A DNA stretch of 64,000 bases from Tissierellia bacterium (GTDB taxonomy: Bacteria > Bacillota > Clostridia > Tissierellales > Peptoniphilaceae). The notes beneath the pieces are model-generated. The model was given only the letters and a program-made list of their open reading frames with translations, was not told the origin of the DNA and did not search any database. Each line of letters opens with the position of its first letter. Positions within the stretch are counted from its first letter, which is position 1. This document shows positions 1 to 64,000 of the stretch, piece by piece. The position numbers and the translations under genes were made by a program. Where the stretch lies: assembly GCA_030529425.1 (NCBI GenBank), contig JAUMWX010000003.1, positions 62,001-126,000 on the forward strand. The letters are read 5' to 3'.

Positions 1-174
1 AATATCTCCCTCATATATAACTGTTTGAGTATCAACTTTTTTTCCGTTAACTTTTATTTTTTTAAGTCTCATCCATTTTTGAATAAGAGATTTAGGAGCT
101 GTTTCAAAAAATTTTCCCAAATACTTTATTAATTTTTGATTATTGTCATTTTTTCCAATTTCTATTTTTTTCAT
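1..174 (-). CDS. RluA-family pseudouridine synthase, N-terminal part (cut by window edge)
   Basis: Only the first 58 codons are inside the window; the frame stays open through position 1, so the gene continues to the left. The visible part is an S4-like RNA-binding region with the family pattern AP-K-S-x-I-x-K-x(2)-R-x-K-x-I-K-V-N-G-K-K. In RluA/RluD enzymes such a region precedes the catalytic domain that isomerises uridine in rRNA or tRNA. The ATG at 172-174 is preceded by a good AAAGGAG ribosome binding site. The gene diverges from the MltG-like gene at 241. The exact RNA target cannot be told from this part. Confidence 0.75.
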   Translation of the reverse strand, partial: MKKIEIGKNDNNQKLIKYLGKFFETAPKSLIQKWMRLKKIKVNGKKVDTQTVIYEGDI

Positions 175-188
175 GTTTGCTCCTTTTA

Positions 189-207
189 TGCTATAATAAT
201 TATATCA
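189..207. promoter_or_regulatory. Overlapping divergent extended -10 promoters
   Basis: Two TGnTATAAT elements face opposite ways. On the + strand TGcTATAAT lies at 189-197 and would serve the MltG-like gene. On the - strand TGaTATAAT occupies 199-207 and would serve the RluA-family gene, with TGGATA 17 bp upstream as a -35. Their closeness suggests that RNA polymerase can occupy only one at a time. This is a sequence match only; no start site is known. Confidence 0.5.
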
Positions 208-240
208 AATTGCAAATACATTATCCATAAAGGAGGTTAC

Positions 241-615
241 ATGACCAATAAAATAAAAGATTTCTTTTATAATTTTACAGACATAATTATCGCACTTCTT
301 TTGATTGCCGGAATAGTTTTTGTTCTGCATTATAATCTTAGCGAAATGATGGAGATAAAAGGACAAGCTGATATTCAAAGTGAATCAATAGAAAAAACAC
401 CTATAAAAGAAGAATTTTTAGAAGTATATATTCCTGCTGAAATATCAAAGGAGCAGTTGTCCGACATTTTAGCGGCATCCTCTCTCATAAAAGACAAGAA
501 GATCTTTCTTGAAGAAATTAATAAAGCTGATAAAAGTTTAAAAATTAAATCAGGAACTTATAAATTCAAAAAAGATTCCACAAATCAGGAAATCATAGAC
601 TTATTATTAAAATAA
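241..615 (+). CDS. Short membrane protein with MltG/YceG-type N-terminal domain
   Basis: A 124-residue protein. Residues about 12-33 form one membrane segment, with a short cytoplasmic N-terminus. Residues about 57-124 resemble the LysM-like N-terminal domain of the endolytic murein transglycosylase MltG: VYIPAEIS-KEQLSDIL, then a G-T-Y-K-F-K-K turn and a final EIIDLLLK helix. MltG is normally over 300 residues with a catalytic domain after this one; here the protein stops at the domain end, so no enzyme activity is expected. The ATG at 241 follows an ideal AAAGGAGG, which excludes the longer open frame starting at 136. A terminator follows directly. It could modulate peptidoglycan length as a non-catalytic partner, but that is inference. 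Confidence 0.7.
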   Translation: MTNKIKDFFYNFTDIIIALLLIAGIVFVLHYNLSEMMEIKGQADIQSESIEKTPIKEEFLEVYIPAEISKEQLSDILAASSLIKDKKIFLEEINKADKSLKIKSGTYKFKKDSTNQEIIDLLLK

Positions 616-636
616 ATCCCGTAAGGGATTTTTTAT
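614..636 (+). terminator. Rho-independent terminator of the MltG-like gene
   Basis: AAATCCC (614-620) and GGGATTT (625-631) pair around a GTAA loop and are followed by a T run. The stem begins inside the stop codon of the gene at 241-615. Confidence 0.8.
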
Positions 637-677
637 TTTGTAAAAAAATTTAAACTTAATTAAAACTACTTCATATA

Positions 678-706
678 TTTACCTTTTAACAAATTTCTGT
701 TATTAT
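678..706 (+). promoter_or_regulatory. Putative promoter of the agaS-lacC-lacD-gntR operon
   Basis: TTTACC (678-683), a 17-bp spacer and TATTAT (701-706) form a plausible sigma-A promoter. The start site would fall at about 713, inside the palindromic operator at 711-724. This is a consensus match only. Confidence 0.5.
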
Positions 707-710
707 TTAA

Positions 711-724
711 GTGGTAATTACCAC
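711..724. promoter_or_regulatory. 14-bp perfect palindrome, likely operator of the GntR regulator
   Basis: GTGGTAATTACCAC is a perfect inverted repeat 12 bp before the agaS start codon and at the predicted transcription start. GntR/HutC-type regulators of amino-sugar genes bind palindromes with GGT and ACC half sites. The operon carries such a regulator as its last gene, so autoregulated repression relieved by a sugar phosphate is the natural reading. I noticed no second copy elsewhere in the window. Confidence 0.65.
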
Positions 725-736
725 TAAGGAGGTACT

Positions 737-1888
737 ATGTTTTTACTAAAAAACCAAAGTGTAAAATATGAAGAATATAAAAATACTCTATCTGAAATTC
801 TTCATCAACCAAATATTTGGAAAGAAGCTCATAAAAACTATATTGAGCAAAAAACTGATATTGAAAAATTCTTATCCTCAATCAGAAGTAAGCATGCGGG
901 GAAAATGAGAGTTATTTTTACAGGTGCAGGAACTTCAGAGTATGTAGGTAATATAATTGTTGATTATTTGAGGAAAAATGATGACTACCAATTCGAGTCC
1001 ATTTCAACAACAGATATTGTTTCAAATCCATACCTATACTTAAAAAGAAATACTCCTACTTTATTGGTATCTTTTGCCAGAAGTGGCAATAGTCCTGAAA
1101 GTTTGGCGGCGGTTGAGATATGTTCAAAATTGATTGATAATTTTTATAATTTAGCTATTACATGTGCTGATAATGGAAAACTTGCGAATTCGTTATATGG
1201 AAAAGAGAATTCTTATGTATTGATTATGCCTGACGGCTCCAATGACAAAGGATTTGCTATGACAAGCTCTTTTACAAGCATGATGTTGTCAGCGTTATTG
1301 ATATTCGATAATAGGTCAGATGAAGAAAAATTAAAAATTGTAGAATTTTTAATTGACTCTGTTAATTCGATAATTAAAAGAGAAAAAGAATTAACTGAAT
1401 TGATAGATTTTGATTTTGAAAGAATTGTTTACATAGGCTCGGGTACTCTTTCAAAACTTGTTAATGAATGCAGACTTAAAATACTTGAATTAACTGCCGG
1501 ACAAGTTGTTACATGCCATGAAAGCAGTATGGGTTTTAGACATGGTCCAAAATCTTTTGTGAATGACAAGACTTTTATAGTTTCGCTTGTTTCTAATAAT
1601 GAATATACAGCTAAATATGATATCGATATTTTAAATGAGGTTTATCATGATGAGATAGCGAAGAACATTTTGGCGATTTCTACATCTAAAATAGATTCCG
1701 GTTTTGAACAATTCACAATTGATGCTCCTGCAAACTTGGAAGATGTCTATCTATCTTTCCCCTATGTTTTCATCGCACAAATAATTTCACTGCTAACATG
1801 CAATAGAGTTGGAAACAGCGCTGACAGTCCTTCCAGAAGCGGAACTGTAAATAGAGTAGTAAAAGGAGTTGTAATTCACGAACTATGA
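737..1888 (+). CDS. agaS: Tagatose-6-phosphate ketose/aldose isomerase family protein (AgaS)
   Basis: A 383-residue protein with two SIS sugar-phosphate-binding domains. The first shows FTGAGTSEYVGN (residues about 61-72) and SFARSGNSPES, the phosphate-binding serines typical of AgaS; the second shows YIGSGTLSKL. AgaS proteins act in galactosamine and N-acetylgalactosamine breakdown, as deaminase/isomerase giving tagatose 6-phosphate. The start has AAGGAGG at proper distance. It is the first gene of a four-gene operon and overlaps lacC by ATGA. The following lacC and lacD support a role feeding tagatose 6-phosphate. No AgaA deacetylase or dedicated PTS lies beside it, so the incoming sugar is unclear. 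Confidence 0.9.
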   Translation: MFLLKNQSVKYEEYKNTLSEILHQPNIWKEAHKNYIEQKTDIEKFLSSIRSKHAGKMRVIFTGAGTSEYVGNIIVDYLRKNDDYQFESISTTDIVSNPYLYLKRNTPTLLVSFARSGNSPESLAAVEICSKLIDNFYNLAITCADNGKLANSLYGKENSYVLIMPDGSNDKGFAMTSSFTSMMLSALLIFDNRSDEEKLKIVEFLIDSVNSIIKREKELTELIDFDFERIVYIGSGTLSKLVNECRLKILELTAGQVVTCHESSMGFRHGPKSFVNDKTFIVSLVSNNEYTAKYDIDILNEVYHDEIAKNILAISTSKIDSGFEQFTIDAPANLEDVYLSFPYVFIAQIISLLTCNRVGNSADSPSRSGTVNRVVKGVVIHEL

Positions 1889-2811
1889 TTATAACAATTA
1901 CCCCCAATCCTTCTGTAGACATTTCATATTTTATGGATGAATTAAATCTTAATCAAGCAAATAAGTGTGAAAAAATCGTAAAAACTGCCGGGGGAAAAGG
2001 TATTAATGTTTCTAAAGTTTTAAAAATTTTAGAAGCGGATATTCTTGCAACCGGATTTTTGGGAGGAGAAAATGGGAAATATATTGAAAAAGAGTTGAAT
2101 AAGACTGTGATGTCTACAAATTTTGTGACGATTAACGGAGATACCAGATCAAGTCTGAGTATATGCCACGGTAATCAAATTACCGAAATTCGTGAAACAG
2201 GTCCATTTGTAGATGATAAATCCAAAAATGAACTAATTTCAATTTTAGAAAGAAATGTAAATAATGTCGATGTTATCTGTTGTAGCGGTTCACTTCCAAA
2301 GGGACTTGATATAAATTTTCTTAAAGATCTTCTTGAAATTACAAAAGACAAAAAATTTGTTCTTGATGCTTCGGGAGATAACTTGAGAAAGATAGTATTA
2401 GAAGCTGAAATTAAACCCTATGCAATCAAGCCCAATATTGATGAAATTAAAGATATTTTCCCAAAAATTTCAGATATGTCGCATATTGAAATTTTGAAGC
2501 TTGAAGAGCTTAAAAATATTCCCATAGTAATAATTTCTTTAGGAAAAGATGGTTGTGTAGCGAAATTTAATGATAATTTCTACAGATGTGATGTACCCAA
2601 AATCAATGCGATTAACCCTGTGGGATCGGGTGACTCAAGTATTGCCGGTCTTTGCTATGCTATACAAAATAATTATAGTGATGATCAAACTTTAAAGCTA
2701 TCAATGGCATTGGGAGTATTAAACGCTTTAGAAGAAGAAGTTGGCTATGTAAATATAACAAGATTAAATGAAACAATAAATATGATAAAGGTGGAAAAAT
2801 ATGAATTCTGA
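1885..2811 (+). CDS. lacC: Tagatose-6-phosphate kinase / 1-phosphofructokinase family
   Basis: A 308-residue PfkB-family sugar kinase. It starts ITPNPSVDISYFMD, has the substrate-binding GGKGINVSKVL at residues about 36-46, and the C-terminal NPVGSGDSSIAG motif with the catalytic Asp. LacC phosphorylates tagatose 6-phosphate to the 1,6-bisphosphate. 1-phosphofructokinase (FruK) is a close relative, but location between agaS and lacD makes LacC the better name. Start and agaS stop overlap as ATGA, and its own stop overlaps lacD by 11 bases, suggesting coupled translation. Confidence 0.88.
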   Translation: MIITITPNPSVDISYFMDELNLNQANKCEKIVKTAGGKGINVSKVLKILEADILATGFLGGENGKYIEKELNKTVMSTNFVTINGDTRSSLSICHGNQITEIRETGPFVDDKSKNELISILERNVNNVDVICCSGSLPKGLDINFLKDLLEITKDKKFVLDASGDNLRKIVLEAEIKPYAIKPNIDEIKDIFPKISDMSHIEILKLEELKNIPIVIISLGKDGCVAKFNDNFYRCDVPKINAINPVGSGDSSIAGLCYAIQNNYSDDQTLKLSMALGVLNALEEEVGYVNITRLNETINMIKVEKYEF

Positions 2812-3766
2812 AAAAATTAAAATGTTGGAGTTGGTGTCCGATGAAAACGGCGTTATTGCCGCTTTGGCAATAGATCAGAGAAATGCGATGAGGACGATGA
2901 TTAATACATTGGACGGAGAAGAGCGAGATAAAGCCATAGTAAAATTTAAAGCGGCTGTATCGAAAGAATTAACAAAATTCTCTTCATCCATACTATTAGA
3001 TCCGATTTATGGGTTGGAAGCTATTAAAACGAAAGCAAATGATGCCGGACTACTTATGGCATATGAAGTTACAGGATTTAAAGATGATAATAGAAGACCT
3101 GAACTTTTAGAGAATTGGTCCGTAAAAAGACTTAAAGAAATCGGAGCAAATGCTGTAAAAATTCTCTTATACTATGATGTCGATGACGAAAAATATAATA
3201 ATACTATAAAGCAAGCGTTTGTTGAACGAATAGGATCTGAATGTGATTCTGAAAATTTACCTTTCTTTTTAGAAATAATAACTTATGACAATAATATAAA
3301 GGATAGCAAATCCATCGAATTTGCAAAAGTTAAGCCTCACAAAGTAAACGAGGCTGTAAAAGAATTTGTTAAACCGCGATATAAAGTCGATGTACTAAAA
3401 CTTGAAGTGCCGGTAAATATGAAATATGTTGAAGGATATGGCGAAGAATTTGTATATACAAGAGAAGAGGCGTTAAAATTCTTCAAGGAGCAATCGGATC
3501 TTTCTCCCCTACCTTTTATTTTCTTAAGCGCAGGTGTAAGTGCTGAATTATTCCAAGAAACTCTTAAATTCGCAAGACAATCCGGTTCTAAATTTAATGG
3601 TGTTCTTTGCGGCAGAGCAACTTGGGCAGGAGGAGTTGAAAAATTCATAGAAGACGAGAAAAAAGGATTAGAATGGCTGAAAACTGAAGGCAAGAAAAAT
3701 ATCGAATCACTTAACACCGTTCTTAAAGAAACTGCTACATCATGGAAGGAAAAATTTGAAAAATAA
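2801..3766 (+). CDS. lacD: Tagatose 1,6-bisphosphate aldolase
   Basis: A 321-residue class I aldolase of the LacD family. It splits tagatose 1,6-bisphosphate into dihydroxyacetone phosphate and glyceraldehyde 3-phosphate. Visible family motifs are ALAIDQRNAM (residues 21-30), SSILLDPIYG (62-71), NAVKILLYY with Lys120, and VDVLKLEVPV with Lys200, the likely Schiff-base residue. The ATG at 2801 follows AAGGTGG inside lacC. Downstream it overlaps the regulator gene by 11 bases. In some streptococci a LacD paralogue also acts as a regulator; nothing here suggests that. Confidence 0.93.
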   Translation: MNSEKIKMLELVSDENGVIAALAIDQRNAMRTMINTLDGEERDKAIVKFKAAVSKELTKFSSSILLDPIYGLEAIKTKANDAGLLMAYEVTGFKDDNRRPELLENWSVKRLKEIGANAVKILLYYDVDDEKYNNTIKQAFVERIGSECDSENLPFFLEIITYDNNIKDSKSIEFAKVKPHKVNEAVKEFVKPRYKVDVLKLEVPVNMKYVEGYGEEFVYTREEALKFFKEQSDLSPLPFIFLSAGVSAELFQETLKFARQSGSKFNGVLCGRATWAGGVEKFIEDEKKGLEWLKTEGKKNIESLNTVLKETATSWKEKFEK

Positions 3767-4472
3767 TAAAAGTCTTTATCTTCAACTGATTGATAAATTA
3801 GTTGAAGAAATAAAATTAATGAGTCCCGGAGAAAAATTACTTTCAGAAAGGCAACTGTGTATCGATTTAAATGTAAGTAGAACTACCGTTAGAAATGCTA
3901 TTAATTTTCTTGAAAACAAGGGCTATGTGAAGAGGATTCAAGGAAAAGGTACATTTGTAAATGATTCTACAAACAAAAGAGAAAATCTGTCAGATTATTA
4001 CAGTTTTACCGAACAGACAAAAAGATTAGGCAAAACTCCAAAATCTATAATCTTAGAATATAAGATAAAAACTCCCAATAAAGCTATTGCCAAAATTTTG
4101 GGAATAACGAGTAAAATGTATGTCATAGAATTTCTGAGACTAAGACTTGCAGATAATGAGCCAATGTTATTGGAAAGAACTTATATTAAATATGAAGAAT
4201 TTAAAAATATAACAAGGGCATTACTGGAAGAAACTCCTCTTTATGATATATATAGATATAAATATGATATAAATATTTCAAAGATAAGAGAAAAGTATTC
4301 CGTTGCAAAATTAAATGAGAGAGATGCGGAATTTCTAAATCTAAATAAAAATGATCCCTCTCTTGAAATCAAAAGATTCAGTTTTGATCAGAACAATAAC
4401 ATTATTGAATACACGGTGAGTTACGCAAGTGGTGACAAATTTGAATATGAAACTGTATATTTTCCGAATTGA
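3756..4472 (+). CDS. GntR-family (HutC/UTRA) transcriptional regulator
   Basis: A 238-residue regulator beginning at a TTG codon (3756) with AAGGA five bases upstream, both inside the end of lacD. Residues 1-70 form the winged helix-turn-helix with LLSERQLCIDLNVSRTTVRNAI and the wing VKRIQGKGTFV. Residues about 85-235 form the UTRA effector domain, which binds sugar phosphates in NagR/DasR-type proteins. It closes the aga-lac operon and most likely binds the palindrome at 711-724. The effector is probably a hexosamine or tagatose phosphate, by context only. A strong terminator follows at once. Confidence 0.9.
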   Translation: MKNNKSLYLQLIDKLVEEIKLMSPGEKLLSERQLCIDLNVSRTTVRNAINFLENKGYVKRIQGKGTFVNDSTNKRENLSDYYSFTEQTKRLGKTPKSIILEYKIKTPNKAIAKILGITSKMYVIEFLRLRLADNEPMLLERTYIKYEEFKNITRALLEETPLYDIYRYKYDINISKIREKYSVAKLNERDAEFLNLNKNDPSLEIKRFSFDQNNNIIEYTVSYASGDKFEYETVYFPN

Positions 4473-4520
4473 TAAAACAATAACTGCCTATTATATGGGC
4501 AGTTATTGTTTTATACTTTT
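4472..4520. terminator. Strong bidirectional terminator between convergent units
   Basis: A 17-bp perfect stem, 4472-4488 paired with 4498-4514, with a loop of about nine bases. T-rich tracts lie on both sides, so it can end the aga-lac operon on the + strand and the 4534 gene on the - strand. Confidence 0.88.
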
Positions 4521-4533
4521 AATCCATGATTAT

Positions 4534-5076
4534 TTATGAATTATTTACATATGAATCAATTATTGAATCTCTGACTTCATTAATGAAAACATTATTATTT
4601 TTAAGTAAATTTAGAATTTTGTAACTCTTTGAATGAAATATTGCTCTCTTTCGATTTTTAATATTAATTTCAAAAATATTTGTTCCCAAGTTTTTAGAAT
4701 GAAGTTTAATAAAATATGATTCTATATTGTCGAAACCTTCCAATTCAATTATCGCTTCAGTTGCAATATCTTTTAAATTATAATAATTTTCCTTATTGTT
4801 TAAGTGAAACTTTGCTCGTTTTTGATTATTAAAATCTTTAGCCTTGTTGTACTCCTCAAGTTCAATCTTTGCTTGAGAATTATAGTAATTATAATTATAC
4901 ATGGCTTTTTCAAAAGAGTCTAAAACCGAAAACGGTTTTAGACTCAATTTTCTAAAAATCATAAAATTTTTGTGATTAAACTCTTTCTTTGTAATTTTAC
5001 CGGCTTCTAACTGATCAATATACAAATTTCTAAGCTCCAAAAACATCAGAAGTCTTTCTTTTTCACTAATGAACAC
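4534..5076 (-). CDS. Uncharacterised partner protein of the P-loop gene
   Basis: I do not recognise this protein with certainty; it may belong to a clostridial domain-of-unknown-function family (DUF6648 comes to mind, unverified). It has about 180 residues, is rich in Lys, Asn, Tyr and Phe, and has no membrane segment or signal. The centre (residues about 60-110) is a charged, probably helical stretch. The GTG start chosen here overlaps the stop of the upstream P-loop gene as TAGTG, with GAAGG about ten bases before. An ATG eleven codons further in is the alternative. The longer open frame to 5130 has no ribosome binding site. The tight overlap suggests coupled production with the ATPase. Confidence 0.65.
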   Translation of the reverse strand: MFISEKERLLMFLELRNLYIDQLEAGKITKKEFNHKNFMIFRKLSLKPFSVLDSFEKAMYNYNYYNSQAKIELEEYNKAKDFNNQKRAKFHLNNKENYYNLKDIATEAIIELEGFDNIESYFIKLHSKNLGTNIFEINIKNRKRAIFHSKSYKILNLLKNNNVFINEVRDSIIDSYVNNS

Positions 5077-5495
5077 TAGCAAAGAACCTTCATTTCCGCT
5101 TTTATTCCTTTTGGCAGCTCGTGTTGACATTTATCAAGTCCGAAATAAATATCAACATTGAATTCGTCTGATAATTTATTTAAATTATCTATTAATTCAA
5201 CAAAAGTATCTTCATTAAAATTAATAATATCATAGATACCATCAAGGTACATTTTTTCAATATCGTAATCTCTTGATGCGATACCCGCTAAGAAACCATA
5301 AAGCATTTTAGAATCTTTTATTCCATATTTCGCCGCATTAATAAGTCTAACTGCATAATCCAATGTAAAAATATGTGAGTCATCAGTATCAATAAAAACG
5401 ATATTACCGTTTCCTTTTGCCTTTTCACTATTTGCTTCTTCGATAAGATGTTTAGTTTTACCACTTCCTGATGGACCTAATATTAAATAAATCAT
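5076..5495 (-). CDS. Small P-loop ATPase-like protein (PilT-like, uncharacterised)
   Basis: A 139-residue protein with a Walker A motif GPSGSGKT at residues 7-14 and a Walker B-like hydrophobic strand ending in Asp, NIVFIDTDD (31-39). It matches a widespread small Firmicute family often labelled as twitching motility protein PilT, although it lacks the PilT fold and no pilus genes are nearby. The conserved RLINAAKYG and the Asp-containing MYLDGIYDI strand fit that family, whose function is unknown to me. It has its own promoter at 5547-5575 and a slightly distant AAAGGCGG. The next gene overlaps its stop codon. Confidence 0.75.
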   Translation of the reverse strand: MIYLILGPSGSGKTKHLIEEANSEKAKGNGNIVFIDTDDSHIFTLDYAVRLINAAKYGIKDSKMLYGFLAGIASRDYDIEKMYLDGIYDIINFNEDTFVELIDNLNKLSDEFNVDIYFGLDKCQHELPKGIKAEMKVLC

Positions 5496-5546
5496 TTTTT
5501 ATTCCGCCTTTCTTAAATAACGAATTTTTTATTATTATCTATAACC

Positions 5547-5575
5547 ATTATACCAAAGTTTTTATTTATTGTTAA
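5547..5575 (-). promoter_or_regulatory. Promoter of the P-loop gene pair
   Basis: On the - strand TTAACA (5575-5570), a 17-bp spacer and TATAAT (5552-5547) give a near-consensus sigma-A promoter about 50 bases before the 5495 start. No terminator is obvious between it and the upstream DUF1292 gene. Confidence 0.75.
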
Positions 5576-5598
5576 TAAATAATTTATTTTGCAGGATA

Positions 5599-6000
5599 TT
5601 ATAACTCACAACCACAGGATTTCGGTTCTTCATCATCTTTGCATCCGCAATCGTCATCAGCATCACATTGATTTTCGTGGTGATGGTGGTGGTGATCATG
5701 TCCACATCCACAGCCTTCTTCTTCATCCAATAGCGAATTGTAAACAGCTACAACTTTCTCAAATTCTTCATCAGTTTCAATCATATTGATTTCTATTTCA
5801 TCATTTTCAAGTTCTTTAAATCTATATAAAAGAACTTCTTTTTCCTCTTCATCATCAATTGGAAGCAAAGCTATATACTCATTTCCTTCTACTTCAAAAT
5901 TTCCCATAACTGCACATTCCACTTCAGTGTTGTCTTCCAACGTTAGAAGAATTGTATCAAATTCTTCATATTCTTCCATTTCTAATTCTTTATCACTCAT
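5599..6000 (-). CDS. DUF1292 protein with Cys/His-rich C-terminal tail
   Basis: A 133-residue acidic protein. Residues about 14-90 match DUF1292: I-L-x-L-E-D-N-T-E-V-E-C, then EYIALLPID and VLLYRF strands. The function of DUF1292 is unknown. The last 37 residues are unlike the domain: seven Cys (97, 99, 112, 118, 120, 129, 131), seven His (101, 103-108) and many Asp/Glu. That composition suggests metal binding, for example zinc or nickel, but this is inference. A start with GAGGAGG is clear. A second DUF1292 gene without the tail sits at 13598-13846. The gene lies between pepD and the P-loop gene; no operon partner explains it. Confidence 0.85.
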   Translation of the reverse strand: MSDKELEMEEYEEFDTILLTLEDNTEVECAVMGNFEVEGNEYIALLPIDDEEEKEVLLYRFKELENDEIEINMIETDEEFEKVVAVYNSLLDEEEGCGCGHDHHHHHHENQCDADDDCGCKDDEEPKSCGCEL

Positions 6001-6054
6001 CGTAATCCTCCTCGGTATTTGTAGTAATTTATACCCTTACTTATTTTTTTGACA

Positions 6055-7497
6055 CTACAACTTTGTCAGTATCCGCTTTATATATTTTACCATAAATTCT
6101 GTCGATTTTATCGATAATTTTTCTTCGGGTGTATGAGCACCTGTTATATTTGGACCGGTGCTGATCATTTTGATATTTGGATACTTCTTGCTCAATATTC
6201 CGGTTTCCAAGCCTGCATGTATGGTGCTTACTATAACTTCTTCACCTCTTAACTCTTTATATACGCTTTTAGCCGTATTCAAAAGTTCCGACTGAAAGTC
6301 AGGTTCCCACATTGGATATCCTTCACTGAAAACTATTTTTGCACTGGTTATAGAGGCAATATCCTCAATAGTATTTTTTAGAACATCCATATCATTTTGC
6401 TTGGAGCTTCTAATTGATGTCAAAATATCAATTTTATCGTCACTAAATTTTACGATTGCAAGATTATTTGACGATTGTACTAAATCTCCATTTTCATCCA
6501 TAGTATTTATACCATGTGGAAATAGCTGTATTAATCTTGAAAAATTAGACAATGTCTGTCTTGTCAAATACGAACCTTCTCCCTCATATTCTTTGAATCC
6601 GAAAGTCATATCAGCTTCACGCTTAAGAAAAATTTCCTTTATCTCATTAACTATATTGTAGAAATCGGTTTTAAAATCATCAAATAGATTTTCTTCAACT
6701 CCAATAATAGCATAAGCCTTTACAGGTATTGCATTATGCTTTGATCCCCCTTCAAATATTTCAAGGTGTAAATCATATTTTTGTTTTAATTTCATAATTA
6801 CTTCATTTAAAACTTTTACAGAATTTAAATGCGCTTCTCCAATGGTAAGACCGGAGTGTCCGCCTTTCAGTCCTGATACCTCTATTTTACAGTTTTTTAA
6901 ATTATCGATTGTTTCAACTTCACGCTCAATTGTAAGTGTTGCGTTTACACCGCCTGCACAACCAACAATTATGACATTGTCATCTTCAGTATCAATATTA
7001 ATTAATCTTTTACCTGTCAACCAGTTTTCGGACAAACCAATAGCTCCGTCCATACCTGTTTCTTCAGTTGCTGTAAAAATGGCTTCTATACTTGGATGAC
7101 TTAAAGTTTTATCTTCAAGTATATCCATAATTATTGCAACTCCGATTCCGTCATCAGCCCCAAGTGTGGTTTTGTCAGCTTTGATAAAATCGCCATTTAC
7201 TTTTGTTACTATAGGATCTTTGCAGAAATCATGGTCCGAATCTTCCGTTTTTTCACAGACCATGTCGGTATGAGCTTGAAGTACAACTGTTTCACTATCT
7301 TCGTAACCTTCCGTAGCGGGCTTTAGAATTAATACATTGTTATACTTATCTTTTTTTACATCATATCCTAAATTTTTTCCAAATTCATATATGAAATTAG
7401 CGATGTTTTCCTCATTTCCCGAACATCTGGGAATTCTTGAAATTTTATCAAAGTTTCTAAATACCCCGGATGCAACAGAATCTTTAATGTTTATCAT
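6055..7497 (-). CDS. pepD: Aminoacyl-histidine dipeptidase, M20 family (PepD)
   Basis: A 480-residue metallopeptidase, full length for PepD. Metal-site motifs are QAHTDMV with His76 and Asp78, GADDGIG with Asp115, and ATEETGMDGA with the general-base Glu145 and metal ligand Glu146. A conserved His lies in TGAHTPEE near the C-terminus. PepD hydrolyses Xaa-His and other dipeptides, using two zinc ions, and suits an amino-acid-fermenting organism. It has AGAGGA before the ATG and is the last gene of the long alaS run, eight bases after ppiC. Confidence 0.93.
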   Translation of the reverse strand: MINIKDSVASGVFRNFDKISRIPRCSGNEENIANFIYEFGKNLGYDVKKDKYNNVLILKPATEGYEDSETVVLQAHTDMVCEKTEDSDHDFCKDPIVTKVNGDFIKADKTTLGADDGIGVAIIMDILEDKTLSHPSIEAIFTATEETGMDGAIGLSENWLTGKRLINIDTEDDNVIIVGCAGGVNATLTIEREVETIDNLKNCKIEVSGLKGGHSGLTIGEAHLNSVKVLNEVIMKLKQKYDLHLEIFEGGSKHNAIPVKAYAIIGVEENLFDDFKTDFYNIVNEIKEIFLKREADMTFGFKEYEGEGSYLTRQTLSNFSRLIQLFPHGINTMDENGDLVQSSNNLAIVKFSDDKIDILTSIRSSKQNDMDVLKNTIEDIASITSAKIVFSEGYPMWEPDFQSELLNTAKSVYKELRGEEVIVSTIHAGLETGILSKKYPNIKMISTGPNITGAHTPEEKLSIKSTEFMVKYIKRILTKL

Positions 7498-7505
7498 AAA
7501 ATCCT

Positions 7506-8252
7506 CTAGATATTACTTTCTATTTTGTATTTCTTTTGCAGTTCACTTGTCTTTTGGACATAGGCTTCCTGTTGTTTTTTACCAAGTAAAATATTCTTAA
7601 TGTCGTTCTTGTTTGATGAATAATCATCATCTCTTGCTAAATTCTTTTCAACCAACTTGATAATATGATAACCGAATTGTGTTTTAACAGGATATGATAC
7701 TTCACCTATTTCTAATTCTTCACATGATTTTTCAAACTCAGGAACCATTTGTCCTGTTGAAAATAAACCCAAGTCTCCGCCCGACTGAGATGAAGGGCAT
7801 GTCGAATTGGCTTTTGCCAGTTCTTCAAAACTTTCCTCATTATTGGAAATTTTTTCTCTGATTTGCAAAGCTTTTTCTTCATTGTCAATCAGTATATGGC
7901 TGGCTCTAAAAGTGTGAATCTTTTTAAATCTGCTTTTATTGTTTTCATAATATTCTTTAATTTCATCTTCTGATACTTCAACTTCATCCAATACTTTTTT
8001 CATGGCGTATTGTCTTAGAATTTGTTCTTTAGCCACTTCAAGTTCTTTCTTATACTCTTCGTCCTGATCCAAGCCACTTTCTTTAGCATCGATGTAGATT
8101 AAATGTTGATTCATCATCTCGTTTGCTATCTGTTTTTTTCCCTCTTCATTATTGAATTGAGCACCTTCTTGACCCATAGTTATAATGAATCTTTGAACAT
8201 CATTTTCAGTTACTTCAAAATCTTGAAATTTTAATAAAACTTTATTTTCCAA
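7506..8252 (-). CDS. Parvulin-type peptidyl-prolyl isomerase, cytoplasmic
   Basis: A 248-residue protein with an N-terminal SurA-like helical part (residues 1-110) and a parvulin rotamase domain at about 112-205, with HTFRASHILI, SGGDLGLFSTGQMVPEFE and TQFGYHIIKL. The family helps folding by isomerising Xaa-Pro bonds. Unlike PrsA it has no signal peptide or lipobox, so it should act in the cytoplasm. The start is TTG at 8252 with AAGGAG upstream, overlapping cvfB by 11 bases. Confidence 0.88.
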   Translation of the reverse strand: MENKVLLKFQDFEVTENDVQRFIITMGQEGAQFNNEEGKKQIANEMMNQHLIYIDAKESGLDQDEEYKKELEVAKEQILRQYAMKKVLDEVEVSEDEIKEYYENNKSRFKKIHTFRASHILIDNEEKALQIREKISNNEESFEELAKANSTCPSSQSGGDLGLFSTGQMVPEFEKSCEELEIGEVSYPVKTQFGYHIIKLVEKNLARDDDYSSNKNDIKNILLGKKQQEAYVQKTSELQKKYKIESNI

Positions 8253-9096
8253 ATCTGTCTCCTTTATTTATCATAATTCCGTTATCTCTAAAAACAATTT
8301 TTCTTTGTTTATATAGTCGACCTACAGCTCTTTTAAACTGAGACTTGCTCATTTTAAAAATACTGAATATAAGTTTAGGATCACTTTTGTCATTTAATCT
8401 CAAAAACCCGTTATTTTCCTTAATAGTATTATAAACTATTTCAGCATCTTTATTCATTTCTTCATGAGCTCTATTCATATAGCTTAAGTCTAATTTTCCG
8501 TCTTCTTTGACCTGTTTAACCCTTAAACTAATTTCATCTCCAACCTTAAGAACTCCTGCAATCTCTTTTTGAGGAAGTAATGCATTATACTTCCCGTCAA
8601 TTATTATGAATGCACCTACTTCACTATTGTATGAATATATTGTTCCTCTAACCCAATCATTTTCCTTGTACGGAGGATTTTTATCAAAATAATCATTGAC
8701 TTTCATAGTAGCGCTAAATCTGTTCGATTTATCTAAATATAATCCTACAAGATGGAAGGAGTTTTGTTTAATTTTCCCAACTTGTTCCTCAAATGGTAAA
8801 AGTAAATCTTTATCAAGTCCCCAATCGAGAAATGCTCCGATTTTAGTTAAAGCCTTTACCTGTAAAATAGCAAGCTTTCCTAATTCGATCTTAGGTATCT
8901 GTGTCGTTGCTATCGGTCTGTTTTCGTTGTCTTTATATACAAATACTTCTATTTTATCGCCTATATTTAAATCTTTTTTCAGATATTTTTTCGGTATGAG
9001 AACATCAGTATCATCTTCCATAGATGAGCTTAAAAAAGCCCCTATGCTTGCAAATCTTTTAATAAATAATTTTTGTTTTTTTCCTAAATCATACAT
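8242..9096 (-). CDS. cvfB: S1-domain RNA-binding protein CvfB
   Basis: A 284-residue protein of the CvfB/YitL family. It contains repeated S1-like OB folds: around residues 5-60, 70-130 (IGAFLDWGLDKDLLLPF) and 148-205 (VGAFIIIDGKYNALLP). A C-terminal winged helix follows, with SKSQFKRAVGRLYKQRKI. CvfB binds RNA and affects virulence gene expression in Staphylococcus aureus; its molecular role here is unknown. It overlaps yitT by eight bases and ppiC by 11, inside the alaS run. Confidence 0.88.
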   Translation of the reverse strand: MYDLGKKQKLFIKRFASIGAFLSSSMEDDTDVLIPKKYLKKDLNIGDKIEVFVYKDNENRPIATTQIPKIELGKLAILQVKALTKIGAFLDWGLDKDLLLPFEEQVGKIKQNSFHLVGLYLDKSNRFSATMKVNDYFDKNPPYKENDWVRGTIYSYNSEVGAFIIIDGKYNALLPQKEIAGVLKVGDEISLRVKQVKEDGKLDLSYMNRAHEEMNKDAEIVYNTIKENNGFLRLNDKSDPKLIFSIFKMSKSQFKRAVGRLYKQRKIVFRDNGIMINKGDRFGK

Positions 9097-9943
9097 CTCT
9101 TACACCTCTTGTAAAGCCCTCTCCGATAACTTCCGATGTATGGCTGACAAAAACAAAAGCATTACCGTCAATTTTATTTATATAATTTCTGATTTTTATA
9201 TATTGCGTTCTGTCAACAATGGTTACCAATATATTTCTTTCACCACCGGTATATCCGCCCAAGGCCTTATATATCGTTGTTCCCCTATTTAAATCTTGAT
9301 GGATAAATGAATTTATTTTTTCAATTTCCGTGCTTATTATTGTCATAGAGTACTTAATATTAAAGCCTGAAATCATCTTGTCCATTATTATTGTCGTTAT
9401 AATAAGTGATAGTATTGAATAAATTCCAGATTCTATTCCGAGAACTAAACTGGCAAATATTATAACAAGAGAGTCCGTAAGTATAACACTGCTGCTTATG
9501 TTCAATCTTGTATATCTGTCCAATATCTTTACTATAACATCCGATCCACCGGTAGATGCGTTTTGATTAAAAACAAGAGCAATTCCGACACCGACCAATG
9601 ATGCACCGATTATAAGATTTACCAACATATCATCAACCAATAATTTAGGCATCGGTTCTATAATTTCGAAAATTTTAAGAAATAGAGAATAACTTGCAAC
9701 TCCTACAAAAGTAAACACCCCGAATTCTTTACCTAAGGCCAACACACCTATAATAAATAAAACAATATTTAATACTATAACAATGCTCGCCTTCTCCAAA
9801 GAAGGAATCAATGTATTAACAATCAAAGCTGTTCCGCCTACACCCCCTGCAGCTATCTTTGAAGGGAAGTTAAAAAAATGTGCCCCTATCGACATTAATA
9901 ATGTACCGATGAAAATCAATACTATCTTTTTAGCTATTTTCAC
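9089..9943 (-). CDS. YitT-family membrane protein (DUF161/DUF2179)
   Basis: A 284-residue membrane protein with five to six predicted helices in residues 1-200 and a soluble DUF2179 domain from about 205, containing HQDLNRGTTIYKALGGYTG. The pattern NFPSKIAAGGVGGTALI is a YitT hallmark. The transported molecule is not known. It starts with GTG at 9943, with AAGGAGA upstream, and overlaps trhP by 14 bases. A paralogue lies at 17735-18622. Confidence 0.88.
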   Translation of the reverse strand: MKIAKKIVLIFIGTLLMSIGAHFFNFPSKIAAGGVGGTALIVNTLIPSLEKASIVIVLNIVLFIIGVLALGKEFGVFTFVGVASYSLFLKIFEIIEPMPKLLVDDMLVNLIIGASLVGVGIALVFNQNASTGGSDVIVKILDRYTRLNISSSVILTDSLVIIFASLVLGIESGIYSILSLIITTIIMDKMISGFNIKYSMTIISTEIEKINSFIHQDLNRGTTIYKALGGYTGGERNILVTIVDRTQYIKIRNYINKIDGNAFVFVSHTSEVIGEGFTRGVRDV

Positions 9944-11165
9944 TTACTTTTCTCCTTATCATGTATCCGGGCTTTAAGTCTGCATCTATCCTCATTGTGA
10001 TTGTTTCTTTTGCTCTAGGTGCAGATTCAACGCTTTCTCCCATTTCATTTTTCATTTCGGTTATTTTGTAATAATAAATTTTTTCTATAGGTCCAAAAAT
10101 TTCCACTTCGTCCCCCAAAATAAATTTGTTTCTTTGTTCTAGTGTGGCTATTTTTGTTTCCTTGTCATATTCAATGATTTGAGCAATGAAATCATATCCT
10201 CTTAAATAAGCTGATGATTCGTAATTTTGGGCATCAGCTCCAGGTTTTCCAAAAATAAACCCCGTAGTAAAGTCTCTATGACTTGCCTTTCTAATTTCAT
10301 CCAACAGGAATTTCTTGTACTCATCGTTATACTTTCCGTTTTTTACCGCATCTATTGCAAGCCTATATGCTCTGATTACCGTAGCTACATAGTATTGAGT
10401 TTTTACACGACCTTCAATTTTGAAGCTGTCTATTCCCGCCTCAATAAGTTCATCAACATATTCTATCAAACACAGATCTTTTGAATTGAATATAAATGTT
10501 CCTCTCTCATTTTCTTCTATCGGATAAGATTTATCAGGTCTGTTTTCTTCAACCAACTTATACTTCCATCGGCATGATTGTGCACAGTCTCCATGATTGG
10601 CATCTCTACCTGTCATATAATTACTCAACAGACATCTTCCCGAGTATGATATACACATTGCACCATGTACAAAAACTTCAATTTCAAGATCTTTTGGAAT
10701 ATTTTGTTTTATATGCTTTATTTCATCTATGCTCAATTCTCTAGCCAGTACGATTCTTTTCGCTCCCAAAGAGTACCAGAAAAGCGCTGTTTCAAGATTT
10801 GTTATATTAGCTTGAGTACTGATGTGCAATTCTATTCTCGGTGCGAGATTTTTAATTTTCATAAAAATTCCCGGATCCGCAACTATAATTCCATCGACAT
10901 TTATAGAGTCTAAATAAATTATATAGTCGTCTATATTGTCAAAATCACTATTGTGAGCAATTATATTCATAGTAACAAATACTTTTTTCCCACGCTCATG
11001 AGCATATTCAACCGCATTTTTAAGATCTGCATTGGTAAAATTTTTCGCCGCCGTTCTGAGACCAAACTCTTCACCGCCTAGAAATACAGCATCGGCACCA
11101 TACTCGATAGCTGTTTTTAATTTCTCCATATCTCCTGCCGGTGCCAATAACTCAACTTCCCTCAT
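9930..11165 (-). CDS. trhP: Peptidase U32-family tRNA uridine hydroxylase (TrhP-like)
   Basis: A 411-residue U32 protein. The signature EVFVHGAMCISYSGRCLLS (residues 163-181) and HGDCAQSC give four Cys (171, 178, 194, 198) expected to hold a [4Fe-4S] cluster. Despite the family name, TrhP hydroxylates U34 of certain tRNAs using prephenate. The adjacent trmR encodes the methyltransferase that converts the product to 5-methoxyuridine, which strongly supports this over a collagenase role. Bacillus uses two U32 proteins for the step; only one is present here. Start and trmR stop overlap as ATGA, with a strong AAGGAGG. Confidence 0.88.
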   Translation of the reverse strand: MREVELLAPAGDMEKLKTAIEYGADAVFLGGEEFGLRTAAKNFTNADLKNAVEYAHERGKKVFVTMNIIAHNSDFDNIDDYIIYLDSINVDGIIVADPGIFMKIKNLAPRIELHISTQANITNLETALFWYSLGAKRIVLARELSIDEIKHIKQNIPKDLEIEVFVHGAMCISYSGRCLLSNYMTGRDANHGDCAQSCRWKYKLVEENRPDKSYPIEENERGTFIFNSKDLCLIEYVDELIEAGIDSFKIEGRVKTQYYVATVIRAYRLAIDAVKNGKYNDEYKKFLLDEIRKASHRDFTTGFIFGKPGADAQNYESSAYLRGYDFIAQIIEYDKETKIATLEQRNKFILGDEVEIFGPIEKIYYYKITEMKNEMGESVESAPRAKETITMRIDADLKPGYMIRRKVSENS

Positions 11166-11821
11166 TTATCCTCCTTATATGATATCGCAAGTCCATCTCC
11201 AATCGGAAGTATTGATGTATGGATATCATCAGAATTTAGTAATAAATCTAAATATTTTCTTATTCTTTTTACAATTGTTTTATTTCTTTTAGTAACTAGG
11301 TTTTCATCGGCAATCATCCCTTTGTACAAAATATTATCAGATAATATTATTGCTTTTTCGCTTAAAATAGGAAGAACAAGATTAAGGTATTGAATATACT
11401 GTCCTTTTGCGGCATCTATAAACACCATATCATAATCTTTACCATCCAATTTTTTCATTGTTTCTAAAGCATCACCCAAAACAACCTTTATTTTATTTTC
11501 AAAGCCGTACTTTTGGATATTATTTTGGGCAATATTATACATATCTTCATTTATTTCTAATGTGGTAATATCGGCGTCATCATCCGTATATTTTGCAAAT
11601 AAGATTGAAGAAAAACCTATTGCCGTACCGATTTCTAAAATCTTCTTAGGCTTGTAGATTCTGATTATTGTTTTGATAAACTCCTGCACATCTCTACGAA
11701 TTATCGGAATATTTTTTTCTTCTCCATAATCTCTAAGCTCTTCAATGAATTTTGACTTGCCATTAGATTTATATAAGCCATCAATATACTCTGTTACTAT
11801 TTCATTTCCAATATTATTCAT
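11162..11821 (-). CDS. trmR: tRNA 5-hydroxyuridine O-methyltransferase (TrmR-like)
   Basis: A 219-residue SAM-dependent O-methyltransferase of the YrrM/COMT type. Motif I is ILEIGTAIGFSSILFA, and DMVFIDAAKGQYIQYLN carries the metal-ligand Asp; ILSDNILYKG follows. TrmR methylates 5-hydroxyuridine 34 to 5-methoxyuridine, which widens wobble reading. Catechol O-methyltransferases share the fold, but the neighbour trhP makes the tRNA role likely. Its ATG lies inside the end of rnj (eight-base overlap), and it overlaps trhP by four. Confidence 0.88.
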   Translation of the reverse strand: MNNIGNEIVTEYIDGLYKSNGKSKFIEELRDYGEEKNIPIIRRDVQEFIKTIIRIYKPKKILEIGTAIGFSSILFAKYTDDDADITTLEINEDMYNIAQNNIQKYGFENKIKVVLGDALETMKKLDGKDYDMVFIDAAKGQYIQYLNLVLPILSEKAIILSDNILYKGMIADENLVTKRNKTIVKRIRKYLDLLLNSDDIHTSILPIGDGLAISYKEDK

Positions 11822-13586
11822 CTGTTTCCACTTCCATGATTATAGGTAAAATCATAGGATCCCTTTTGATTTCTGAATAAACAAAGGATTTAAGCTTATC
11901 TTTAACCATGTACTTCATAAAGTTAATGTCGCTGATTTTTTTGTTGTTAATCTCTCTCTTAGCTGAGTCAATTACTTTTACAGCCCCATCAATCAGATCT
12001 GAAGAATCTTTTACATAAACAAATCCTCTGCTCATTATCTGAGGTTTTCCTACTATTTGTTTTTTGTTCTTATCATAGTTCAGTACAACGGTAATCAATC
12101 CTTCTTCAGATAAGTGTTTTCTGTCTCTCAGTACGACATTGCCTACATCTCCAATTCCTAAACCGTCTACAAGAACCTTTCCTGCCTGAACTTCACCGGC
12201 AATTTTTGCACTGTTTTTTTCAAATTCAAAAACTGTACCATTTTTACCGATAAAAACATTATCCGGGTCAATTCCTATAGAAACCGCAAGTTCCTTATGC
12301 ATTTTAAGATGTCTTATTTCACCGTGTACAGGTACGAAGTATTTAGGTCTGACAAGTGAAAGCATCAATTTAAGTTCTTCCTGCGAGGCATGCCCGGATA
12401 CATGAACTTCAGCTAATTTTGAATACACAACATTACATCCCAATTCGGTTAAATTATTTATTACTCCACCCATAGAATCCTCATTTCCGGGAATCGGTGT
12501 TGCTGAGATAATAACAGTATCATTCGGCATAAGCTTAACTTTTCTGTGCTCGCTCTTTGAAAGTCTTGTCAATGCTGACATCGGTTCACCTTGACTACCG
12601 GTGGTCAGTAAAACTATTTCATTGTTTTCAAAACTGTCTATATTGTTAATGTTCTGCAATGTATCCTTTTTAATTTTAAGGTAACCCAAATCAATTGCTA
12701 TCTTAACATTTTTTTCCATGGACCTTCCGCTTATAAATAGCTTTTTACCATAGTACTCCGTCGCATCTATAACTTGCTGAACCCTGTGTAAATTCGAAGC
12801 GAATGTTGCAACGGCAATTCTTTCTTCCGCAGTTGCAAAAACTTGTTTGAAAGTTTCCCTAACGGATAATTCACTCATGGTGTAACCGGGTTTTTCTACA
12901 TTTGTACTGTCGGAAAGCAGTACAAGCACTCCTTCTCTTCCAAGCTGTCCAAATCTTTGCAAATCCATATATATTCCGTCTATAGGCGTAAAATCAACTT
13001 TAAAATCTCCGGTGAACAAGGCAACTCCTATAGGTGTGTGAATCGCAATTGCACATGCGTCAGGAATTGAATGGTTTACACTTATAAATTCAGCCTTAAA
13101 ATCTCCAAGTGTTATTGTTTGTCCCGGAGTAATAGTTTTCAGAACCGAAGTATCCAAATTATGTTCTTTAAGCTTAAGTTCAATCAAACCAAGGGTAAGT
13201 CTTGTGGAATAAACTCTGGTAGTTATTTTTTTTAGAAAATACGGAACGGCTCCTATGTGATCCTCGTGTCCGTGTGTTACCAAAAGTCCCTTAATTTTAT
13301 GCTTGTTTTGCTCTAAATAACTGAAATCAGGAATTACTATGTCAACTCCCAACATAGTTTCATCCGGAAAAGTAAGACCTGCATCAATAATCAATATTTG
13401 ATCATTGTATTCTATAGCAGTCATATTTTTACCTATTTCTCCTACTCCTCCCAACGGTATAATTCTCAGTTTTCCATTAACCTTTTTCTTCTTTTTCTGC
13501 GTTGCCCTGGTTTTTGGTTTCAGGACGCTTACAGTATTGTTTTTAATTTTTTTGCTCTGTATTGTTTTTGTTTCTTTATTTTTCAT
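11814..13586 (-). CDS. rnj: Ribonuclease J
   Basis: A 590-residue metallo-beta-lactamase/beta-CASP RNase. The zinc-binding THGHEDHIGA spans residues 104-113; VNHSIPDA, LFTGDFKVD and the C-terminal VHGEIRHL are further family motifs. RNase J degrades and matures RNA with 5' exo- and endonuclease activity and starts the degradosome in Firmicutes. Residues 1-38 are an unusually basic, Lys-rich extension before GKLRIIPLGGVGEIGKNM, as in several clostridia, perhaps for RNA contact. AAAGGAAG precedes the ATG. In Bacillus the matching operon position holds mltG. Confidence 0.95.
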   Translation of the reverse strand: MKNKETKTIQSKKIKNNTVSVLKPKTRATQKKKKKVNGKLRIIPLGGVGEIGKNMTAIEYNDQILIIDAGLTFPDETMLGVDIVIPDFSYLEQNKHKIKGLLVTHGHEDHIGAVPYFLKKITTRVYSTRLTLGLIELKLKEHNLDTSVLKTITPGQTITLGDFKAEFISVNHSIPDACAIAIHTPIGVALFTGDFKVDFTPIDGIYMDLQRFGQLGREGVLVLLSDSTNVEKPGYTMSELSVRETFKQVFATAEERIAVATFASNLHRVQQVIDATEYYGKKLFISGRSMEKNVKIAIDLGYLKIKKDTLQNINNIDSFENNEIVLLTTGSQGEPMSALTRLSKSEHRKVKLMPNDTVIISATPIPGNEDSMGGVINNLTELGCNVVYSKLAEVHVSGHASQEELKLMLSLVRPKYFVPVHGEIRHLKMHKELAVSIGIDPDNVFIGKNGTVFEFEKNSAKIAGEVQAGKVLVDGLGIGDVGNVVLRDRKHLSEEGLITVVLNYDKNKKQIVGKPQIMSRGFVYVKDSSDLIDGAVKVIDSAKREINNKKISDINFMKYMVKDKLKSFVYSEIKRDPMILPIIMEVETDE

Positions 13587-13597
13587 TATCTTCCTTT

Positions 13598-13846
13598 CTA
13601 TTGCTCGTCAACATTTTCATCCAACAAATCAATATAGATAGAAAGTACTTCATCTAAAACCTTCTTATTGTCTATGGTCTTGAATATAGCTTCATCACCT
13701 TCAAACTCTATTTCCATTATATAAACTTGTTCATCCTCAGTATTTAACAGTGCGGCATATTCTTTGTCATCGACCCCAAATGTATCCAATAATTGAAAGC
13801 TTACTTCACGATCTCCATCGTATAATACAATATTTTCCATAATCAC
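13598..13846 (-). CDS. DUF1292 family protein (YrzB-like)
   Basis: An 82-residue acidic protein consisting of the DUF1292 domain alone: IVLYDGDREVSFQLL, then EYAALLNTED and VYIMEIEF. The function is unknown, but the gene is conserved next to ruvX and ireB in Firmicutes, as here. A GTG start at 13846 overlaps the ruvX stop as GTGA; an ATG two codons later (13840) is as likely, since ribosome binding sites are weak for both. The tail found on the paralogue at 5599 is absent. Confidence 0.88.
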   Translation of the reverse strand: MIMENIVLYDGDREVSFQLLDTFGVDDKEYAALLNTEDEQVYIMEIEFEGDEAIFKTIDNKKVLDEVLSIYIDLLDENVDEQ

Positions 13847-14253
13847 TTTGCATCTAAATAACTTTGCAATATAAATGTTGCAGCAATTTTATCTACATGT
13901 TCCTTTCTTTTTTCTCTTCTAACTTTAGATTCTATTAAAACTCTCTCCGCAGATACAGTACTTAATCTCTCGTCTACATACTCAATTTCAATATCCGTCT
14001 CTTTTTTTAATAAATCGACGAAACTCATTACTCTTTGAGCGGAGGGACCAATAGTTTTATTCATATTATAAGGCATCCCTACAATAATTTTAGTAACGCT
14101 GTTTTCCTTAATTACTCTGACAATTTCGTTTATATCATCCTTAGAGTTTGTCCTTTTTACAGTTTTCAATCCGTTAGCAAACATCAAGAGCGGGTCGCTT
14201 ATAGATATTCCTATCGTCTTTGTTCCAATGTCTAAACCAATGTATCTTTCCAT
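13843..14253 (-). CDS. ruvX: Holliday junction resolvase-like / pre-16S rRNA nuclease YqgF
   Basis: A 136-residue RNase H-like nuclease. It begins YIGLDIGTKTIGISISDP with the first catalytic Asp (residue 8), then KIIVGMPYNMNKTIGP and YVDERLSTVSAERVL with the second acidic site, and the final DKIAATFILQSYL with the third. YqgF matures the 5' end of 16S rRNA in Escherichia coli; the resolvase label is older. It sits in the conserved ireB-ruvX-DUF1292 order. The ATG is preceded by GGAGGAT. Confidence 0.93.
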   Translation of the reverse strand: MERYIGLDIGTKTIGISISDPLLMFANGLKTVKRTNSKDDINEIVRVIKENSVTKIIVGMPYNMNKTIGPSAQRVMSFVDLLKKETDIEIEYVDERLSTVSAERVLIESKVRREKRKEHVDKIAATFILQSYLDAK

Positions 14254-14271
14254 CTATCCTCCATGAAAATT

Positions 14272-14290
14272 GGGTAGAAAAAATCTACCC
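14272..14290 (-). other. Hairpin between ireB and ruvX
   Basis: GGGTAGA and TCTACCC pair around a five-base loop in the 45-base ireB-ruvX gap. It resembles a terminator stem but lacks a good T run, so it may lower read-through or mark an RNA processing point. Confidence 0.4.
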
Positions 14291-14298
14291 CAACTCAT

Positions 14299-14568
14299 CT
14301 ACTCAATTATGTTATTATTCTTTAAATAAAACAATAGTAATTCTTCCAATAACTCGCTTCTATCTTTTTGACGTATAAGTCTTCTTGCATTATTATGACT
14401 GGTTATATAAGTCGGATCTCCTGATATAATGTAACCTATGATTTGATTTACAGGTTCATATTCTTTTTCTAATAATGAATTGTATACATTCCTCATCAAC
14501 TCAACTGTTTTATTTTCGTTCTGTTTTTCCATCTTAAAATACATTGTTTCGTTGAATTCCTTAGACAT
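14299..14568 (-). CDS. ireB: IreB family regulatory phosphoprotein (UPF0297)
   Basis: An 89-residue protein matching IreB/YrzL, with FNETMYFKM at the N-terminus, YEPVNQIIGYIISGDPTYIT and NNARRLIRQKDR. In Enterococcus faecalis IreB is phosphorylated by the PASTA kinase IreK on Thr residues near the N-terminus and lowers cephalosporin resistance. Thr7 is a candidate here. The ATG at 14568 follows AAGGAGA and is preferred over longer frames that run into alaS. The alaS-ireB-ruvX order is common in Firmicutes. No PASTA kinase gene lies in the window, though FtsI has PASTA domains. Confidence 0.92.
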   Translation of the reverse strand: MSKEFNETMYFKMEKQNENKTVELMRNVYNSLLEKEYEPVNQIIGYIISGDPTYITSHNNARRLIRQKDRSELLEELLLFYLKNNNIIE

Positions 14569-14578
14569 TATCTTCTCC

Positions 14579-17179
14579 TTATAATTTTTGTTCAATAAAT
14601 GAAACCACTTCCTTAAATGCTTCATCCAATTTTGATTTATCTTTACCACCGGCAGATGCAAAATCAGGTCTTCCTCCACCATTTCCGCCGGTTTTTTGAG
14701 CAATGAACTTAACAATATCACCGGCACTTATTTTTCTTTTGTTCAGTGATTTTGAAACTGAAGTTAAAAATAACAATTTATCTTGAATTAAAGATGAAAA
14801 TATTATAACTATATCTTCATGTTTGTCTTTTAATTTATCGGAAATATTTCTAAGTTGATCCATTTCAAAATCTTCAAACTTGTTAATTAAAAGCTTGATA
14901 CCTGAAAAGTTTTCAATTTTATTTTCCAATTCATCAATAATAGAATCTTCCTTCAAAGAATTTAATTTTTTGATTTCAGCTTGTGCTTCTTTAAGCATAT
15001 TGTTTAACTCGTTAATTTTGTGAGTAATGTTGTTTTTATTCGTCTTCAAAACCGAAGAATATTCTTCCTCCCTTGCTTCCAGAGACTTAAGATATTTATA
15101 TACATTATCTCCCGATGTTGCTTCAATTCTTCTTATTCCGGCAGCAATTCCAGACTCGGAAACTATTTTAAACATCTGTATTTCAGAAGTGTTGGAAACA
15201 TGTGTTCCTCCACAAAGCTCAATAGAATAACTTCCCATGCTTATAACTCTTACCAATTCTTTGTATTTATCCTCAAACAAACCGACAGCTCCCATCTCTT
15301 GAGATTCTTGCAATGAGGTTTCTTTGATTTCAACATTTAATGAATTGAATATCTCTTTGTTAACCATAAATTCAATTTTTTCCAAGTCCTCTTTTGAAAT
15401 TGCTTCAAAATGAGTAAAATCGAATCTCAATCTTTTTTCATCAACCAAAGATCCGGCTTGATTGATATGATTTCCCAAAACAACCTTCAGAGCCTTATTT
15501 AGTAAGTGAGTGGCGGAGTGATTCTTCATTATACTTTTTCTTCTGTATTCGTCTACTTTTGCAATTAAAGAATCTTCTAATGTCAGTTCTCCTTCCTCTA
15601 CCTCAACTATATGATAAAAAATTTCTGTGGCTGTTTTCTTGACATCAAGTACTTTTATCTTACAATTATCGTTCCATAATACACCTGTATCTCCTACTTG
15701 TCCACCCGACTCAGCATAAAATGGTGTTCTATCTAATATTAATACCGCTTTTTCATGCTTTTTAATCAAATTTTTTGTAGAACTTCCTAAGATTCCGATA
15801 ACTTTCGATTCCGATTCCAATGTATGATAACCTTCAAAAATTGTTTTCTCAAATCCTTGAATTACCAAATCTTCTTCTTCCCATCCACCTTCAAATCCTT
15901 TGTTTGCTCTTGATTGTTCTTTTTGCGCCAACATTTCTTTGTTAAATGTCTCTTCGTCAACTTGAAGACCTTTATCACGAGCTATTTCTTTAGTTAAATC
16001 AAGTGGAAATCCATAGGTATCGTACAATTTAAAAGCATCTTTTCCTGAAATTACTTTCATTTTTAAGTCGGAAATCTTGTCTATGATACTTCCTAAAATA
16101 TTTAAGCCCTGCTCAATAGTCTCCTGGAATTTGTTTTCTTCCTGATTAATTATTTTAAATACTCTTTCTTTATCATCCAATACTTCAGGGTACTCAGGAC
16201 TGTAAATATTCATAACAATTTCCACTAATTCCGCCAAGAAATTGTTCTTAATTCCCAATAATTTACCATGTCTGTAAGCTCTTCTGATTAATCTTCTTAA
16301 AACATAGCCTCTTCCCTCATTTGAAGGTATTACTCCGTCATATACCAAAAATGTCATGGCTTTAGTATGGTCCATAATAACACGGAAAGATTCATCGAAT
16401 TTCTCTTCCACCCCATATTTCTTCCCTGATATTTCTTCTATTTTCTGTAATAAAGGCTTAAATGCTTCAAGCTCAAATATATTAGGAGCATCTTCAACCA
16501 CTAATGCCAATCTTTCAAGCCCCATGCCCGTATCAATGTTCGGATTTGGAAGTTGATTATAATTTCCATCTTTATCTTTATCAAATTGTGTAAATACAAG
16601 ATTCCAGATTTCTAAAAATCTGTCGTCATCAGTATTTTCATATTTTTCCCCACGATCATAATGAATTTCAGAACATGGTCCGCAAGGACCTTCCTCCAAT
16701 TCCCAGAAATTATCTTCCTTTCCTAATCTTGAAATTCTGTCTGCAGGTAAGCCGATCTCTTCATTCCAAATTCTAAAGGCTTCGTCATCTTCTTTGTAAA
16801 CCGTAACATACAATCTGTTAGGATCCATTTCTACGACTTCCGTCAAAAACTCCCAAGCCCAATGTATGGCTTCTTTTTTAAAATAATCACCGAATGAAAA
16901 ATTTCCCAACATCTCAAAATATGTTGCATGTCTGTGAGTTTTTCCAACATTTTCTATATCGGCAGTTCTTAAACATCTTTGTGAAGATGTAGCACGATCT
17001 TTAGACATTTTTTTAGCACCTGTAAAATATTCTTTTAATGGTGCCATTCCCGCATTTATCAATAATAAACTCTTATCTTTATTCGGTATAAGAGAATAAC
17101 TTTTTAATCTCAAATGATTTTTAGATTCAAAAAAATCCAAATACTCTTTTCTTAATTCATTAAAACTTAATTTTTTCAT
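14579..17179 (-). CDS. alaS: Alanyl-tRNA synthetase
   Basis: An 866-residue class II synthetase, full length. The catalytic domain fills residues 1-450, with SQRCLRTADIENVG and the MLGNFSFGDYFK motif. The editing domain carries the metal-binding HSATHLL (about 560) and CGGTHVSNTSEI. The C-terminal DHHA1 part shows GGNGGGRPDFASAGG. It charges tRNA-Ala and clears mischarged Ser and Gly. The ATG follows TAGGAGA, with an extended -10 promoter 30-40 bases upstream. I saw no T-box leader. It is probably the first gene of the run ending with pepD. Confidence 0.97.
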   Translation of the reverse strand: MKKLSFNELRKEYLDFFESKNHLRLKSYSLIPNKDKSLLLINAGMAPLKEYFTGAKKMSKDRATSSQRCLRTADIENVGKTHRHATYFEMLGNFSFGDYFKKEAIHWAWEFLTEVVEMDPNRLYVTVYKEDDEAFRIWNEEIGLPADRISRLGKEDNFWELEEGPCGPCSEIHYDRGEKYENTDDDRFLEIWNLVFTQFDKDKDGNYNQLPNPNIDTGMGLERLALVVEDAPNIFELEAFKPLLQKIEEISGKKYGVEEKFDESFRVIMDHTKAMTFLVYDGVIPSNEGRGYVLRRLIRRAYRHGKLLGIKNNFLAELVEIVMNIYSPEYPEVLDDKERVFKIINQEENKFQETIEQGLNILGSIIDKISDLKMKVISGKDAFKLYDTYGFPLDLTKEIARDKGLQVDEETFNKEMLAQKEQSRANKGFEGGWEEEDLVIQGFEKTIFEGYHTLESESKVIGILGSSTKNLIKKHEKAVLILDRTPFYAESGGQVGDTGVLWNDNCKIKVLDVKKTATEIFYHIVEVEEGELTLEDSLIAKVDEYRRKSIMKNHSATHLLNKALKVVLGNHINQAGSLVDEKRLRFDFTHFEAISKEDLEKIEFMVNKEIFNSLNVEIKETSLQESQEMGAVGLFEDKYKELVRVISMGSYSIELCGGTHVSNTSEIQMFKIVSESGIAAGIRRIEATSGDNVYKYLKSLEAREEEYSSVLKTNKNNITHKINELNNMLKEAQAEIKKLNSLKEDSIIDELENKIENFSGIKLLINKFEDFEMDQLRNISDKLKDKHEDIVIIFSSLIQDKLLFLTSVSKSLNKRKISAGDIVKFIAQKTGGNGGGRPDFASAGGKDKSKLDEAFKEVVSFIEQKL

Positions 17180-17207
17180 AATTTTCTCCTAATTGTCTAT
17201 CCGTTAT

Positions 17208-17216
17208 ATTATATCA
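17208..17216 (-). promoter_or_regulatory. Extended -10 promoter of the alaS operon
   Basis: TGaTATAAT reads on the - strand (17216-17208) in the 54-base gap before alaS. No good -35 is visible, which is common for extended -10 promoters. It may drive the whole alaS-pepD run. Confidence 0.6.
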
Positions 17217-17233
17217 TATATAAATATTCTTTA

Positions 17234-17623
17234 TTAAATATCTTGTAAAGTTAAATTGTCAATTACATCACTTACAGCAGCATCTATTTTATAAAATATA
17301 TTTCGTGTAATGCAATCAATTGAAATACATGAATGGCTTATATTACACTTTGAGGCAAGTTCAATATCCCCCTCCAAAGAACGAATAATGGATCCTATCG
17401 TAATATCTTTAGGATCTTTTGCCAATCTATATCCTCCATCTTTTCCTCTATAGCTAATCACTAAATTGTCTTTTTTCAATGATCTGAATAATTGTTCCAA
17501 ATAATTTTGACTTAAACACAATTCTTCAACCATTTTGGCAATAGGGATGGGATTGTCTTCATAATTTTGTTTTAAATAATACATGGCTCGTAAACCATAT
17601 TCACTTCTAGTAGTAATTTTCAT
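17234..17623 (-). CDS. Rrf2-family regulator, possible Fe-S sensor
   Basis: A 129-residue winged helix-turn-helix protein that begins KITTRSEYGLRAMYYL and has the recognition helix SQNYLEQLFRSLKK and wing YRGKDGGYRLAK. Three Cys at the end (CNISHSCISIDC) are spaced CX5CX4C. IscR and NsrR use CX5CX5C to bind an iron-sulfur cluster, so a cluster is possible but the spacing is one short. It diverges from the YitT gene at 17735, an obvious target candidate, and precedes alaS. AGGAGA lies before the ATG. Confidence 0.88.
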   Translation of the reverse strand: MKITTRSEYGLRAMYYLKQNYEDNPIPIAKMVEELCLSQNYLEQLFRSLKKDNLVISYRGKDGGYRLAKDPKDITIGSIIRSLEGDIELASKCNISHSCISIDCITRNIFYKIDAAVSDVIDNLTLQDI

Positions 17624-17657
17624 AGTATTTCTCCTATGTAATATATTATTAAAAAAG

Positions 17658-17664
17658 TTGTCAA
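17658..17664 (-). promoter_or_regulatory. Candidate -35 and short palindrome in the rrf2-yitT gap
   Basis: The 111-base divergent gap contains a consensus TTGACA on the - strand (17664-17659), within the near-palindrome AGTTGTCAACT (17656-17666). No clean -10 sits at 17 bp. The palindrome could be an Rrf2 site, but this is weak evidence. Confidence 0.3.
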
Positions 17665-17734
17665 CTGTAAAGTATTATTGATTTTAAGAGATTATGGTGG
17701 TAGAATCATCATATATTTTAATAAAGGAGAATAT

Positions 17735-18622
17735 ATGTTTAATAAAGCTTCAAAAATAGGTAAAGAACATAAACAAATGAGCAAAACTTCTGAATTTTTA
17801 TTGTTGAATTTAGGAATTTTACTTGTTTCAATTGGTGTTTATTTCTTTAAAATACCTAATAATTTCGCTATTGGTGGAGTCAGCGGGATAGCGGTTATAC
17901 TGGGTAAAATAATAAATTTTTTATCCCCTGCCAATCTGATTTTGATTCTGAATTTATTACTCTTATTAATAGGATTCTTATTCTTTGGTAAAGGATTTGG
18001 AATAAAAACCGCATATTCAGCCATTACACTTTCTCTTTTGGTAGAATTTTACAGTATTGTTTTCCCGATGAGCAAGCCACTTACAAATGAACCGTTTTTA
18101 GAATTGATTTTTTCTGTTTTGCTTCCGGGAATCGGAGCGGCATTATTGTTCAATATAAAAGCTTCCTCGGGAGGAACTGATGTAATTGCTATGATTTTAA
18201 AGAAAACATCTCATATTGATATAGGAAGAGCTATTTTTATAAGTGACTTTGTGATTACCTGTACATCATTTTACTTTTTTGATACACTTACAGCCTTATG
18301 TTCAATTTTAGGTCTCTTCATTAAATCCTTATTGGTTGATGTTACCATTGAAAACATAAACCGCGTTAAGTACTTTTTTATAGTTACCGAAAAACCTGAT
18401 GAAATAACGGAATTTATAACTACTACTCTTCATAGAGGCGGAACAAAGTTCAATGGAGAGGGAATCTTTGCTCATCAGGAAAAATCTGTCATAACTGTTG
18501 TATGTAATAATTACGAAGCAGTCTTGTTAAGAGACTTTATAAACAAGTATGATCCAAAAGCATTTGTTACCATTGTTAACACCAGTCAAATAATCGGTAA
18601 AGGCTTTAGAAATACATTCTAA
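17735..18622 (+). CDS. YitT-family membrane protein (DUF161/DUF2179), second copy
   Basis: A 295-residue membrane protein with the same layout as the 9089-9943 gene: KIPNNFAIGGVSGIAVILG, several helices to about residue 205, then a soluble DUF2179 domain with TTTLHRGGTKFNGEG. An extra 25-residue charged N-terminus distinguishes it. The ATG at 17735 has AAAGGAG; the longer frame from 17678 lacks a binding site. Its substrate is unknown. Its position opposite an Rrf2 gene hints at control by iron or redox state, as inference. Confidence 0.88.
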   Translation: MFNKASKIGKEHKQMSKTSEFLLLNLGILLVSIGVYFFKIPNNFAIGGVSGIAVILGKIINFLSPANLILILNLLLLLIGFLFFGKGFGIKTAYSAITLSLLVEFYSIVFPMSKPLTNEPFLELIFSVLLPGIGAALLFNIKASSGGTDVIAMILKKTSHIDIGRAIFISDFVITCTSFYFFDTLTALCSILGLFIKSLLVDVTIENINRVKYFFIVTEKPDEITEFITTTLHRGGTKFNGEGIFAHQEKSVITVVCNNYEAVLLRDFINKYDPKAFVTIVNTSQIIGKGFRNTF

Positions 18623-18628
18623 ATAAAA

Positions 18629-18665
18629 AGGGTGTCAGAATTTATATACTTTGACACCCTCTTTT
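18629..18665. terminator. Bidirectional terminator between yitT and leuS
   Basis: AGGGTGTCA (18629-18637) pairs with TGACACCCT (18652-18660). T-rich tracts flank both sides (CTTTTATT on +, CTTTTTATTT on -), so it ends both convergent genes. Confidence 0.88.
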
Positions 18666-18666
18666 A

Positions 18667-21084
18667 TTATCCTATAACTAAATTTATTATTTTTTTAGGT
18701 ACATAAACTTCTTTTTTAATAGTTTTTCCTTCAATAATTTTTTGAATTTCAGGAAGATTTTTTACTTTCTCAAACAATTCATCTTTTTGGATTTCAAGAG
18801 CAACTTTGACAACAGATCTTACTTTTCCGTTTATTTGTACAGGAATTTCAATTTCATTGTCAATCAGCTTGTTTTCGTCATACTGTGGCCAAATAGCTGA
18901 AGTTGCAATTTGAGTATTCTTGCCAAGTGCTACCTGCCATAACTCCTCAGTTATATGCGGTGCGACCGGATTTAACAATATCAAATATGTTTCATATTCT
19001 TTTTTATTTATCGATCCTTTCTCTTTTAGAGCATTAAGCAATGTCATAAGCTGAGCAATTGCAGTATTGAATTTAAGATTTTCATAATCATCTGAAACCT
19101 TTTTGATCGTTTGATTTATCAAAATTTCCATGTCCGGTGAGTATTCATTTCCTTCTACTAAAATTTCTTGTAAATTCCAAACTCTTTCAAGATATTTTCT
19201 AACTCCTACTACGGCGGAATCTGACCATGGTACGGATTTTTCAAAATCTGAGATAAACATTTCGTAAGTTCTTAAAGAATCGGCACCGTAATCTCTAATA
19301 ATATCATCAGGATTTACGACATTTCCTCTTGATTTTGACATTTTTTCACCATTGGAACCTAAAATCATTCCATGAGATGTTCTCTTTAAATAAGGCTCTT
19401 TTGTAGGTACAACCCCGATATCAAAAAGAAATTTATGCCAAAATCTTGAATATAAAAGATGTAGAGTTGTATGTTCATTTCCACCGTTATACCAATCTAC
19501 AGGAGAGAAATAATCTACAGCTTCTTTTCCTACAAGAGTTTCGTCATTAAAAGGATCCATGTATCTCAAATAATACCATGAAGAACCTGCCCATTGAGGC
19601 ATTGTGTCGGTTTCTCTTTTTGCATCTTTTCCACATTTAGGACATTTTGTATTTACATAACTGTCAATTTTGGAAAGAGGACTTTCTCCGTCGTCTGACG
19701 GTTCATAGTTTTCAACATTTGGCAACGTTACAGGCAATTGACTTTCATCAACGGGTTGCCAACCACATTCTTCACAATAAATCATTGGTATCGGCTCTCC
19801 CCAATATCTTTGTCTTGAGAATACCCAATCTCTAAGTTTAAAATTCTTCTTCTTTTCTCCTATACCTTTTTCTTCGATATAGCTTATAATCTTCGTTTTT
19901 GCAGCCTCAACTTCAAGTCCGTTTATTATTTCAGAATTTATCAATATTCCTGTTTCCGTATCGGTAAAAGCTTTTTCGGATATATCTCCGCCTGAAACAA
20001 CTTCAACAATTCTAAGTCCGAATTTTTTAGAAAACTCATAGTCTCTTTGATCATGAGCGGGAACCGCCATAATGGCACCTGTTCCATAGGTAATCATTAC
20101 ATAGTCTGAAATCCAAATAGGCATTTCCTCGCCACTAACCGGATTAACAGCAACTATCCCCTTAACTTCAACCCCTGTTTTATCCTTATTTAACTGCGAT
20201 CTCTCAAATTCGGATTTCTTCTTTGCAGATAATTGATATTCATGTATTTCATCCATGTTTTCAATTTTTTCATGCAATTCTTCTATTATTTTATGTTCGG
20301 GAGCAATTACCATGTAAGTCGCTCCGTAAATCGTGTCCGGTCTTGTCGTAAATACTCTCAGTTTGTGATCTTCATCTTTAATTTTAAAATCGATTTCCGC
20401 ACCGTAACTTCTTCCTATCCAATTAGTTTGCTGAGCTTTTATGTGTTCAAAATAGTCTACATCGGCTAAGTCATCTATTAATCGATCGGCATATTCAGTT
20501 ATTTTAAGCATCCATTGATTTTTTACTTTATGCTCAACTTGAGTTCCACATCTTTCACAAGCTCCTTGAACAACCTCTTCATTTGCAAGTCCCGCCTTAC
20601 ATGAAGGACACCAATTTATCGGAAATTCCTTTTTATATGCCAAACCTTTTTTGAACATTTGAATAAATATCCACTGAGTCCATTTATAGTATTTTTCATC
20701 GGTTGTATCAATAGATCTGTCCCAATCAAAGCTGAATCCTATGGATTTTAATTGTGATGTAAATTTCTCAATATTTTGCTTTGTTACTATGCTTGGATGA
20801 ATTTTATTTTTTATAGCATAGTTTTCCGTAGGCAAACCGAAAGCATCAAAACCCATTGGAAACAATACTTCTTCGCCTTGTAATCTTCTTTTTCTTGATA
20901 CCAAATCCAAGGCAGTATAAGGTCTCGGATGACCAACATGTAGTCCTTGACCTGAAGGATATGGAAATTCTATCAAAGCATAGAATTTCTTTTTCTCCTT
21001 ATTTATTGAAGTCTTAAAAGTTTTTTCTTCGTCCCAAATTTTTTGCCATTTTTTTTCTATAGCATTTGGATTGTATTTAATCAT
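18667..21084 (-). CDS. leuS: Leucyl-tRNA synthetase
   Basis: An 805-residue class I synthetase. The HIGH motif appears as HVGHPRP (residues about 46-52) and KMSKS as [10 protein letters not shown]. Two Cys pairs, CPSCKAG with CERCG, and CEECGW with CPKCG, suggest zinc knuckles. The editing domain holds [13 protein letters not shown] and [15 protein letters not shown]. It charges tRNA-Leu. It follows the phosphofructokinase gene by 12 bases and has TTTTATTGGAGG-like AAAGGAGG spacing. I saw no T-box. Confidence 0.97.
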
Positions 21085-21096
21085 AATTTCCTCCTT

Positions 21097-22320
21097 TTAT
21101 TTTGTAAAATCCTCTAGTTTTACAAACTTAGGCATCCCGTTTAAGTATTCTTGAATAATTTCTCCTCTAATTAAAGGAAGAGCATACTTAGTTATATTAT
21201 CTCTCAATGTTTCAGGTGTTTGAAGCCATTCAATCGGTATATTCTTTTCCTTGTTTGCTATTTCGCCTGCATTTACATGAGAATATTCTACCTCGTATGA
21301 TTCGGTGTTTTTTCTGTTAAGAACCGCAACAACTCCGCTCATTCCTTCAAAAGAATACTTCATTGAGTTATATCCGAGATTGAAAGCTTCTTCAGAATCG
21401 GTTTCACTAATATATATTCCGGTTCTTTGCAATATACTTAATTCAATGGCTTTTGTTTTTACTCCCATTACCTCATGGACATAATTTGAAATTCTTTGTC
21501 CAATACCGGAAATTATGGGGTGATTAAACCCAAAATCATGACTTTGTCTGCTTTCTTGTTCAAAATATTTTTCCGAATCCATAAAACCTTCAGACAAAGC
21601 TATCAATACATTTGAATCCTTTTCAAAAGCCTTCTCAATATCTTTTATAATCTGTTCTTTGCTTATGCTTATTTCACTCGTGTAAACAATATTGACCACT
21701 TCTTTTTCATGTCCTATATTTGCCAAGTGCGAAGAGGCGGTCAACCAACCCGTATTTCTTCCCATAATCTCGACAATAGTTACAGACCTGATTGGATAAA
21801 TATCACAATCCGCTCTCACAGTCTTCAGTGAGGTGTTAATAAATTTTACACATGATCCGAATCCCGGTGAATGATCCATCCCAAAAAGATCATTATCAAT
21901 AGTTTTAGGACCTCCAACGATTGAAATGTCTGAAATATTATTCTTCTGCATGTATTTATTCAACTTAGTTACTGTATCCATTGAATCATTTCCACCTATA
22001 TACTCAAAGTTGGTTATATTTCTTCCTTTCAATACATTAAATATCTTTGAGTAAATAGGGTCATTTAAATCTTCAGGAAGTTTGTACCTACAGCTTCCTA
22101 AAATAGATGAAGGTCTTTTTTTAAGTTTCTCATAAATTTTATCGTTTATAAAAATTTCTTTATCAATCTCCACAAATTCTTCATTTATTAGACCTACTAT
22201 TCCATTTTTCAGCCCAAACACCCTCTCAGCCCCAAAATCAATTGAAGCCTTTATAGCTCCGGCAAGCGTAGAATTTATTACACTTGTCGGTCCGCCCGAC
22301 TGTCCTATTAACGAGTTCAT
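21097..22320 (-). CDS. pfp: 6-phosphofructokinase, pyrophosphate-dependent type
   Basis: A 407-residue PFK. The sequence GGNDSMDT (109-116) carries Asp112 where ATP enzymes have Gly, and GGPKTIDND (137-144) has Lys139 where ATP enzymes have Gly. Both changes mark use of pyrophosphate rather than ATP. MGRNTGWL and ALSEGFMD are substrate motifs. The enzyme phosphorylates fructose 6-phosphate reversibly, saving ATP in an anaerobe. The residue before the key Asp is Asn111 rather than Asp, unusual but not known to decide the donor. It lies between asnS and leuS, with AGGGGGA before the ATG. Confidence 0.92.
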   Translation of the reverse strand: MNSLIGQSGGPTSVINSTLAGAIKASIDFGAERVFGLKNGIVGLINEEFVEIDKEIFINDKIYEKLKKRPSSILGSCRYKLPEDLNDPIYSKIFNVLKGRNITNFEYIGGNDSMDTVTKLNKYMQKNNISDISIVGGPKTIDNDLFGMDHSPGFGSCVKFINTSLKTVRADCDIYPIRSVTIVEIMGRNTGWLTASSHLANIGHEKEVVNIVYTSEISISKEQIIKDIEKAFEKDSNVLIALSEGFMDSEKYFEQESRQSHDFGFNHPIISGIGQRISNYVHEVMGVKTKAIELSILQRTGIYISETDSEEAFNLGYNSMKYSFEGMSGVVAVLNRKNTESYEVEYSHVNAGEIANKEKNIPIEWLQTPETLRDNITKYALPLIRGEIIQEYLNGMPKFVKLEDFTK

Positions 22321-22372
22321 TATTCCCCCTATTTCGCTTTAATATAGTTATTTTTTGAGATTCGTCAGTTTC

Positions 22373-23758
22373 TTAATCCTTGTGCATTGAGTTTACGGTT
22401 CTTGGATAAGGTATAACATCTCTAATGTTTTTCATACCGGTTAAATACATTACCATTCTTTCAAAACCAAGACCGAATCCACCATGTTTGTTTCCTCCAA
22501 ATCTTCTTAAATCCAAATACCATTGGTATTCGTCTTTGTTTATTCCTTTGCTTTCCATCAATTCTTCCAATACTTCAACTCTTTCTTCTCTTTGAGAGCC
22601 TCCGATCAACTCACCAACTCCCGGAACCAACAAGTCCGTAGCGGCAACTGTTTTTTGATCGTCGTTTAGTCTCATATAAAAAGATTTTATTTCTTTCGGA
22701 TAATCTGTTACAAATACCGGCCCGTTAAATACTTTTTCAGATAAATATCTCTCATGCTCGGTTTGAAGATCTGCCCCCCATTCAACTTTATACTTGAAAT
22801 CTTCTTTAGCATTCTTAAGAATTTCTATAGCTTCACCATATGTTACTCTTTTAAATTCTGAATTCAGTATTTTTTCAAGTCTGGATAATAATTCCTTGTC
22901 AACAAAGGAATTGAAAAATTGCATTTCTTCAGGAAGTTCTTTCATAACATAATCAATAATATACTTAACCATATCTTCAGCCAAGTCCATAACATCGCTC
23001 AATTCTGAAAAAGCAATTTCCGGTTCAACCATCCAAAATTCTGCAGCATGCCTTGGAGTATTTGAATTTTCAGCCCTGAATGTAGGTCCAAAAGTGTAAA
23101 CTTTTCCAAAACTCATTGCATATCCCTCAACCTCCAGTTGACCGCTAACGGTAAGATTCGATAAAGCGCCAAAAAAATCTTGAGTATCATCAACCTTTCC
23201 CGCTTCGTCCAAAGGCAAATTATTCATGTCAAAAGTCGTTACTCTAAACATTTCTCCGGCACCTTCGGCATCACTTGCCGTTATTATCGGTGTATGAACG
23301 TATACAAATCCTCTCTCGTTAAAAAACTTATGTATTGCAAAAGCAAGAGCTGATCTGACCCTAAAAACTGCATTATAGGTATTTGTTCTTGATCTCAATG
23401 AAGGTAAAGTCCTTAAAAATTCTAAAGTATGTCTCTTATTTTGTAACGGATAATCCTTATCTGAATCATTCAGTACATTTACTTCGGTTGCCAAAATTTC
23501 AAACTTTTGTTTTGCTCCTTCAGGTATAACAAGCTTTCCCTTAATATTTACAGATGCATAAATTCCAAGTGCAAAAACTTCCTTAAAATTTTCCAGAGTT
23601 GATTCAACAACAACCTGCACATTGTTAAAGAAGCTTCCGTCATTTATTTCTAAAAACCCTATATTCTTTGATTCTCTAGATTTTTTAATCCATCCGTTAA
23701 TTTCTATTTCCTGATCAACATATTTTTCATATTCACTAAACAATTTTTTTATTTCCAT
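22373..23758 (-). CDS. asnS: Asparaginyl-tRNA synthetase
   Basis: A 461-residue class IIb synthetase. Residues about 12-100 are the anticodon-binding OB fold. Class II motif 2 is [21 protein letters not shown]-like at about 215-235, and motif 3 [13 protein letters not shown] lies near the end. It charges tRNA-Asn directly. The start chosen is the second of two adjacent ATGs, because GGAGG sits five bases before it; an upstream in-frame ATG is part of the binding site itself. It overlaps the end of rarA by 23 bases. Confidence 0.95.
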
Positions 23759-25088
23759 CATTTCCTCCATTTTTGATAGAGTTTAACCTATCATTTATTC
23801 TTTTTTCATATCCAATTTCCTTAGGATTGTAAAATACCTGATTTTTTATCTCGTCGGGCAAATAAGCTTGTTCCACCCAACCATATGTATACATATGCGG
23901 GTATTTGTATAGAGACTGAGTATCCTTTGAACCGTACGCATTAGAGTCTCTCAAATACTTCGGTATCTCATATTCTTTATTCTGTTTTATAAATTCCATA
24001 GCTTTATTTATAGCTAAATAAGCTGAATTGCTCTTTGGAGCCAAAGACATATATATTGCAGCATTCGCCAATATAATTCTTGACTCGGGATTTCCCACGA
24101 CACTTATAGCTTGAAAGGTGGAATTTGCAATATTTATCGCATTCGGATCTGCCAATCCGATATCTTCAGCTGCAAAGATCATTATTCTTCTTCCGATAAA
24201 TTTTAAATCTTCCCCCGCCAACAGCATCTTTGATAAGTAATATACTGCCGCATCTGGATCAGAGCCCCTCATCGATTTTATAAATGCAGATATATTATTA
24301 TAATGTTCATCCTCATTTTTTCCGTAATAAATATTTTTATTTACGATAGAGTTTTTGATTTCATCAATTCCTATATTTATAATCCCGTTTACTTCGTTTG
24401 TAGATAAAATCGCAATTTCAAGATTATTCAATAATACTCTGGCATCTCCGGAAGAACTTGTGAATAAATATTTCTTAGCATCTTCCGCAATTCTTATATT
24501 GTAATTACCATATCCTTTAACTTTGTCAGTCAGGGCTCGTGTCAACAATATATCCATATCAAGATTTGACAATCTATCAAAAGTCAAAACCACACTTCTG
24601 GAAAGTAAAGCCTTATTAACTTCAAAATATGGATTTTCCGTTGTTGCGCCTATAAGAACTATAAGTCCGTTTTCTACATGTGGCAACAATGTATCTTGCT
24701 GAGCTTTGTTGAATCTGTGAATTTCATCAATAAATAATACCGTTCTTCTTGAGTACAAGGAAAGATTTTGCGTCGCTTTTTCAATTACTTCCTTTATGTC
24801 CTTTACTCCTGAAGCCGTCGCTGACAATTCGGTAAAAGCCATTTTTGTCGTCTTTGCAATTATATTGGCTAAAGTTGTTTTTCCGCTTCCCGTCGGTCCA
24901 TAAAGTATCATTGAAGTAATCTTATCAGCCTTTATCATTCTGTTTAACGGCTTTCCTTCTCCGATTATACTTCCCTGTCCTACAAATTCATCGATATTCT
25001 CAGGTCTCATTCGAGTTGCTAGGGGCATATTTTTATTTAGTTGTTCGGATTTATTAGTTTCAAAAAAGTTTATATTATCCATATCCAT
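23736..25088 (-). CDS. rarA: Replication-associated AAA+ ATPase RarA/MgsA
   Basis: A 450-residue clamp-loader-like ATPase. Walker A is [13 protein letters not shown], Walker [19 protein letters not shown], sensor 1 [13 protein letters not shown], and sensor 2 [13 protein letters not shown]. The tetramerisation part contains [14 protein letters not shown] and [10 protein letters not shown]. RarA acts at stalled replication forks. The ATG at 25088 follows GGTGAT; a TTG four codons upstream is less likely. It follows a terminator and precedes asnS with an overlap. Confidence 0.93.
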
Positions 25089-25111
25089 AATTATCACCAA
25101 ATACTGCCAAA

Positions 25112-25136
25112 AAGCTATTCAAAAAATGAATAGCTT
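25112..25136 (-). terminator. Terminator after nrdR
   Basis: A 10-bp stem, AAGCTATTCA with TGAATAGCTT on the - strand, starts just after the nrdR stop and is followed by a short T run. It could partly separate ftsZ-nrdR from rarA and the downstream synthetase genes. Confidence 0.7.
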
Positions 25137-25592
25137 CTAGTCCTCTGTTTTTAAGTTTTCTATTTCGTTAAAGAATGTTTCTACATCTTCAAATTCTCTA
25201 TAAACAGATGCGAATCTTACATATGCAACTTTATCGATTGACTTTAATTTTGTCATTACTAAATCACCGATAAAAGCGGATGTAACCTCTTTTTGATTTA
25301 AATGATTCAGTTCAGTTTCAATTTCATTGATAGCTTTTTCTAAAACTTCAACAGGAACAGGCCTTTTCTCACAAGCTTTCAGCATTCCTTTTAAAAGTTT
25401 GTCTCTTTGATATGTCTCGCGAGTATCATCTTTTTTGATAACAATAATAGCCTGTTCTTCAACTCTTTCATAAGTTGTAAATCTTTTTCCACATCCAATG
25501 CACTCTCTTCGTCTCCTAACAGCTTCATTGTCTTCAGTCGGACGAGAATCTATGACTTTTGAATCGTGAAAGTCACAATATGGACATTTCAT
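25137..25592 (-). CDS. nrdR: Transcriptional repressor NrdR
   Basis: A 151-residue protein. The N-terminal zinc ribbon uses CPYC (residues 3-6) and CIGC (31-34), with the family block DSRPTEDNEAVRRRREC between. Residues about 48-138 form the ATP-cone, IVIKKDDTRETYQRDKLLKGM. NrdR represses ribonucleotide reductase genes in response to ATP and dATP. It starts two bases after ftsZ, with AAGAGGAT upstream, so it is expected to be cotranscribed with ftsZ. No NrdR-box pair was noticed in the window. Confidence 0.95.
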   Translation of the reverse strand: MKCPYCDFHDSKVIDSRPTEDNEAVRRRRECIGCGKRFTTYERVEEQAIIVIKKDDTRETYQRDKLLKGMLKACEKRPVPVEVLEKAINEIETELNHLNQKEVTSAFIGDLVMTKLKSIDKVAYVRFASVYREFEDVETFFNEIENLKTED

Positions 25593-25594
25593 GA

Positions 25595-26638
25595 TTATCC
25601 TCTTAAAAATGGAGGAATTATCAATCCACTATCAGAATCTTTTTTGTTATCTCTGACTGTTGTAGTGGTAGTTATAATTTTTTTATTATCAAATCCTGTA
25701 CCAATAACGGTAATTTTTATTTCATCTTTTAGTGATTCATCCAAGCCGGCACCCAAAATAATATTTGCATCCTGATCTATTTGTTGTCTAATCAATTCTG
25801 CCGCCTCGTTAACTTCAAATATACCGATGTCTGAAGCGGTAACATTTATCAAAACAGCCTTAGCTCCGTCGATTGAAGTTTCCAATAATGGACTCTTAAT
25901 AGCCAATTTTGCTGCTTCAATAGCTCTGTTTTCTCCGGTTGCCAAACCGATACCCATATGTGCGATACCTTGATCCTTCATTACTGATTGAACATCCGCA
26001 AAGTCAAGATTGATTATATTCGGTACGGCAATCAAATCGGAGATACCTCTAATTCCGTCAAGTAACACATGATCAGCCATCTTGAAAGCGTCAAGCATAG
26101 ATGTTCTCTTTTCTGAAATTTGCAATAATCTGTCATTTGGAATAACAATCAATGTATCTACACTGTCTTTTAACTTGGCAATACCCTTTTCAGCTTGCAA
26201 CTGTCTGCTTCTTCCTTCAAACATGAAAGGCTTTGTAACTACGGCTACCGTAAGAATTCCCATTTCTTTTGCGACAGCGGCTACTATCGGAGCAGCTCCC
26301 GTACCTGTTCCACCACCCATACCAGCAGTTACAAACACCATATCCGCACCGCTAAGTATTTCGGATATTTCATTTTTATTTTCTTCTGCAGCCTTTTCTC
26401 CGATTTCAGGATTTCCGCCTGAACCAAGACCTCTTGTCAACTTAACACCAATTTGAAGCCTTTCATCAGATTCAATGGCATCCAATATTTGTCTGTCAGT
26501 GTTAATAGCCACAAACTCAACACCTCTTAAACCGGATTGTTTCATTCTGCTGATGGCATTGTTTCCACCGCCACCAACACCAATTACTTTAATCTTTGCA
26601 AGACCGTTGGTATTCATTTCCATATCAAAATTACTCAT
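25595..26638 (-). CDS. ftsZ: Cell division GTPase FtsZ
   Basis: A 347-residue tubulin homologue. It has [14 protein letters not shown] near residue 20, the tubulin signature [10 protein letters not shown], and the T7 loop [11 protein letters not shown]. Residues up to about 312 are the GTPase core, followed by a short linker and a C-terminal peptide [11 protein letters not shown], the expected anchor-binding tail. The ATG at 26638 follows GGAGGAAC; the ATG 12 bases upstream is part of that binding site. It has its own promoter, is followed by nrdR, and no ftsA precedes it. Confidence 0.97.
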
Positions 26639-26694
26639 GTGTTCCTCCATTTATATAAGTACATTCTCTTTTTTATATACTGATTCTACTTTAC

Positions 26695-26722
26695 ATTATA
26701 CCAATATATAGTAGTTTTTCAA
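26695..26722 (-). promoter_or_regulatory. Promoter of ftsZ
   Basis: TTGAAA (26722-26717), a 16-bp spacer and TATAAT (26700-26695) read on the - strand, giving a leader of about 50 bases. It lets ftsZ be expressed apart from the rest of the dcw genes. Confidence 0.72.
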
Positions 26723-26733
26723 AATATTTATTT

Positions 26734-27858
26734 CTATTTTTCGCTTAAATTATTAAATCTCGTTATGTTTAATACAATCCCCATCATCCCATAAAATACC
26801 AACAATGATGTTCCTCCATATGAAATAAAAGGTAGTGTAATTCCCGTATTTGGAATGATTCCAATTGCCACTCCTATATTTACAAAAGATTGTATAAACA
26901 AAAGCATTCCTATTCCGAATAGTACCAGCTTGGCATATTCATCTTTTGCTCTCATACTCTCTTTCAAAATAGTATATACAAGCCATGAGATTAGAAGTAT
27001 GAAAATAACGGCTCCAAGAAAACCAAATTCTTCTGATATTACCGAAAATATCATATCATTTACGACTTCATCCGAAAGATAGCCATGTTTGAATACCGAT
27101 TTACCGTATCCCACTCCGCCCAAGCCTCCTCTGGAAACTGCGAAAAGGCCGTTTAAAACCTGCCACGAACTTCCATTGTAATATGCTTCAGGATTTAACC
27201 AGGATGTAATTCTTTCAAGCTGGTAACCTTTTAAAAACTTAGTCGCTACAAACCCCAACAATACGGCACCTGAAAGGAAGTAAGGCAAAAATTTAATCTT
27301 CAATCCTCCAACGATGTAAATAGATGAAAACGCCATCAACATTACTAAAGTTGTGGACAAATCAGGCTGTCTAAAAACCAACAAAATTGGTATCAATACC
27401 AATATTGCAAACGGAATGACTCCCTTAGTAAAACTTTCATCATTTTTTCGGTTTGCAATTATCCTGTTACTAATAAACAATATCCCCGCTATCTTCATAA
27501 AATCTGAGGGCATAAAAGAGACTCCAAGTTTTATAGCCCTATAAGATCCGTTTATTGGAGATCGTAAACTTCCGCCGAAAAGTGAAATAAGTAAAAATAT
27601 AATCCCAATCATATACAATGCAAAAGAAAATCTTCTCAAAAATTTATAATCAATCTTTGAAATGTAAAACATTGCAATACAACCGAATAAAAGAAATCCC
27701 CCCTGTCTTACAGCATAGTAATACCTGGAAGTCTCATTCTTAATAGTTAAATATGAACTTGCACTTAGCAATACGAACAGACCGAGAATTCCCATAAAAA
27801 TACTTAGTACAAAAATAATAATATTAAATTGTGGAAGTTTCCTTTTTATCTTTCTCAT
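26734..27858 (-). CDS. ftsW: Peptidoglycan glycosyltransferase FtsW (SEDS family)
   Basis: A 374-residue protein with about ten membrane helices. SEDS features include VLLSASSY near residue 34, LVFRQPDLSTTLVML and the C-terminal NTGITLPFISYGGTSLL. FtsW polymerises lipid II at the septum together with a class B PBP, here probably FtsI at 30152. It begins inside murD with a 35-base overlap and no clear Shine-Dalgarno, so translation may be coupled to murD. It could also be named RodA/SpoVE, but the cluster favours FtsW. Confidence 0.93.
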   Translation of the reverse strand: MRKIKRKLPQFNIIIFVLSIFMGILGLFVLLSASSYLTIKNETSRYYYAVRQGGFLLFGCIAMFYISKIDYKFLRRFSFALYMIGIIFLLISLFGGSLRSPINGSYRAIKLGVSFMPSDFMKIAGILFISNRIIANRKNDESFTKGVIPFAILVLIPILLVFRQPDLSTTLVMLMAFSSIYIVGGLKIKFLPYFLSGAVLLGFVATKFLKGYQLERITSWLNPEAYYNGSSWQVLNGLFAVSRGGLGGVGYGKSVFKHGYLSDEVVNDMIFSVISEEFGFLGAVIFILLISWLVYTILKESMRAKDEYAKLVLFGIGMLLFIQSFVNIGVAIGIIPNTGITLPFISYGGTSLLVFYGMMGIVLNITRFNNLSEK

Positions 27859-29194
27859 AAATATTATTGACTATTTCTTTGAAATGTCTTCCTCTTTCTT
27901 CATAATTCTTGTACATTCCCCAACTTGCACATGCAGGTGAAAATAAAACCACATCCCCCGATGACGAAATTGAATATGCTTTATTAGTCGCTTCCTCAAG
28001 GTTATCGGTAATTTCTATACTTTTTATACCATATTTTGAGGCCGTATCTTTTATCTTGAATTTTGTTTGCCCCAACAGAATCATACTTTTTATTTTCCAC
28101 GGTTCCATAAATAATCTGTCATATTCGGCATTTTTGTCATATCCTCCGGCAATTAATATTATATTTGAATCAAATCCCGCTATCGCCTTCTCTGTAGAAT
28201 CGACATTTGTACCTTTGGAATCATTGTAATACCAAACATCTTTTATTTTTTTTACCGGCTCAATTCTGTGCTCAATAGCGGAGAAAGTTTTAATCCCCTC
28301 TACGATTTGATTATCCTTAAGACCGAATAATTTACACATGGCAAAAGCACATATAGTATTTGAAACATTATGCATTCCTACTAAATTGATTAATTTACGA
28401 GAAAATATCTTATTGTCACCAAAGCAAATATAGTCTTCATCAAAGTAATAACCGTTGTCAAGCTTGTCTTTTACTGAAAAATATACAACTTTACATTTCA
28501 ATCCGACATTAAAATGCATCAACTCTTCATCATCATAATTTAATACCAAAGAGGAAGTTTCCGGTAAATTATATCCCAGTCTCTTCTTTTCATAAATATA
28601 ATTTTCATAACTTCCGTGCCAGTCAATATGATCCGGAGTTATATTGGTAATCGCAGCTATTTTAGGCGCAAAAGTTTTAGTTGATGCCAATTGAAAACTT
28701 GAAGTTTCGACAACATATATCGTATCTAAGCCGTTGTCAATAATTTCTTGTAAAATTCCGACTCCTATATTTCCGACAACTTTCGCTTTTACCCCTGAAG
28801 ATTGAAGAATATGCGCTACCAATGATGTCGTTGTTGTTTTTCCGTTAGTTCCCGTAATAGCGATGAAATTTTCTCCGCCGTATATTCTATAAGCCAACTC
28901 AATGTCGGAAACAATTTCAACACTTTTCTCTGAAACAAATTTAATTATTTTATTGTCAAGCTTTATCCCCGGACTCTTTAATAATAAATCTATTTTACTC
29001 CAATTAAATTTTTCGTAATCATCTATTATTTCATATTCAATATTATCAATATCTTTAAGTGCATTTTCTATCTCATCTCTTGAAGACTCATCTATTACAT
29101 ATACATTTGCTCCTAAAGATGACAATGCGGAAATAGATGATTTACCAGTTACTCCGATACCAAATACAGCTATATTTTTATATTTTATCTTCAT
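27824..29194 (-). CDS. murD: UDP-N-acetylmuramoyl-L-alanine--D-glutamate ligase MurD
   Basis: A 456-residue Mur ligase. The N-terminal Rossmann-like part has FGIGVTGKSSI, the ATP loop is AITGTNGKTTTTSLV (residues about 113-127), and the C-terminal domain shows YNDSKGTNVDST and LFSPACASWGMYKNYEERG. It adds D-glutamate to UDP-MurNAc-L-alanine in the cytoplasm. It lies directly after mraY (two-base gap). The other ligases MurC, MurE and MurF are not in this window. Confidence 0.96.
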   Translation of the reverse strand: MKIKYKNIAVFGIGVTGKSSISALSSLGANVYVIDESSRDEIENALKDIDNIEYEIIDDYEKFNWSKIDLLLKSPGIKLDNKIIKFVSEKSVEIVSDIELAYRIYGGENFIAITGTNGKTTTTSLVAHILQSSGVKAKVVGNIGVGILQEIIDNGLDTIYVVETSSFQLASTKTFAPKIAAITNITPDHIDWHGSYENYIYEKKRLGYNLPETSSLVLNYDDEELMHFNVGLKCKVVYFSVKDKLDNGYYFDEDYICFGDNKIFSRKLINLVGMHNVSNTICAFAMCKLFGLKDNQIVEGIKTFSAIEHRIEPVKKIKDVWYYNDSKGTNVDSTEKAIAGFDSNIILIAGGYDKNAEYDRLFMEPWKIKSMILLGQTKFKIKDTASKYGIKSIEITDNLEEATNKAYSISSSGDVVLFSPACASWGMYKNYEERGRHFKEIVNNIYEKDKKETSTI

Positions 29195-29196
29195 AA

Positions 29197-30150
29197 TTAC
29201 ACCAACAAATATAAGGTAAACACAGTTAAAAGCACGCTGATAACGGTAAATGAAGCGACTATTTTAGGCTCTTTATAGCCCTTCAACTCGTAATGATGAT
29301 GTATTGGGCTCATCAGAAAAACTCTTCTCTTAGTTCTTTTAAAATATGATACCTGAATTATCAAGGATAATGCTTCAATCAGATAAATACCACCCAAAAA
29401 TATAATAAATATGGGGCGATTTAACGCCAACATCATTGAAACAAAAGCTCCGCCTATAGCCATTGAGCCGGTATCTCCCATGAAAACCGATGCAGGATTT
29501 GAGTTAAATGCTAAAAATCCAATCAAAACTGATGCAAACACCAATGCACTTACAGTCAAATCCGGCAAAAACAATATTGACATCAAAGCAATGCCGAAAA
29601 ACACCGGTATTGAAACGGATGTCAATAGACCGTCCACGCCGTCTGTAAGATTAGTCGCATTGACTGTTCCGATAATTATAAAAATAGCCAAAGGTACATA
29701 TAAAAAACCTATATTCAGAGGTTGCTTTATGAAAGGTATATATAAAGATCCGGCATTGAATTCTTTGGTAAAGTATGCCCATAAAGAAACAACAGCTGCC
29801 AAAATTAATTGCAATAAAATTTTTTGCTTTTCGTTTAATCCTAAATTTTGCTTTTTTGTTACTTTTTCATAGTCATCAATAAATCCGATAAATCCAAAAC
29901 CGATAGTAGATACCAGAATAAACACTAAATTTGCATTAATCTTACTAAATATCAATGTCATAATCACAAATACGATTAAAAAAGCAATCCCTCCCATTGT
30001 AGGAGTACCTGCCTTCGCATAATGTGCTTTATTTCCTTCCTCTCTTATGGGTTGCCCTATATTCTTATTCTTTATAAAAGGTATAAATATCGCCGAAGAC
30101 AAAACAGAAGCCATAACGGACAATAAAATAACCTTTAGCAATTCATTCAT
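29197..30150 (-). CDS. mraY: Phospho-N-acetylmuramoyl-pentapeptide transferase MraY
   Basis: A 317-residue membrane protein of about ten helices. Catalytic motifs are KAGTPTMGGIAF, the FIGFIDDYEK loop with two Asp, NATNLTDGVDGL and the C-terminal SPIHHHYELKG. It transfers the phospho-MurNAc-pentapeptide to undecaprenyl phosphate, making lipid I. It has AAAGGAGA before the ATG and follows ftsI by one base. Confidence 0.97.
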   Translation of the reverse strand: MNELLKVILLSVMASVLSSAIFIPFIKNKNIGQPIREEGNKAHYAKAGTPTMGGIAFLIVFVIMTLIFSKINANLVFILVSTIGFGFIGFIDDYEKVTKKQNLGLNEKQKILLQLILAAVVSLWAYFTKEFNAGSLYIPFIKQPLNIGFLYVPLAIFIIIGTVNATNLTDGVDGLLTSVSIPVFFGIALMSILFLPDLTVSALVFASVLIGFLAFNSNPASVFMGDTGSMAIGGAFVSMMLALNRPIFIIFLGGIYLIEALSLIIQVSYFKRTKRRVFLMSPIHHHYELKGYKEPKIVASFTVISVLLTVFTLYLLV

Positions 30151-30151
30151 T

Positions 30152-32416
30152 TTATTCTTTCTCCTTTGCTGTTAATTTTATTACGGTGGAGGCCTTAACA
30201 TTTTCAAACATTACAGACTGCTCCGTAATGGTTTCGCCATTACCCTCAATTTCAAATTTGATGTGGTTTAATTGAAGGATCTCCTTTGCTTTTTCAACAC
30301 TTAGACCTACGACTTTAGGAACTCTAATCATTTCTTTACCCTTTGTTTGACCCAGTTTTATAACAGTATTCTTATTAACCAGGTTGTCTTTTTCCGGAAA
30401 TTGTTTATCTATAATATGGAATTGAGCCATGCTTGAATTTTCAAGCTCAAAATTAATCCCCAACTCTTCCAATATCTGTTTTGACTCTCCAAGCGTTTTT
30501 CCTATTAAGTTCGGAACTCTGACTAATTCAGATTTTTTCTCCTTAATTACATTGGTAGAATTCTCTAACTTTGCAATCCCTTCAAATATTTCAAGAGCTA
30601 ATTTAGCTGCTGTAGTTGTCGATTTAGGGTCTACAAGAGCTTCATCTATTACCACCAACAATGTGTATTTAGGAGCATCTATAGGGTAGCTTACAAATAC
30701 TGAAACAACATTTGTTTCAACATTGTTATCTTTCGTTTTAAGCGGATTAACAGATTCTACTTTTACAGCGGTACCTGTTTTAGCACCCAACTTTAGTTTG
30801 CTATTTTCGAATGCATGCATCTCTCTTGCATTATTTTGATACATCTCCCTCATTTTCTTTGATGTTTCTTCACTTAAAACTTGATTCATTTTATTATTTT
30901 TAAATTCAAAAACAGTATTCATTTTATCGTCAACCAATTTTGATACTATATGGGGGCGATAGTAAATCCCGCCGTTGACCGTTGCATTCAAAGCCGACAA
31001 CATTTGAATAGGAGTGACGCTCAAAGAATGCCCATAACTCATAGGTGCAAAATCAACATCATCTATATCCGTATCAACAGGAAAAATTCCTTCATATTCC
31101 ATTGGCAAATCAATGTTTGTCTTTACTCCGAAGCGCAGTGATGAGCCGTAATTTACAAAATTTTCTCTGTTTATTTCCCTAATCATTTTAACATAGGAAG
31201 TGTTACATGAGTTTGAAAATGCATCCTTCATGCTTTGCTCACCGAAAGGATTGTCATAACTTATACACTTTATTGTAACACCTGGAGCAATCTCTATATG
31301 TCCTTCACAGTGGAACTTTTTATTTTCAAGCTCCGGTTTACTTTCCAAAGCTATGGCTGTAGTAATGGATTTAAATACGGAGCCCGGCTCATATATCATT
31401 GAGACCCCTTCATTCATCCACCTACTCAGCATATATTCCTCAACATCTCTTCCCTTTATTTTTGATAAAAACAATTTGTCAATTTCAGAATTCATATTTC
31501 TGGGATTATTTGGATCAAATGTAGGTAAAGAATCCATAGCCAATACCCCTCCTGTATTCGGATCCATTAAAATTGCCGTTGCATTTTTGGGAGTTTCTCT
31601 CATGAAAGTTCTATTTAGAGCATCATATACAATTTTCTGCATATCTTCATCTATAGTCGTAACAAGATTATTTGATTTTTTAGGCTCAACATATTTATCG
31701 GTCTCATATGGTAATGAAGTTCCTCTGAGAGCCTTATAAAATTCTCTGTATCCCTTACTTCCGGATAAAACTTCGTCATAATACTTCTCTAGACCGTAAC
31801 CGCTTCCATCTTGATCGATAAAACCTATAGTTTTAGCCAACATTTCTTTATTAGGATAGTATCTTTCATTTGAAGTCAGTATTTGAATAAAAGGAAAATC
31901 ATATGCCATAAGCCTTTTCTTTATTCCCGCCGAGATGGATTTAAGCAAATATCCTTCGCTTTTTTCGTCCACCATTTTTACAATCATTCTTCTTTCTATA
32001 TCAAGCGCTTTAGCTAAATTATCTATTTGCTCGTCGGTGATTTCAATCAAATCCGCGTCAATTCTAACTTGTGCTTGCTGTTTTTCATCCAATTTGGAAA
32101 ACTCTTCTTCATTTTTTATATAGTTTTCGGCATTGGTTTTATCTTGACTGCGAATAGTTCTCAACATATAAACATTTTCGCTTTTTTGAGTTATTGCAAG
32201 GGCTCTTCCCTTGGAATCAAATATCTCCCCTCTGTCAGGACTGACAATTTGCTCATGTTTTGAAACTTTGTCTCCCTTGTTTTTGAAATTATATATATCG
32301 AATATTTGTAAACTTGCCAATTTTATTATATATACAAAAATTAAAAAGGCTATAACAAACATAAAAATACGAATTTTATCATTTGTCGTTAGCCTTGTCT
32401 TTTTTTTTCTATTCAT
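30152..32416 (-). CDS. ftsI: Class B penicillin-binding protein with two PASTA domains (FtsI/PBP2-type)
   Basis: A 754-residue transpeptidase. One N-terminal membrane helix (residues 17-36) leads into a dimerisation domain. The catalytic motifs are SVFK (Ser346, Lys349), SCN (403-405) and KTGT (546-549). Two PASTA domains follow at about 632-690 and 698-749; these bind peptidoglycan or beta-lactams in related proteins. It crosslinks septal peptidoglycan with FtsW. Bacillus keeps two such genes here (pbpB and spoVD); only one is present, consistent with a non-sporulating organism. GGGGGAG precedes the ATG. Confidence 0.94.
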   Translation of the reverse strand: MNRKKKTRLTTNDKIRIFMFVIAFLIFVYIIKLASLQIFDIYNFKNKGDKVSKHEQIVSPDRGEIFDSKGRALAITQKSENVYMLRTIRSQDKTNAENYIKNEEEFSKLDEKQQAQVRIDADLIEITDEQIDNLAKALDIERRMIVKMVDEKSEGYLLKSISAGIKKRLMAYDFPFIQILTSNERYYPNKEMLAKTIGFIDQDGSGYGLEKYYDEVLSGSKGYREFYKALRGTSLPYETDKYVEPKKSNNLVTTIDEDMQKIVYDALNRTFMRETPKNATAILMDPNTGGVLAMDSLPTFDPNNPRNMNSEIDKLFLSKIKGRDVEEYMLSRWMNEGVSMIYEPGSVFKSITTAIALESKPELENKKFHCEGHIEIAPGVTIKCISYDNPFGEQSMKDAFSNSCNTSYVKMIREINRENFVNYGSSLRFGVKTNIDLPMEYEGIFPVDTDIDDVDFAPMSYGHSLSVTPIQMLSALNATVNGGIYYRPHIVSKLVDDKMNTVFEFKNNKMNQVLSEETSKKMREMYQNNAREMHAFENSKLKLGAKTGTAVKVESVNPLKTKDNNVETNVVSVFVSYPIDAPKYTLLVVIDEALVDPKSTTTAAKLALEIFEGIAKLENSTNVIKEKKSELVRVPNLIGKTLGESKQILEELGINFELENSSMAQFHIIDKQFPEKDNLVNKNTVIKLGQTKGKEMIRVPKVVGLSVEKAKEILQLNHIKFEIEGNGETITEQSVMFENVKASTVIKLTAKEKE

Positions 32417-32420
32417 TGCT

Positions 32421-32453
32421 CCCCCATATTTCTATTTCATCGATAATATGGAA
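32421..32453 (-). promoter_or_regulatory. Possible hairpin covering the ftsI ribosome binding site
   Basis: In the ftsL-ftsI gap TTCCATATT can pair with AATATGGGG, which includes the start of the GGGGGAG binding site. This could lower ftsI translation. It is a structural guess from the sequence, with no covariation support. Confidence 0.3.
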
Positions 32454-32456
32454 TTT

Positions 32457-32849
32457 TTATTGCTGATTTCCCAAATCAGCCTCTAAAACTCTAACTTGCG
32501 AGTTTTCTAACTTAACTACACTTGAATCGCCGGGATAAATCAAGCCTAATTTATTCAGCGCAATCTTTTCAATTCTATTAGAACTTACTAAAGGCTTAAG
32601 TGTTTTCTCTAATGAAGAAATTTCTGATTTCAAGTCTTCGTTATCCATATTAATGATATTAATATTACTACTGATACTTACCATCTCAGTATAACTCATC
32701 GCTATCATAATAATCAAGATTAGAGATGCTATTATATTAACCGCAACAATCCTTTTTATACTTAATTCTTTAACTTTTTTATTGCTCAATGTCCTGGATC
32801 TTCTTCTGTGCAATGTCCTGACATTTGAATATATATTTATATTTTCCAT
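32457..32849 (-). CDS. ftsL: FtsL-like division protein
   Basis: A 130-residue bitopic protein. A basic N-terminus (RRRSR, KK) is followed by one membrane helix at about 34-54 and a coiled-coil stretch at about 60-95 (NMDNEDLKSEISSLEKTLK), then a conserved-looking KIALNKLGLIYPGD. Size, topology and place between rsmH and ftsI identify it as FtsL, although the family diverges too much for sequence alone. It would pair with a DivIC/FtsB protein, a candidate being the gene at 51679. Confidence 0.82.
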   Translation of the reverse strand: MENINIYSNVRTLHRRRSRTLSNKKVKELSIKRIVAVNIIASLILIIMIAMSYTEMVSISSNINIINMDNEDLKSEISSLEKTLKPLVSSNRIEKIALNKLGLIYPGDSSVVKLENSQVRVLEADLGNQQ

Positions 32850-32859
32850 AGTATTCTCC

Positions 32860-33795
32860 TCAAAGCTTTTTACAAATCCTTAATTTGGCAGATTTCGCCC
32901 TGCTGTTTAATTTCAGTTCATCTTCTGTTGCAACTAACGGTTTTCTTGTTATTATCTTTATCTCTTGCTTCTTGTTGCAAACACAAACAGGAAAATCAAC
33001 CGGACAGGTACATCCTCTTGCCAATTCGTTGAAATTATTCTTTACGATCCTGTCTTCCAAAGAATGAAATGTTATTATTGCAAGTCTTCCATCTTTATTT
33101 AACCTCTGTATTGATGACTGTATTGCCGTTTCCAAAACATCCAGTTCTTTATTTACTTCTATTCTCAGTGCTTGAAAAACCCTCTTCGCAGGGTGTTTTC
33201 CCGCCATTCTTACCTTCTTCGGAATAGCTTTTTTAATTATTTCAACAAGTTCGAATGTAGTTTCGATTTCTTTTTTTTCCCTCTCTTCAATTATGAACTC
33301 TGCTATTCTTTTTCCCCACTTTTCTTCTCCGTAGTTCCAAAAAATAAGTTCTAAATCTTCTTTGCTGTAGTTATTTACTACATATTTTGCAGACAATTCA
33401 TTCTCTCGATCCATCCTCATATCCAATTCAGCATCTTGATGATAGGAAAAACCTCTTTCCCCCTCATCCAACTGATAGCTGGATACTCCTATATCCATCA
33501 AAACTCCATCTACTTTATCAATATCTAATGAATCAAGAATTGATTCTAAATACGCATAGTTGCTTTTTACAAAAGTAACCTTGTCCTTATAATCTTCAAG
33601 AACTTTTGTTGCTTGTAAAAGGGCGTCCTCGTCTTGGTCTATGGCTATCAATCTACCGTCTTTTCCAAGTTTCTTAACTATCTCTAAAGAATGTCCTGCT
33701 CCGCCCACAGTACAATCAACATATATTCCATTTTCTTTTATGTTTAATCCTTCTATTGTTTCTTTCAACAACACAGGAATGTGAGCAAATTCCAT
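32860..33795 (-). CDS. rsmH: 16S rRNA (cytosine-1402-N4)-methyltransferase RsmH
   Basis: A 311-residue SAM methyltransferase (MraW). It begins HIPVLLKETIEGLNIKENGIYVDCTVGGAGHS, with motif I, then GVLMDIGVSSYQLDEGERGFS, and the C-terminal ITFHSLEDRIVKNNF and LNSRAKSAKLR. It methylates N4 of C1402 in the 16S rRNA decoding site. It is second in the dcw cluster, with GAGGGTGG before the ATG and nine bases after mraZ. Confidence 0.97.
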   Translation of the reverse strand: MEFAHIPVLLKETIEGLNIKENGIYVDCTVGGAGHSLEIVKKLGKDGRLIAIDQDEDALLQATKVLEDYKDKVTFVKSNYAYLESILDSLDIDKVDGVLMDIGVSSYQLDEGERGFSYHQDAELDMRMDRENELSAKYVVNNYSKEDLELIFWNYGEEKWGKRIAEFIIEEREKKEIETTFELVEIIKKAIPKKVRMAGKHPAKRVFQALRIEVNKELDVLETAIQSSIQRLNKDGRLAIITFHSLEDRIVKNNFNELARGCTCPVDFPVCVCNKKQEIKIITRKPLVATEDELKLNSRAKSAKLRICKKL

Positions 33796-33805
33796 ATTCC
33801 ACCCT

Positions 33806-34237
33806 CTATATATCTAAGTCATCAAAGTCTTCAAAAACTTTGTCATAATCCATGTTGGAGCCGTCAATATACTCCTTGTAAATATCCTTGTCCCAAATTT
33901 CAATTCTTGTGGAAACTCCGATTATAGTCGCCTCTTTTTTTATTTTTGCAAAATCTCTCAAATTCTGTGGTATAACGAATCTGCCTTGTTTATCAAACTC
34001 AACTTCTCTGGCAGGTGCATAAAATAGTCTCGCAAATTCTCTTGCTTTTTTAGAGGTTAATTTAAGTTGTCTAGTTTTCTCTTCCAATCTGTTCCATTCT
34101 GATTCTTCATAGACAAATACACAACCTTCCATACCTTTGGTGACATAGAATTTATCACCGAGAATTTCTCTAAATTTTGAAGGCATTATAACTCTTCCTT
34201 TGTCATCGATTGAATGGGTAAATTCACCAATAAACAT
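33806..34237 (-). CDS. mraZ: Transcriptional regulator MraZ
   Basis: A 143-residue protein with two SpoVT/AbrB-like repeats. The first is MFIGEFTHSIDDKGRVIMPSK-type at the N-terminus, and the second EFDKQGRFVIPQNLRDFA at about 82-99; both show the DxxGRxxxP core. MraZ binds DNA upstream of its own gene and controls the dcw operon. The ATG at 34237 follows GTGGAGG, and four operator-like boxes sit just upstream, the last overlapping that binding site. Confidence 0.96.
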   Translation of the reverse strand: MFIGEFTHSIDDKGRVIMPSKFREILGDKFYVTKGMEGCVFVYEESEWNRLEEKTRQLKLTSKKAREFARLFYAPAREVEFDKQGRFVIPQNLRDFAKIKKEATIIGVSTRIEIWDKDIYKEYIDGSNMDYDKVFEDFDDLDI

Positions 34238-34244
34238 CTTTCCT

Positions 34245-34279
34245 CCACTTTTCACCATTTTTATACCACTATTACACCA
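34245..34279 (-). promoter_or_regulatory. MraZ operator: four TGG boxes at one-turn spacing
   Basis: On the - strand four boxes read GTGGTGTA, GTGGTATA, ATGGTGAA and GTGGAGGA, their TGG cores at 34279, 34268, 34257 and 34247, spaced 11, 11 and 10 bp. This matches the known MraZ mode of binding several direct repeats on one DNA face. The array lies between the promoter and the mraZ start codon; the last box includes the Shine-Dalgarno. Confidence 0.82.
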
Positions 34280-34290
34280 CTTGATTATAT

Positions 34291-34299
34291 ATTATATCA
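34291..34299 (-). promoter_or_regulatory. Extended -10 promoter of the dcw cluster
   Basis: TGaTATAAT reads on the - strand (34299-34291), about 54 bases before mraZ. A TTGATT 15 bp upstream is a weak -35 at short spacing. The start site would fall just before the first MraZ box. Confidence 0.7.
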
Positions 34300-34329
34300 G
34301 TTTTGTGATAAAATCAACCTTTTGACATA

Positions 34330-34360
34330 AAAAAAAGACCTATTTCTCAATAGGTCTTTA
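34330..34360 (-). terminator. Terminator after lgt
   Basis: AAGACCTATT and AATAGGTCTT pair (34358-34349 with 34344-34335 on the - strand) and are followed by a run of eight T. It isolates the hflX-lgt unit from the mraZ promoter. Confidence 0.9.
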
Positions 34361-34384
34361 ATATATTAATTTTAGTTAATATCT

Positions 34385-35146
34385 TTACTCTATATTTCCA
34401 TAATCCTTATTTGATCTCTTTGCCCACATATATAAAATTACTCCGACAACAACAAAAACTACTGAAATCACCTGTGCCTGTCTAAGAGGCCCAATCCACA
34501 AACTGTCGGTTCTTAATGACTCTATAAAGAATCTGACAACTCCATATACGATTAGGTAAAGCGAGGTTGTATATCCTCTTTTTGTCTTTCCATTTCTGAA
34601 AAGGTACCATAAAACCATCGCCAAAATAAAATTACATACAGATTCATATAAAAATGTAGGATGATATTTTTGCCCGTCAATGATTAGTGCCCATGGTAGA
34701 TTAGTAGGTCCTCCATGTGCTTCGTTATTTACAAAGTTTCCCCATCTTCCGATTGCTTGAGCCAAAGGCAAGAAAATCATTATTACATCGCTCATCAACA
34801 AAAAATCTATACTTCTTTTTTTAGTGAAAAAGTATCCAACCAATAAGGCAGCTAAAACACCTCCATGAATAGCCAATCCACCGTCTCTCATATTTACAAT
34901 CTTAACTATATCTCCGTTAAATTGATCCCATTCGAATATCACATAGTATATTCTTGCACCAATAATTGCCGCAGGTAATACCCAAAGGGCAAGGTCATAA
35001 ATAACATCCCCTTTATATCCTTTTCTGTTTAGCTCCCTTACAGATAGTACGGTTGCCAAAACCATTCCAGTCACAATCAGTATTCCATACCAATAAACAT
35101 CTATTCCGAATATACTAAATGCTACTCTGCTTCCTGTATATTGCAT
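34385..35146 (-). CDS. lgt: Prolipoprotein diacylglyceryl transferase
   Basis: A 253-residue membrane enzyme with about seven helices. The signature GRWGNFVNNEAHGG matches the Lgt catalytic region, and HPTFLYES and GVVRFFIESLR are conserved. It adds diacylglycerol from phosphatidylglycerol to the lipobox Cys of lipoproteins. The ATG at 35146 follows GGAGG; the upstream in-frame ATG at 35161 overlaps that binding site and is rejected. It overlaps the DUF1461 gene by 25 bases, and a terminator follows. Confidence 0.95.
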   Translation of the reverse strand: MQYTGSRVAFSIFGIDVYWYGILIVTGMVLATVLSVRELNRKGYKGDVIYDLALWVLPAAIIGARIYYVIFEWDQFNGDIVKIVNMRDGGLAIHGGVLAALLVGYFFTKKRSIDFLLMSDVIMIFLPLAQAIGRWGNFVNNEAHGGPTNLPWALIIDGQKYHPTFLYESVCNFILAMVLWYLFRNGKTKRGYTTSLYLIVYGVVRFFIESLRTDSLWIGPLRQAQVISVVFVVVGVILYMWAKRSNKDYGNIE

Positions 35147-35799
35147 GTATTTCCTCCACATTTATAAAATTTGTTTAGAAAAGCAACCAAAAGAAGGTAA
35201 ATTATAATACCTTTTATGAATTTTATCATTATTTGTATAGCCATTCCCATAAAAAACTGCTCCGGTAACATTCTTATCATAAGATCTGTCGACGGATCAA
35301 GTATCCATAAATCATTATCAAAAAATATCTTGTGAAATAAGGTAAACGCTTCACTAAAATTGGTAGAAATTAAAAGTATCAAAATTAAAATGATCCCTAA
35401 AATTATGAATATATATTTTACAGATTTTTTTAGTACTTCAAGAAGTCTTCCTTTTTTCGCGAAATAAATCAATAATAAAAACAATACTATCTCAATTCCC
35501 GTTTGAACCTTTGAAGATAAAGAATAAAGATTGTAAACATCTTTCATATGACTTATTTCTCTCGTATTAAAGTCCTCTACCAAATGCTCCTCTTTACCCG
35601 ACTGGATAAAATACACAAGCTTTTGATTTATTTTTTCCAATTCTTCTAAAGTTTTACCCGCTTCTTTATCAATTGCATTTTCTTTTTGAAATTTTTTGTA
35701 ATATTCCGTATCAAATGTTTGATAATCTACACTTTTCAATAAAACCAATAGAATTACAAAAAAAGATAAAATAAAAGCAATTATATTTTTATTCTTCAT
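35122..35799 (-). CDS. DUF1461 (TIGR01906-type) integral membrane protein
   Basis: A 225-residue protein. A first helix at about 6-24 is followed by an outside loop of about 85 residues, then helices near 98-112, 125-145 and 185-205. Conserved-looking parts are DYQTFDTEYYKKF, HMKDVYNLY and FHKIFFDNDLWILDPSTDLMIRMLPEQFF, which match this family. Function is unknown. The ATG at 35799 has GGGAA upstream; it overlaps yebC by 11 bases and lgt by 25. Confidence 0.85.
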   Translation of the reverse strand: MKNKNIIAFILSFFVILLVLLKSVDYQTFDTEYYKKFQKENAIDKEAGKTLEELEKINQKLVYFIQSGKEEHLVEDFNTREISHMKDVYNLYSLSSKVQTGIEIVLFLLLIYFAKKGRLLEVLKKSVKYIFIILGIILILILLISTNFSEAFTLFHKIFFDNDLWILDPSTDLMIRMLPEQFFMGMAIQIMIKFIKGIIIYLLLVAFLNKFYKCGGNTCNIQEAE

Positions 35800-36520
35800 A
35801 ATTTTCCCAATTATGATAAATTTCCTGAACATCATCATTGTCTTCCAGAAAGTCTATCAATTTCTCCATTAAAACTCTACTGTTTTCATCCGTGATTTTT
35901 TGATAGTTTTTCGGTATATACATAATTTCTGAAGCTTCAAATACATATCCTTTGTTAGAAAGAATATTTTGAGTATTGACGAAATTTTCTATCGATGTAT
36001 ATATCTCGGTTATTCCATCCTCAGTTTTTATGTCTATAACATCCGCATCCATAGCATCCAGCATTAACTTGTCTTCATCAGCTTTTGAGCTGTCTATTAC
36101 CAAAACTCCGCAATGATCAAACATAAATACCACGGAACCGTTGGTTCCTAAATTGCCCCCAAATTTGTCAAATGCATGTCTTACATCGGCCGCAGTTATG
36201 TTTCTGTTATCAGACAAACATTCCACAATAACCGCAATTCCGGACGGACCGTAACCCTCGTAGGTAATCTCCTCATAATTATCTCCGGATAAATCGGATG
36301 TCCCTTTTTTTATAGCTCTTTGAATATTATCATTAGGCATATTTATTGATTTTGCTTTTTCTATAGCGGTTTTCAGTGCCGGATTGTAATCAGGATTTTC
36401 TCCTCCCGATCTTACCGCAACAATAATCGCCCTGCCAAGTTTTGTAAACTCTTTTGCTCTCTTGGCATCTTCTTTACCTTTTTTGTTTTTTATTTTACTC
36501 CATTTATTATGTCCTGCCAT
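35789..36520 (-). CDS. yebC: YebC/PmpR-family protein
   Basis: A 243-residue protein that starts with the exact family pattern [20 protein letters not shown], followed by [35 protein letters not shown] and [21 protein letters not shown]-like blocks. YebC was first described as a transcription factor; more recent work shows YebC proteins help ribosomes translate proline-rich stretches. It overlaps yigZ by 31 bases. GAGGAG lies before the ATG. Confidence 0.95.
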   Translation of the reverse strand: [243 protein letters not shown]

Positions 36521-37167
36521 AAATACTCCTCACAAATTTCATCGTCAACAACCGGTAATAATTGCTTCTTTACAAAGATAAATTCATTATTTCCGTTGGT
36601 TATTTCGTTTATATTTTTTAAGAAATCATCAATCTTATCACTTTTGATAAAAAATATGTTTTCTATTTTTTCCAAATAATTTCTCCGATACATAAATACA
36701 TTGCTCTTTTGTATATAGTTATCGATTTTTCCCAAATATGCATACTCAAATTTCACCTCGACAATATCATGATACTGCATATTAACTACATCAATTTTTT
36801 TTAGAATTTCCGATACCGCCTGAGTATATGCTCTTATAAGTCCGGATGCGCCAAGCTTTATTCCTCCGAAATATCGCGTTACAACTGCACATATATTGGT
36901 TATTTCCTCTTTTTTTAATACCTCAAGCATTGGTATTCCTGCCGTTCCTTGAGGTTCTCCATCATCGGAGTATCTTTGAGTCAACATATTATCGCTAATT
37001 ATATAACAATAACAATTATGTGTTGCCGTCCTGTTGTTTTTTCTAATTTCCTCAAGAAAATCCAAAGCTTCCTCTTCCGATTTACACTCTTTGATACTTG
37101 TTATAAATCTCGATTTCTTTATTTCAATTTCCTGTGAATGAATGCCCTTTATCGTCTTATATTCCAT
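36490..37167 (-). CDS. yigZ: YigZ/IMPACT family protein
   Basis: A 225-residue protein. The UPF0029 N-terminal domain has IEIKKSRFITSI, the motif YSDDGEPQGTAGIPML and VVTRYFGGIKLGASGLIRAY, followed by a DUF1949 C-terminal domain from about 140. The eukaryotic relative IMPACT regulates a translation kinase; the bacterial role is unclear, possibly RNA or translation related. It starts inside hflX with GGTGA before the ATG. Confidence 0.92.
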   Translation of the reverse strand: MEYKTIKGIHSQEIEIKKSRFITSIKECKSEEEALDFLEEIRKNNRTATHNCYCYIISDNMLTQRYSDDGEPQGTAGIPMLEVLKKEEITNICAVVTRYFGGIKLGASGLIRAYTQAVSEILKKIDVVNMQYHDIVEVKFEYAYLGKIDNYIQKSNVFMYRRNYLEKIENIFFIKSDKIDDFLKNINEITNGNNEFIFVKKQLLPVVDDEICEEYLWQDIINGVK

Positions 37168-38419
37168 AGTTCACCAAATACTTTTCATATTTATATTTTT
37201 GAGAACTTTTAATCAAAATTTTTGTTTTAAGTCCGTTCTCAAGGTATTCGTCCTCATCTTTTTTGTCCGAAGCTTTTACATTATTTATTTTCGATATGTC
37301 GGAATACGGAATAATTACATCCAAATACACAAAATCACTGAAAATAATCTCTTCTATTTTTTTTGCAAGTATTTTTATATTATCGTCATCTAATGCAGAT
37401 ATATATATTTTTTCACTGTCCTTAATATCAAAATACACTTTCTCATTTTTGTCAATTTTATTAAAGACATAAAGAAATTTCTTGTCTTTCAGATCCATGT
37501 CTTTTAATACTTCCATAGTTGAATTCAACTGTATTTCATAATCTTCATTTGAAGAGTCGATAACTATTAAAATAAGTTCTGAAAGTTCGATTTCTTCAAG
37601 AGTCGACTTAAAAGACTCCACAAGTTTTGTTGGCAGATTCGAAACAAAACCCACCGTATCCGAAATTATAACATCATAACCGTTATCCAAGGTTATCTTT
37701 CTTGCCGATACATCCAAAGTTGCAAATAATAAATCGTCGGAGTATACTTTTTTATCCTGATTCGAATATAAATTGACTAATCTGTTCAAAATTGTCGATT
37801 TACCGGCATTTGAATATCCTATTAAAGATATAACCGGGATGGGAGAATCAAATCTTTTACTTCTTTTAACCGACCTTTTTTTATTCTCTTCTTTTAATTT
37901 AATTCTTATTGAATCTATTTCTCTTTGAACAGTTCTTCTGTCTATTTCAAGTTTCTGCTCTCCGGGACCTCTCGTTCCTATACCTGCCCCTTCTCTTGAA
38001 AGATAGTTTCTGTATCCGACAAGTCTCGGTAATCTATACTCTAATTGTGCCAATTTAACCTGAAGCTTCCCCTCTTTAGTTTTTGCTCTTATAGCAAAGA
38101 TATCAAGTATAAGCCCGGTTCTGTCGACAATTTTCTTATCTATGATGTCCTCAAGATTTTTCATTTGGGAGCCGGTTAGCTCATTGTTGAAAATAATTGT
38201 ATCGGCTTCCATGTTTTCAGCCAATTCTTTAATTTCTTTTACTTTCCCGGATCCGATATATGTAGACGGGTTAATTTCCTTTGAATTTTGAATTACCTCG
38301 GCAATAACCTCTCCATTACAAGACCTGACCAATTCCTTAAGCTCATCTATTTTGGATGAAACGACTCTCTCGTTATCATTTTTATTTAAATGTACAATAA
38401 TCACTTTTTCTTTTTCCAT
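37157..38419 (-). CDS. hflX: Ribosome-associated GTPase HflX
   Basis: A 420-residue GTPase. The N-terminal domain contains STYIGSGKVKEIKEL and TIIFNNELTGSQMKNLE; a linker has RGPGEQKLEIDRR. The G domain begins with VISLIGYSNAGKSTILNRLV (G1), followed by DTVGFVSNLP (G3) and NKID (G4). HflX splits stalled or hibernating ribosomes. It heads a five-gene - strand unit (hflX-yigZ-yebC-DUF1461-lgt) and diverges from the penicillin-binding protein gene. AAAGGTGA precedes the ATG. Confidence 0.95.
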   Translation of the reverse strand: MEKEKVIIVHLNKNDNERVVSSKIDELKELVRSCNGEVIAEVIQNSKEINPSTYIGSGKVKEIKELAENMEADTIIFNNELTGSQMKNLEDIIDKKIVDRTGLILDIFAIRAKTKEGKLQVKLAQLEYRLPRLVGYRNYLSREGAGIGTRGPGEQKLEIDRRTVQREIDSIRIKLKEENKKRSVKRSKRFDSPIPVISLIGYSNAGKSTILNRLVNLYSNQDKKVYSDDLLFATLDVSARKITLDNGYDVIISDTVGFVSNLPTKLVESFKSTLEEIELSELILIVIDSSNEDYEIQLNSTMEVLKDMDLKDKKFLYVFNKIDKNEKVYFDIKDSEKIYISALDDDNIKILAKKIEEIIFSDFVYLDVIIPYSDISKINNVKASDKKDEDEYLENGLKTKILIKSSQKYKYEKYLVNYGI

Positions 38420-38435
38420 AAAATCACCTTTATTT

Positions 38436-38493
38436 ATTATAACAAAATCTTAATTTTCTGTATATTTTATTTAATTTCCCGATGTGTTATAAT
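38436..38493. promoter_or_regulatory. Divergent promoters of hflX and the class A PBP gene
   Basis: In the 110-base gap TATAAT at 38488-38493 (+) would serve the PBP gene, with only a weak -35. On the - strand TATAAT at 38441-38436 with TATACA 17 bp upstream would serve hflX, giving a very short leader. Both are consensus matches only. Confidence 0.5.
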
Positions 38494-38529
38494 AAACTAG
38501 AATTTATATTACAAATAAAGGAGATAAAA

Positions 38530-41514
38530 ATGATTTTAAATGTATTCAAGAGAGTTTTTCAAATTCTGTTTACAGTATTGTTTATATTAATGATAGTGGC
38601 GACAGTAATAGTTGGAATGCTTGGATTCTCAATAGTGCGTATCATGGAAGATTCGCCAAAGATCAATCCTAAGACCATACTGTTGGATCTAAATGAAAAC
38701 TCTAAAATTGTGGATAACAACGGAAAATTGATTGAATCCATAGCTTATGATGAATATAGAGAAATAGTTAAGTACGATAAAATTCCTAAGAAATTAATTG
38801 ATGCTTTTATAAGTATCGAAGATGAAAGATTTGAAACTCATAACGGGATAGATTTTATAGGTATAGGAAAGTCCTTCTTGGATAATATCCTGGCGGGAAG
38901 AATTGTCAGAGGTGGTTCAACAATCACTCAACAATTAGTAAAAAATATTTATTTGTCAGAAGATGTTCAATGGGAAAGAAAAATTACGGAAATTTACTTG
39001 GCTTTGGAAGTAGATTCAAAATTGTCTAAAGAGGAAATTCTTGAATCATACCTGAACAGAGTATATTTGGGTCAACATTCCTATGGTATTAAAGTGGCAG
39101 CTTACACATATTTTTCGAAGCCTCTTTCTGAATTAAGCTTGGCTCAATGTGCAACATTGGCAGGAATTGTGAATGCTCCATCGGCGTATTCTTTATTCTA
39201 CTCTTTTCCGCCGACATCTGTGCCTAAAGATGCGAAAGTACTTGGTGAATACAGTGTTGCAGGTGAAAATTTCGTAGCAGTTCTCAACGAAGAAGCCTTT
39301 TCAAGAAAAGATCAGGTTTTGAAGAAAATGTTTGAATTGGGAAAAATTACTCAGGCTGAATATGATCAAGCAATGAAAGAAGATGTTGCTTCCACCGTGA
39401 AACCGGGATCTAAAAAAGCTAAGGAATACTCTAGCCATATTTCAGAGCTTATCAAAAAACAGGCAATTGAAAAAATAAGTGCTTCTCAAAATATTTCTGA
39501 AGAGGATGCCGCAAATATTCTTTATACCGGCGGTCTTACAATAAAGACTACAATTGATTGGGAAATGCAGAAAAAATTGGAAGAAGTATATAAGAATTTT
39601 ACAAATATACTGTCTGATCACGATAATGGTGTAGGTCCTTTCTTAGCAGACTTTGAATTGGATGAAGATGAGAATATAATAAATTCAAACGGTACAAAAA
39701 TTTATTACAAAAAATCAAATTTGCTAACTGAGAATAATGAGTACTATGTTCCCGAAGGTTATTTCAAAATTAGAGAAAATAAAGATTTGAACATAAATTC
39801 GTCAAGATTTATGCTTGATGGAGATTACCTGGTTGTGAAAGATTTTTATACAGTTAACGACCAAAATAATTTAGTAACCTATAGATCGGGAAGTATAGCA
39901 ATCCCGGCCGATCACACAAAGAAAGAAAAAGACGGTTCTATAACTATAAAGGCGGATTTCTTCAAGAAAATTGATGATTTCTATGCTGTAAAAGATAATG
40001 TACTGGTATTGAACAAAAAGTATTATAAAGTTGAAACACAGGGAACAGTTCAACCTCAGGCGGCTACCATAATAATTGACAGTAAAAATGGTGAAATTAA
40101 GGCAATGGTAGGTGCAAGAGGTAATAGTGAAGATGACACTATAAACAGAGTTATAGGTTTCCCGAGACAACCCGGATCATCAATGAAACCTATAGCCGTG
40201 TATGCTCCGGCGGTTGACAGTGGTTACACATTGGCTTCTCCTTTGGATGACACTCCTTTTGAAATTCAAAACGGTGAAGCTTGGCCAAGCAATGTATATC
40301 AATCATATAGCGGAATATTAACCCTAAGAGAAGCTTTGAGTGAATCCGCAAATACAACTGCAGTTAAGTTATTGGATGCGATAGGTATAAAGACAAGTAA
40401 AAATTATTTGGAAAGATTCGGTATAATAAATCCTAAAGATCCGTCCAAAGATAACTATATATCCAGTAAGGAAGATCCTAATTACAATGATGAGAATGTA
40501 GCATTTTCTTTGGGAGCTGCAACTGAAGGATTTACAGTTATGGACATGGCTCAAGCCTACTTGGCATTTCCGGGTGGAGGCTCAAGAAAAGAGGCAATGA
40601 TAATATCCGAAATTACAAGTGCCAAAACAGGTCAGATTTATAAAAATGAGCACAAAAATATACCTGTAATTTCTCCTCAAACAGCATTTTTGATAACTGA
40701 TGTTCTAAAGGATGTAATAGATTACGGACCTTATTCGGGAGCAAGAAATGACTACGATATCGATACAGCGGGTAAAACCGGAACTACCGACGGTTCTGCC
40801 GATGTTTGGTATGCAGGATATAATCCTTACTATACATCAGTATCATGGATAGGATTTGATAACAATAATATAAGAGTTCAAGGTACATCAGCAATAGCTA
40901 CGACTTTCTACGGATCCTATATGAACGAAATTATTAAGGATTTGGAACCTGTGGAATTTGTTAAACCGAATGGAATAGTTCAACTTCAAGTAAGTAAGGT
41001 TGACGGACTTCTACCTAACGAATATACATCCAAAGATCCGCGTGGAAACATGGTAATAACCGAGTACTTCGACGAAAAAAATGTTCCGAAAGAAGTATCT
41101 ACCGCCCATGTTCTTCTAAAAGTAGACTCAAGAAACAATTTGTTGGCGAAACCTGATTTGCCTAAATTTTTGGTGAAAGAAAAAGTCTTTATAAAAAGAC
41201 CTATTAAATATGATCCTCAGGAATTCAACGGTATATTGCCGGCTGACTGGAAATATCAAGCCCCTACCGAATATTCGGATTTAAAATTTGTTCCGATATC
41301 TAAAACCGAAAAATTAGCTGACGGAACGATTGTTGAAACCCAACAGTCGATGACGGGCGAAATAAAAACAACTTATACCTACCCTAACGGTAGAGTGGTT
41401 ATCCATATTAAACATGTTGACGGAACTGAAACCGTTCAGGAAATTCCGGCTCCAACGCCTAAACCTGATCCTAATCAAAAACCTAAACCTAATGATAACC
41501 AAAATAGTAACTAA
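38530..41514 (+). CDS. Class A penicillin-binding protein (PBP1A type)
   Basis: A 994-residue bifunctional enzyme. One membrane helix at about 10-34 anchors it. The GT51 glycosyltransferase shows SIEDERFETHNGID with Glu97, GGSTITQQLVKN and RKITEIYLALE with Glu154. The transpeptidase carries SSMK (Ser550, Lys553), SAN (606-608) and KTGT (749-752). Residues about 365-505 between the two domains form an extra, charged beta-rich stretch. The C-terminus ends in a Pro/Lys/Asn-rich tail. It polymerises and crosslinks peptidoglycan. The ATG at 38530 follows AAAGGAG. A two-component system follows after a terminator. Confidence 0.95.
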   Translation: MILNVFKRVFQILFTVLFILMIVATVIVGMLGFSIVRIMEDSPKINPKTILLDLNENSKIVDNNGKLIESIAYDEYREIVKYDKIPKKLIDAFISIEDERFETHNGIDFIGIGKSFLDNILAGRIVRGGSTITQQLVKNIYLSEDVQWERKITEIYLALEVDSKLSKEEILESYLNRVYLGQHSYGIKVAAYTYFSKPLSELSLAQCATLAGIVNAPSAYSLFYSFPPTSVPKDAKVLGEYSVAGENFVAVLNEEAFSRKDQVLKKMFELGKITQAEYDQAMKEDVASTVKPGSKKAKEYSSHISELIKKQAIEKISASQNISEEDAANILYTGGLTIKTTIDWEMQKKLEEVYKNFTNILSDHDNGVGPFLADFELDEDENIINSNGTKIYYKKSNLLTENNEYYVPEGYFKIRENKDLNINSSRFMLDGDYLVVKDFYTVNDQNNLVTYRSGSIAIPADHTKKEKDGSITIKADFFKKIDDFYAVKDNVLVLNKKYYKVETQGTVQPQAATIIIDSKNGEIKAMVGARGNSEDDTINRVIGFPRQPGSSMKPIAVYAPAVDSGYTLASPLDDTPFEIQNGEAWPSNVYQSYSGILTLREALSESANTTAVKLLDAIGIKTSKNYLERFGIINPKDPSKDNYISSKEDPNYNDENVAFSLGAATEGFTVMDMAQAYLAFPGGGSRKEAMIISEITSAKTGQIYKNEHKNIPVISPQTAFLITDVLKDVIDYGPYSGARNDYDIDTAGKTGTTDGSADVWYAGYNPYYTSVSWIGFDNNNIRVQGTSAIATTFYGSYMNEIIKDLEPVEFVKPNGIVQLQVSKVDGLLPNEYTSKDPRGNMVITEYFDEKNVPKEVSTAHVLLKVDSRNNLLAKPDLPKFLVKEKVFIKRPIKYDPQEFNGILPADWKYQAPTEYSDLKFVPISKTEKLADGTIVETQQSMTGEIKTTYTYPNGRVVIHIKHVDGTETVQEIPAPTPKPDPNQKPKPNDNQNSN

Positions 41515-41518
41515 TATG

Positions 41519-41550
41519 AACAATGAAGCCCTTTGGCTTCATTGTTTTCG
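41519..41550 (+). terminator. Terminator after the PBP gene
   Basis: AACAATGAAGCC (41519-41530) pairs with GGCTTCATTGTT (41535-41546) around CTTT. The T run is short, so read-through into the regulator gene 15 bases later is possible. Confidence 0.75.
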
Positions 41551-41564
41551 AATAAGGAGAGAAT

Positions 41565-42266
41565 ATGAAACCGAAAATTCTTTTAGTGGAAGACGAAAAA
41601 GGAATATCTCTAATGGAAAAAAACTATCTGTCAAAATCAAACTTTGATGTCATTCAGGCCTATGACGGTCAGGAAGCTTTGAACTATTTTGAGCAATATA
41701 GTTTTGATTTGATCATATTAGATTTAATGATACCTAAAATAAAAGGTGAAAAAGTTTTAGAAATGATACGAAAACAGTCAGATGTTCCAATTATAGTTGT
41801 AACCGCAAAAGTAGATGAGAGTGATATAATTGCAAACTTGAAAAGAGGTGCTGACGACTACATAAAAAAACCATTTTCAGGAAATGAATTAGTTGAAAGA
41901 GCTAAAGCTGTTCTAAGAAGAAGTTCAAAAGATAAAAAAGAAGTTTCAATTCTAAAAAGTAAAGACGGAATCATTAAGGTAGACATGATTAATCAGAGAG
42001 TTTTAAAAAATGATGAGGAAATCAATTTAACTAAGAATGAACTGTCAATCATCCTTACATTGTTTTCAAATCCGAATAAAACTTTTACGAGAAATGAAAT
42101 TATTGAAATTTCTTTTGGATACGATTATGACGCATTTGATAGAGCTATAGATACCCATATCAAAAATATAAGACAAAAAATTGAAGATGATCCTAAAAAT
42201 CCGAAATATGTTAAAACAATTTATGGATTGGGATATAAAGCCGGTGATATATATGAAACTAGGTAA
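41565..42266 (+). CDS. OmpR-family response regulator
   Basis: A 233-residue regulator. The receiver domain (1-115) has the acidic pair in LVEDEKG, the phosphorylated Asp53 in LIILDLMIP, the switch Thr in VVTAK and Lys in IKKPF. The C-terminal winged helix (about 130-230) includes FTRNEIIEI and DTHIKNIRQKIEDDPKNP. AAGGAGA lies before the ATG. It overlaps the kinase gene by 14 bases. The target genes are unknown; the neighbouring PBP gene is a candidate, by location only. Confidence 0.93.
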   Translation: MKPKILLVEDEKGISLMEKNYLSKSNFDVIQAYDGQEALNYFEQYSFDLIILDLMIPKIKGEKVLEMIRKQSDVPIIVVTAKVDESDIIANLKRGADDYIKKPFSGNELVERAKAVLRRSSKDKKEVSILKSKDGIIKVDMINQRVLKNDEEINLTKNELSIILTLFSNPNKTFTRNEIIEISFGYDYDAFDRAIDTHIKNIRQKIEDDPKNPKYVKTIYGLGYKAGDIYETR

Positions 42267-43575
42267 CAAGTTAAACAAAGGATTTATTTTTGTAATTGTC
42301 CTGATACTGATTTTAACGGCAATCTCAGCTCTTTATACTTTTAAAAATTCGATTAACAACTACTTGGAAGGAATCAGAGAACAGGAATTTACCAAAATTC
42401 ACGAAGATCTAACATCCATATCTACCCTTCAAAGAGGCTTAAATTCTCATATACTGAAGATATATGCAAAAAATAAGTCGGTGGATATCGTCACATATGA
42501 TAAAAATGATCAGATAATTGCTGAATACTACGGTTTATCCGGAGAAAAAAACAATAAAAACTATATAACTAAATTTTTCAACATGGTTGATGAACATAAT
42601 AATTTTGTAGGCAAAATGAAAATATCTTATTTGGAAGATTCTTTTTTATACAATCAAAGTCTAAAGGTTTTCTACAAGGATACTTTGAAAAACTATGCAA
42701 TAATATTGATATTTTCGATTCTTGGTGGATCTGTGTTTGTAGTCTATCTGAGCAAGAAAATTATTTCTCCGATAAGTGAAATCAATAATTCAACCAAGGA
42801 TATCAGATCCGGTATCTATAAAAAGAATAACAGTAAATACAATATTTATGAATTGGATGAATTGCAATCAAATCTTAACTATCTGTCAAATACCTTGAGT
42901 TTACAAAGCACTTTCAGAAAAAACTATGCTCAAGATATTGCCCATGAACTGAGAACGCCTCTAACAAATCTCCAACTTCATTTAGAGGGTATCAGAGATG
43001 AAATTATTGAACCTGACAAACTTACAATTGAACTACTGATAAATGAAATCAGGCGACTGAATTCGATGGTTGATAATTTACAAATAACTTTTAATAATAC
43101 AGAAAAATTTTCGGAACTCAATATTCAAAAATTAAATTTGAAAAATCTGCTAAATAATATAATTATAAACTTTCAGCCGATTTTATCAGATAAAGGAATT
43201 GAAATTATTTCTGATTTTGAAGAGATAGATGCGGATACAGACAAAGATAAAATAACCCAAATTTTAAACAACATATTATCAAATGCCATCAAAGCGGTGG
43301 ATACAAACGGTAAAATATGGATTTCATCTAAAAAATATCACAACAGGATTGTTATATGCATAAAAGATAATGGAGTTGGGATTTCAAAAGAAGATCTGCC
43401 TCATATTTTCGAAAGATTCTATAGAGTCGACTCCGTAAGAAACAGTAATAATAGCGGTCATGGACTCGGTTTATCAATAACCAAAAACTTAGTCGAGTTA
43501 CTTGGTTACAATATTTCAGTAAATTCAAATTTGGGAATCGGAACCGAATTTATTCTGACAATAACAAATAAATAG
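42253..43575 (+). CDS. Membrane sensor histidine kinase
   Basis: A 440-residue kinase. Helices at about 10-30 and 148-169 enclose an extracytoplasmic sensor of about 115 residues that I do not recognise. HAMP linker follows, then HisKA with His231 in AQDIAHELRTPL. The ATPase has NNILSNAIKAV (N box), KDNGVGIS (G1), FERFYRVD (F box) and SGHGLGLSI (G2). It phosphorylates the preceding regulator. The ATG at 42253 has GGTGAT upstream, inside the regulator gene; the longer frame from 42181 is unsupported. A terminator-like hairpin follows. Confidence 0.93.
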   Translation: MKLGNKLNKGFIFVIVLILILTAISALYTFKNSINNYLEGIREQEFTKIHEDLTSISTLQRGLNSHILKIYAKNKSVDIVTYDKNDQIIAEYYGLSGEKNNKNYITKFFNMVDEHNNFVGKMKISYLEDSFLYNQSLKVFYKDTLKNYAIILIFSILGGSVFVVYLSKKIISPISEINNSTKDIRSGIYKKNNSKYNIYELDELQSNLNYLSNTLSLQSTFRKNYAQDIAHELRTPLTNLQLHLEGIRDEIIEPDKLTIELLINEIRRLNSMVDNLQITFNNTEKFSELNIQKLNLKNLLNNIIINFQPILSDKGIEIISDFEEIDADTDKDKITQILNNILSNAIKAVDTNGKIWISSKKYHNRIVICIKDNGVGISKEDLPHIFERFYRVDSVRNSNNSGHGLGLSITKNLVELLGYNISVNSNLGIGTEFILTITNK

Positions 43576-43589
43576 ATATCTGAAATTTA

Positions 43590-43638
43590 GAGCTGACCAC
43601 AAAATTGGAATTTTAACCAATTTAATATAGGTCAGCTC
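43590..43638. terminator. Nested hairpin between kinase and MATE genes
   Basis: An outer stem GAGCTGACC/GGTCAGCTC (43590-43598 with 43630-43638) encloses an inner stem AAATTGG/CCAATTT (43602-43608 with 43617-43623). It lies between the convergent genes and overlaps the MATE stop codon. A short T-rich tract follows on the + strand, so termination there is likely. Confidence 0.65.
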
Positions 43639-44981
43639 ATTTTATGTGAATGTCTTTTTATACAATTAGTCTTATTGTAAAGTAAAATATTCAATATTGT
43701 CCCTTTTATAATACTCGATATTGTGATTGCCATCCAAACTCCTTTGAATTCAAAAAGTGGCATCAACAATAGCGCCAAAGGGATTCTAAACAAATTAAAT
43801 GTCATGGATATAATTGCCGGTGTTTTTGTGTTTCCAAGTCCGTTAAAAACTCCCGCCGCTCCGATTTCTATACCCATAAAAAACTGGCTGATTCCAAGGA
43901 TTAAAAGATATATTTCACCATATCTGACCGTTTCAGGATCACTTGATACTATAATTCTGAATATCCCCCCTCTAAAAACAATCAAAATAAATGTAGTACA
44001 AATACCGATTATTCCCACGGTTTTCATGGAAGTTTTTATTATTTCAACCAGTCTGTCATGTTTTCGAGCTCCAAAATTTTGTCCTGCAATAGCAGTAATA
44101 CCTACCTGAAAACCTTCAATGGTCATCCAAGTAATTGATTCAATCATAGCCCCCACATTCGCTGCTGCAAAAGGAGCGGAACCGTATGTTGTTATAAATC
44201 TGCTAAGAGTAAAGGATATCATCGCATGAATTAAACTTTGACTACCGGCAGGAAAACCCAATTTAATCTTTCTCAACATGTTTTTATGGTCTAAGACCCC
44301 ATATTTTATTGCTTGAAAAATCTCATTCTCTGTTTTTACTATATTAATTACAAACAAAATAAATACAATTAACTGTGATAAAATGGTTGCATAAGCCGCC
44401 CCTTTGTACCCCCAATTAAAATAAAATATAAAAATCGGATCCAAAAAAACATTTAGAATCAACCCCAGTGAAACTATTTTAAACGGAGTAACACTGTTTC
44501 CTAAACTGTTGTAAATCGCTGCAAAAAAAGGAACAGTGTAAGAAAAAAGAGAACCCAACGCTATTAATTTCAGGTAATTGCCCCCTATCAGGGTCACATT
44601 TTCATCCAAATTATAGAATCCTATTATTTTGTCTCCGAAAAATAACACAATCACCATGAAAATCAATATAATAATCGTATTCAATATTAATCCGTTCTTA
44701 ATCGTATTCCTGATTCCTATATAGTCTTTTTTACCATATTCCTGAGCAGTATATATACTTGTACCGATTTTAGGTATTATCATTATTGATAAAGCCATCC
44801 AAATAATATAATGTGTGGAAGATGTTCCCGCTACAGCGTCTTTTCCGATACTTCCAAGCCATGCCGTATCTGTTATATTATACGCCATATTTATAAAGGC
44901 TGTCGCCATTAATGGGATTGAAAGCTTAACCAAAGAGCTGAAAATACTGCCTTCCAATAAATTAATCTTTTTTTGCTCCAT
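43632..44981 (-). CDS. MATE-family multidrug/metabolite exporter
   Basis: A 449-residue membrane protein with about twelve helices in two similar halves. It begins [36 protein letters not shown] and contains [14 protein letters not shown], a clear MATE motif, in the second half. Such carriers expel cationic drugs or metabolites with Na+ or H+ exchange. The substrate cannot be told. It overlaps dusB by 20 bases, with GGAGGA before the ATG, and may be an add-on to the panT-coaX-dusB unit. Confidence 0.93.
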
Positions 44982-45933
44982 CTGATTCCTCCAAAAGAAT
45001 CTTATATTCCATCAGTATATCAAAAATTTCGTTATAATCATTAATTTTATTAATCTTGTCTTTTATAGAATTGGAGTCTCTAAACCCTTTAATATACCAA
45101 GCGATATTCTTTCTCATCTCATTGATTGCAATTCGCTCTTTTTTGTGTAATAAAAGTCTGTTGTAGTGCTCTATTATAGTATCTATTACCTCGTCAAATC
45201 TTATTTTATCATAGTATCCTTGATTTAAATACTGTTTTATCTGTTTAAATATAAATGGATTTCCCATAGCTCCTCTGGCGATTGCTATTTCTTCAACTCC
45301 GGTTTTTTCTACCATCAAAACAGCATCTTCCGGAGTAAAGATATCACCATTTCCGACAACAGGTATGCTAAGACTTTCTTTTAGTTTTTTAATTGCCGAC
45401 CAATCAGCTTTTCCGCTATACATTTGCTTTCTTGTTCTGGCATGCAATGTAACCTTATCAGCTCCATAAGCCTCACATATCTTGCCCACTTCTAAATAAT
45501 TAATAGAATTTTCATCATATCCTAGCCTGAATTTTGCGCTTATAGGAAGATCTGTGGATTCCCTCATTGAATAAATAATTCTTTTAATATTTTCAGGATC
45601 TTTCATCAAAGCCGAACCTTCACCATTTTTTACAATCTTTGGAGCAGGGCATCCCATATTAATATCTATGGATTGAAAATTCATTTTATTAATAATTTCT
45701 CTTATCACTTTGGATATTATTTGTGCATCCGAACCGAAAATTTGAACACCGCACTTTTCATTTTCATATGTGTCCAATAATTCTTTTGAGTTCTTATCTA
45801 AATACAAAAGTCCCTTAGCAGAGACCATTTCAGTATAAGCATAATCTAAACCGTTATCGTTGCAAATACTTCTAAAACTTTTATCCGTCACGCCTGCTAA
45901 GGGGCTAAGTATTAATTTAATACTTTTATTCAT
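44962..45933 (-). CDS. dusB: tRNA-dihydrouridine synthase
   Basis: A 323-residue flavoenzyme. It begins [15 protein letters not shown], has the catalytic Cys95 in [19 protein letters not shown], Lys and His motifs KFRLGYD and [14 protein letters not shown], and the FMN phosphate motif [13 protein letters not shown]. It reduces uridines in the tRNA D-loop. DusB is the usual Firmicute type; the exact position modified is inferred. Start overlaps coaX by eight bases. Confidence 0.93.
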
Positions 45934-46714
45934 TTCTTTCTTTTATTGTCCTATTATAAATTAATTTCATACCATGTAAGGTAATATCATAGTCATACTC
46001 TTGGATGTATTTTGAATTTTGTGAAATTAATGATGCATATCCTCCGGTAGCAATAATACTTACATCCTTAGGATCACACTTTAAATCTTTCACAATATTT
46101 TCAATTATATTATCCACAAGTCCTATATAACCGTAAACTATACCCGATTGTATCGCATGTATAGTATTGCTCCCAATAGCTTTATCGGGAACTTCAAGCT
46201 CAACTTTAGGCAATTTTGATGTTCTGGAGAAAAGAGCTTCAGATGCTATACCTATTCCGGGAGCAATTGCACCTCCGATAAATTCACCTTTTTCATTAAC
46301 AACATCAAATGAAATAGCTGTTCCAATATCAATTAAAATTGCGGGCAGTTTATACTTGTCAATAATCGCGACTGAATTTGCAACTCTGTCTGCACCCACT
46401 TCTCGCGGATTATCATATTTTATAGGCATACCGGTTTTAGTACCTTCACCTACAATCATTGGGTCAATATTAAGATATCTGCTACACATAGTTTTCAATG
46501 TGTGTTGAATACTTGGAACCACTGAGCCGATAACAATGTCATGAATTTCATCTCTGCTTATACCATAATGAGAAAGTATTGATTCAACTTGCAATCCATA
46601 CTCATCAGATGTGCGACTTTGTCTTGTTGCCAGTCTCCAACTATATTTTTTAACATCACCGTCATATAAACCCATTACGATGTTTGTATTTCCAACATCA
46701 ATCAATAATAACAT
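45926..46714 (-). CDS. coaX: Type III pantothenate kinase
   Basis: A 262-residue kinase of the ASKHA fold. Motifs are [18 protein letters not shown] (P loop-like, first Asp), [10 protein letters not shown] with the substrate-binding Asp, and [14 protein letters not shown] with GGAIAPG. It phosphorylates pantothenate, the first step to coenzyme A, and is not inhibited by CoA. The ATG at 46714 is joined to the panT stop as TAATG, with GAGGAAAA upstream. The tie to a transporter gene supports pantothenate as that carrier's substrate. Confidence 0.95.
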
Positions 46715-47319
46715 TATTTTCCTCTTTTTTTCATTTTTAGTAAAGCATAACATATCGGTGTTGCCAATATAGCACAAACAAGCATTTCCGCACCACCACT
46801 AGTTAACGCAATACTTCCAATGAATTTTGCAGCACTGTCCGAAGCAGCTGCTCTACCTCTTTCAACCATCAATTGCATATATCTTTGAGCGTATATGATA
46901 TAAATTAGCCCTAAAACTCCAATTGTATTTACAAGCGATCCGATTCCGGCTGAAATTGTTATAGCCAATTTGTTCAGGCTCGTTTTTCTCAATGCATTGA
47001 ACAACAATCCTGTCAAAACTCCTATCAGTATTCTAGGTAAAATAGCTACTATAGGGTTTAGAAACAAAAATGAGAATGGTTGAGGTCTCAAAAGAGCATT
47101 CAATAGTGATACAATACCGAAAACTAATCCTAAAATCCCTCCAACAACGGGTCCCTCAACTATTGCAACAATTACAACAGGTACGTGCAATATAGTTGCT
47201 TGTATAGGCCCAACTGGAATAAAACCAAGTCCTGGTACTGCGGATAAAAATACTATTATCCCCGTCATTATGCCCAATAAGGCAAGTGTTCTTGTTTGCT
47301 TAAAGCTTTTTGTATTCAT
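46714..47319 (-). CDS. panT: ECF transporter S component, probable pantothenate uptake
   Basis: A 201-residue membrane protein with five to six helices. The first has TLALLGIMTGIIVFLSAVPGLGFIPVGPIQATILHVPV-like features of the ECF S-component family, with GPIQATILHVPV and LGLVFGIVSLLNALLRP. It would bind the vitamin and use a shared ECF energy module encoded elsewhere. Coupling to coaX makes pantothenate the likely substrate; this is inference by context. AGGAGG precedes the ATG, and a palindrome lies in the leader. Confidence 0.88.
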   Translation of the reverse strand: MNTKSFKQTRTLALLGIMTGIIVFLSAVPGLGFIPVGPIQATILHVPVVIVAIVEGPVVGGILGLVFGIVSLLNALLRPQPFSFLFLNPIVAILPRILIGVLTGLLFNALRKTSLNKLAITISAGIGSLVNTIGVLGLIYIIYAQRYMQLMVERGRAAASDSAAKFIGSIALTSGGAEMLVCAILATPICYALLKMKKRGK

Positions 47320-47380
47320 TTTTTCCTCCTGATCCAGTTCTATCGATACCGGTCTTTTTTATTTGCTATTATATAGCATT

Positions 47381-47412
47381 CGTGATTTTTATTTATCACG
47401 TTTTCTATTATA
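47381..47412 (-). promoter_or_regulatory. panT promoter -10 and inverted repeat
   Basis: On the - strand TATAAT (47412-47407) is followed at the expected start site by CGTGAT-N8-ATCACG (47400-47381). A second small inverted repeat, GCTATATAATAGC, comes next (47377-47365). The first may be an operator for a vitamin-responsive regulator. I do not recognise the binding family. Confidence 0.5.
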
Positions 47413-47422
47413 ACATATTTTT

Positions 47423-47917
47423 TTATTTTTTTAATTTAAATTTTCTGAACAGCTCGTTAATTTCGTCGACATCAGACAATTTGATTTTGAGGTAGGCATT
47501 TTTATGCTCAAAGCCTTCCTTGTAACTTATTATCAATTCAGATCTCTCTCTGTCAAAACCCCACTTCTTGATATCATGCCATAATACAAACTTGTCTCCG
47601 GCTGAAATTCCGTTTTCAGCTACTACCGTTTTTGCTTTGGTTTCAACAATCAAAACCAAAATTAAGGCAATCATAAATCCGCCTATTAAGTACATCCCTT
47701 GGTATATATTAACAGCTCCGAATATAACCACTAAAACACCTACATAATACAACCAATTTGATACAGTTCTTCCAAAATAGTGCTTTTCCCCTTCTGCCAA
47801 CTTTAACGCTTTTTGATTTTTATAAATTTTATATAAAAAATAAAGTAAAAGTCCGCCATACAAAAAATATACAACTGTAAATGACTGCTGATCAGCAGCA
47901 CTCTGCAATCCTAACAT
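47423..47917 (-). CDS. Uncharacterised membrane protein, DUF5673/PH-like tail
   Basis: A 164-residue protein. Three helices lie at about 13-30, 53-70 and 74-92, followed by a soluble C-terminal part of about 70 residues with the pattern ENGISAGDKFVLWHDIKKWGFD and ELIISYKEG, resembling the small PH-like domain found after membrane segments in Firmicutes (DUF5673 or YcxB type, not certain). Function is unknown. It begins one base after ftsH with GGAGAA, so it should share that transcript. Confidence 0.7.
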   Translation of the reverse strand: MLGLQSAADQQSFTVVYFLYGGLLLYFLYKIYKNQKALKLAEGEKHYFGRTVSNWLYYVGVLVVIFGAVNIYQGMYLIGGFMIALILVLIVETKAKTVVAENGISAGDKFVLWHDIKKWGFDRERSELIISYKEGFEHKNAYLKIKLSDVDEINELFRKFKLKK

Positions 47918-47918
47918 A

Positions 47919-49781
47919 TTATTCTCCTACAACTTCATTTTTTGCTTTAATTACATCACCAATATTTAGTGAACTATCATATTTCATTGCAATAGAAATG
48001 AAGTCTTCTTTTCTTAAAGTTTCCTTTTCTAACAGTGCTTTAGATAATTCGTGTAAAAATTCAATATTTTTACTCAACAATTCCTTAGCTTTAGTATACG
48101 CACCGCCAATTATTTGTCTAACTTCTTCGTCAATTTCAATTGCAACTTTTTCGGAATGATTATCCCCGGATGTATAATCTCTTCCTAAAAATACATCTCC
48201 ACTATTATTTCTATATTGAATAGGTCCAAGCTTCTCACTCATACCGAATGTAGTTACCATTGCCCTTGCAATTTTCGTAGCCCTTTCTATATCATTGGAC
48301 GCACCGGTGGAAATGTCGTCTAAAACAAGCTCTTCAGCAGCCCTGCCTCCCAGCAATGAAACTATCTCGTTAATCATTCTTCCCTTTGTTGAATACGATC
48401 TGTCTTCTTCCGGTATAAATGAAGTAAATCCGCCGGCAGATCCTCTAGGAATAATCGTAATCATGTGAACCGGATCCATATCCGGCAAGAAATGTGTCAC
48501 AACTGCGTGTCCCGCCTCGTGATAAGCTGTAAGCTCTCTTTCTTTTTCAATTACTACCCTGCTTTTTTTCTCAGGTCCTGCAACCACTCTTATGGTAGCC
48601 TCTTCAAAAATATCGCTTGTTATCTCAGGCTTTCCGTATCTTGCGGTAAGTAGAGCGGCTTCATTCGTAATATTTTCCAATTCGGCAGGTGAAAAACCTG
48701 CAGTTGTTTTAGCTATATCCCTTAAATCGACTTCTTTTGCCAAGTGTTTGTTCTTTGTGTGCACTTTCAAAACTTCATATCTTTCCTGAACATCAGGCAA
48801 AGAAATTTGAATCGTTCTGTCAAATCTTCCCGGTCTTAATAATGCCGGATCTAAAATGTCCGGTCTATTTGTTGCGGCAATCATTATTATACCTTCATTT
48901 GTCTCAAAACCGTCCATCTCTACAAGTAGTTGGTTAAGGGTTTGTTCTCTCTCATCATGCCCGCCGCCAAGTCCGGCTCCTCTTCTTCTTCCGACAGCGT
49001 CTATTTCATCTATAAAAATTATGCAAGGTGCATTTTTCTTAGCTTCCTTGAACATATCTCTGACTCTGGAAGCACCGACCCCTACAAACATTTCAACAAA
49101 ATCAGAACCGCTTATGCTATAAAACGGAACTTTCGCCTCGCCGGCAACAGCTTTGGATATATAAGTTTTACCGGTTCCCGGAGGTCCTACAAGTAATACA
49201 CCTGTAGGAATTCTGGCTCCATGTGTTACATATTTTCTCGGGTCTTTCAAAAAATCAACAATTTCATATAATTCTTCTTTTTCTTCTTTAAGCCCCGCGA
49301 CATCGGCAAATGTGATTCTCTTTCCAGTGTCTTTGTTCAGAGAAGCTCTTGATCTTCCAAAATTCATCGCCTGCGAATTTCCGCCCGCAGATCTGTTCAT
49401 CAAGAAAAATAAGAGTAAAACTCCGCCTCCCATTATTAGGACAGAAGGAAGCACAGAAACCCACACCGATGGAGCCGGAACTTTTTCCGCCTCGTATTTA
49501 ATTTTCCCGCTTTCTACCTTTTCCTTTAAATAATTATCATAAAATGTGCTTTGAAACTCTCCAGGCAATTCAGCCGTGAAGGTATTCTTATCTTTGTATT
49601 GACCCTCAACTTTTGATCCTATGGTTTTTATTTTTTCAATTTTATCTTCCTGTATACTTTTTACAAGGACATCTATTCCGATATTTTTGTTTGGAGCAAA
49701 ATAGTCACCTACAAACTGATATAGCAATATCAACAATAATATCGGTATTAAAAATGACATATAATTCTTATTCTTGTTCAA
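47919..49781 (-). CDS. ftsH: ATP-dependent zinc metalloprotease FtsH
   Basis: A 620-residue AAA+ protease. Two helices at about 8-25 and 108-128 flank an outer domain. Walker A is GPPGTGKT (199-206), Walker [10 protein letters not shown], the second region of homology [20 protein letters not shown], and the zinc site HEAGH (421-425). It degrades membrane and regulatory proteins. It starts at TTG (49781) with AGGGGGA at ideal distance; an ATG seven codons on is the fallback. The hpt-ftsH order is standard in Firmicutes. Confidence 0.96.
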
Positions 49782-49790
49782 TATTTCCCC

Positions 49791-50348
49791 CTACTCATAT
49801 GCCTCGCGTTTTACAACGCCGATAAAAGGCAGATTTCTGTACTTTTCCGCATAGTCAATCCCATATCCTACAACAAATTCGTCAGGAATCTCAAAACCTA
49901 AATAATCCACTTTAACATTAACTTTTCTTCTTTGTTCTTTATTCAGTAATGATGCAACCTTGATTGATTTGGCTTTTCTAGCCTCTAATGTCTTTATAAC
50001 ATAATTCATCGTATATCCCGTATCGACTATATCTTCAACAATTATTACATTTTTTCCTTCAATATTTTGATCTAAATCTTTTAAAATCCTAACATCTCCG
50101 GAAGATGTCGTGCTTAAACCGTAACTCGAAACAGACATGAAATCAAATGTGATAGGTAAATCAATTTTTCTTGCCAAGTCAGTCAAAAACATTACTGAAC
50201 CCTTCAAAATCCCAAGTAAAATTAAAGGAGCATCATCGTCTTTGTAATCGCGTGTGATTTTTTTCCCTATTTCTTCTACTTTATCTTCAATATCTTTGCT
50301 AGATACCAAAATGTAAGATATTTCTTCTAATTTTGTGATGTCGTCCAT
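49791..50348 (-). CDS. hpt: Hypoxanthine phosphoribosyltransferase
   Basis: A 185-residue type I PRTase. The PRPP-binding loop is NVIIVEDIVDTGYTMNYV, with the flexible-loop part SSYGLSTTSSGDVRI before it, and a C-terminal VGYGIDYAEKYRNLPFIGVV that binds the purine. It salvages hypoxanthine (and perhaps guanine) to nucleotides. It starts inside tilS (22-base overlap) with GGAGGAG and lies just before ftsH. Confidence 0.95.
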   Translation of the reverse strand: MDDITKLEEISYILVSSKDIEDKVEEIGKKITRDYKDDDAPLILLGILKGSVMFLTDLARKIDLPITFDFMSVSSYGLSTTSSGDVRILKDLDQNIEGKNVIIVEDIVDTGYTMNYVIKTLEARKAKSIKVASLLNKEQRRKVNVKVDYLGFEIPDEFVVGYGIDYAEKYRNLPFIGVVKREAYE

Positions 50349-51682
50349 AACTCCTCCACTTTTATTTTTAAATATTTGTCGTCAATTTCTAAATTTCTAA
50401 AATAATATAAATTAGATATTCCCACTATTTGACCGTTAATCTCAATAATCGGCAAAAAATCCCTTTCAAAAATATCTATTTTTTTATCATTGAAAAAGTC
50501 TTTTACCTTTCTGAATCTTTCATTGATGCGTATCCTATCACCATCATTTCTGCTTCTTATTGTCAACTTCTCAATATATTTCAAAGGATAATATAAGGAT
50601 TTTTTATCTTCAAGAGTATCTACAATATCAAAAAAAATCCTCTTTTCATTTATATCCATGTATTCGGGCAGATCATGAACATCTATAATTATATCATTTT
50701 CTAAATCATTTTCGATTTTTTTAACGATGTTAAATTCCCTAAGTGAATTATAACAAACAATGCCGTTAATACTAACTCTTTTCGTCCCCTTGGCATCCAG
50801 TATTTTCAGAAATTCATCATAATGTTTTTTTTCAAATGAATCAAGATGACCGAATAGTCTCAGTATTTCATTCCTTAGTATCAACCTCTGTTCCACACTC
50901 TCCATTTCTCTAAACAGAGTTCTGTCAAGTGCTGACCTGTAGTTTGTCCGATTAAGACAAATTTTATTCAATTTAGCCTCAATGATATCATTTAAATATA
51001 TATTCTGTTCAGTCGCCATTGAACTTAGTCTTATCAGAGAAAACTTAAAACTCGGGTTAAAATTCTTCTCAATGAACGGAATCAACTCATTTCTAATTTT
51101 ATTTCTGGTAAATTCATTTTCGAGATTACTCTTATCCTGTCTAAACTCTAATTTGTTATCTTCAAAATACCTCTCTATGTCGTTTCTGGAAGTCTTCAAA
51201 AGAGGTCTTATAATATTTTCTCTTTTCGATTTAATTCCTTCCAAGCCATATGTGCCTGTGCCTCGAATTATTCTCATTAAAATAGTTTCGGCGCTATCAT
51301 CCAAATTGTGTGCCAATGCTATTTTCCAAATCTTTGAATCAGCTTTGGATTTTATAATCTCGGAAAAAAAGGCATATCTCAACTTCCTTCCCGCATCTTC
51401 CTTCGAAAGTTTATTTTCTGTTGCATATCTTTCCATATCAACTCTTTTATGATGATATTTAATTCCATATTTTTCGCATAGTTTTTCCACAAACTCTTCA
51501 TCCGTATCGGATTCCTTTCCTCGCATCATGTGATTTACATGTGCCACCTCGATCGTCAAGCAATATTCTTTGAGTTTAATTAAAGAATCCAATAATACAA
51601 CCGAATCAATTCCGCCGGAAACACCTACTAATATCTTGTCAAATTTCCGTATCAGTTGTGTATCTATAATGGATTTGATCAT
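50327..51682 (-). CDS. tilS: tRNA(Ile)-lysidine synthetase
   Basis: A 451-residue PP-loop ATPase. The signature VGVSGGIDSVVLLDSL lies at residues about 18-33, AHNLDDSAETILMRIIRG and RPLLKTSRNDIERY follow, and the C-terminal part (from about 340) holds the TilS substrate-binding domain. It changes C34 of tRNA-Ile2 to lysidine, so that AUA is read correctly. It is essential and well placed between divIC and hpt. Start overlaps the divIC-like stop as ATGA. Confidence 0.95.
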   Translation of the reverse strand: MIKSIIDTQLIRKFDKILVGVSGGIDSVVLLDSLIKLKEYCLTIEVAHVNHMMRGKESDTDEEFVEKLCEKYGIKYHHKRVDMERYATENKLSKEDAGRKLRYAFFSEIIKSKADSKIWKIALAHNLDDSAETILMRIIRGTGTYGLEGIKSKRENIIRPLLKTSRNDIERYFEDNKLEFRQDKSNLENEFTRNKIRNELIPFIEKNFNPSFKFSLIRLSSMATEQNIYLNDIIEAKLNKICLNRTNYRSALDRTLFREMESVEQRLILRNEILRLFGHLDSFEKKHYDEFLKILDAKGTKRVSINGIVCYNSLREFNIVKKIENDLENDIIIDVHDLPEYMDINEKRIFFDIVDTLEDKKSLYYPLKYIEKLTIRSRNDGDRIRINERFRKVKDFFNDKKIDIFERDFLPIIEINGQIVGISNLYYFRNLEIDDKYLKIKVEELWTTSQN

Positions 51683-52188
51683 TGATTGTTTTCCTCTGAT
51701 TCATTTCCTGTATTTTGATTATTATTCTCTTGATTTTCATTATTGCCAGTATTTTGATTATTATTTTCTTGATTTTCGTTATTATCTGAAGAATTTTGAT
51801 TTTCAACATTTTGTGATTGATTGTCGGCTTGATTTTCCTGAGTCGTATTTATATCCTGTGATTCGCCGTTTTTAGAATTGTCGTCAGTAATATATATCTT
51901 TTCATTCGGCTTTATCATTCCCAAGTTTTCTCTCGCCTTCTTTTCTATGTACTCTAATTTATTGGCATTTTCAACTTCTTTAGTTAACTCACGAATTTTC
52001 GCCTTAAGATTTTCCTGTTCATGAACTGCAGATTTATATTGACTTTTCAATTCTTTGATCGTATTTTTATTTTTCACGAAAAAAATCATCAAAACAACCA
52101 CCAAAACAGATGATATAATCAATCCCAGTCTTGAATTTCTCATTCTCTTTTTATTTCTTCTATTTCTTAGTTCTAATCTTTTATTCAT
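51679..52188 (-). CDS. divIC: DivIC/FtsB-type septum formation initiator with Asn/Gln-rich repeat tail
   Basis: A 169-residue bitopic protein. A very basic N-terminus (residues 1-22) leads to a helix at about 23-41 and a coiled coil at about 43-85 (KELKSQYKSAVHEQENLKAKIRELTKEV). It then has the family end IEKKARENLGMIKPNEKIYI. Residues about 103-169 are an added tail of Asn, Gln, Glu and Thr, with a tandem repeat of 13 residues. DivIC partners FtsL and DivIB at the septum. The ATG at 52188 follows AGGTGA; the rqcP-divIC-tilS order confirms identity. Confidence 0.85.
   Translation of the reverse strand: MNKRLELRNRRNKKRMRNSRLGLIISSVLVVVLMIFFVKNKNTIKELKSQYKSAVHEQENLKAKIRELTKEVENANKLEYIEKKARENLGMIKPNEKIYITDDNSKNGESQDINTTQENQADNQSQNVENQNSSDNNENQENNNQNTGNNENQENNNQNTGNESEENNQ
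51710..51787 (-). repeat. 39-bp tandem repeat coding for the DivIC tail
   Basis: Two nearly identical 39-bp units (51710-51748 and 51749-51787) encode ENQENNNQNTGN-like 13-residue repeats. They differ at about five positions. The unit is a multiple of three, so copy number changes would keep the frame. Confidence 0.8.
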
Positions 52189-52189
52189 A

Positions 52190-52435
52190 TTAATCACCTA
52201 TAATTTTAAACATTTCCTTTGCCTGATCTTTAAATGAGGTTTCCCTAAGATCCAATACTTGAGCCCTTAAAACATTTTCACCGAATCTTATTTCAATTAT
52301 GTCTTTCAATTTAATCTCATATCCTGCTTTAACCACTTTCCCATTGACCGATACTCTTCCGGAATCGCATGCTTCTTTTGCGACAGTCCTTCTTTTGATC
52401 AATCTGGAGTTTTTTAAAAATTTATCTATACGCAT
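52190..52435 (-). CDS. rqcP: RNA-binding S4 protein RqcP
   Basis: An 81-residue S4-domain protein (YabO/HslR-like) starting MRIDKFLKNSRLIKRRTVAKEACDSG-type, with GRVSVNGKVVKAGYEIKLKDII. RqcP works in ribosome-associated quality control, helping RqcH add alanine tails to stalled peptides. The ATG at 52435 has GGGGGAA upstream, excluding the longer frame. It leads the rqcP-divIC-tilS-hpt-ftsH block and has a good promoter. Confidence 0.94.
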   Translation of the reverse strand: MRIDKFLKNSRLIKRRTVAKEACDSGRVSVNGKVVKAGYEIKLKDIIEIRFGENVLRAQVLDLRETSFKDQAKEMFKIIGD

Positions 52436-52451
52436 ATTTCCCCCGTTATTC

Positions 52452-52479
52452 ATTATACCATTAATGCACAATTTTACAA
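52452..52479 (-). promoter_or_regulatory. Promoter of the rqcP-ftsH block
   Basis: TTGTAA (52479-52474), a 16-bp spacer and TATAAT (52457-52452) read on the - strand, with a leader of only about 10-15 bases before rqcP. Confidence 0.72.
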
Positions 52480-52506
52480 AAATACAATACTTATACTGGT
52501 ATGTAA

Positions 52507-52543
52507 AATTAAGGGAAATATTAATCAAATACTTCCCCTAATT
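52507..52543 (-). terminator. Possible terminator of the pyr operon
   Basis: AATTAGGGGAA and TTTCCCTTAATT on the - strand form an imperfect stem with one bulge, followed by a weak TTTT tract, about 20 bases after the pyrE stop. Confidence 0.45.
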
Positions 52544-52563
52544 CCATAATTATAATATTTTTT

Positions 52564-53240
52564 TTATTTTGCTCCATATTCAAAATAATAATCTCTGATT
52601 TTATTCTTCATTTCTTCAGATAAAGTATATTTTCCGTCATGCGTATTTTCATTAAGATATTTAATAACTTCATCCATCGAAACAATTGATTTTGCTTCGA
52701 TTTTATATGTTTCCTTTATCTCGTCAAGAGCCGTCAATACCTCAGATTTGCCTCTTTCTCCCCTGTCGACGGAAACCATCAAACCCAAAACTTCAACATC
52801 GGGATTTTGAGTAATCAGAGGAAATGTTTCTTCGATGGATTTTCCTGATGTCGTAACATCTTCAATTATTACAACTCTCGTTTTACCCGATAGATTATCT
52901 CCTAAAAATTGACCTATATCTCCATGATCTTTCAATTCTTTTCTGTTTGCGCTATATCTTACATTTATTCCGTATAAATCATATAATGCGATTGATGTTG
53001 CAACAGCAAGCGGAATTCCTTTGTATGCAAGTCCGAATATTACATCGAAATTTCTTCCATAGTTTTCATATATCGCATGTGCATAGTATTCAGATAATTT
53101 CTTTATTTGAGAACCGGATGTAAATGATCCTATATTCATAAAAAATGGTGATTTTCTCCCACTTTTAAGAATGAATTCTCCAAATTTTAAAGCTTCGGTT
53201 TCAAGTAGAAATTCAATAAATTCTTTCTTGTATTTTTTCA

Positions 53241-53241
<1 letters not shown>
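52564..53241 (-). CDS. pyrE: Orotate phosphoribosyltransferase
   Basis: A 225-residue PRTase. FGEFILKSGRKSPFFMNIGSF is the N-terminal signature and RVVIIEDVTTSGKSIEETF the PRPP loop; YSANRKELKDHG supplies the catalytic loop. It joins orotate to PRPP, giving OMP. It is the last gene of the pyr operon; its ATG overlaps the pyrF stop as TGATG. At about 225 residues it is of the longer bacterial type. Confidence 0.96.
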
Positions 53242-55574
<2,333 letters not shown>

Positions 55575-55576
55575 TT

Positions 55577-58500
55577 TTACTCCAATTCATTCATAGATAT
55601 AACACTGAAAGCTTGTGATTCCATTACTTTCAAAATCGCATCACATGTATCCAATGAAGTGAAACATGGTATACCGTTTTCCGCGGAAACCCTTCTTATC
55701 ATAAAACCGTCATTAGTTGAATCTTTGCTTTGGGAAATAGTGTTGACTACATAGTTTACCTTCCCTCTAAGTATAATGTCTATCACCGTTTCTTTAGGCG
55801 TTTCGTAATCAATTTTTTCTACCATCTGAGTCTTTAAACCATTTTTCAAGAAGAAATCATGGGTTCCTCTTGTAGTATAGATTCCATAACCGATTTTGTC
55901 GAATCTCCTTGCAAGACCAAGTGCTTCATCTTTAGATTCATTTGAAACGGTAATTAATACAGATCCGTGCATAGGGATTTTAATACCCGCGGCAATCATC
56001 GCTTTATATATAGCTTTCTCCAATGTTATATCAGAACCTAAAACTTCTCCCGTGCTCTTCATTTCGGGCCCCAATGTTGTGTCAACAGACCTAAGCTTTG
56101 CAAAAGAAAATACGGGTGCCTTCACAAAAACTCTATTCGGTTCTTTTGCCGTTGTAAAATTAAATCCCTGTTCAGGCAATGTTTTTCCCATTATGGCTTT
56201 GGTTGCAATATCAGCCATTGAAATTCCTGTAGTTTTTGATAAAAAAGGAATCGTTCTTGAACTTCTCGGATTTACTTCTAAAACATATACCTTTTCATCT
56301 TCGCTAACAATAAACTGTATATTGAACAAGCCTATAAAATTAAATCCCTTTCCTATCTTTTCGGTAAAATCAACTATTTGCTTCTTTATGTTTTCACTCA
56401 GTGTTTGTGTTGGAAATACAGAGAATGAATCCCCCGAATGTACTCCCGCCCTCTCAATATGTTCCATTATTCCGGGAATTAAAACATTTTCTCCGTCACA
56501 TATAGCATCTACTTCTACCTCTTTTCCGATAATGTATTTATCGACCAATATTGGAGAATCATGGGTTATCTCCTTTATAGCGGAAGCCATATATTTTTTC
56601 AAATCTTCATCCCTGTGCACTATTTCCATTGCTCTCCCACCAAGCACATATGAAGGCCTTACCAATACCGGATAGCCTATTTGATTTGCAATCTTCAAGG
56701 CGTCATCTACAGTAAATGCGGTTTTCCCCTCAGGTTGGGGTATCTCCAAATCCCTAAGCGTTTTCTCAAACTCATGTCGGTCTTCCGCCATGTCGATGCT
56801 CTCAATTGAAGTTCCTAAAATTTTAACTCCTCGCTCTACAAGAGCACTTGCTAAATTAATAGCTGTTTGTCCTCCGAATTGAACTATCACGCCTATCGGT
56901 TTTTCCAAATCAATTATGTGCATTACATCTTCGATGGTAAGAGGTTCAAAGTACAATTTGTCGGAAATTGAAAAGTCTGTTGAAACGGTCTCCGGATTAT
57001 TGTTTATAACGATGGCTTCATATCCCGACTTCCTAAGAGTCATAACTGAATGAACCGTCGCATAGTCAAATTCTACTCCCTGTCCAATTCTTATAGGCCC
57101 CGAGCCCAATACAATTACTTTATTTTTATCAGATACAATACTTTCATTTTCATTTGTATAAGTTGAATAGAAATATGGTGTACTGCTTTCAAATTCTCCC
57201 GCACATGTATCCACCATTTTATAAACGGGGATAATTCCATTATCTTTTCTGAAATTATATAGATCAATCTCCTTCATGTTCCAAATTTTTGATAGATATG
57301 AATCAGAAAAACCTCTTTTTTTCGCTTCTTTTAAAATTCCAATATCCATCGGATTATTCTTTACACTTTTTTCAAGTTCAAAAATATCAACTAATTTTTC
57401 CAAGAAAAATAAATCTATATTTGTGATCTCATTAATTCTTTTTATATCAAAACCTTTTCTTAAAAGCCTCATTATGGCATATAGTCTCTCATCATCACGA
57501 TTAACTACCTTTTTTAATAACTCTTCGACATCTTCAGGAAGTTCCTTCATATCTAAGTGAACAGTTTTCATCTCAATAGATCTTATCGCCTTTAACAAAC
57601 TTTCTTCAAAAGTTCTTCCTATCGCCATTACTTCACCGGTAGCTTTCATTTGGGTTCCCAAGCTCCTGTCGGCGGTTTGAAATTTATCAAAAGGAAATCT
57701 CGGAAGTTTTGTTACTATATAATCAATGCTCGGTTCGGTACAAGCATAATTTGTATTTGTTACAGGATTTATTATTTCATCAAGAGTAAGTCCCACAGCA
57801 GTCTTAGCGGCAATTTTCGCTATCGGATAACCCGTAGCTTTACTTGCCAATGCCGATGATCTCGATACTCTCGGATTTACTTCAATTACATAATATTTAT
57901 ATGATTTCGGATCTAATGCCAACTGTACATTACATCCTCCGTTTATTTGCAATGCCCTCACAATTTTCAGTGATGCATTTCTAAGCATTTGATGTTCATA
58001 ATTTGTAAGTGTCTGCGTAGGAGCAACTACTATACTGTCTCCTGTGTGTATTCCGACAGGATCTACATTCTCCATGTTACATACAACAATCGCATTATCG
58101 TTATTATCTCTCATTATTTCGTATTCGATTTCCTTAAAGCCGGCAATGCTTTTTTCTATCAGACATTGCCCGACAGGAGATAATTTAATACCGTTTTTTG
58201 TAATATCGCTTAACTCCTCATCATTTCTTGCAAACCCGCCACCGGTTCCTCCCAAAGTGAATGCAGGTCTTACCACGACCGGATAACCTATTTCATTTGC
58301 AAAATCAAGAGCCTCATTAACGCTGTGTACTATTGTACTGTCCGGAACAGGCTCTCCTAATTCTTCCATCAAAAGTTTGAATTTTTCTCTGTCTTCAGCT
58401 TTTTCAATAGCTTCAAGATTCGTTCCAAGTATTTCAACATTATTTGCCTCAAGAATTCCGCTTTTAGCAAGCTCAACAACTAAATTCAATCCGGTTTGTC

Positions 58501-58774
58501 CTCCGAAAGTACCCAATATGGCATCGGGCTTTTCTATGTTTATTATTCTTGATGCAAATTCCAAGTTTAAGGGCTCGATAAAAACTTTGTCCGCAATCTC
58601 AGTATCCGTCATAATAGTGGCAGGATTGGAATTAATCAGAATTACCTCGTATCCTTCTTCTTTTAAGGATTGACAAGCCTGTGAACCGGAATAATCGAAT
58701 TCCGCAGCCTGTCCGATAATTATAGGTCCGGAACCTATTACCAATATTTTCTTAATATCTAATCTTTTAGGCAT
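55577..58774 (-). CDS. carB: Carbamoyl phosphate synthetase, large subunit
   Basis: A 1065-residue enzyme with two ATP-grasp halves (residues about 1-400 and 550-935), an oligomerisation domain between, and an MGS-like allosteric domain at the end. Both halves show [37 protein letters not shown] and [26 protein letters not shown]. It makes carbamoyl phosphate from bicarbonate, ATP and ammonia. The gene looks fully functional, in contrast to its CarA partner. Start overlaps carA by eight bases, with AAGGAG. Confidence 0.97.
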
Positions 58775-59849
58775 TTTTTTGCTCCTTAAATCTTTTAATC
58801 ATTTCAAAGAAGGTTGAATAATTTTCGTTTATTCCCCCATCAAAATTAATGCAAGGTTGAAATTGTATTGAAGAAATAAATTTTTCTTCGTCGATACACC
58901 CCTCTACCGTTTCGGCATTTATTCCTTTATAGGATATTCTCAATCCGGTGTTTTTCAGACTTTCCTTGTCAACAACATAGGAATTGTTTTTTGATGTAAT
59001 CAAAACCTTTCCGGTTTCCATGTTCTTTATAGGGTAATTTGCACCTCTATTTCCAAATTTTAATTTATTTATTTTTGCCCCTTCCGCAAGAGCAATTATT
59101 TGATGCCCCAAACCGATTCCGAATACAGGAATCTTTCCGGTGATTTTTTTACAGTTCTCAATACTCTTGTATACATCTGCAGGATTTGCCGGTCCGTTAC
59201 TTAACATAACGCCATCAGGATGCAATGCCAGAATATCTTCAGCCGAAGTATCATAAGGTACAACCGTAATATCTTTTTTATTTGCATTCAAAACTTTCAG
59301 TATCTCATTTATTGATCCAAAATCGATCAAAACTATTTTTTCAGCTACATTGGGTATTCGAAAAGGTTTTTGTATAGAAACCCTCTCCACTAAATTTTTG
59401 TCATCATCCGATTTTTTGATTTTTTCAATTATTTGATCAAGATTAGAAATATCATCTGTGAATACAGCCCTCTGAGTTCCTTTATTTCTTATCAATCTCG
59501 TCAACTGTCTTGTATCTATTCCCTTGATGCCCGGAATGTTTTTAAGCTTTAAAAACTCATCAACCGTCATCTGACTTCTCCAATTATTCGGTTTATTGGA
59601 AATTTCGCCAACTATTATTCCAAATATATCGGTATTTATACTTTCAAAACCTTCTCTATTTATTCCGTAGTTTCCCACAAGCGGATATGTCAAGTTTATT
59701 ATCTGACCGCAGTATGAAGCGTCACATAGAATATCCTGATATCCCATCATTCCGGTGTTGAACACCAATTCTCCGACTTTGAATGAATTACCTCCAAAGG
59801 CCTCTCCTTCGAAATATCTGCCATCCTCTAAAACTAAATATCTTTTCAT
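58767..59849 (-). CDS. carA: Carbamoyl phosphate synthetase small subunit with inactivated glutaminase site
   Basis: A 360-residue CarA of normal length. The N-terminal CPSase_sm domain (1-130) has [14 protein letters not shown] and [18 protein letters not shown]. The class I glutaminase domain (about 170-355) lacks its triad: GIGLGHQ has Gly246 where the nucleophile Cys of GICLGHQ belongs, and the usual HPE is QPC, so Gln331 replaces His and Cys333 replaces Glu. The NHGY segment is NNSY. The protein cannot be expected to split glutamine; a structural or ammonia-guiding role is likely. The ATG at 59849 has GGGAG upstream inside the pyrC end. Confidence 0.93.
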
Positions 59850-59851
59850 TC

Positions 59852-61114
59852 TCAGCTCCCGAATACAACCTTCCCATTTACAATTGTCTTGTAAGGTACC
59901 ATGTAACATTTCCACCCGTCAAAGGGAGTATTTTTCCCTTTGGAATAGAATTTACTTTTGTCTATTACATACTCTTTTTCTTCGTAAATTACCAAATCCG
60001 CATCATACCCCACTTCTATTTTACCTTTATTGTCAAAACCGAATCTTTCTGCCGGTTTTGTGGATATCAACTTAATAAATGTCTCTAAGTCAATAATTCC
60101 CGTTTTAACAAAATGTGTGTAAAACAAAGGAATTGCATTTTCAATTGTAACTATACCGAAAGGTGCTTTTCCCATATCCCTAGCTTTTTCTTCCTCCAAA
60201 TGAGGTGCATGATCATTCGCAAGAAAATCAATGGTTCCGTCAATTAATCCTTTTATAAGGGAATCTCTGTCTTTTGATGTTCTAAGCGGAGGATTCATTT
60301 TAAAATTGGTATTTACGACATCATCTTCGGTCAAAAGCAAGTGATGAATGGTTACTTCTCCACTCACATCAGCCCCCATCTTCTTATACTTTCTTAAAGC
60401 ATCCACACTCTCTTTTGCACTCATATGACAAATATGATACTTGGCACCTGTCCTTCTTGAAAGTTCTAGATCTCTTTCAACTTGCTTATACTCTGTTTCA
60501 CTTGGAATTCCTATCCATCCGTGTTTCTTGGCATTTTCTCCATCATGAACTGAAGAATCAGGTTTTCTGTAACTCATATCTTCGGTATGAGCTGCGATAA
60601 TTCCATTGATTTTTTTTGATTCCTTCATAGCTGATTCCATCATTTCATCATTCTGAACTCCAACTCCGTCATCCGTAAAAAATCTCAATTGAAATTTATC
60701 ATATATTCCCTTCATATCAACCAAATTATTCCCTAAAGACTTCATTGTTATACATGAGTAAGGTATTACATTTATAACGGAATCTTCTTTTATTTTTTGT
60801 AAATATGTTTCAATAGTTTCTATATTATCAGGATGAGGATTCAAATTAGGCATAGGCATAATAGTTGTATATCCTCCGGCTGCGGCAGCCATGCTCCCCG
60901 TTTTTATAGTTTCTTTTTCTTCAAATCCCGGTTCTCTCAGATGAACATGTACATCAATGCCTCCGGGTAACACCAATCTTTCCTTGGCATCTATTACATT
61001 TCCTTCATATGAAATTTCCCTATCAATCTTGACAATTTTACCATTCTTAATTAATATATCAACGATTTCGGTATTATTTTTTTCAGTATTTATCTTCGCA
61101 TTTTTTATTAACAT
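59852..61114 (-). CDS. pyrC: Dihydroorotase
   Basis: A 420-residue amidohydrolase. Zinc ligands lie in GGIDVHVHLREPGFE, with IIAAHTEDM, YHICHMSAKES and FLANDHAPHLEEEK completing the site. It closes carbamoyl aspartate to dihydroorotate. The class I size suits Firmicute PyrC. The ATG at 61114 follows GGTGAG, four bases after the pyrB stop; the longer frame from 61132 would start inside pyrB without a site. Confidence 0.95.
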   Translation of the reverse strand: MLIKNAKINTEKNNTEIVDILIKNGKIVKIDREISYEGNVIDAKERLVLPGGIDVHVHLREPGFEEKETIKTGSMAAAAGGYTTIMPMPNLNPHPDNIETIETYLQKIKEDSVINVIPYSCITMKSLGNNLVDMKGIYDKFQLRFFTDDGVGVQNDEMMESAMKESKKINGIIAAHTEDMSYRKPDSSVHDGENAKKHGWIGIPSETEYKQVERDLELSRRTGAKYHICHMSAKESVDALRKYKKMGADVSGEVTIHHLLLTEDDVVNTNFKMNPPLRTSKDRDSLIKGLIDGTIDFLANDHAPHLEEEKARDMGKAPFGIVTIENAIPLFYTHFVKTGIIDLETFIKLISTKPAERFGFDNKGKIEVGYDADLVIYEEKEYVIDKSKFYSKGKNTPFDGWKCYMVPYKTIVNGKVVFGS

Positions 61115-61118
61115 AATC

Positions 61119-62000
61119 TCACCATTTCTCATTAAAGATTTTTTTAATCATTGCTTTTCTTACGAGTACGCCGTTTTCCATCTGCTTAAATATTCTGGAT
61201 TTTTGACATTCAACTACATTATCAGCGATTTCAACATTTCTGTTTACAGGAGCGGGATGCATTATAATTGCATCTTTCTTCATTCTTTCAACTCTCTCTT
61301 CAGTTAAGCCGAATTTTTTAAGGTATTCTTCCTTACTCATTTGCAATCTTGCAGAATGCCTTTCATGTTGTATTCTAAGCATCATTACAACATCAGCCCA
61401 TTCAATTCCTCTGTCAAAATCCATATATAATTCTTTTCTATCCACAAAAAAATCCGGTCCGCTAAATCTTACATTCGCTCCCATTCTGGTCAAAGCTTCC
61501 AAGTTACTGCGTGCAACTCTTGAATGAATTATATCTCCGACAATAAGGATATTTAAACCTTCAAACTTCCCAAATTCATCATAAATAGTATACAGATCCA
61601 ACAAACATTGACTCGGATGATTCCCCGATCCGTCTCCCGCATTTATTATAGGAATCCCTATATTTTCGAGTTGATGAAAATAATTATCCTCCGGATGTCT
61701 TATTACAAGGCCATCATATCCTATAGACTCGAAAGTCTTAACGGTATCATAAAGACTTTCTCCCTTTACTACAGAACTTGCCTGCGGTAAAAAGTCAACT
61801 ACATTACAGCCCAGTTGGTGCTCGGCACTTACAAAAGAATAATGCGTCCTTGTACTCGGCTCAAAAAAAAGGTTGGCAATTAAACGCTTACGCGTCAATT
61901 GCCAACCCTTTTGAGAACGAGAAAAAGATCTTGCATCAGTTAAAATATCCATAATTTCTTCTGTTGATAAATCATCCATTTGAAGAATATCTTTTTTCAT
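61119..62000 (-). CDS. pyrB: Aspartate carbamoyltransferase, catalytic subunit
   Basis: A 293-residue transcarbamylase. FFEPSTRTHYSF binds carbamoyl phosphate, HPSQCLLDLYTIYDEFG and MHPAPVNRNVEI are substrate motifs. It joins carbamoyl phosphate with aspartate. No PyrI regulatory chain is nearby, as in Bacillus. The ATG at 62000 follows GAGGAGG. As first gene of the pyr operon it sits about 25 bases from the predicted transcription start. Confidence 0.96.
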   Translation of the reverse strand: MKKDILQMDDLSTEEIMDILTDARSFSRSQKGWQLTRKRLIANLFFEPSTRTHYSFVSAEHQLGCNVVDFLPQASSVVKGESLYDTVKTFESIGYDGLVIRHPEDNYFHQLENIGIPIINAGDGSGNHPSQCLLDLYTIYDEFGKFEGLNILIVGDIIHSRVARSNLEALTRMGANVRFSGPDFFVDRKELYMDFDRGIEWADVVMMLRIQHERHSARLQMSKEEYLKKFGLTEERVERMKKDAIIMHPAPVNRNVEIADNVVECQKSRIFKQMENGVLVRKAMIKKIFNEKW

Positions 62001-62030
62001 CTTTTTCCTCCTCAATTATTATCTCGAAAA

Positions 62031-62059
62031 ATAGTAACATATTCACAATTTTTTTTCAA
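62031..62059 (-). promoter_or_regulatory. Promoter of the pyr operon
   Basis: TTGAAA (62059-62054), a 17-bp spacer and TACTAT (62036-62031) preceded by TGT read on the - strand. The leader would be about 24 bases, too short for a PyrR attenuator, so regulation must be by another route. Confidence 0.75.
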
Positions 62060-62134
62060 TCTTTTTTCTATTATAAACTTTATCTTTAGACTCAAAGGTA
62101 AAATTTATAAAACTTGTTCTCTCCTGATAATGCA

Positions 62135-62160
62135 AATAAGCTCCCATATGGGAGCTTATT
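62135..62160. terminator. Perfect 26-bp palindrome, likely terminator after the PTS gene
   Basis: AATAAGCTCCCAT and its exact complement adjoin in the 166-base gap between the PTS gene and pyrB. On the - strand it follows the PTS stop by six bases. A T run is short but the strong GC core fits termination. An operator role is possible but less likely. Confidence 0.65.
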
Positions 62161-62166
62161 CCTTGA

Positions 62167-63657
62167 TTATACCAATTTTACAAATTCGTCATGCACTGCT
62201 TGAACTTGAGGTCCAATTATAACTTGAACTGATTTTTGAGATGATCTTACAACTCCGGCAACTTTTGCTCTTTTTATGGCTTTTTCGTCTACCAATGTTT
62301 CATCTTTTACTTCTAATCTAAGTCTTGTTATACAGTGGTCAATTGAAGAAATATTTTCTTTTCCGCCTAAACCGGCTAAAATAACTCTTGCCATTTCAGT
62401 GTAGTTAGTGTCTTTTGAAAGAATAACTCCTTCTGTAACATCATCTTCTTCTCTTCCAGGAGTTTGAAGATTTAGTTTTTGAATCGCAAATTTAAATAAC
62501 ACGAAGTAAATAACTGCAAATACCAAACCTAAAACTAGTAACATATACCAATTTTTAGCTAGTGGATTGCTTGTACTTAAGAACATATCTATCAAACCTG
62601 CTGAGAAGCCGAATCCCGCATACCAACCAAATTGAGCAGCCAAGAATACAGCTATACCTGTTAATACAGCATGCGCCAAGTATAAACCCGGAGCCAAGAA
62701 CATAAATGCGAATTCTATAGGCTCAGTTACCCCTGTAACGAATGATGCCAAAGCACCTGCCAAGAATAAAGACTTAGCATATTGTTTCTTTTCAGGCTTT
62801 GCAAGTGAAAACATTGCAACTGCAGCTGCAGGTAAACCGAACATCATAATCGGGAAAAAACCCGCTTGATACATACCAGGATGATATGTATTTGTTATTG
62901 TATCAGCAGCTCTGTTTAAGAAGTTAGGAATATCATTGATTCCAACTAAATTTTGCCAGAATACTTGGTTCAAAGCGTGATGCAATCCTGTTGGAATTAA
63001 TAATCTGTTAAAGAACGCATAAATACCTGCACCTAGAGGTCCCATTCCTTGAAGGCCTTTACCAAATGTAATCAAACCTACATAAATCACTGGCCATGCA
63101 AAGTACAAAACAACAACTGATACTAATGATATGATTGAAGCCATTATCGGAACTAATCTTCTACCACTAAAGAATGCTAAAAATTCAGGCAACTTAACTT
63201 GGAAGAATTTATTATATGAGTATCCTCCTATAATCCCTGCCAATATACCTACAAACACATTTTTAAAGTTTATTGAACCAAATGCTGTGTAGAAAAATTT
63301 ATGACTGTCTGTAATAGCATTAGCTTTTTCCAAATTAGCCATGGTATCCCCATATGCTACTCTGAAAATAAAGTCTTTATCCAATAACAACATCATAGTT
63401 AACATTGAAATAAGCCCAGCCAAAGCAGCAGCTCCATGACTATCCTTTGCTAAACCAAATGCTACTGCAACAGCAAAAATTAATCCCAAATGATCAAGTA
63501 CAGCAGCTCCGGCTTTTATTAAGAAAGCAGCCACAAGTGAGTTAGATCCCCAATCTTGGTCTATCATATAACCAATACCAATTAATAAAGCTGCTAGAGG
63601 CATTACCGCAACAGCTTGCATCAATGACTTACCTAATCTTTGTAAAGATCTTTTCAT
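62167..63657 (-). CDS. PTS IICB component, GlcNAc/glucose type
   Basis: A 496-residue transporter. The IIC part (residues about 1-390) has roughly ten helices and the sugar-site motif LIPTGLHHALNQVFW and GVTEPIEFAFMF. The IIB domain (about 415-490) holds the phosphorylated Cys in SIDHCITRLRL. No IIA domain is fused. The HHALNQVFW form resembles NagE rather than PtsG, so N-acetylglucosamine is a good guess, glucose an alternative. It lies downstream of a NanA-like gene. AGGAGG precedes the ATG. Confidence 0.9.
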   Translation of the reverse strand: MKRSLQRLGKSLMQAVAVMPLAALLIGIGYMIDQDWGSNSLVAAFLIKAGAAVLDHLGLIFAVAVAFGLAKDSHGAAALAGLISMLTMMLLLDKDFIFRVAYGDTMANLEKANAITDSHKFFYTAFGSINFKNVFVGILAGIIGGYSYNKFFQVKLPEFLAFFSGRRLVPIMASIISLVSVVVLYFAWPVIYVGLITFGKGLQGMGPLGAGIYAFFNRLLIPTGLHHALNQVFWQNLVGINDIPNFLNRAADTITNTYHPGMYQAGFFPIMMFGLPAAAVAMFSLAKPEKKQYAKSLFLAGALASFVTGVTEPIEFAFMFLAPGLYLAHAVLTGIAVFLAAQFGWYAGFGFSAGLIDMFLSTSNPLAKNWYMLLVLGLVFAVIYFVLFKFAIQKLNLQTPGREEDDVTEGVILSKDTNYTEMARVILAGLGGKENISSIDHCITRLRLEVKDETLVDEKAIKRAKVAGVVRSSQKSVQVIIGPQVQAVHDEFVKLV

Positions 63658-63700
63658 TTTTTCCTCCTATATAATATTTATTGATATCGCTATCGTGACA

Positions 63701-63729
63701 ATTATATCACATAGAATTTTCATAAGCAA
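63701..63729 (-). promoter_or_regulatory. Promoter of the PTS gene
   Basis: TTGCTT (63729-63724), a 17-bp spacer and TATAAT (63706-63701) with an upstream TGA, forming an extended -10, read on the - strand. The arms TGATAT and ATATCA around the start region could be a regulator site, weakly supported. Confidence 0.7.
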
Positions 63730-63756
63730 TATAATTATGAAAACAATTTCAAAGTA

Positions 63757-63794
63757 TAAAAAATTAAAGATACCACATCTAAATCGGTGGTATC
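63757..63794 (-). terminator. Terminator of the NanA-like gene
   Basis: GATACCAC and GTGGTATC pair around a ten-base loop (63794-63787 with 63776-63769 on the - strand), followed by a T-rich tract TTTAATTTTTT. The stem starts nine bases after the stop codon of the gene at the right edge. Confidence 0.85.
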
Positions 63795-63802
63795 TCTATT
63801 TA

Positions 63803-64000
63803 TTAAAAATATTTTCTTGAAATTTCCTTAGCATTTTTTCTAATTGTTTCTGTGAAAGCTCTCATCGGTCTCCTACATTCACCCATTGGAATTCCTTTTT
63901 CTTCCAATATGAGTTTTAGTGTCTGATAGAGACCATTGGATAAAACCTCTTGTATAAAATCATTCGTTTCTTTTTGTAAAATTTTCGCTTTTTCCAAATT
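63803..64000 (-). CDS. NanA-like DHDPS-family aldolase, C-terminal part (cut by window edge)
   Basis: Only the last 65 codons are present; the frame is open through 64000. The sequence (LEKAKILQKETNDFIQEVL, then KGIPMGECRRPM) resembles the C-terminal helices of N-acetylneuraminate lyase and dihydrodipicolinate synthase. The CRRPM element and the following amino-sugar PTS gene favour N-acetylneuraminate lyase (sialic acid to ManNAc and pyruvate), but the catalytic Lys lies outside the window. Confidence 0.7.
   Translation of the reverse strand, partial: NLEKAKILQKETNDFIQEVLSNGLYQTLKLILEEKGIPMGECRRPMRAFTETIRKNAKEISRKYF

Follow-up and report, generated by a model that had tools for sequence, protein, structure and literature searches.

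A selected, probably metal-binding Cys/His arm on DUF1292 proteins, placed at either end of a small predicted barrel

The window analyzed here, a 64,000-nucleotide stretch of DNA from a Tissierellia bacterium, encodes a small DUF1292 protein whose C-terminal end is crowded with cysteines and histidines. What does such an arm do, and how does it relate to the domain that carries it? The sequence-only reading had taken it for a metal-sequestering or metallochaperone tail (zinc, nickel or copper) added to a domain of unknown role. The gene, its parts and the second DUF1292 gene of the window are as follows.

5599..6000, minus strand: DUF1292 gene with a C-terminal Cys/His arm, 133 residues from ATG (open reading frame; Pfam PF06949, E 1.2e-17, residues 22-92)
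6007..6012, minus strand: ribosome-binding site AGGAGG of this gene, read upstream of the ATG
5725..5937, minus strand: DUF1292 domain, covering residues 22-92, with five strands and a helix at its C-terminal end (Pfam; AlphaFold2 model)
5914..5916, minus strand: codon of Cys 29, the domain cysteine typical of the arm-bearing clade (at least 90% in alignment A1)
5602..5712, minus strand: Cys/His arm, the last 37 residues, with seven Cys and seven His, predicted to be disordered (sequence; AlphaFold2)
13598..13846, minus strand: bare DUF1292 paralogue lacking the arm, flanked by ruvX and the RNase J gene (open reading frame, Pfam, tree)

The open reading frame at 5599-6000 is real. The plus-strand reading of this interval runs into stops, the DUF1292 gene lies on the minus strand, and the ribosome-binding site ahead of its ATG (GAGGAGG) was judged good. 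DUF1292 (PF06949) is the sole Pfam match of the 133-residue protein at E 0.01, scoring 64.9 bits against a curated cut-off of 24. The arm is composed of seven cysteines (three CGC pairs and one more) and seven histidines, six of them consecutive, separated by acidic spacers, just as first described. Among 37-residue stretches ranked by Cys plus His across 287 open reading frames, called crudely as longest frames, it stands at the top with 14, followed by stretches with 10 and 7. The binomial expectation for its Cys plus His count over all such stretches is ~1e-9, the test covering those 287 frames in 304 kb (the window and a further 240 kb) of the 1.565-Mb genome. A DNA pattern for CGCGHDH has one occurrence genome-wide with up to two mismatches, as does its backwards control. 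The paralogue at 13598-13846 is indeed the bare domain, with 80 residues from its ATG, neither a cysteine nor a histidine, and a DUF1292 match at E 1.9e-9. These two are the only DUF1292 genes found in the genome.

The AlphaFold2 model (70 sequences) contains strands at residues 16-20, 26-37, 40-47, 57-63 and 69-72, followed by a helix at 77-94. Mean pLDDT in blocks of the domain is 84-93 (residues 21-90) and averages about 50 in the arm. The domain is thus predicted to be a small β-barrel with a helix, and the arm to be disordered. The best of the listed VIA matches is an SH3-type protein (Z 4.8, 44 residues, 2.2 Å rmsd), with Tudor and chromo domains next; these matches are too weak to assign the fold, and a Z below 8 may reflect merely a common arrangement. 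The best Foldseek match has E 0.11, short of the 0.001 threshold. Sequence searches against solved structures returned only weak matches, and the majority stop at the histidine stretch, as His-tagged constructs would.

DUF1292 is nearly ubiquitous in the family (129 of 130 genomes), and most genomes of an order sample (148 of 150, with 31 already counted in the family) and of a class sample (179 of 196) have it as well. We scored 168 DUF1292 genes from these samples, leaving out the duplicate rows L001, L002, L032, L036 and L050, and called a cluster where at least three Cys and His lie outside the core. The cluster is N-terminal in 92 genes, C-terminal in 9 and absent from 67, although one of these absences (L048, which begins at a contig edge) is perhaps false. 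The 67 genes lacking it are mostly bare copies or single copies at the class level. Among family genes of at least 90 residues (67 genes, 34 genera), 52 have the cluster at the N terminus, 8 at the C terminus and 7 not at all. Twenty extra family loci outside this tally comprise 14 long copies (10 N-terminal, 1 C-terminal, 3 with no cluster) and 6 bare ones. In one gene of genus g31 (L269, genome G093), the C-terminal arm has histidines only and the domain cysteine has been lost. A further 80 loci picked for their likeness to the arm clade yielded 79 genes (none from L219), 36 with an N-terminal cluster and 43 with none. A single-protein search for close relatives among genome contigs found none that encodes one. 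The long copies L060, L061 and L063 of genus g3 have an N-terminal extension that lacks a cluster and holds just an HGH-type motif.

On a tree of the domain, 111 rows including the long gene of the window form a clade (SH-aLRT 97) made up of 87 genes with the cluster at the N terminus, 9 with it at the C terminus and 15 with none. The other 57 rows (SH-aLRT 97), among them the bare paralogue of the window, divide into 52 with none and 5 N-terminal. The tree is built on 82 columns, excluding that of Cys 29, and with so few columns 73 of its 162 inner branches are open. Taken as it stands, it places most arm-bearing genes in a distinct paralogue clade that extends through the order. The picture of a domain that has gained a tail is therefore misleading, because such clusters are common to this paralogue clade order-wide and mostly N-terminal, the C-terminal position seen here being the exception.

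Five clusters fall outside the 111-row clade (L159, L164, L166 and L155/L156), and those of L159 and L166 occupy the place beside ruvX that otherwise belongs to the bare copy; arms therefore seem to have arisen elsewhere too. L166 (2830-3672) has a tandem DUF1292 pair beside ruvX, in which the first gene bears a Cys/His cluster at its N terminus and the second is bare. In six order-level loci (L040, L043, L047, L054, L055 and L056), a bare DUF1292 gene sits between ruvX and a FUR-family gene, with RNase J following. The FUR gene is absent from the corresponding spot in the window (11814-14253), and the single FUR match of the genome lies on another contig.

Of the 101 cluster-bearing genes, 86 have a cysteine of the Cys 29 type, the long gene of the window included, against 14 of the 67 others. 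We considered Cys 29 as a partner of the arm and rejected it, as an ancestry-aware pairwise test on 5 and 4 independent pairs gave no trend. The pattern is explained by shared ancestry and is not counted as evidence of a joint site.

Of the nine C-terminal rows, one is the window's, three belong to genus g8, four to genus g31 and one (L109) to another family. The nearest relative of the window's long gene, L015, shares 58% domain identity with it and bears its cluster, of CGCGHDHEHKHEHKHE-like repeats, at the N terminus. A tree of the neighboring PepD protein (56 rows, 484 columns) is better resolved and joins the window, g8 and L015 in one clade (support 98), placing g31 among N-terminal genera (support 99). 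C-terminal placement requires four changes on the domain tree and three on the PepD tree, and the starred branches force at least two on each. Forcing all C-terminal rows into one clade is rejected for PepD (p-AU 2.3e-41). Going by these trees, C-terminal placement is a state that arose at least twice. The spread of the N-terminal arm suggests that it is the older form; the counts of changes themselves give no direction. Relatives usually bear a similar arm, in most cases at the opposite terminus, which points to a role for the arm as such and not just for where it sits. In this view the change of ends illustrates a disordered segment retained for its content rather than its position.

Across 185 aligned pairs of tails within genera, Cys and His are retained at 88% of positions, Asp and Glu at 59% and other residues at 54%. 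Since aligners favor Cys and His, the comparison was repeated free of alignment on 20 within-genus pairs of equal length, where retention was 94%, 79% and 73%, respectively, with Cys/His leading in five of five genera; pairs inside one genus are not independent. In these 20 pairs the synonymous share of changes is 0.79 for Cys/His, 0.32 for Asp/Glu and 0.31 for the rest. Glycine retention in the tails is 84%, as CGC spacing would require. The test covers genera with several genomes and so excludes the window's own arm, whose genus is represented by a single genome. Because Cys and His are kept within genera while the spacers drift, the sequences indicate that the arm is under purifying selection as a set of ligands. 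Among orthologues, the cluster is kept and its positions are kept within genera, while the exact positions differ between genera.

These data bear on an alternative, namely that CGC and HDH repeats grow and shrink by low-complexity drift and have no role. Arm length and repeat number do vary widely (L015 versus L027), and some lineages have no cluster, both of which drift would produce. However, Cys and His codons are kept above every other class of tail residue in a setting where synonymous change is common, and we regard drift as highly improbable.

To judge by its residues and their retention, the arm probably binds metal. Zinc is the likeliest. The ligands are a mixture of Cys and His in most genes, Cys only (CGCGCGC) in L013 and L016, and His only in L027; by genus, g34 has Cys only and g2 His only. 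Zinc is favored because the ligand sets vary in this way among genera, unlike what general coordination chemistry would lead one to expect of a metal with a strict taste. The sequence gives the proposal of a metal-binding tail good support, since selection retains the Cys and His and lets the spacers change; nickel, one of the metals proposed, is disfavored by hydrogenase and urease profiles.

A nickel store or nickel chaperone, resembling the tails of SlyD, HypB or UreE, would account for the composition of the arm, since SlyD has an unstructured tail of similar make-up, with Cys, His, Asp and Glu (PMC7055735). The expected nickel enzymes, however, are largely missing. No [NiFe]-hydrogenase scores over cut-off in the 130 family genomes, and a strong urease match (E ~1e-54) occurs in only five, all of genus g3; the three long g3 copies examined, which come from other genomes than the urease-bearing ones, lack the cluster. 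The window's own genome has neither urease nor a CODH/hybrid-cluster match. PF03063 matches in 101 of the 130 genomes; as it covers hybrid cluster protein besides CODH, and as most of these proteins have ~540 residues, the matches by themselves say little about CODH. A nickel role is unsupported by the hydrogenase, urease and CODH profiles together, and we consider it very unlikely.

The neighboring genes were compared as well. Those flanking the gene in the window are listed here, with their frequency among 116 loci where it was counted.

6055..7497, minus strand: M20 dipeptidase gene pepD, directly upstream, 55 bases off (Pfam M20; NCBIfam TIGR01893 over cut-off)
7506..8252, minus strand: PpiC-type peptidyl-prolyl isomerase, upstream beyond pepD in one gene run with it (Pfam Rotamase; 33/116 loci)
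5076..5495, minus strand: P-loop ATPase-like gene, downstream, a conserved neighbor (67/116 loci)
4534..5130, minus strand: DUF6648 gene, downstream, a conserved neighbor (Pfam E 2.2e-40; 41/116 loci)

The P-loop and DUF6648 genes overlap in the window and lie side by side in many relatives. Between the arm gene and its P-loop neighbor, at 5575-5547, lies a promoter-like site that is a consensus match only. Of the 116 loci, a set that counts four genomes twice, 59 have M20 pepD immediately upstream in the same orientation, and 16 have an M18 aminopeptidase, its identity checked on three members, immediately downstream; both occur in 10 genomes. M20 peptidases are zinc enzymes, and M18 is one according to its Pfam title. 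Further neighbors include the tRNA-modifying MnmL/YtqA radical SAM protein (54 loci, one member checked), HAD proteins (26 loci), and RelA/SpoT-like and CvfB genes. No metal transporter was recognized among the 30 largest neighbor clusters, mostly judged by eye, and no metal sensor adjoins the arm gene. Looking for metal genes beside the gene in relatives, as had been proposed, thus turned up zinc peptidases and housekeeping genes instead.

The peptidase association needs to be read with care. Cluster-less copies still lie beside pepD (L060, L061 and L063 of genus g3, as well as L090, L091 and L093), so the link of the zinc peptidases is to the gene and not to the arm. Outside the order, the arm-bearing genes of Anaerotignaceae and most Lachnospiraceae have no zinc peptidase neighbors. 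The strongest version of a delivery role, in which the clade is a family of nucleotide-free zinc carriers whose barrel docks on M20 PepD or M18 aminopeptidase and whose disordered arm hands over the metal from either end, is one that we hold to be unlikely. If it were true, the repeated change of ends would mean that tethering alone has been kept by evolution. Lineages of the clade that lack the cluster evidently live without it, which counts against any buffer or carrier, including the broader reading preferred below.

That same absence would suit a metallothionein-like protein for detoxification, or a plain sink for excess zinc, cadmium or copper that has no client, as would an arm rich in ligands whose positions are free and which serves at either end. 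Against this, the gene sits within a housekeeping run and not beside metal resistance genes, and its presence throughout the order exceeds what one would expect of a resistance trait; a sink of this kind seems to us improbable.

The neighborhood also admits a zinc-sensing regulator, in which the arm would gauge free metal and alter the binding of the domain to RNA, the ribosome or RNA polymerase, reporting on zinc rather than delivering it. RelA/SpoT-like, CvfB and MnmL genes among the neighbors would fit such a role, as would the weak likeness of the domain to SH3/Tudor-type small barrels (VIA Z 4.8). That likeness falls short of a Z of 8, however, and finds no Foldseek counterpart at E 0.001 or better, and we think a regulator improbable.

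The reading we prefer, to which we give an even chance, is that the protein is a small cytosolic buffer or carrier of metal, most likely zinc, consisting of an arm on a small barrel domain. The compact DUF1292 domain, which we infer to recognize a partner, would present the flexible, acidic Cys/His arm. The arm would take up two or three ions, zinc being the likeliest, and release them by ligand exchange, either to apo-proteins in its vicinity or into the pool again. The best candidate clients would be the products of the adjacent zinc peptidase genes (M20 and, in relatives, M18 as well), which is the weak step of the scheme.

In the literature, as far as the retrieved passages go, DUF1292 is named in tables, lists or as a map landmark and is given no function. 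Under UPF0473, YrzB and PF06949, nothing on function turned up beyond one table label, in which YrzB is entered as a putative anti-sigma factor (PMC3814617). The term DUF1292 was absent among the matches listed for DUF1292 with metal, and nothing was found on Peptoniphilus with a zinc metallochaperone.

Compared with known systems, the closest in domain is the bare DUF1292/UPF0473/YrzB protein (PF06949), of which the window has one copy in the ruvX place. It has the same domain; the bare copies form a separate clade, have no cluster and mostly lack the domain cysteine. Bacterial metallothioneins are short Cys/His-rich metal-binding stretches, from which the present protein differs in that its arm is attached to a folded, conserved domain. 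ZNG1/COG0523 proteins are zinc transferases that are driven by GTP and supply methionine aminopeptidase. Provision of a cytosolic peptidase with zinc is a possible common logic, although they belong to another family and no GTPase domain is found here. Closest in design is SlyD, likewise a folded domain with a disordered, ligand-rich tail that varies among species; the Helicobacter pylori protein binds nickel or zinc (PMC7055735). The arm in the window shares the disordered, Cys/His/Asp/Glu-rich character of that tail (composition; pLDDT about 50). SlyD differs in its FKBP isomerase domain, which the window protein lacks; the clade of the latter has the arm at either end, and the 130 family genomes offer no [NiFe]-hydrogenase over cut-off to serve. 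HypB and UreE are metal chaperones that also carry ligand-rich extensions (PMC7055735); they differ in having their own GTPase or UreE domain, absent here, and their nickel clients are mostly absent as well. What appears to be new, then, is a putative metal-binding arm, appended on a known principle, on a domain for which no such arm was known, and such a selected arm in one clade gives a concrete handle on the role of the DUF1292 domain.
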